Part shown: positions 1 to 21,418 of the stretch, piece after piece
How positions within the stretch are numbered: the first letter of the stretch is position 1
Layout: every line of letters begins with the position of its first letter
NCBI GenBank assembly: GCA_945861845.1
Contig: CAMAWS010000002.1
Coordinates: 1 to 21,418 of the forward strand
Direction of reading: 5' to 3'
Length of the DNA: 21,418 bases
From: Candidatus Sulfopaludibacter sp. SbA3
Lineage (GTDB): Bacteria > Acidobacteriota > Terriglobia > 20CM-2-55-15
Position numbers and translations under genes: made by a program
Notes under the pieces: model-generated
Database searches by the model: none
What the model was told of the DNA's origin: nothing
Seen by the model: only the letters and a program-made list of their open reading frames with translations

Positions 1-113
1 ATTTGAGATGCAGGATTCGTCCAATTTCCAAATGTCTCATCGCCACCTTTGTTATGAAGGTAGGTTCTGCTAGCTTTAGTGTTTGGCCTCTATATAGAAA
101 AGGAGAAACCCCA

Positions 114-365
114 ATGTCGAGCCCTACCCCCGATGATCTGAAGAACGAACTGGAAAAACTGCGTGCGGAAAACGAACGACTGAAAAAAGGCAGCTCACGG
201 GCCATGAGTTTAAAAGTGAGCGAAAAGGGTGGCGTCTCCGTTTACGGTCTCGGCCGCTTTCCGGTGACCTTGTACAAGGAACAATGGAAGAAGTTGCTGG
301 ATATGAGCGATGAGATCCGCAACTTTATTGCGGCCAACGACAGCCAGTTGAAATCCAAGGAATAA
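114..365 (+). CDS. Small conserved coiled-coil protein, 83 aa
   Basis: I chose the ATG at 114 because a good ribosome binding site (AAGGAG, about 100-105) precedes it; the frame is also open upstream, but that part reads like leader sequence. The first ~25 residues are charged and heptad-like (LKNELEKLRAENERLKKG), which suggests a short coiled coil. A compact conserved-looking block follows (KVSEKGGVSVYGLGRFPVTLYKEQW, given here as KVSEKGGVSVYGL and GRFPVTLYKEQW). I recognise this pattern from small uncharacterised proteins of soil bacteria, but no function is known to me. It is cytosolic by composition, with no signal peptide or membrane segment. It converges on the DUF2007 gene; the two stop codons are only 2 nt apart. 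Confidence is high that it is a gene, and function is unknown. Confidence 0.8.
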   Translation: MSSPTPDDLKNELEKLRAENERLKKGSSRAMSLKVSEKGGVSVYGLGRFPVTLYKEQWKKLLDMSDEIRNFIAANDSQLKSKE

Positions 366-367
366 GA

Positions 368-622
368 CTAGTCTTCGGGAAGCTCCCCGGCTTCGAGCAT
401 GAGCCGCGCGTCTTCGGCCATGCTGGCGGGAACGAGGAAAGTCACAGGCCGGCCCCTGGGATTGAATACCGACCCACGAAAAGCTCCCCGAAAAGCGTCG
501 TACTCGTCCTCACCCCGCGTGAGGAACGGTATGCCCGCCCCTTCAAGCACAGACTTGATAATGGCGACCTCCGTGGGATCCACGCTCTCAAAGACAACTT
601 CCAGGGGTTCTTCATTCTGCAT
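368..622 (-). CDS. DUF2007 family (putative signal-transducing) protein, 84 aa
   Basis: The N-terminal half has the DUF2007 pattern: a strand (EVVFESVDPTEVAII) followed by a helix (SVLEGAGIPFL) and a later strand with a small-residue loop (VTFLVPASMAEDARLML). DUF2007 domains have a PII/ACT-like ferredoxin fold and are often called putative signal-transducing, without a defined ligand. Eighty-four residues is the usual size for a stand-alone copy. It lies 64 nt downstream of the broken hicA on the same strand and is probably the last gene of that leftward cluster. No clear Shine-Dalgarno is visible. The family call is fairly confident; the physiological role is unknown. Confidence 0.7.
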   Translation of the reverse strand: MQNEEPLEVVFESVDPTEVAIIKSVLEGAGIPFLTRGEDEYDAFRGAFRGSVFNPRGRPVTFLVPASMAEDARLMLEAGELPED

Positions 623-686
623 TTTCAGTATTCATTGGGCTGTGTGATAACCGAGTAACGGGCGAAAGTGAGAAGAGGCCCGTCTA

Positions 687-907
687 TCAGGCCTCGAAGT
701 CGCTTTTGGGCAGGTGACTCTGGCGAATGATGGACAGGAGAGTTCCTGTCTTGATTTCGCGATGATTGGGAACTGGAACCGTGATTGTTGAGTGTGTTCC
801 CGCTTTTGCATGACGATATGACTGCCGCGGCGACGCACTTCACTGAATCCGTGTCCCTGCAAAATGGCGCAGACTTCGCTACCGGAGAGGACCCGAAGCC
901 TACCCAC
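687..907 (-). pseudogene. hicA: hicA toxin, broken by a single-base frameshift
   Basis: Translation from the GTG at 907 gives the N-terminal half of a HicA (YcfA/PF07927) mRNA interferase: LSGSEVCAILQGHGF, then VRRRGSHIVMQK with the catalytic His of the GSH motif. The frame is then lost. The typical C-terminal half (STITVPVPNHREIKTG, then LLSIIRQSHLPKSDFEA) continues in a different frame and ends at a TGA at 687-689. Adding one base at the run of three G (C on +, about 799-801) would restore a 73-residue protein. The GTG start overlaps the hicB stop by 8 nt, as expected for a coupled toxin-antitoxin pair. Either the toxin is inactivated or this is a homopolymer sequencing error. The uninterrupted readings of this stretch (to 632 or 625) carry non-HicA tails. 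Confidence 0.85.
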
Positions 908-1124
908 GATTCACTTCGAAACGGGTCACGAAAACAGGTTCACGCAGTCTTTGCTGGACTTCGGTTGGCTCAGCAGTCTCAAGGAATAGCTCGACGGCCT
1001 CCCTCAAATTTGCTGTGGCATCCTCAATCGTAGGACCTTGGCTTGCGATATCAAGTTCCGGACACAATGCGACATATGCGTCTTCGTCCCGCTCGACAAT
1101 TGCGGTGTAACTAACCCTTGCCAT
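900..1124 (-). CDS. hicB: HicB-family antitoxin, 74 aa
   Basis: This is a short HicB-type (UPF0150/PF15919) antitoxin. The motifs VSYTAIVERDEDAYVALCPE, LDIASQGPTIEDATANLREA and VELFLE form the usual partial RNase H-like fold that caps HicA. I start it at the ATG at 1124 (MARVSYTA); an upstream in-frame ATG at 1178 would add 18 residues unlike the family. No separate C-terminal DNA-binding domain is visible, so autoregulation would depend on a partner or on the short tail. It sits upstream of hicA (order hicB-hicA, the reverse of E. coli) and overlaps it by 8 nt. Because the toxin frame is broken, this antitoxin may now be an orphan. Confidence 0.85.
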   Translation of the reverse strand: MARVSYTAIVERDEDAYVALCPELDIASQGPTIEDATANLREAVELFLETAEPTEVQQRLREPVFVTRFEVNRG

Positions 1125-1193
1125 ATAAATCGGAGTGTACTTCAGATACCCAGCGTGTGGTCTTTGCCATTGATCCACGACCAGAAGCTTGAC

Positions 1194-1403
1194 TCAGTTC
1201 CGGTGAAAGACGATGGACCAGAAGGTGCGAACTGCCTGCATTTTTGATTGGTAACGGGAGCGAAGGCTTTTGCGGAATTTTTCCGGTGTATCCACCCAGC
1301 CCTTCCGTTTGAGTTGAGGCAGGTCCACGGATAGAAACAGCAGGCCTTTGGGCGCCTCGGATGGGTGGAACATCCATGTGTCGGGCTGTTTGGGATTCAA
1401 CAT
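1194..1403 (-). CDS. Small hypothetical protein, 69 aa, coupled to the gene before it
   Basis: This frame starts with an ATG whose A is the last base of the preceding gene's stop (TGATG at 1405-1401). That arrangement is typical of translational coupling and supports a real gene. The protein reads MLNPKQPDTWMFHPSEAPKG, with later segments KGWVDTPEKFRKS and a basic tail. The pairing of a FHPSEAPKG stretch with WVDTPEKF recalls short segments seen in assorted phage and bacterial hypothetical proteins, but I cannot name a family. There is no signal peptide or membrane segment. It lies between the 89-aa gene and hicB on the same strand. The frame is also open upstream to 1481, but that part overlaps the neighbouring gene. 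Confidence 0.55.
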   Translation of the reverse strand: MLNPKQPDTWMFHPSEAPKGLLFLSVDLPQLKRKGWVDTPEKFRKSLRSRYQSKMQAVRTFWSIVFHRN

Positions 1404-1672
1404 CAGTTTGATTCCACCGGGGCATCGATATCGGTATCGACTATTCCCTGCTGCTCGGAGCGGAAGGATTCCAACGCCCACTGGTCGTTCACTTCCTCGT
1501 GCCGCAGGAGGTACGAGTTGCCATCATCGGCGCGCACGCGAAAGTACCGGGCATCCGGCGTGCTCCATTGGTCCTCGACGGACTCGATAAACAGGACGGC
1601 GTCCTCGATCCAGAACTTAATCGGGCGTTCATCAGCTTTGTTTCCGGAATAACATTCCACGCGAATTTTCAT
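1403..1672 (-). CDS. Small conserved protein, 89 aa
   Basis: The sequence starts MKIRVECYSGNKADERP and continues with DQWSTPDARYFRVRADDGNSYLLRHEE. This is a pattern I recognise from a conserved small family of Acidobacteria and other environmental bacteria, probably DUF6504, although I am not certain of that number. The predicted structure is mostly beta, cytosolic, with no export signal. The ATG at 1672 matches the usual family start; an alternative ATG at 1681 adds only three residues. The C-terminal tail after about residue 70 is acidic and does not look conserved. It is the first gene of the leftward cluster that runs into the 69-aa protein and hicBA. Function is unknown. Confidence 0.7.
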   Translation of the reverse strand: MKIRVECYSGNKADERPIKFWIEDAVLFIESVEDQWSTPDARYFRVRADDGNSYLLRHEEVNDQWALESFRSEQQGIVDTDIDAPVESN

Positions 1673-1894
1673 AATGCCCACCTACTATGAGGCTTCTGCT
1701 TTCAATCCAGGATGAGATGAACGCTGCTACGACGGAGGAGAGCGCTTGCCGCTTCACGGAGTATACGCAGTATAGACGCTTTCGACCCAGGATGCTCTGA
1801 TCATATTCGGGCTGGACAGTCCCCTCCCCTGACTTTGCCCAACAAATCGTATTTCCTTCTTGACGACGCGCGAAGCGCATCCGAATAGCTGTAG

Positions 1895-1913
1895 GCGCGG
1901 TCTATGACCGCGC
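1895..1913. repeat. Perfect 8-bp-arm hairpin, probable interspersed palindrome
   Basis: GCGCGGTC at 1895-1902 and its exact reverse complement GACCGCGC at 1906-1913 are separated by TAT. The flanking bases (CTGTAG before it) resemble a palindromic intergenic repeat I have seen in GC-rich soil bacteria, where a CTACAG would close the other arm. Here that outer arm is missing and the next bases belong to the sigma-54 remnant. No second copy occurs in this window. Confidence 0.6.
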
Positions 1914-1915
1914 AC

Positions 1916-1975
1916 ATTGCCGTCAATTGCGGGGCGATCCCGGAGAATCTTGTGGAGAGCGAACTGTTCGGTTAG
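1916..1975 (+). pseudogene. Remnant of sigma-54 activator AAA+ domain
   Basis: In frame from 1916 the codons read IAVNCGAIPENLVESELFG and then TAG at 1973. This matches the segment of NtrC-type sigma-54 interaction domains between Walker A and the GAFTGA loop, where VNCAAIPENLLESELFGHE is the common form. No Walker A precedes it and no GAFTGA follows in any frame, so this is an isolated 19-codon fragment. It begins 3 nt after the hairpin at 1895-1913, suggesting that a rearrangement joined them. Confidence 0.65.
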
Positions 1976-2254
1976 GCATCGCCTATGTCTTTCTTGGAAA
2001 ATAATGACTATGGGATTTGTCCTTGATGACATTACCCGAAACATCCTAGGCCGGGATTTTTCAGGCTGGTAAACATCGGTTTCGACGAACACCATCAAAT
2101 CTTCCACGTCAGCCGCCGCACTTGATCCACGAAATCAGAACCCTAACAACGGCAGAGGATCTGCGGGCTTTATCGTGTGCTCGCGAGTTTGGGTCCGGCC
2201 TGCAGCGGACTCCCGGACCTCCTATGACCGAGGGTGCCGATAAAACCTAAGTGA

Positions 2255-4573
2255 ATGATTGTCTATTCCTCTTCGAAGTCCCAGTTTCAAGCCGATGTCA
2301 TGACGAATGACATCGGAAACATCATTCTCAAGGCGTACACCGCGCGAACCGGGCGCACTACTGGCAAGTCGGAGATCGATTCCTGGATACACTCGCTGCG
2401 ATACATGGATAGCGTGTTAAACGATGGCGATATCCCGGGCGACGCGGGTGTCGCCATCGAGTATCACATTCCACAAACATCAAAGCGGATCGATTTCATC
2501 CTGACCGGAAAGGACGAGCAGCAGCAGGATACGGCGGTTCTTGTTGAACTCAAGCAATGGCAACATGCGGGGTTGACGGACCAGGACGCCATTGTCACAA
2601 CTCGATTCAAACATGGCGAGAAACAGACGCCACATCCTTCGTACCAAGCGTGGTCGTACAAGCGGCTTCTGGAAGACTTCAATCAGACGGTCCAGGAAGA
2701 ACATATTCAGCTCTATCCATGCGCCTATCTTCACAACTACGAACCTGACGACTGTATTACCAACCCGTTCTACCAGGACTACATTGCGAAGGCCCCGTTG
2801 TTTCTGAAGAACGATGCGAAGAAGCTGCAGAACTTCATTAAGAGGCACGTCAAGCACGGTGACAATGACCAGATCATGTACCGGATTGATCATGGCAAGA
2901 TCAAGCCGTCCAAGAACCTCGCCGATTATCTAGCCTCGATGCTTCTTGGTAATGAAGAGTTCACGATGATCGACGACCAGAAGGTGGTTTACGAATCGGC
3001 TTTGACTGAGGCCGCGCGAGCTTCACTTGGCGGAAAGCGTGTACTGATCGTTGAAGGTGGCCCCGGGACTGGAAAGTCGCTGGTAGCGATCAACCTGCTC
3101 GTCGCAATGACAAGCCGGGAGCTGGTGGTCCAGTACGTTACCCGAAATTCGGCGCCGCGAGTTGTTTACGAAGCCAAGCTGACCAACTCGTTCAAGAAAT
3201 CCCACATCTCGAACATGTTTAGTGGCTCTGGGTCATTCCATTCGATCGAGGCCAACAGTTACGACTGCCTCATCGTCGATGAAGCGCACCGCCTCAATGA
3301 AAAGTCCGGGATGTATGCAAATCTCGGCGAAAACCAAATCCACGAAATTATTCGTGCGAGCCGCTGCAGTGTGTTCTTCATTGACGAAGATCAAAAGGTG
3401 ACGCTCAAGGATATCGGAGATAAGCGTGAGCTTCGCCGGTGGGCAAAAATGGAGGGCGCCAAAATCACGGAACTCACGCTTGAATCGCAATTTCGTTGCA
3501 ACGGGTCCGATGGGTACCTTTCCTGGCTGGACAATACCCTTCAGTTAAGACCAACCGCAAATGAGACGCTGGATGACGTTGGATATGACTTCCAAATCGT
3601 CGGTACACCAGGCGAACTTCATGCCTGGATACGCGAAAAGAATGAGGAAAAGAACAAGGCGCGCATGGTTGCGGGATACTGCTGGGACTGGGTCAGTAAG
3701 AAACAGCCGCAGCTAAGAGACATCGCAATCGGCGATTACAAAGCAACATGGAATTTGGATACGGATGGTCAAGCCTGGATCATCAAGCCCGACTCCGTCA
3801 GCGAAGTTGGCTGCATTCATACCTGTCAGGGTCTCGAATTGGATTACGTCGGGGTGATCGTAGGCGCGGACATGGTGGCCCGCAATGGCCGAATCATGAC
3901 GCGACCTGAAGAACGATCCAGCATGGATCGCTCGATCCACGGCTGGAAAGCCCTGATGAAGAAGAACCCGAAGGAAACTCAGGAACGCATCGACTCCATC
4001 ATCAAGAACACGTATCGCACGCTGATGACCCGAGGACAAAAAGGGTGCTACGTATGCTTCGTCGATGAAGAAACCAGAAGCTATTTTGAGAGTCGCCTGG
4101 GGCTGCATGCGGCGGAACTCGTTCCGTATTCCAACGCGCTCCCGTTGTTCGACTTGAGGGTCGCCGCCGACGCTTCCTACAAAGATCTTGAAGGCTATTT
4201 CTCAAATTCGGAAAACTTCAAATGGCATCGTGTCAGCGGCGGTCCGTTTCCCAGGGACAGATTCCTGGCTCTCGTGGAAGGTGATTCCATGGAGCCGGAC
4301 ATTGCTGACGGCCAGCTTTGCATTTTCCGGAAAGATCCCGGCGGCAGCCGGAATGGCAAGATCGTCCTGTGCCGAATCGGTGGATTTGCCGGCGACGAGC
4401 CCATCGCCGTAGTCAAACGATATCGAAGCGCCCGGACGGCATCAGCGGACAGTATCGGCGAAGCTAAGGCTATCGTTCTCTCTTCATTGAACGAAAATCA
4501 TGACGACATTGTATTAACCAGCGGCGACCATCTGTCGATCATCGGAATCTTCGAACGAGCAGTTAAGGAATAA
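2255..4573 (+). CDS. DUF2075 nuclease-helicase fused to an S24/LexA-type peptidase, 772 aa
   Basis: Three modules are visible. Residues ~1-200 hold a PD-(D/E)XK-like nuclease (Asp80 in RIDFIL, then Glu98-Leu-Lys100). Residues ~255-615 are a DUF2075/Schlafen-group-3-like SF1 helicase with Walker A EGGPGTGKS (267-275), DEAH (342-345), ESQFRC near 410, HTCQGLELDYVGVIVGAD (522-539) and TRGQKGCYVCF (592-602). Residues ~665-770 are an S24 peptidase domain, with Ser678 in EGDSMEP and Lys721 in AVVKRY forming the LexA/UmuD-type dyad. A canonical Ala-Gly cleavage site is not evident; the linker has VAADAS near 636-641. The start at 2255 matches DUF2075 proteins (MIVYSSSKSQF), though no strong ribosome site is seen. 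The defence-island context suggests a nucleic-acid-targeting immune or repair factor whose activity may be switched by proteolysis; that role is inferred. Confidence 0.85.
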   Translation: MIVYSSSKSQFQADVMTNDIGNIILKAYTARTGRTTGKSEIDSWIHSLRYMDSVLNDGDIPGDAGVAIEYHIPQTSKRIDFILTGKDEQQQDTAVLVELKQWQHAGLTDQDAIVTTRFKHGEKQTPHPSYQAWSYKRLLEDFNQTVQEEHIQLYPCAYLHNYEPDDCITNPFYQDYIAKAPLFLKNDAKKLQNFIKRHVKHGDNDQIMYRIDHGKIKPSKNLADYLASMLLGNEEFTMIDDQKVVYESALTEAARASLGGKRVLIVEGGPGTGKSLVAINLLVAMTSRELVVQYVTRNSAPRVVYEAKLTNSFKKSHISNMFSGSGSFHSIEANSYDCLIVDEAHRLNEKSGMYANLGENQIHEIIRASRCSVFFIDEDQKVTLKDIGDKRELRRWAKMEGAKITELTLESQFRCNGSDGYLSWLDNTLQLRPTANETLDDVGYDFQIVGTPGELHAWIREKNEEKNKARMVAGYCWDWVSKKQPQLRDIAIGDYKATWNLDTDGQAWIIKPDSVSEVGCIHTCQGLELDYVGVIVGADMVARNGRIMTRPEERSSMDRSIHGWKALMKKNPKETQERIDSIIKNTYRTLMTRGQKGCYVCFVDEETRSYFESRLGLHAAELVPYSNALPLFDLRVAADASYKDLEGYFSNSENFKWHRVSGGPFPRDRFLALVEGDSMEPDIADGQLCIFRKDPGGSRNGKIVLCRIGGFAGDEPIAVVKRYRSARTASADSIGEAKAIVLSSLNENHDDIVLTSGDHLSIIGIFERAVKE

Positions 4574-4637
4574 TGACCGAGTTCCAGGCGTCTCTTCCCT
4601 GCTCGAATGTCTTTGATTGTCCGCGTATCCGTAGCTC

Positions 4638-5000
4638 TCACCTCAGTCCCCTAGTTTTCTCCAGTTTCACCCAGATCACAGCACCGCTCGGATGCTCGTA
4701 AGGCTTCGGCCTTTTCAATTGAGTGGAGCGGCCGAGTACCCAAGCGTACGTCGTCTTATATCGAAGCCCAGGGAGATCGATCGGCCGCGAGCCGATCTTG
4801 CTCGCGTTCGCCTTCAGTTCTTTCAGAGAAAGTGGACCTACTACATCGACGAGATCGCATGTGCCCAAGATGAGCCCACTTCCTGCTCGGATCAGAGCAA
4901 TGCGTCCGCGAATTTTAGTCCGTGACCCACGGATTTCCCATGTCTTCTTGCCCGCGAGAATCTTCTCGATCCATGGTGATCGTATGATCAGTCCACGCAT
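4638..5000 (-). CDS. ASCH-domain protein, 120 aa
   Basis: The N-terminus MRGLIIRSPWIEKILAGKKT followed by WEIRGSRTKIRGRIALIRAG is the hallmark of an ASCH/PUA-like domain (a beta barrel that binds RNA or modified nucleosides). A second conserved stretch (TYAWVLGRSTQLKRPKPYEHPSGAVIW, seen here as YAWVLG and the KPYEHPSGAVIW block) supports it. Small stand-alone ASCH proteins include nucleoside amidohydrolases and RNA-binding factors; which applies is not clear. It is transcribed opposite to its neighbours and is convergent with the helicase-peptidase gene, 64 bp away. The ATG at 5000 is the natural start and a possible GAGG-type site sits about 5 nt upstream. It is likely an accessory gene of the defence island, although ASCH genes also occur elsewhere. 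Confidence 0.8.
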   Translation of the reverse strand: MRGLIIRSPWIEKILAGKKTWEIRGSRTKIRGRIALIRAGSGLILGTCDLVDVVGPLSLKELKANASKIGSRPIDLPGLRYKTTYAWVLGRSTQLKRPKPYEHPSGAVIWVKLEKTRGLR

Positions 5001-5012
5001 GGTTCACCTCAG

Positions 5013-5132
5013 TCAGTCATTCACGAACTGCGCCAGCCGATGTGCATCCAGCGCCTCACGTGCAAAGGCAAATACTCTAGCACTCACTACGGATTGATCG
5101 CTGTAGATCGCTACGTCTCGCTCGGTTCCATC
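5013..5132 (-). pseudogene. Possible 3' tail of a degraded gene upstream of the ASCH gene
   Basis: On the minus strand a frame ending in TGA at 5013-5015 reads RDVAIYSDQSVVSARVFAF and then AREALDAHRLAQFVND. Its composition looks like a real alpha-helical C-terminus. It has no ATG; the only start is a GTG at 5087 giving 24 residues, and an in-frame TGA closes it at 5133-5135. The stop lies 12 nt upstream of the ASCH start, the spacing expected for an operon partner. I do not recognise the family. It may be the remains of a gene once co-transcribed with the ASCH gene. Confidence 0.35.
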
Positions 5133-5248
5133 TCAGGAATTCGAAGCTTTCTATGTGCCGCGGCACTTTTGACGTTAACGATGCCGACCTTTGTTGTTCG
5201 CAACCTCGAGTCAATTATCTTTTTGGGCCAAAAGTAAACCGTGAGAAC

Positions 5249-6094
5249 ATGCCAGCCTTAACAAACGCAGCTAACTGCAGAAACATGAATATGTTGCGAG
5301 AACCGATAGTGTCCCCCAAACAAACAGATCAGAAGAAGCAGTTTCGGTCTTCCCGGCCGTACTCGTCCAAAATCATCAAAGCCGGGGCTCTGATCGCGGA
5401 CACGAAGACTTTGCTTTCCCACTGGGATGTCAAAACCTCGGTGGCGGACAACATCCATCGGGTACAGCGAGAGAATGTCTTCGGGAAATCCTCCCGTTCC
5501 CGTGTTAACGCCATCCTGGCGATCTTTCGGCAGCGATACCTCACGGAAGAATCAGTGACACGGGCACTTGCCACCCTCGTCCGGAGAAGGTTTCCGACCG
5601 CAGCTCTGGCACGGTTGCTATATTTTCATGCTGCACGTGCGGATCAGTTGCTGCACGATGCCGTCACCGAGATTCTCGTGCCGATGCAGGCACGGGGATT
5701 GGTGGACATCGATGCCCAGAATTTCCAGCGATCCCTGGCAAAGTGGGTGGAGGAAGGAAAGACGACTGGGCATTGGTCGGAACCAACCATCACCCGGATT
5801 TCGCAAGGACTGCTCTCGGCTCTTCGAGATTTTGGCGTCCTCGAAGGAGCTGTTCACAAGAAGATCTCTTCCGCCTTGCGAAGCCGGGATCGCTTTGGTC
5901 GTCGCCATCTACTCGGCGCTCAAGAGGCAGTCCGTCCAGGCGGGCATGGTAATCCTTGGCGACTTGAGTATTCAGGGGAACATCAAGCCACTGCGTTCCT
6001 TGTCAGAGCCGCTCCAGGTCGTCATGGACAACGGCGCACGCAAGGCACTGATCCCGCTGGAGAACAAACGAAACTTTCTCGAAGTGTCCGGTGA
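5249..6094 (+). pseudogene. brxA: brxA (DUF1819), 3'-truncated and fused out of frame to brxL
   Basis: Residues ~45-209 counted from the ATG at 5249 match the BREX protein BrxA (DUF1819/PF08849): SSKIIKAGALIADTKTLL, then SRVNAILAIFRQRYLTEES, LARLLYFHAARADQLL, RSLAKWVEEGKTTGHWSE and LRDFGVLEGAVHKKISSA. After about 5875 the family pattern stops where BrxA should go on for roughly 50 more residues. The remaining ~72 codons, to a stop at 6092-6094, are an out-of-frame reading of brxL and are arginine/glycine-rich noise. BrxA is a small DNA-binding protein needed for BREX restriction; without its C-terminal part it is probably inactive. Start choice is uncertain: ATGs at 5249, 5285 and 5291 are possible, and the frame is open from 5153. 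No strong ribosome site is seen. Confidence 0.85.
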
Positions 6095-6170
6095 CATCGT
6101 CGAACGAGTTGATCCAGTTTTCTTCTCCGACCCGATGACGGCGGCGATGAAGGCGTTGGGGATGACGTGA
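5877..6170 (+). pseudogene. brxL: brxL, C-terminal remnant (Lon-like domain)
   Basis: In the frame one base different from brxA, codons from about 5883 read AGIALVVAIYSALKRQ, then LGDLSIQGNIKPLRSL, MDNGARKALIPLENKRNFLE and DPVFFSDPMTAAMKALGMT, ending at TGA 6168-6170. This is the C-terminal Lon-protease-like end of BrxL, the AAA+ DNA-binding factor of type 1 BREX that normally has over 650 residues. Everything upstream (N-terminal domain and AAA+ core) is missing. The exact break lies between about 5873 and 5883; the two residues before AGIAL cannot be assigned to either parent with certainty. There is no start codon or ribosome site of its own. The following DUF429 frame overlaps its stop. 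Confidence 0.85.
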
Positions 6171-6178
6171 GATTTAAA

Positions 6179-6898
6179 ATGACAACTCTGTACGGTGTAG
6201 ATGGGTGTAAGGGAGGATGGCTTGTATCGCGGAGTGTGCCCGATGGAGATGCGCTCGGTATACCCAGTTTCTCGGTCACAACGGATCTCCGTCATATCTT
6301 CGAGAAAGCCATTCAATGCCAGGCTATTGCGATAATCGATGTCCCGATTGGTCTGTGCGATGCGGGAGCACGGAACTGCGACCTCGCAGCGCGTAAAATC
6401 CTCCGCCGTCCCCGTAGTAGTAGCGTATTTCCCCCGCCTTTTAGAAGAACTCTCCAGGCGACGACCTATCGAAAAGCTTGTGAATTGAACTGCCGTGATG
6501 GTGGTCCGAAGGTCACGCAGCAAACCTTCAACATCATGAAGGGTATCCGTGATGTCGATGGCCTGATTACACCCAAGTTGCAGAACCGGGTTCGTGAGGC
6601 CCATCCGGAAGTGACATTCGCCCAGTTGGCCGGAAGCCCGATGAAGTTCCGAAAGAGGACGGTTCCAGGAATTGTCGAGCGTTTGGCGGTCTTGGCGGCA
6701 AATGGAGTCAACCTCACACGAGAAACGATTCAATCTGAGCGATTGAGGCTCGGCCGGTCCTTGGTCAAACCTGACGACATCGTCGATGCTGCGGCATGCC
6801 TGGTTACGGCTTGGCGAGTTTACCGGAAAGCATACGTTGTAATCCCAAACAGTAAACAGGTCGATGCGGAACAATTACGTATGGAGATCGTTTCGTAG
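6179..6898 (+). CDS. DUF429 predicted RNase H-like nuclease, 239 aa
   Basis: DUF429 (PF04250) proteins are predicted RNase H-fold nucleases. Acidic residues sit in the expected places: Asp8 in YGVDGCKGGW, Asp54 in AIIDVPIGL, Glu140 in REAHPEV, and Asp200/Asp203 in PDDIVDAAACLVTAW. The length (~240) is normal for the family. I chose the ATG at 6179; an in-frame GTG at 6167 overlaps the brxL stop as GTGA and would add four residues, suggesting translational coupling to the last BREX gene. The reading frame is intact although the operon in front of it has collapsed, so it may be under selection of its own or decay may be recent. Its role is unknown; a defence-associated nuclease is a reasonable inference from position. 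Confidence 0.85.
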   Translation: MTTLYGVDGCKGGWLVSRSVPDGDALGIPSFSVTTDLRHIFEKAIQCQAIAIIDVPIGLCDAGARNCDLAARKILRRPRSSSVFPPPFRRTLQATTYRKACELNCRDGGPKVTQQTFNIMKGIRDVDGLITPKLQNRVREAHPEVTFAQLAGSPMKFRKRTVPGIVERLAVLAANGVNLTRETIQSERLRLGRSLVKPDDIVDAAACLVTAWRVYRKAYVVIPNSKQVDAEQLRMEIVS

Positions 6899-6953
6899 CC
6901 CCAGATTGAGACGACGGGAAGGCCCGCAAGGTCCAGTAAGTGAGGGTTAATTT

Positions 6954-7688
6954 ATGAAAGCAGGTTATCGCCAGTGGCTGGAGTTACAGAAGTATCAGGC
7001 GAACACCGTCAACGCGCAGATGTATAGGGCTGGCCGGGTTGAGGAACATCACGGCAACCTCGACGAGCATTACGCGACAGACCGCATGGCAAGCCTCGTC
7101 GAAACGCTGTCCTATTCAAAAGACGACCAGCGGCGTAACCGGCCAAACCCGACGAAGATCCCGATCGAAGGCGACATCTTCAAGAACCTCGTGTCGTATC
7201 GCGATGCGGTAAAGCGTTATCGCAAGTTCCGAGATGAGACTGGCGAAGACGGATTTGACGCTCCTGCGCCCGGCGCGGATGAATCTGCGACGGCGGCTGG
7301 CGAAGAGGTCGGACGGAGGATCGGACTGGAGCGAGATCTGCAAGCCGCACTCCGGGTGGAGATCCAAAAACTTGAACCAGGCCTCACTATCACGGATGAC
7401 GGCGCCGAACGTTCCGTCGAGTCTGGATTCATCGATATAACCGCCCGGGATTCTTCGGGAATGACTGTCGTCATCGAACTGAAGGCGGGAGTTGCAGGAC
7501 AACGCGCTGTCGCACAAATCCTAAGCTATATGGGAGATGTCGCCAGCGAAGAGGAAACTGGAAACGTTCGTGGAATACTAGTCGCGTCCGACTTCGATGC
7601 AAAAGCGAAGTCGGCGGCGAAAATGGTGCCGAGTCTGATTCTTCGTAAGTACAGCGTCCAGTTCAGGTTCGCAGACGGGCAGGCCTAA
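6954..7688 (+). CDS. NucS-like (DUF91) PD-(D/E)XK endonuclease-domain protein, 244 aa
   Basis: The C-terminal half (~125-240) matches the nuclease domain of archaeal/actinobacterial NucS: LERDLQAALR, Asp161 in SGFIDITARD, Glu175-Leu-Lys177 in VVIELKAG, and Gln188 in VAQILSYMGDV, followed by VRGILVASDF. These are the expected catalytic residues of a PD-(D/E)XK site. The N-terminal ~95 residues (MKAGYRQWLELQKYQ, then YRDAVKRYRKFRDE) are helical, unlike the beta-rich N-domain of true NucS, and probably bind DNA or a partner. An acidic/alanine linker (101-120) separates the halves. So this is a NucS-domain relative rather than the NucS mismatch repair enzyme. It follows the DUF429 gene by 55 nt on the same strand. 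Confidence 0.8.
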   Translation: MKAGYRQWLELQKYQANTVNAQMYRAGRVEEHHGNLDEHYATDRMASLVETLSYSKDDQRRNRPNPTKIPIEGDIFKNLVSYRDAVKRYRKFRDETGEDGFDAPAPGADESATAAGEEVGRRIGLERDLQAALRVEIQKLEPGLTITDDGAERSVESGFIDITARDSSGMTVVIELKAGVAGQRAVAQILSYMGDVASEEETGNVRGILVASDFDAKAKSAAKMVPSLILRKYSVQFRFADGQA

Positions 7689-7706
7689 CCACCGAACAAA
7701 GAATGG

Positions 7707-8264
7707 ATGAGGAATCCTGACAAAAACGCCATCCATCACGCATCGATATCGTCAGCGCGCGGCCGGCAGTACGGAACGAATTCCAAAGAATTCAGCGACT
7801 TCCTTTCGCCGCTCCGGAGATATCTCCATGGCCAGGTCGGCAGGCCATGGGACAAGGTCTACAGCGAGATTCGCAAAGCGGTTCCAGGCGGATTGCAAGG
7901 GGATCATCTATGGATGCACATCAAGTGGGAAGTGGAGATCCACTGCTTCGAGCGCGACGGCCGCGTGTTTGCCAGGCAGCGGTACTTTTATGTAGATATC
8001 GAGGTTTCGGGCTTATACGTTCATCCGCGCACAGGGCTTCTGTGTTACAGGCTGCTACCTTCAAGACCACGCCTGAAGCCAACCGCGCCAGTAGACCGGA
8101 TCGAGATCGCCGAAAACGAGGAATACCGAAAGATCAATGGCATCTGGTACTACCAGAAGTTCGTTCGCCTCGATGTTTCAGGGCCGCCAGTTCTGGAATT
8201 AGTCCGAAAGAAGCAACTGAACCGGCGCGAACTGCGCGAATTCCGGCAGGCGTACCCTGAGTAG
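7707..8264 (+). CDS. Conserved hypothetical protein, 185 aa
   Basis: The most striking block is GRPWDKVYSEIRKAVPGG followed by LQGDHLWMHIKWEVEIHC, then LYVHPRTGLLCYRLLP and NEEYRKINGIWYYQKF. I recall similar blocks in uncharacterised proteins from Planctomycetes and other environmental bacteria, but know no function. The protein is basic and soluble, with no signal peptide or membrane segment; the basic C-terminus (RKKQLNRRELREFRQAY) could contact nucleic acid. It begins 18 nt after the NucS-like gene on the same strand and is likely co-transcribed. The ATG at 7707 is the only good start; no strong ribosome site precedes it. The palindromic repeat at 8307 follows its stop and may serve as the 3' end of the transcript. 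Confidence 0.7.
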   Translation: MRNPDKNAIHHASISSARGRQYGTNSKEFSDFLSPLRRYLHGQVGRPWDKVYSEIRKAVPGGLQGDHLWMHIKWEVEIHCFERDGRVFARQRYFYVDIEVSGLYVHPRTGLLCYRLLPSRPRLKPTAPVDRIEIAENEEYRKINGIWYYQKFVRLDVSGPPVLELVRKKQLNRRELREFRQAYPE

Positions 8265-8306
8265 CGATTCGTTGCCTCGACCGAAGTGCCGGATTCTGGA
8301 ACCACG

Positions 8307-8392
8307 CTGTGGGCGCGGGGCTTCAGCCCCGTGCAGAGTTCCAGAAAATTCCTGTTTGATCCTGGCACGGGGCTCAAGCCCCGCGCCCACAG
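8307..8392. repeat. Palindromic intergenic repeat, copy 1
   Basis: Two 28-nt arms (8307-8334 and 8365-8392) are reverse complements with one mismatch, around a 30-nt loop. Each arm itself contains a small palindrome (GGGGCTTCAGCCCC in the left arm). The same element occurs at 10727-10816 in the same orientation. It lies 43 nt past a stop codon. It resembles the REP/MITE-like elements scattered between genes in some bacterial genomes and could also form a transcription-terminating or mRNA-stabilising structure. Confidence 0.85.
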
Positions 8393-8445
8393 GTCGCGTG
8401 ACAACGCTTAGGTTGCACCCATGTATCGCTCCCGCGTATAGTCTG

Positions 8446-8463
8446 AATACAGAAATCTGTATT
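8446..8463. promoter_or_regulatory. Perfect palindrome upstream of vapB, probable VapBC operator
   Basis: AATACAGA (8446-8453) and TCTGTATT (8456-8463) are exact reverse complements separated by AA, ending 13 nt before the vapB ATG. VapB antitoxins bind palindromes at their own promoters, so this is a natural autoregulatory operator. The assignment is by position and symmetry only. Confidence 0.6.
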
Positions 8464-8476
8464 GGAAATCGAGCTT

Positions 8477-8719
8477 ATGAAAACCACGCTGAACATCGAC
8501 GATGAACTTCTCATCAGAGCCAAGGCTGTATCCGCTCGCGAAAAAACAAGCCTGACTGCGCTCATTGAAGAAGGACTCCGCTTGCGTCTTCGCCGGCCAA
8601 GCCGGAAATCCAGATCCGGGAAGCATGTGTTGCCGGTTTATCGCGGCAAAGGCGGTCTGGTGAAGGGCATTGATCCTCGCTCAAACCGTTCGATGCTGGA
8701 TGCGGCTGATGACGCCTGA
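8477..8719 (+). CDS. vapB: VapB-type antitoxin, 80 aa
   Basis: The N-terminus MKTTLNIDDELLIRAKAVSA followed by LTALIEEGLRLRLRR is a ribbon-helix-helix domain of the kind found in VapB antitoxins of PIN-domain toxins. The C-terminal part (HVLPVYRGKGGLVKGIDP, then RSMLDAADD) is the flexible toxin-neutralising tail typical of this family. I start at the ATG at 8477; an in-frame ATG at 8462 would add five residues and lies inside the operator palindrome. The stop overlaps the start of the toxin gene by 11 nt, indicating translational coupling. Autorepression through the palindrome at 8446-8463 is likely. Confidence 0.85.
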   Translation: MKTTLNIDDELLIRAKAVSAREKTSLTALIEEGLRLRLRRPSRKSRSGKHVLPVYRGKGGLVKGIDPRSNRSMLDAADDA

Positions 8720-9140
8720 TCTCAACGTTTTGATCGCCGCCTCAAGAATCGATCATGTCCATCATAAGAAAGCAATGGGTTGGCTGAGTGAGGCCCTTAC
8801 AGCCAGCGCGAGGGGAGGTGGCCTGGAAATTCTTCCGATGGTCGCGGTGGGATTCCTGCGATTGGTCACCCATCCGAAGGTGTTTGTGAATCCGACGCCG
8901 ATTGACGATGCCATCTCCTTCCTGGACAAGCTACTCGACGCTCCCGGCGTGGAAATGCCGGAACTCGCTCGCGAGTGGACTGCGCTTCGTCAGCTTTGCC
9001 GTGACAGAAAACTCAGCGCGAACGATGTTTCAGACGCCTGGATCGCAGCGGCCGTGAGAACAAGAGGAAATCATCTCGTCACATTCGATCGAGGATTCAC
9101 GCGGCTCCTGTCGAAGGCCGAAGTCACGATCCTGGACTAG
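8709..9140 (+). CDS. vapC: VapC-type PIN-domain ribonuclease toxin, 143 aa
   Basis: The PIN-domain acidic residues are present: Asp4 in TPDLNVLIAA, Asp106 and Asp109 in NDVSDAWIAA, and Asp127 in LVTFDRGF. The family's second acidic position, usually a Glu in the helix near residue 40-45, is less obvious; Glu40 (GLEILPM) is the only candidate. VapC toxins cleave structured RNAs such as tRNA or rRNA with Mg2+. Length is normal for the family. I chose the ATG at 8709 because it gives the canonical MTPDLNVL start and overlaps vapB; an in-frame ATG at 8670 would run inside vapB. The frame is intact, so unlike hicBA this pair may be functional. Confidence 0.88.
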   Translation: MTPDLNVLIAASRIDHVHHKKAMGWLSEALTASARGGGLEILPMVAVGFLRLVTHPKVFVNPTPIDDAISFLDKLLDAPGVEMPELAREWTALRQLCRDRKLSANDVSDAWIAAAVRTRGNHLVTFDRGFTRLLSKAEVTILD

Positions 9141-9402
9141 CGAAATAGAGCAGGAAGAATAATCCGTCATGGCTTTCTGCGGCTCGGCACTGTACACTCT
9201 TTCCAGTTTGCGCGTTCGATGTCCGACTTTCCTTGCAGATGCCGCAGCCGTCCGGTCTCAACTAACGGCGAGCTTCTTCACCGTTCGGTTTTACCGCTCA
9301 AACCTCTGAACTTCCGTCACAACGACGAGTCAGCCAAAACCATTTTTAGTCTCGAGCGCGGTTTCCAGGGGACGCTCCGGGATACATTCAGGAGCACTTC
9401 GC

Positions 9403-10710
9403 ATGACTTTCGACGAACTTGGGCTCGCGCCCATTCTCTGTAAAACCGTTGCCGGACTGGGCTACAGCTCTCCGACACCCATTCAGGTCCAGGCCATTCC
9501 CATGGCCCTTGAAGGCCACGACCTTCTGGCCGGCGCACAAACCGGCACGGGCAAAACCGCCGCATTCGCGCTTCCGATCATCGAGCGGCTGATGATTCAC
9601 GGCGCACCCCGCAAAACCGTATCGCGCAGGCCGCGATCTCTCGTCCTGGTACCCACGCGTGAGCTGGCCAACCAGGTTCACGAGTCGTTCCGATCCCTCG
9701 CCACTGGAACCGGACTTCTCAGCGCCACCGTATTCGGCGGCGTCGGCATGGAGCCGCAAGTCCGGGCCCTGAACCGCGGTCTCGACCTGGTCGTGGCCAC
9801 TCCCGGCCGCCTCATCGACCACATGGAGCGCGGAACCGTAAACCTTTCCGGCGTGGAGATCCTGACGCTCGACGAAGCCGATCGCATGCTCGACATGGGA
9901 TTTCTTCCCTCCATCCGCCGCATCCTGGCAGCCGCGCAGACCAACCGGCAGACGCTTCTGTTCTCTGCAACCCTGCTGCCGCAGATCAAGGTACTTGCCG
10001 CACAGTTCATGAAGAATCCGAAAGAGGTCCAGGTCTCCGCGGTGAACAGCATTGCGGCCACCATTGCCCATCGCGTCCATCCGGTGTCTGCCGATCGCAA
10101 GCGCGACCTGCTGGTTCACCTGCTCGGACGAAATACGCACCAGGCCCTGATCTTCTGCCGCACCAAGCACGGTTCCGATAAATTGTGCCGCCACCTCTCC
10201 GACGGCGGATTCCGCGCCGAAGCCATTCATGGCAACAAGAGCCAGGGCGCTCGAACGCGGTCGCTGGCAGACTTCAAGGCCGGACGGACCCGTCTTCTCG
10301 TCGCCACGGACCTTGCGGCCCGCGGCCTCGACATCCAGCAGTTACCGATGGTGATCAACTTCGACCTCCCGATGGTCCCGCAAGACTACATTCACCGGAT
10401 CGGCCGCACGGGCCGCGCGGGCGTCGAAGGTCATGCGGTGTCGTTGGTGTCGCGCGAAGAGCGGGGGTTGCTCGGGGATATCCAGCGGCTTCTTGCCGGC
10501 CAAATTGAAATTTCCGCGGTTGCGGGATTCGAGCCGTCGAACGCGCCCAGTAGAGCCAACGCCACGCCGCGTCCTCCGGCCACGCCTTTCAGGGCTGCCA
10601 CTCCAGAAAGGCAGGCACGCGTGGGCTATGCGTTCCGTCCGGGCGGCGCACGGTCCGAGCGCAGCACAAGAGACAGCGGAAACCGGTCACGGCATAAAAC
10701 CGGACGGTAA
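9403..10710 (+). CDS. rhlE: DEAD-box ATP-dependent RNA helicase, RhlE type, 435 aa
   Basis: All core motifs are present in order: Q motif with Gln28 (PTPIQVQAIP), motif I AQTGTGKT (45-52), PTRELA (84-89), TPGR (133-136), DEAD (157-160), SAT (188-190), ARGLD (306-310) and HRIGRTGR (331-338). The FxxLGL start and LDEADRMLDMGF motif fit the RhlE branch. Such helicases remodel RNA in ribosome assembly, mRNA decay and cold adaptation. The C-terminal ~65 residues are low-complexity and rich in Arg, Pro and Ala, a usual RNA-binding tail. The ATG at 9403 has AGGAG at 9390-9394. A 262-nt leader separates it from vapC, which leaves room for its own promoter and cold-responsive regulation, though I see no specific element. 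The palindromic repeat follows its stop by 16 nt. Confidence 0.93.
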   Translation: MTFDELGLAPILCKTVAGLGYSSPTPIQVQAIPMALEGHDLLAGAQTGTGKTAAFALPIIERLMIHGAPRKTVSRRPRSLVLVPTRELANQVHESFRSLATGTGLLSATVFGGVGMEPQVRALNRGLDLVVATPGRLIDHMERGTVNLSGVEILTLDEADRMLDMGFLPSIRRILAAAQTNRQTLLFSATLLPQIKVLAAQFMKNPKEVQVSAVNSIAATIAHRVHPVSADRKRDLLVHLLGRNTHQALIFCRTKHGSDKLCRHLSDGGFRAEAIHGNKSQGARTRSLADFKAGRTRLLVATDLAARGLDIQQLPMVINFDLPMVPQDYIHRIGRTGRAGVEGHAVSLVSREERGLLGDIQRLLAGQIEISAVAGFEPSNAPSRANATPRPPATPFRAATPERQARVGYAFRPGGARSERSTRDSGNRSRHKTGR

Positions 10711-10726
10711 TAGACTTCGTTACTAC

Positions 10727-10816
10727 CTGTGGGCGCGGGGCTTCAGCCCTGTGCAAAGCTCAAAAGGAAAAACTTTTGTTGGAGTCTGGCACGGGGCTGA
10801 AGCCCCGCGCCCACAG
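10727..10816. repeat. Palindromic intergenic repeat, copy 2
   Basis: The 28-nt arms (10727-10754 and 10789-10816) are reverse complements with one mismatch and match copy 1 (8307-8392) almost base for base. The loop is 34 nt and similar to the copy 1 loop in the same orientation. It begins 16 nt after the helicase stop codon. It is probably the same REP/MITE-like family and a likely 3'-end structure for the helicase mRNA. Confidence 0.85.
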
Positions 10817-10845
10817 GTAGAACGAAAAGCGCAGATTATGCTCCA

Positions 10846-11103
10846 TCATTGCGGCGTGCGGTCCTCTCCAAAATACTTTTCGCTCCGGTAGCGCAACCAC
10901 ACGCGCAACACCTGGGGCACCTTCTCCCGCTCGGCCTCGCTCAGAGACTCATACAACGCCATCGCTTTTTCGCGCTCGCGCCGGCAAGCCCGGTTGTTGT
11001 GCGCATCCCATAAACTGCGAGCCACGCGGATGCGGCGGCAGGTTTCCTTGATCAGGGCCGCGCCGGTGAGGGGCTTGTTGTTGTCTTTCTTCTTAGCGGG
11101 CAT
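10846..11103 (-). CDS. Conserved hypothetical protein, 85 aa
   Basis: From the ATG at 11103 the sequence starts MPAKKKDNNKPLTGAALIKE and continues with CRRIRVARSLWDAHNNRACR, EKAMALYESLSEAEREKVPQ and VLRVWLRYRSEKYFGE. It is helical and strongly basic, with no export signal. I have the impression of a small conserved family, but no name or function comes to mind; the many Arg residues would fit nucleic-acid binding. The frame is open upstream to an ATG at 11169 (107 aa), but those 22 extra residues look unconserved. It is convergent with the helicase gene, with the palindromic repeat between them. Confidence 0.65.
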   Translation of the reverse strand: MPAKKKDNNKPLTGAALIKETCRRIRVARSLWDAHNNRACRREREKAMALYESLSEAEREKVPQVLRVWLRYRSEKYFGEDRTPQ

Positions 11104-11231
11104 AGGCGTCGAGAATGATATTGGGGAATCCAGCGGCATGTATGGCTGCTCCTGCAGAGGAGAGTACATATGGGGCAGGTATTACAGGAGAATCTCTTTT
11201 ACAGTGTTACTTATTGAACCTACATAGGGCT

Positions 11232-11343
11232 GGACTGAATTCCCCGCCAATTGGACTGAGACATCGCCATTTTGGTAGCACGATTTTTTAGATTTTTGGA
11301 CCGATAGCTGCCAATTGACATACATGATTCAGAACTGGACCGA
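11232..11343 (+). promoter_or_regulatory. Four direct GGACYGA heptamers upstream of the hydrolase gene
   Basis: GGACTGA occurs at 11232-11238 and 11253-11259, and GGACCGA at 11298-11304 and 11337-11343, all on the same strand. The first pair is 21 bp apart (two helical turns). GCCAATTG is also repeated at 11246-11253 and 11310-11317. They may be direct-repeat operator sites for a regulator of the hydrolase gene; no regulator gene is adjacent. Confidence 0.35.
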
Positions 11344-11387
11344 GCAGTGGTATCCTCATCGGACCCAAACCCTAAAGGAGCCTTTTA

Positions 11388-12323
11388 ATGAAACTAGAAA
11401 CAGAACATGCAGTGGAAAAACCGAAGGTAAAAATCCCCGCGGAAGCGGTGGAACTTTACACCCAGTACATTCACGGCGACATCAGCCGCCGTGCCTTTCT
11501 CGATGGCGTGAAGCGTTTCGCCGTCGCCGGCCTGACTGCCGCGGTGATTGTCGAAGCGTTGATGCCGAACTACGCGCTCGGACAGCAGGTCCGCAAGGAT
11601 GACGAGCGGATCAAGGTAAGCTATGAGACCGTGCCTTCACCCACTGGAAATGGATACATGCGGGGTTATTTCGCCCGTCCATTCAGCCAGGATACCCGCA
11701 CTGAGCTGCCGGTGAAACTGCCGGGCGTTATCGTCATACACGAAAACCGGGGACTGAATCCGCATACCGAGGACATTGCACGGCGCTTTGCCCTGGAGAA
11801 CTTCATCGCATTTGCGCCTGACGCGCTGTCGTCCGTCGGCGGTTATCCCAGCGACGACTACAAAGGCGGCCTGTTATTCGCCAAGATCGATCGCCCCAAG
11901 ATGACCCAGGACTTCGTCACCGTCGCGCGATGGCTGAAAGCACATCCTCTCTGCAACGGGAAGATTGCCTCAACCGGTTTCTGCTTCGGTGGCGGTATGT
12001 CCAATACCCTGGCTACCCTGCTGGGCCCGGATCTGGCGGCCGCCGCTCCGTTTTACGGCGGCGCGCCCATGGCGGCGGACGTTGTGAAAATCAAAGCGGC
12101 CATGCTGATTCACCATGGCGGACTCGACAAAGCGCTGGTCGACGCATATCCCGCATATGAGGCGGAAATGAAGAAGAACGGCGTCCAGTACGAAGGCCAC
12201 ATTCATCCCAATTCCGTTCATGGCTTCTTCAATGACGCCACGCCGGAACGCTACAACAAGGCCGAGGCGGAACTGGCATGGAAGCGCACCATCGAGTGGT
12301 TCAATAAATACACTCGCGCCTAA
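11388..12323 (+). CDS. Exported dienelactone hydrolase family protein, 311 aa
   Basis: This is an alpha/beta hydrolase of the dienelactone hydrolase family (PF01738). The catalytic Cys199 sits in GFCFGGG, His278 in VHGFFND, the acid is probably Asp247 in HHGGLDKAL, and Glu119 in IHENRGLN is the residue that activates the Cys in classic DLH. A twin-arginine-like signal (SRRAFLDG at 33-40 followed by the hydrophobic FAVAGLTAAVIVEAL) lies after an unusually long 30-residue cytoplasmic lead, a layout seen in this subfamily. Substrate is unknown; the family hydrolyses enol-lactones and other small esters. The ATG at 11388 has an excellent ribosome site AAAGGAG at 11374-11380. Its promoter region contains four GGACYGA heptamers. 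Confidence 0.9.
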   Translation: MKLETEHAVEKPKVKIPAEAVELYTQYIHGDISRRAFLDGVKRFAVAGLTAAVIVEALMPNYALGQQVRKDDERIKVSYETVPSPTGNGYMRGYFARPFSQDTRTELPVKLPGVIVIHENRGLNPHTEDIARRFALENFIAFAPDALSSVGGYPSDDYKGGLLFAKIDRPKMTQDFVTVARWLKAHPLCNGKIASTGFCFGGGMSNTLATLLGPDLAAAAPFYGGAPMAADVVKIKAAMLIHHGGLDKALVDAYPAYEAEMKKNGVQYEGHIHPNSVHGFFNDATPERYNKAEAELAWKRTIEWFNKYTRA

Positions 12324-12452
12324 CTCAGGAAAGACAGACTGAAGGGCCCGGGTGGTTCCGAAACCGCATCTCTTAAGATGATGGCAGAGGGACCACCCGC
12401 CTCGCGGACAAGATTCTCGCCGACATGTGCCCCAACCCCCCTTTGATGCCCA

Positions 12453-13976
12453 TCAACTTCCGTCGCGAATCACACGGCACGATTCGATATCGAATGTCAC
12501 TTCTCCGATGGTGAGGCTGGTTTGGTTGCGGAGTCCCCCAGCAAACTGCAGGAACGTCTGCACGTCGGCATAATTGCTGGCCAGGCCGAATGACACTCGG
12601 ATCGCGCCGGCACTCTTGCCTCCGCGGTGGGTGATCAACTGGAGGAAGCGCGGCAGGGTCATGCCGCCAGCCTCCTGCGCTCCCGCGAGCATATCGTCCT
12701 CGGTCAGGCCTTCGGCAGTCTCGCCTGCTCCGGGATTGCAGAAGCATCCGGTGCGCAGCGACATTTTCTGCAGGCCTGCAAGTTCCTCCACACGCCTGTA
12801 GTCGAGCAGGTGTCCATTCGGATCGTAGAAATTCATCGTCACTGTTCCGCCCCGCCTCGAAACATCTGCCGGTCCGTAGATGCGCACCATGTGCCTGCCG
12901 TTCGCGTGCCGCAGATCCATAAGACGGTTCAACAACCACATCGTCAGGCAGCGCACGCGCGTGGCGATCGTCTCCATCCCGATCGATTCGAGGTGGCGAA
13001 GGCCGATTTCCGTGGCCGGAATTGCCAAATAGTTGAGCGTGCCGTCCTCGAAACCCGCTTCGCGCGCCGCCAGGACATGGTGACGGCCCTGTACCGTGGC
13101 GAAGTTGACGGTGCCGCCGGCAAACCAGGGACGTACCAGCTTTGGCAGCACGGTATTTCGAATCAAGAGACAGCCCACGCCTGTGGGATATCCAAACATC
13201 TTGTAGAACGACACGGCAACGAATTCAGGATGGACGATGGCGAGATCCAGGCGATTCGTTGGAACGTAGGACGCAGCATCGAGCAACACGTCCCATCCCT
13301 TAGCCTGTGCCTCGCCAATCAACTCGAGCGGATGCTTCACGCCGGAAAAATTCGATTGCGCGGGAAACGCAAAGAGCTTCTCGCTCCCAAGCGAGCCCCC
13401 GTCTGCCAGCAGGCGGCTCAACTGTTCCCGATCGATCCCCAGGTCCGGCATTGTCAATGGCGCGTAATCCACCGATGCGCCTTTCGCGCGGGCAAACTCG
13501 CGTATGCCGTTGACCGAATTGTGGTTGTCGAATGTCAGCAGATATCGGCCCTTCGGCCCAAACGGATAGGCCTCGCCGACATGCTTCAATGCACCCGTGG
13601 CATTCTGAGTGAACACCGTTGTGTATTCGTCCGCGGAGGTATTGAACCAATTCAGGACTGCCCGCCTCGCCTGTTCGACGAGGCCGGTCATTGCCCCGGA
13701 CGCCGGGCTGGCCGAGTGTGGATTTCCGAAGACGTGCTTGTTCAGCAACTCCGCGTGGCGGAGAACCTGTGACTCGGCGTAAAGACTGCCGCCTGTGTAA
13801 TCGAGGTAGACATGGCCCTGCTCGTCGAGCCGGCGGTACTCCGAGCCGCGAAGCACGTCGATAATCGCAGTCGTCTCGTAATCAGGAAAGTGCTCAAGAA
13901 ACTTCGCGAACGCCACAGGCCCCCCTGTACGAACGTGTTTCACGAAAGGAATAGCCGGTGTTGCCGAATTGGCCAA
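12453..13976 (-). CDS. Class V PLP aminotransferase, molybdenum cofactor sulfurase-like, 507 aa
   Basis: The fold-type I PLP enzyme signature is clear: Asp233 in DVLLDAASYVPT contacts the pyridine nitrogen and Lys259 in SFYKMFGYPTGVGCLL is the Schiff-base lysine. VYLDYTGGSLY (57-67) and NPHSASPAS (85-93) are typical of the MOCOS/NifS-like branch. Cys411 and Cys413 in LRTGCFCNPGAGE match the persulfide-forming loop of molybdenum cofactor sulfurases. There is no MOSC domain attached and none nearby. The likely reaction is cysteine desulfuration with sulfur transfer to a cofactor, but another aminotransferase-V reaction is possible. Length suits the aminotransferase domain alone. It lies 37 nt downstream of the DUF4440 gene on the same strand. 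Confidence 0.88.
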   Translation of the reverse strand: MANSATPAIPFVKHVRTGGPVAFAKFLEHFPDYETTAIIDVLRGSEYRRLDEQGHVYLDYTGGSLYAESQVLRHAELLNKHVFGNPHSASPASGAMTGLVEQARRAVLNWFNTSADEYTTVFTQNATGALKHVGEAYPFGPKGRYLLTFDNHNSVNGIREFARAKGASVDYAPLTMPDLGIDREQLSRLLADGGSLGSEKLFAFPAQSNFSGVKHPLELIGEAQAKGWDVLLDAASYVPTNRLDLAIVHPEFVAVSFYKMFGYPTGVGCLLIRNTVLPKLVRPWFAGGTVNFATVQGRHHVLAAREAGFEDGTLNYLAIPATEIGLRHLESIGMETIATRVRCLTMWLLNRLMDLRHANGRHMVRIYGPADVSRRGGTVTMNFYDPNGHLLDYRRVEELAGLQKMSLRTGCFCNPGAGETAEGLTEDDMLAGAQEAGGMTLPRFLQLITHRGGKSAGAIRVSFGLASNYADVQTFLQFAGGLRNQTSLTIGEVTFDIESCRVIRDGS

Positions 13977-14013
13977 TCACCCCATTTGTCAGAACTGAAA
14001 CAGATGAATTGGG

Positions 14014-14475
14014 TCAGTCCGCAATTCTCGTGCTCTGGCTGGCCACACACTGCCAACGGCCCGCGCGCATCACGAAGACGTCGACAAACCGGACGCTTAC
14101 GGTCACCGTCCGCCCCTGCATGGGTCCGGTCATACTTTTTCTAAACCAGACGACAGCCGTGTCGCCATACTCCTTGACGGTAAATTCGTCGAGTGTCGCC
14201 GAGTCGATGCGCTTGTTGAATGTCGCGGCGTTCTCGAGCTCCTGGTCCCTGTCGCCCCGGGCGCCGTCGTCGTAGGTGGCAATGAATTCGTCGGCAACCA
14301 CCTTTTCGATGAACGCGATATCTTTCTGATGAAACGCCTGGTCCCAATCCCGCTCGAGCTGTATCAGGATTTCCTGATTGGATCGCCCTGCTGCGGATTG
14401 AGAACCGGACACAGTTGCCGTTGGAAGAACGATAAGAATCACGACCAAGATGTCTCGCCAGAAACCTCGACCCAT
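14014..14475 (-). CDS. Exported DUF4440/SnoaL-like (NTF2-fold) protein, 153 aa
   Basis: The start MGRGFWRDILVVILIVLPTA, followed by TVSGSQS, is a signal peptide of about 25 residues. The mature part has the DUF4440 pattern: ILIQLERDWDQAFHQKDIAF, VVADEFIATYDDG, the TFNKRIDSATLDEFTVKEYG region, VVWFRKSM and WQCVASQSTRI at the end. NTF2-like proteins of this group bind small ligands or act as minor enzymes; no catalytic assignment is possible from sequence. It is the upstream partner of the aminotransferase gene and is divergent from trmO, so the 143 bp before it probably hold two promoters. Confidence 0.85.
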   Translation of the reverse strand: MGRGFWRDILVVILIVLPTATVSGSQSAAGRSNQEILIQLERDWDQAFHQKDIAFIEKVVADEFIATYDDGARGDRDQELENAATFNKRIDSATLDEFTVKEYGDTAVVWFRKSMTGPMQGRTVTVSVRFVDVFVMRAGRWQCVASQSTRIAD

Positions 14476-14618
14476 GTGCCGCCCCCTGATGGTTTGAATT
14501 TCAGCCCGACTACTGTACCTCTTGACGTCAACTAATGTCTTCTCAGCAGTCGGCGAGTACCTTCTCCGCGAAATGGATGCTGCTGCCCAGTTAGAATGTT
14601 TAATGGAGGCGCCGCCAC

Positions 14619-15074
14619 ATGTTTACGTTTCAGCCGATCGGTTATGTTCGATCCCCATACTCCGAAACCACTCAGGTTCCCAAAGGTCCTGGAACGCAGC
14701 ATCAGGCGGAAGGAGTTCTCGAAATTACCAGCGAGTTCGAGGAGGGCATGCTGGATATCGAAGGATTCTCGCACCTGTTCATCATCTGGGTCTTCGACCG
14801 AAGCAAGGGATACGCGCTCACCGGAATTCCGCCAACGGACGATCGCCCGCACGGAGTGTTCGCAACCCGATCGCCTTATCGTCCGAATCCTATCGGCCTG
14901 ACGGTTGTTGAAGTGATCGGCCGCGAAGGCCGTTATGTTCGCGTGCGCGGTCTGGACATGCTCGAAGGAACACCCATCCTCGATATTAAGCCGTATATGT
15001 CCGGCGTACCCGCCGAAAAACTGCGCCTGGGATGGTTTGGCGAAGCCGAAGCCCGGAGACGGCAGTCGAACTAG
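14619..15074 (+). CDS. trmO: tRNA (t6A37) methyltransferase TrmO (TsaA/YaeB family), 151 aa
   Basis: This family N6-methylates the threonylcarbamoyl-adenosine at position 37 of tRNAs, using S-adenosylmethionine. The diagnostic motif RSPYRPNPIGLT is at 84-95, with FQPIGYVRSP at the N-terminus, LFIIWVFDRS near 53-62 and GTPILDIKPY later. The length fits the catalytic TsaA domain alone, lacking the C-terminal extension of E. coli TrmO, as is common in short homologues. GGAGG at 14605-14609 supports the ATG at 14619. It is convergent with the acetamidase gene, with only 10 bp between stop codons, and divergent from the DUF4440 gene. Confidence 0.88.
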   Translation: MFTFQPIGYVRSPYSETTQVPKGPGTQHQAEGVLEITSEFEEGMLDIEGFSHLFIIWVFDRSKGYALTGIPPTDDRPHGVFATRSPYRPNPIGLTVVEVIGREGRYVRVRGLDMLEGTPILDIKPYMSGVPAEKLRLGWFGEAEARRRQSN

Positions 15075-15084
15075 AGCGGTAATT

Positions 15085-16101
15085 TCATTTGAAAATCGAT
15101 TTCGGGATCATTGCGTGGATGCCCTTCGTCGCATCGACTGTTTGCGTCACGTGCAAATCGACTGCGACCGAACACAGGATGTAGGCATCGTCGCGTTCCA
15201 TACCTTTTTCGGTAACCAGGAAATCAATCATGTCGCGGACAGCCATTCGCGCCGCCTCGTCGAGATCCTCATTCAAACCCATCGTGATGTAATGCGTAGG
15301 CGTCTCGGCGCGCGGCCACAAGATCTTCTTTCCTTTGCGAACCATCACCTGAAGTGTTCCGCGCAAGGACGTCTCCAGAGCCGTTCCCGTTACTTCGCCT
15401 TCACCCTGCATGCCATGACCGTCGCCGATGGACAACAACGCCCCCGCAACGTGGACCGGCATATATAACGTGGTTCCGGCAACCAAATCCCTATTGTCTA
15501 AATTACCGACGTGCGGGCCCGGCGGACGGCTGGATATGCGTCCCATCAGTGGAGGAGGCGCAACCCCAATCGATCCGAAGAACGGCGCCAACTTCAACGT
15601 GATTCCCGAACCGAAATCAGCCGTGCCAGCTCGTTCGTCTATTCGTATCAGTTTCAGGCCGGCATATGGAAATTCATCCGGAAGCGTTCCTCCGCCGGGG
15701 GCGAATGCCGTGACGCCATATGGATGGAGAAACTCGAAACTGCCAAAATGAACTTCCAGCGAATCGCCCGGCTGCGCGCCTTCGACATAGATAGGACCCG
15801 TCATCGGGTGCGCGCCTGGGCCGCGCTCCTTAACCGTATCCTCGATTACCTTAAGAGACTGCGGAATCTCATTCTCCATCACTCCCGCCAGGCGCAAGCG
15901 CTGAAGTCCGCCGGCAACCATGGTTTCCACGCGTATGGTGTCACCAGAGGCAATTCGTAAAACTGGAGCAAGTTTCGCTTCGTAATATCCCCAGTGAATA
16001 TTCTTCGGCTCCAGCTTCAGTTCGTGAGTCTTAGATTGAGCATTGACGAGCGTCCCAAAGAAAAAAATAGCCGGTGCGGCAATGAGGAGGGGTTTCATCA
16101 T
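15085..16101 (-). CDS. Exported acetamidase/formamidase family protein, 338 aa
   Basis: The protein matches the FmdA/AmdA family (PF03069), which hydrolyses short-chain amides to ammonia and the acid. Family features include HWGYYEAKLAPVLRIASGDT near the N-terminus, GPIYVEGAQPGDSLEVHF, FAPGGGTLPDE, GSIGVAPP, GDGHGMQGEGEVTGTALET and the C-terminal YILCSVAVDLHVTQ. A short signal peptide (MMKPLLIAAPAIFFFGTLVNAQS) directs it to the periplasm, unlike classic cytosolic formamidases; exported homologues are frequent in Acidobacteria. It could supply nitrogen from amides outside the cytoplasm. A GAGG-like site precedes the start. Confidence 0.9.
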   Translation of the reverse strand: MMKPLLIAAPAIFFFGTLVNAQSKTHELKLEPKNIHWGYYEAKLAPVLRIASGDTIRVETMVAGGLQRLRLAGVMENEIPQSLKVIEDTVKERGPGAHPMTGPIYVEGAQPGDSLEVHFGSFEFLHPYGVTAFAPGGGTLPDEFPYAGLKLIRIDERAGTADFGSGITLKLAPFFGSIGVAPPPLMGRISSRPPGPHVGNLDNRDLVAGTTLYMPVHVAGALLSIGDGHGMQGEGEVTGTALETSLRGTLQVMVRKGKKILWPRAETPTHYITMGLNEDLDEAARMAVRDMIDFLVTEKGMERDDAYILCSVAVDLHVTQTVDATKGIHAMIPKSIFK

Positions 16102-16181
16102 CGGCGTACACTAACATGCACCACAGTATCGTTAAAGCACAATAAAGCACAATGCGGGAGGGTTGGTGATGTTGATGATAT

Positions 16182-17504
16182 TCAGCCTTCGTATTGCAAT
16201 ACGTTCAAGCCCGCGTTCCAGTCGGTGACATACACAAGTCCGCCGGTCGTGACAAAGATATCGGCGGATTTCGCTGCGAGCGCGACGTTGGGGCGCGGAT
16301 CGATCAACCGCCTGGGCGCCGGGGGCACCCAGTAGGCGATTTCCTTTGGCGCGAATGCATCCTTGATATCGAACACACGGACGCCGGCATTGTTGTAGGT
16401 GGCGAAGATGGTTTCCTCGCTGCGAAAACTGCCCGGCCGATTCTCGTGCAGGTTGTGCGGGCCGAAAGTCCCGAGCGAGCAGAAGTTTCTCTCCCCCGGG
16501 GTGGGCAACGTAGAGATCGGCACTGGATTTTCCGGCACGCGCAAATCCACGATGAAAGTATGAAACGTGCCTTTCGCGCATCGTTCTGCGTTGGCTTCGT
16601 CTGCCACGACTGCCAGATTCCGGCCGGGCAAAGGAAGCGGCGTGTGAGTTCCTCCCGGAAACGGCGGACACCAATTGATGTGTGAGATCAGCCGTGGTCT
16701 GGCCGGATCACTGAGATCGTGGACCGTGAAACCGCCGTCGCGCCAGGCGCCGTAACCACGATCGCCGGCCGTGATCATATGATGCAGAGCAACCCGCCGG
16801 CCCGGAGCCAATGCCGGCGCCTCGCCAGCCGCCCGATTCATTCCGGGCATCCACCAACGCGACACAATCTCCGGTTTGGTGATGTTGTTAAGGTCGACCA
16901 TGCAAAGAATGTGATCGGTGAAACCATCGAAATGCGCCGCAATGGCGGCGTAACGTCCCCCCGTCCACCACACGCGATTGATACCGAGCCCCGGCATTTC
17001 GAGAAAAGCGATCTCCTTCATCTCCGCAGGACGGGAAATATCGTGAATGCTCAGGCCTGAACGGAATTGTTTGCGATTGGTGATGCTGTCGGCGAGGGCG
17101 TTTTCGAAATAGCCCCGGATGTTGTCGTAGGACTGCATCGCCACGATGTTCGCGCCGTTGGCGAGCAGGAGCAGGTCTTCCGCAACCTGCAGGTGATGTG
17201 TCCGTGTAAAGCCGCCGCCGGTGAAAAAGCCTGCGGGCTTTAACCGGCGCGGATCCGACGCGTCGAGGATCGTTACTCCGTTGCTGAACATGTGGCCCAC
17301 GTAAAGATGCCCGCGGTTGACCATGACCTGCACGCTGTCCGGGCGCCCGCCAATATCGCTGTACGACAAATGGCGGAAGCGGCGCCCAATGCCCTGCGCC
17401 GGAACAGGAGATTCCTGTGCAGCGTCTGCGCGCCCCAGAAGGCACGACGACGCTGCAAGACCGAGCAGACCTTTCACACAATCGCGGCGAGCGATGGTTG
17501 CCAT
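16182..17504 (-). CDS. Tat-exported LVIVD-repeat beta-propeller protein, 440 aa
   Basis: A twin-arginine start (ARRDCVKGLLGLAASSCLL) is followed by repeats of about 40-50 residues of the LVIVD type: VTILDASDPRRLKPAGFF, LSIHDISRPAEMKEIAFLEM, FTVHDLSDPARPRLISHI, FIVDLRVPENPVPISTL and VRVFDIKDAFAPKEIAYW. Such repeats build seven-bladed propellers outside the cytoplasm, usually for binding rather than catalysis. The repeat residues make the family secure, while its ligand is unknown. The final line of the protein (GLVYVTDWNAGLNVLQYE) is the closing blade. Its start lies 239 bp downstream of the single-heme protein gene on the same strand, with an interspersed repeat between them, so the two may be separate units. 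A GGAGG-type site sits about 5 nt before the ATG. Confidence 0.85.
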   Translation of the reverse strand: MATIARRDCVKGLLGLAASSCLLGRADAAQESPVPAQGIGRRFRHLSYSDIGGRPDSVQVMVNRGHLYVGHMFSNGVTILDASDPRRLKPAGFFTGGGFTRTHHLQVAEDLLLLANGANIVAMQSYDNIRGYFENALADSITNRKQFRSGLSIHDISRPAEMKEIAFLEMPGLGINRVWWTGGRYAAIAAHFDGFTDHILCMVDLNNITKPEIVSRWWMPGMNRAAGEAPALAPGRRVALHHMITAGDRGYGAWRDGGFTVHDLSDPARPRLISHINWCPPFPGGTHTPLPLPGRNLAVVADEANAERCAKGTFHTFIVDLRVPENPVPISTLPTPGERNFCSLGTFGPHNLHENRPGSFRSEETIFATYNNAGVRVFDIKDAFAPKEIAYWVPPAPRRLIDPRPNVALAAKSADIFVTTGGLVYVTDWNAGLNVLQYEG

Positions 17505-17617
17505 GTTTTCCTCCGTTTCTTAACGCGGTTTATAAACTCACGCCAGGCTAATGATTCGTAGTGCGTCACTCTGAAATATCGCAATTAGCCGCCGACTTAC
17601 GGGCGTCTTGCCCAACG

Positions 17618-17728
17618 ACCCTCACCCGCCGCTTTGCGGCACCCTTTCCCGCAGGGAGAGGGACAGACTCCTCTAAGTGTGTCCTTCGCCCTCCGGGAGA
17701 AGGTGGCCCGCAGGGCCGGATGAGGGTG
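17618..17728. repeat. Interspersed palindromic repeat rich in CCCTCACCC / GAGGGT
   Basis: ACCCTCACCC near 17618 and GGATGAGGGTGTT near 17718-17730 form the ends of a ~110-bp imperfect palindrome. Its inner segments are CTTTCCCGCAGGGAGAGGGAC and its counterpart CCTTCGCCCTCCGGGAGAAGG. Elements of this general form (CCCTCACCC...GGCGAGGG) are scattered in many proteobacterial and acidobacterial genomes. It lies between two genes on the same strand. Confidence 0.7.
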
Positions 17729-17743
17729 TTTCGGCCACGGCGA

Positions 17744-19927
17744 TCACCGCGCGAGCGGATCGGGGCGCACCTGGACTTTGTAAACTTTCGGCCGCGAGCT
17801 GGTGCCCCCTTCGTTGTGGAACACCGTGCGGGTTCCCAGTGTTGTCCACAGCCCTTTCCCCTTCCATCCGGCGCCCGGGTTGTCAATGCGCCCGTCGACA
17901 TTCTTGCTGAAGAAGCCCATGGGATATGGAACGCGGATGCTCACGAACTTGCCATTCACCAGCGCCAGCAGCGCCTCGCCGCCATTGGTCATGGCAAGGG
18001 GTACGTTCGGTCCAAGCCCTAACGTGTTATAGCGATCGACCCAGACGTAGTACGCGTGCTCGGCGCTGCCTGGATCGGTGACACCCTTGAACTGCGGTCC
18101 CGGGTATGGATACAGCGTCCAGCCTTCGGGGCAGTGCTTGCCGGTTGCCGCGGCCGGCCCGTTGAGCGGCCCTTTGCATTTGCGCCGGTCGAAGCTCGCG
18201 AGATGTCCGCTCGCAAGCGTCGTCCAGACCACGCCGTTGAGATCGAGGTCGATGCCTCGCGAACCGTATCCTTCGTCCGGCGGCAGGTAGACTTCGGTCA
18301 ACGCGGTTTGCGACGGGTTAGTGCCCGGCACGAGACGCAGGATGTAGCCCGGCTGGTCGATGCGCGAGAAACCCACATCCATCGCCTGGCCCCAGATCGA
18401 ATCGTCAACCGGGCTCGACTGTACACCGTAGAAGGCGGCCATCACGCGCTTGTCCCTGGCGGGGCCCAGCGGCTGATTCGCCTCGACGTACGCATCGCGC
18501 TTGCCGTTGCCGTTGGTATCAATGATAAGAGGCGTCCAGCCCTGTGACTTCACTTCGTCGCCGGTCTGCTCGTACAGCTTCGTGTTCAGCCAGCCGACGA
18601 CGCCGCTTGCCGGCCCGCCGGCGCTGGTCCACAGCGTGTTGTTGGCGTCCCTGGCGAAATACAGGTGCTGGGTGGTGAAGCAGGTGCTGATGAGCGACCA
18701 CTTCCCTGTCTTCGGGTCGTACATCGAAAGCTGACGGTCGGAGGTCTCCAGCGGCACCACCTTCGCTGACGGATGATCCGACCCTTCTTTGCAGAAGTCC
18801 GGGTTTGCCACAGGCCGAACCCTGGCGGTGAACCACACGCGCGCCTTCTCGTCCATGATCGGATTATGGATGCTGGTGTGGCCGTCCCAGATCGGCTCGT
18901 CACCCCAGTAAGGCGAATGTCCGCGCACGAGATCCAGCGACGAAGGGGTTTTCGGATCGCGGAATGGGTGCCGTACCTGCGATACCGAGTTCTTAATCGG
19001 ATCAAGAACGGGCACCATGTCGGTGCTTTCCTCAGTTGATCCATAGATTGGACCGTTGGCATTCACTCGCGGATTGCGCTTGTCGCTCGAGATCGCATCG
19101 TGGAGATAACCGGTGGGCGTGGACCACTCCCACATGCTGAGCACGACATTGCGCTCGACACCCTGGGGCCGCTGCGGCTTCGCGGTGGGCAGTTCTCCCC
19201 TGGCAATGCGATCCGTCCAGTCGGCAAACAGCGACAACGCTTTCGGGCCCAGTTGCCCGAGGGCGAGAGCCATGTTTCCTCTGGCCTGTCCGGCCTGCAG
19301 GCGGCGGGCCCACATCGCGTTCGAGTCGGCGGCGGGGCCCCATTCCTTTGGAATCGTTCGCATCCCCTTGGAACCGAGCGCGTGGCACGACTGACAGGAA
19401 TTCTTCACCGTGTCGATCCAGTAATGCTGCGTCTTCATGACATCCCGGATGCCGTTGCCATTCGGCCCGGTGCCGGGGAATTCGCTTTTGCCGGGAATCT
19501 GGAGCAACGAGTACCAGTAAACACCCGGGTAGTATTCGGCCGCCGCCGCGGCGTTCGGCGCCGGCGTGGCAGTGAGGTTGAGCTGCCGTCCGATTGCCGT
19601 CTTCACCCTGGGCGAATCGACGAGTCCGTACCCACGCACCCAGACGTCGTAGGAAGCCTTCGGAAGCTCCGGGATCAGGTAGCGCCCCTGCTCGTCGGTG
19701 ACGACGACCTTGGCGAACTTCGTGGGCAGGTCGGTCGTTTCGGCGATGACCCAAACGCCTGCTTCCGGTCCACTCGGGCTGGTTACCACGCCTCCAAGAT
19801 CGGCAGCGCCCACATTGACCGCCGCGGCCGGAGGCCGTTGTGCCTCGAGCCCGGATGTTGCGCTGGCCAGAAACGAGGCAAATGCGAACGTGATCGCCGC
19901 AACCTTCACCTGCGAGCTCTTTCTCAT
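17744..19927 (-). CDS. Exported single-heme protein with carboxypeptidase regulatory-like domain, 727 aa
   Basis: I start at the ATG at 19927, which has AAGGAG-type purines just upstream and gives a signal peptide (KVAAITFAFASFLASATSG, cut near EAQ at 28-30). The longer open frame to 20071 adds 48 unlikely residues. Residues ~43-118 are a carboxypeptidase regulatory-like beta domain (DLGGVVTSPSGPEAGVWV, TDEQGRYLIPELP). A c-type heme motif CQSCH (Cys178, Cys181, His182) follows. The large rest has propeller-like segments (GYGSRGIDLDLNGVVWTTLA, LASFDRRKCKGP, DTNGNGKRDAYVEAN) that recall streptogramin-lyase-type beta-propellers. The role is unknown, probably periplasmic electron transfer or oxidation of a bound substrate. 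It is divergent from the M20 peptidase gene. Confidence 0.85.
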   Translation of the reverse strand: MRKSSQVKVAAITFAFASFLASATSGLEAQRPPAAAVNVGAADLGGVVTSPSGPEAGVWVIAETTDLPTKFAKVVVTDEQGRYLIPELPKASYDVWVRGYGLVDSPRVKTAIGRQLNLTATPAPNAAAAAEYYPGVYWYSLLQIPGKSEFPGTGPNGNGIRDVMKTQHYWIDTVKNSCQSCHALGSKGMRTIPKEWGPAADSNAMWARRLQAGQARGNMALALGQLGPKALSLFADWTDRIARGELPTAKPQRPQGVERNVVLSMWEWSTPTGYLHDAISSDKRNPRVNANGPIYGSTEESTDMVPVLDPIKNSVSQVRHPFRDPKTPSSLDLVRGHSPYWGDEPIWDGHTSIHNPIMDEKARVWFTARVRPVANPDFCKEGSDHPSAKVVPLETSDRQLSMYDPKTGKWSLISTCFTTQHLYFARDANNTLWTSAGGPASGVVGWLNTKLYEQTGDEVKSQGWTPLIIDTNGNGKRDAYVEANQPLGPARDKRVMAAFYGVQSSPVDDSIWGQAMDVGFSRIDQPGYILRLVPGTNPSQTALTEVYLPPDEGYGSRGIDLDLNGVVWTTLASGHLASFDRRKCKGPLNGPAAATGKHCPEGWTLYPYPGPQFKGVTDPGSAEHAYYVWVDRYNTLGLGPNVPLAMTNGGEALLALVNGKFVSIRVPYPMGFFSKNVDGRIDNPGAGWKGKGLWTTLGTRTVFHNEGGTSSRPKVYKVQVRPDPLAR

Positions 19928-20082
19928 CTTCTTCTCCTTTTTCCGGCCGACGGCCCTGCGGCGCAGTATACGTTCAGCCGCCACACATCTGGAATGCTTT
20001 TGAACGCCGTGTGCTTCTGATTGCTTTTCCACGAAGGTGCGCCAATAATCGAGCCCTTCGAAGACGGCCAACTGGAGAAATC

Positions 20083-21418
20083 ATGCGTCACACCCTGTCT
20101 GCGTCACTGCTTGTTCTGCTCTCGCTGACGGTCACTCATCCAGCACTGGCCCAGAGCCCTCCGATCGATTGGGAAAAACAAAAGGCGGAAATACTCCAGC
20201 ATTACCGCGCCCTCGTGCAAATCAATACCGGTCCTCCGGGCAACGAGACAAAGGCCGTGGAGTACCTGAGGAAAGTCCTGGAAGCCGAAGGCATTCCCTC
20301 CAAGACCTTCGCACTCGACCCTAACCGCGCGAATCTCGTCGCACGGCTGAAGGGCAATGGCAGCAAAAGGCCTCTGCTGATCCTCGCACATACGGATGTC
20401 GTCGGCGTCCAGACCGAGAAGTGGCCCGTAGACCCTTTCGGCGCCGTTATGAAGGATGGATATATCTGGGGCCGAGGGACGATCGACGACAAGGATAAAC
20501 TCGTGGCCATGCTCACGACCATGATTCTGATGAAGCGCTCCGGAGCCGTGCTGGACCGCGATCTGATCTTTCTCGCCGAGTCCGGCGAAGAAGCGGATCC
20601 ACTTGGCGTCGGCATAAACTTCATGGTCAACCAGCATTTCGATGAGATCGACGCCGAATTCGCAATTACTGAGGGCGGTAGCGCGAAGTTGGAAAACGGG
20701 CGCGTGACGGTGGTGCAGGTTGGCACGACGGAGAAGGTGCCTCGCCGGGCCCGGCTGGTAGCGTCCGGCACTTCGGGACACGGTTCAGTACCCCGCGTTG
20801 ATAACGCTGTTACCCATCTGGCAATTGCCGTCGGCAAGCTCGGCACCTGGGAGACGCCGATGCACCTGAATGAAACCACCAGGGTCTACTTCGATAGACT
20901 GGCGAGCATCAGTCCTCCAGACAAGGCCGCGCGCTACCGGGCGCTGATGGATCCGCAACGATCAAACGAGGTCCAGCGTTATCTGGCGGAAAACGAACCG
21001 GCGCTCTACTCGATGTTACGAACTTCAGTCGTGCCCACCATGCTTAAGGCCGGCGTCGGAGCTAATGTGATTCCCTCGGAAGCAGAGGCCACGCTCGATA
21101 TTCGCGCCCTGCCTGGTGAAGACATCAGTGAGTTCTATGATGAAATGAGACGCGTCATCGACGATCCCGCGGTACAGATTGTCCCGATTCCCGCCACGCG
21201 GCCGGAGGCGCCCGCGTCGCGCCTCGACACTGAAATGTACCGGGTTCTGGAACAAATAAGCCAACGGATGTATCCGGGATCTGTCGTTCTCCCCGCGATG
21301 TCGACTGGCGCTTCCGATATGGCCCAGCTCCGCGCGAAAGGCATCCAGTCCTACGGCATCGGTCCGGCCGCGACTGAAGAGGATCGGTTGCAATATGGCG
21401 CGCACAGCGATGTCGAGC
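20083..21418 (+). CDS. Exported M20-family metallopeptidase, partial at right edge
   Basis: The gene is open from the ATG at 20083 (GGAG at 20074-20077) to the window end, 445 codons without a stop. A signal peptide (MRHTLSASLLVLLSLTVTHP, cut after ALAQ) is present. M20 zinc ligands appear: His103 and Asp105 in LAHTDVVG, the bridging Asp135/136 in WGRGTIDDKDK, and the catalytic/ligand pair Glu169-Glu170 in LAESGEEADPL. GTSGHGSVPRVDNA is the dimerisation-domain motif, and GANVIPSEAEATLDIRALPGE is typical of ArgE/DapE/CPG2 relatives. It is a periplasmic exo- or dipeptidase of about 450-500 residues. The C-terminal end with the last His (GAHSDVE) is just reached. Confidence 0.93.
   Translation, partial: MRHTLSASLLVLLSLTVTHPALAQSPPIDWEKQKAEILQHYRALVQINTGPPGNETKAVEYLRKVLEAEGIPSKTFALDPNRANLVARLKGNGSKRPLLILAHTDVVGVQTEKWPVDPFGAVMKDGYIWGRGTIDDKDKLVAMLTTMILMKRSGAVLDRDLIFLAESGEEADPLGVGINFMVNQHFDEIDAEFAITEGGSAKLENGRVTVVQVGTTEKVPRRARLVASGTSGHGSVPRVDNAVTHLAIAVGKLGTWETPMHLNETTRVYFDRLASISPPDKAARYRALMDPQRSNEVQRYLAENEPALYSMLRTSVVPTMLKAGVGANVIPSEAEATLDIRALPGEDISEFYDEMRRVIDDPAVQIVPIPATRPEAPASRLDTEMYRVLEQISQRMYPGSVVLPAMSTGASDMAQLRAKGIQSYGIGPAATEEDRLQYGAHSDVE

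Follow-up and report, generated by a model that had tools for sequence, protein, structure and literature searches.

A direct brxA–brxL joint as the probable scar of a type 1 BREX operon in Candidatus Sulfopaludibacter

The window, a stretch of 21,418 bases that makes up the whole of contig C2 and contains no N, carries the two outer genes of a type 1 BREX operon as fragments joined directly to each other. The 5′ part of brxA (5285–5875, plus strand) is followed by the 3′ end of brxL (5877–6170, plus strand). The locus was very probably once a complete type 1 BREX system, and everything between the two break points would have been lost in a single illegitimate deletion. In the proposed mechanism, a deletion of the end-joining type would connect codon ~197 of brxA with codon ~579 (of ~675) of brxL, and would take out brxB, brxC, pglX and pglZ together with the N-terminal and ATPase parts of brxL. 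We infer the single event, its mechanism, the inactivity of the locus and the recency of the loss from the observed fragments, their order, the joint and the layout found in relatives.

The brxA fragment lies in a frame that opens at 5153 and contains ATG codons at 5249, 5285 and 5291. Homology of the start (MNMLREP...) makes 5285 or 5291 likelier than 5249, so that the codon at 5873–5875 is number 197 or 195, respectively, of the ~270 present in homologues. Residues 69–242 of the frame opening at 5153 carry the DUF1819/BrxA domain that defines the family (Pfam PF08849, 1.8e-25, profile positions 2–171 of 184), and the PADLOC BrxA profile matches at 3.9e-32. Among the best 120 of 2,224 BrxA homologues, identity reaches 84% over about three quarters of the query. 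When aligned with 13 of the homologues, the window agrees with them through the motif KKIS-A and diverges afterwards, and no BrxA likeness is found past the junction. The fragment thus represents the first ~73% of the gene, and ~70 residues at the C-terminal end of the subfamily are missing from it. A search of PDB sequences with the BrxA profile gave nothing significant (best E-value 0.21).

The brxL fragment comprises the last 97 codons and the stop TGA at 6168–6170, one base out of the brxA frame. It is matched by NCBIfam TIGR02653 (4.1e-33, positions 571–674 of 675) and by the PADLOC BrxL profile (1.5e-25, positions 583–679 of 680), and is 84–94% identical to the BrxL tails of eight relatives. 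In the description of BrxL in PMC10164562, an N-terminal domain (~residues 1–146) and an AAA+ ATPase domain (~170–469) precede a Lon/RadA-like C-terminal domain (~498–679). The TIGR02653 match begins at position 571, so the first two domains are missing, and about half of the third is left (Lon_C positions 111–188 of 205). Translation from brxA does not reach this piece in the proper frame; the open reading frame 5153–6094 continues through 5876–6094 (plus strand) as 72 residues of out-of-frame brxL DNA and ends with a stop. The original prediction of a BrxA-like frame followed, one base out of frame, by the C-terminus of BrxL is borne out by these profile matches. With tblastn, the BrxL match reached back as far as 5763, and this extension was rejected because the DNA before 5877 matches brxA and not brxL.

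The layout from which the fragments derive was found in relatives. A scan of genome contigs yielded 12 BrxA loci, and nine of these were followed to their genomes (L061, L067 and L068 were left out). A BrxL tail 84–94% identical to that of the window is present in seven of the nine genomes and absent in two; with genome G096 included, the relatives with such a tail number eight. Six of them, L054 (from G096), L078, L079, L081/L082, L083 and L085, have the tail and BrxA on one contig, separated by the core genes. L084 also has both on one contig but has undergone an internal deletion, and in G751 the tail is on a contig other than that of BrxA; the contigs of L057, L059, L060 and L067 stop before brxL. 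The brxA-to-brxL interval that corresponds to the joint measures 13,686 bases in L054, 13,822 in L078 (G749), 13,687 in L079 (G756), 15,536 in L083 (G752), 14,900 in L085 (G753) and 20,445 in L081/L082 (G754). The loss of ~12 kb proposed earlier was thus a little low, with 13.7–13.8 kb in three relatives and 13.7–20.4 kb over the six, while the proposed order brxA-brxB-brxC-pglX-pglZ-brxL holds in all six.

Each of the six intervals contains brxB, brxC, pglX, pglZ and the 5′ part of brxL. Such relatives are called intact in that their core genes follow one another in the expected order, pglX being in broken pieces in L078 and L081. In four of the six (L054, L078, L079 and L083), an extra gene of 273 codons stands between brxC and pglX; its product (L054:12063–12884) has a HEPN-like match (PF18735, 3.6e-8) and belongs to no PADLOC family. 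An example of the complete arrangement is G096, a member of the same class, in which a single contig holds brxA-brxB-brxC-273-aa gene-pglX-pglZ-brxL, with BrxA 64% and the BrxL tail 92% identical to the window. In this locus, brxA and brxB were named by Pfam and brxC, pglX, pglZ and brxL by PADLOC; its BrxL matches solved BrxL structures, and its BrxC aligns at 78–91% in nine loci of the lineage. In G002, the BrxL is of the same family, but its tail is only 35% identical; the homologue search from this protein led into another subfamily, and it was rejected as a parent.

The two outer genes of one lineage, in BREX order and with six relatives that hold the core between them, identify the window as a remnant of type 1 BREX. 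Both genes, their order and their direction match the form of type 1 BREX with a BrxA of ~270 residues, represented by L054 and by a Nitrosospira bin (L058/L078), whose BrxL tail is likewise 92% identical. In contrast to that system, the window is without four of the six core genes and most of brxL; a partial brxA and a brxL tail constitute a remnant, not a system.

The position of the joint was read from an alignment of the window with 11 rows on the BrxA side (10 distinct loci, as L058 is the same record as L078) and eight rows on the BrxL side. All 11 brxA rows agree with the window in a T at base 5876; at base 5877, four of them share the T of the window and seven have A. The brxL rows read TGC (six of eight) or TGT (two of eight) from 5877, and the base that precedes the break in them is C, G or A, never T. 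By these bases, the microhomology amounts to 0–1 base in the loci seen. Local DNA alignments agree with this placement: those of brxA end at 5865–5877 and those of brxL begin at 5873–5877. The aligned rows show neither a repeat nor an insert at the joint. The junction, sought earlier at about 5873–5883, is hence placed by the aligned DNA of relatives between 5876 and 5877 (within 5873–5877), and the short microhomology that was to be looked for comes to 0–1 base as judged from relatives, the parental allele not being among the loci found. A joint of this kind would be the product of a deletion of the end-joining type. The exact 33-base junction word has no match in viral contigs.

A joint in a metagenome bin may also be made by the assembler, with the intact operon still present in some or all cells. 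This explanation is quite improbable. It draws on the fragmentation of the bin (G000, 496 contigs, 81% complete), in which further BREX-like pieces lie at contig ends, while the joint has no repeat on which an assembler could collapse. The missing DNA was also not found in the bin: when 14.6 kb of BREX DNA from a relative was compared with the window's own genome, just two pieces matched, both in the window (5336–5876 and 5877–6155). A search with the G096 BrxC gave no match there, an empty result that alone shows nothing but comes from a query that does align in nine loci of the lineage; with this one DNA query and this one BrxC query, the rest of the BREX lineage was not found in the bin. 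Moreover, a contig of 6,197 bases is recorded with the same 313-aa fusion protein; it may derive from the same reads as the 21,418-base contig of the window. Of the two possibilities left by the original prediction, a real deletion or an assembly collapse, the single deletion is favored, with both break points exact and collinear with intact relatives; a collapse is unlikely in view of the missing repeat, the absent DNA and the second contig.

The BREX-like pieces at contig ends are C447 (L012), with a gene for a PglZ domain and the start of a brxL, and C59 (L013:78–2144), with a whole brxL. They were considered as the lost middle of the locus and rejected, as they are only 38–39% identical to the BrxL of G096. 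The C59 protein could not be the missing piece either, since it belongs to another subfamily and its tail is 27% identical to that of the window. Both contigs hold pieces of another BREX-like system in the bin. The start of the C447 product is 90% identical to the C59 product over 168 residues, which suggests that the two are probably two copies of brxL.

The age of the deletion can be bounded from the state of the fragments. Neither the brxA piece nor the brxL piece contains an in-frame stop. Conservation of BrxA was assessed against 118 of the 119 other homologues among the best 120 of 2,224, one being dropped for coverage. None of the 34 strictly invariant columns is changed in the remnant. 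Private changes affect one of 66 columns conserved at 98% and two of 84 at 95%, and at each level 49 of the 118 homologues have as many or more. At 90%, six of 111 columns are changed, against a median of three in intact homologues, and 18 of 118 rows have at least six. The codon-position ratio is 0.32 for the BrxA remnant (0.30–0.38 in relatives) and 0.17 for the BrxL tail, which is the top of the range of 0.11–0.17 in relatives. The six changes in 111 columns and the BrxL ratio at the top of its range perhaps indicate a slight relaxation of constraint, and they set a bound on the age. Because both remnants still resemble constrained genes, the loss would be recent in comparison with the split from the relatives used here. 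Such conservation falls short of proof of present constraint.

With brxB, brxC, pglX, pglZ and the ATPase part of brxL missing, the BREX system at this locus would be dead, and neither restriction nor methylation is expected. In Acinetobacter, full phage restriction required all seven BREX genes, and methylation required brxA, brxB, brxC, pglX and pglZ; in E. coli HS, brxA was dispensable (PMC9122589; PMC9240713). The loss should have been survivable in one step, since the methylase and the restriction genes went together. The remnant could yield no more than a shortened BrxA extended by 72 foreign residues, and the BrxL tail would be either untranslated or internally started. The truncated BrxA might still bind DNA, by analogy with the BrxA of E. 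fergusonii, for which DNA binding and two helix-turn-helix motifs are described in PMC9240713.

Another explanation of the preserved fragment is that the shortened BrxA still works on its own as a DNA-binding protein and is kept for this, for instance as a regulator of neighboring defence genes. The remnant covers nearly the whole PF08849 profile and retains its strictly invariant residues, as would be expected of a kept protein, and the E. fergusonii BrxA points the same way. However, a recent loss explains the conservation equally well, the fragment lacks the last ~70 subfamily residues and ends in 72 out-of-frame ones, and the same truncated form occurs in no second genome among the best 120 of 2,224 homologues. 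Such retention is therefore very improbable.

The surroundings of the scar were compared with the sister genome G001 of the same genus by blastn. The outer DNA of the window (34–1804 and 7747–10711) is common to both genomes, with colinear segments at 80–89% identity (34–622, 1194–1804, 7747–8378, 8373–8724 and 9156–10711), and the interior (1804–7747) differs. In the window, this cargo comprises, besides the BREX scar, a SLFN-group-3 helicase that bears an S24 peptidase domain, an ASCH protein, a DUF429 gene and a NucS-like protein. In G001, the place is taken by a protein that matches ZacB/PDC-M27B and has a PLD-like match too weak for the Pfam cut-off, by a helicase matching PDC-M27C and by a pair of Xre-like (below cut-off) and RES genes; a tRNA-His lies 2.7 kb off the hotspot edge. 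Because the outer DNA is shared and the cargo is not, the scar is placed in a variable defence hotspot.

In the product of the helicase gene (2255–4573), an S24 (LexA-like) peptidase domain is fused to the C-terminus of the SLFN-group-3 (DUF2075) helicase. The protein has PADLOC matches to PDC-S41, AbiO and Nhi and is possibly a self-cleaving or SOS-linked defence helicase. At 622–1194, a segment absent from G001, where the DNA is contiguous, holds a HicA-like and a HicB-like gene, of which only the first passes the Pfam cut-off, at 632–1178 on the minus strand. Palindromic repeats of ~90–100 bases with GC-rich arms, which we take to be REPIN-like, occur at 8307–8394 and 10723–10820, with many more copies in G000 and G001.

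The DUF429 gene (6179–6898, plus strand; PF04250, 2.6e-50) starts 8 bases past the brxL stop, with an alternative GTG start at 6167 in the same frame, and is a neighbor, not a BREX gene. Relatives of it at E ≤ 1e-20 occur in nine of 399 genomes of the class, its own genome counted. Of nine flank proteins of the window, none was found beside the intact BREX loci examined, whose flanks past BREX are short (~2–5 kb). The intactness of the downstream DUF429 and NucS-like genes had been taken to bear on the age of the event or on their own retention. As these are not BREX genes and do not appear in the short flanks of intact relatives, their state is uninformative on the age of the deletion. The synteny search proposed earlier turned up no intact operon flanked by the same DUF429 and SLFN/DUF2075 genes among the loci examined, and the parental allele was not seen.

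Other BREX loci have decayed in comparable ways. The closest likeness is the metagenome-assembled contig JAFATG010000305.1 (L065/L084) of an Acidobacteriaceae bin, in which the outer genes are kept and the middle is lost, over an interval of only ~3.8 kb. Unlike the window, this locus (L084:1852–6545) retains brxA, brxB and brxC residues 1–483, which are joined to brxL from residue 89, and brxL has a frame break near residues 557–561. Judged by its break points, this collapse is an event independent of that in the window. In L026, from the same phylum, the 3.3 kb examined contain just brxL residues 458–672, split into two pieces and with a stop. The sole BREX relic is likewise a 3′ piece of brxL in the complete E. 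coli genomes NC_008253.1, NZ_CP032986.1 and NZ_CP047594.1; unlike the window, each of these three tails borders on an insertion sequence or on another restriction gene, and the annotation of the stretch seen contains no brxA. Published disruptions of BREX loci, such as the truncated brxC and transposase insertions in M. magneticum mentioned in PMC9240713, are single disrupted genes or insertions and not a brxA–brxL joint. A full-text literature search gave no paper that deals with such a joint or with brxL-tail fossils by its title or the start of its abstract, which leaves their absence from the literature unproven. The locus is an ordinary decay of a known system with a well-preserved scar, neither unusual in kind nor a new system.

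Short pieces of the brxL 3′ end recur in complete E. coli genomes. The E. coli BREX core, used as a query, matches 706 of 5,426 complete genomes, and in 29 of 60 rows spread evenly down the ranking the best place covers only the last 89–330 bases of brxL (one record has a second place). The last 330 bases of brxL match 685 genomes, and in 396 of these the match spans 80% or more of the query, so that the 3′ end is matched by a short piece only in 289 of the 5,426 (685 minus 396), each of which may carry a distant BREX elsewhere. Among the 60 rows shown, 25 have such a short piece, covering bases 151–330 in 24 and 242–330 in one. The first 330 bases of brxA and bases 57–1056 of brxL match 28 genomes each, and, as these queries detect close alleles alone, the contrast with the tail count is not clean. 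Many of the tails are probably shared by descent, so the events would be fewer than the genomes.

Three chromosomal tails were inspected and lie beside an IS911 remnant and IS30, beside IS1 and beside a gene for restriction that binds phosphorothioated DNA; on a 41-kb plasmid, the neighbors resemble those of the tail beside the IS911 remnant and IS30. The E. coli remnants L107:6001–6330, L108:6001–6180 and L110:5992–6246 belong to a group annotated as S16 family serine protease or hypothetical protein, and elsewhere as peptidase. In NZ_CP147529.1 (H51, H109) and NZ_CP077545.1 (H38, H120), similarity to the query is 97% over the last 330 bases and 82% over the whole match, a pattern that recombination anchored at the brxL 3′ end would produce. 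This end may, as a tentative and rather unlikely generalization, be a boundary at which BREX hotspots repeatedly break or recombine, with upstream cargo lost or exchanged and the last tens of codons left in place. It is similarly doubtful that the window represents the same boundary, reached by an internal deletion.

The window would provide a clean example of a whole defence operon lost in one step with an exact joint. Together with the brxL tails of E. coli, such a joint may serve as a marker for past carriage of BREX, and dead loci would enter the counts of surveys in which a single gene is enough to call BREX.
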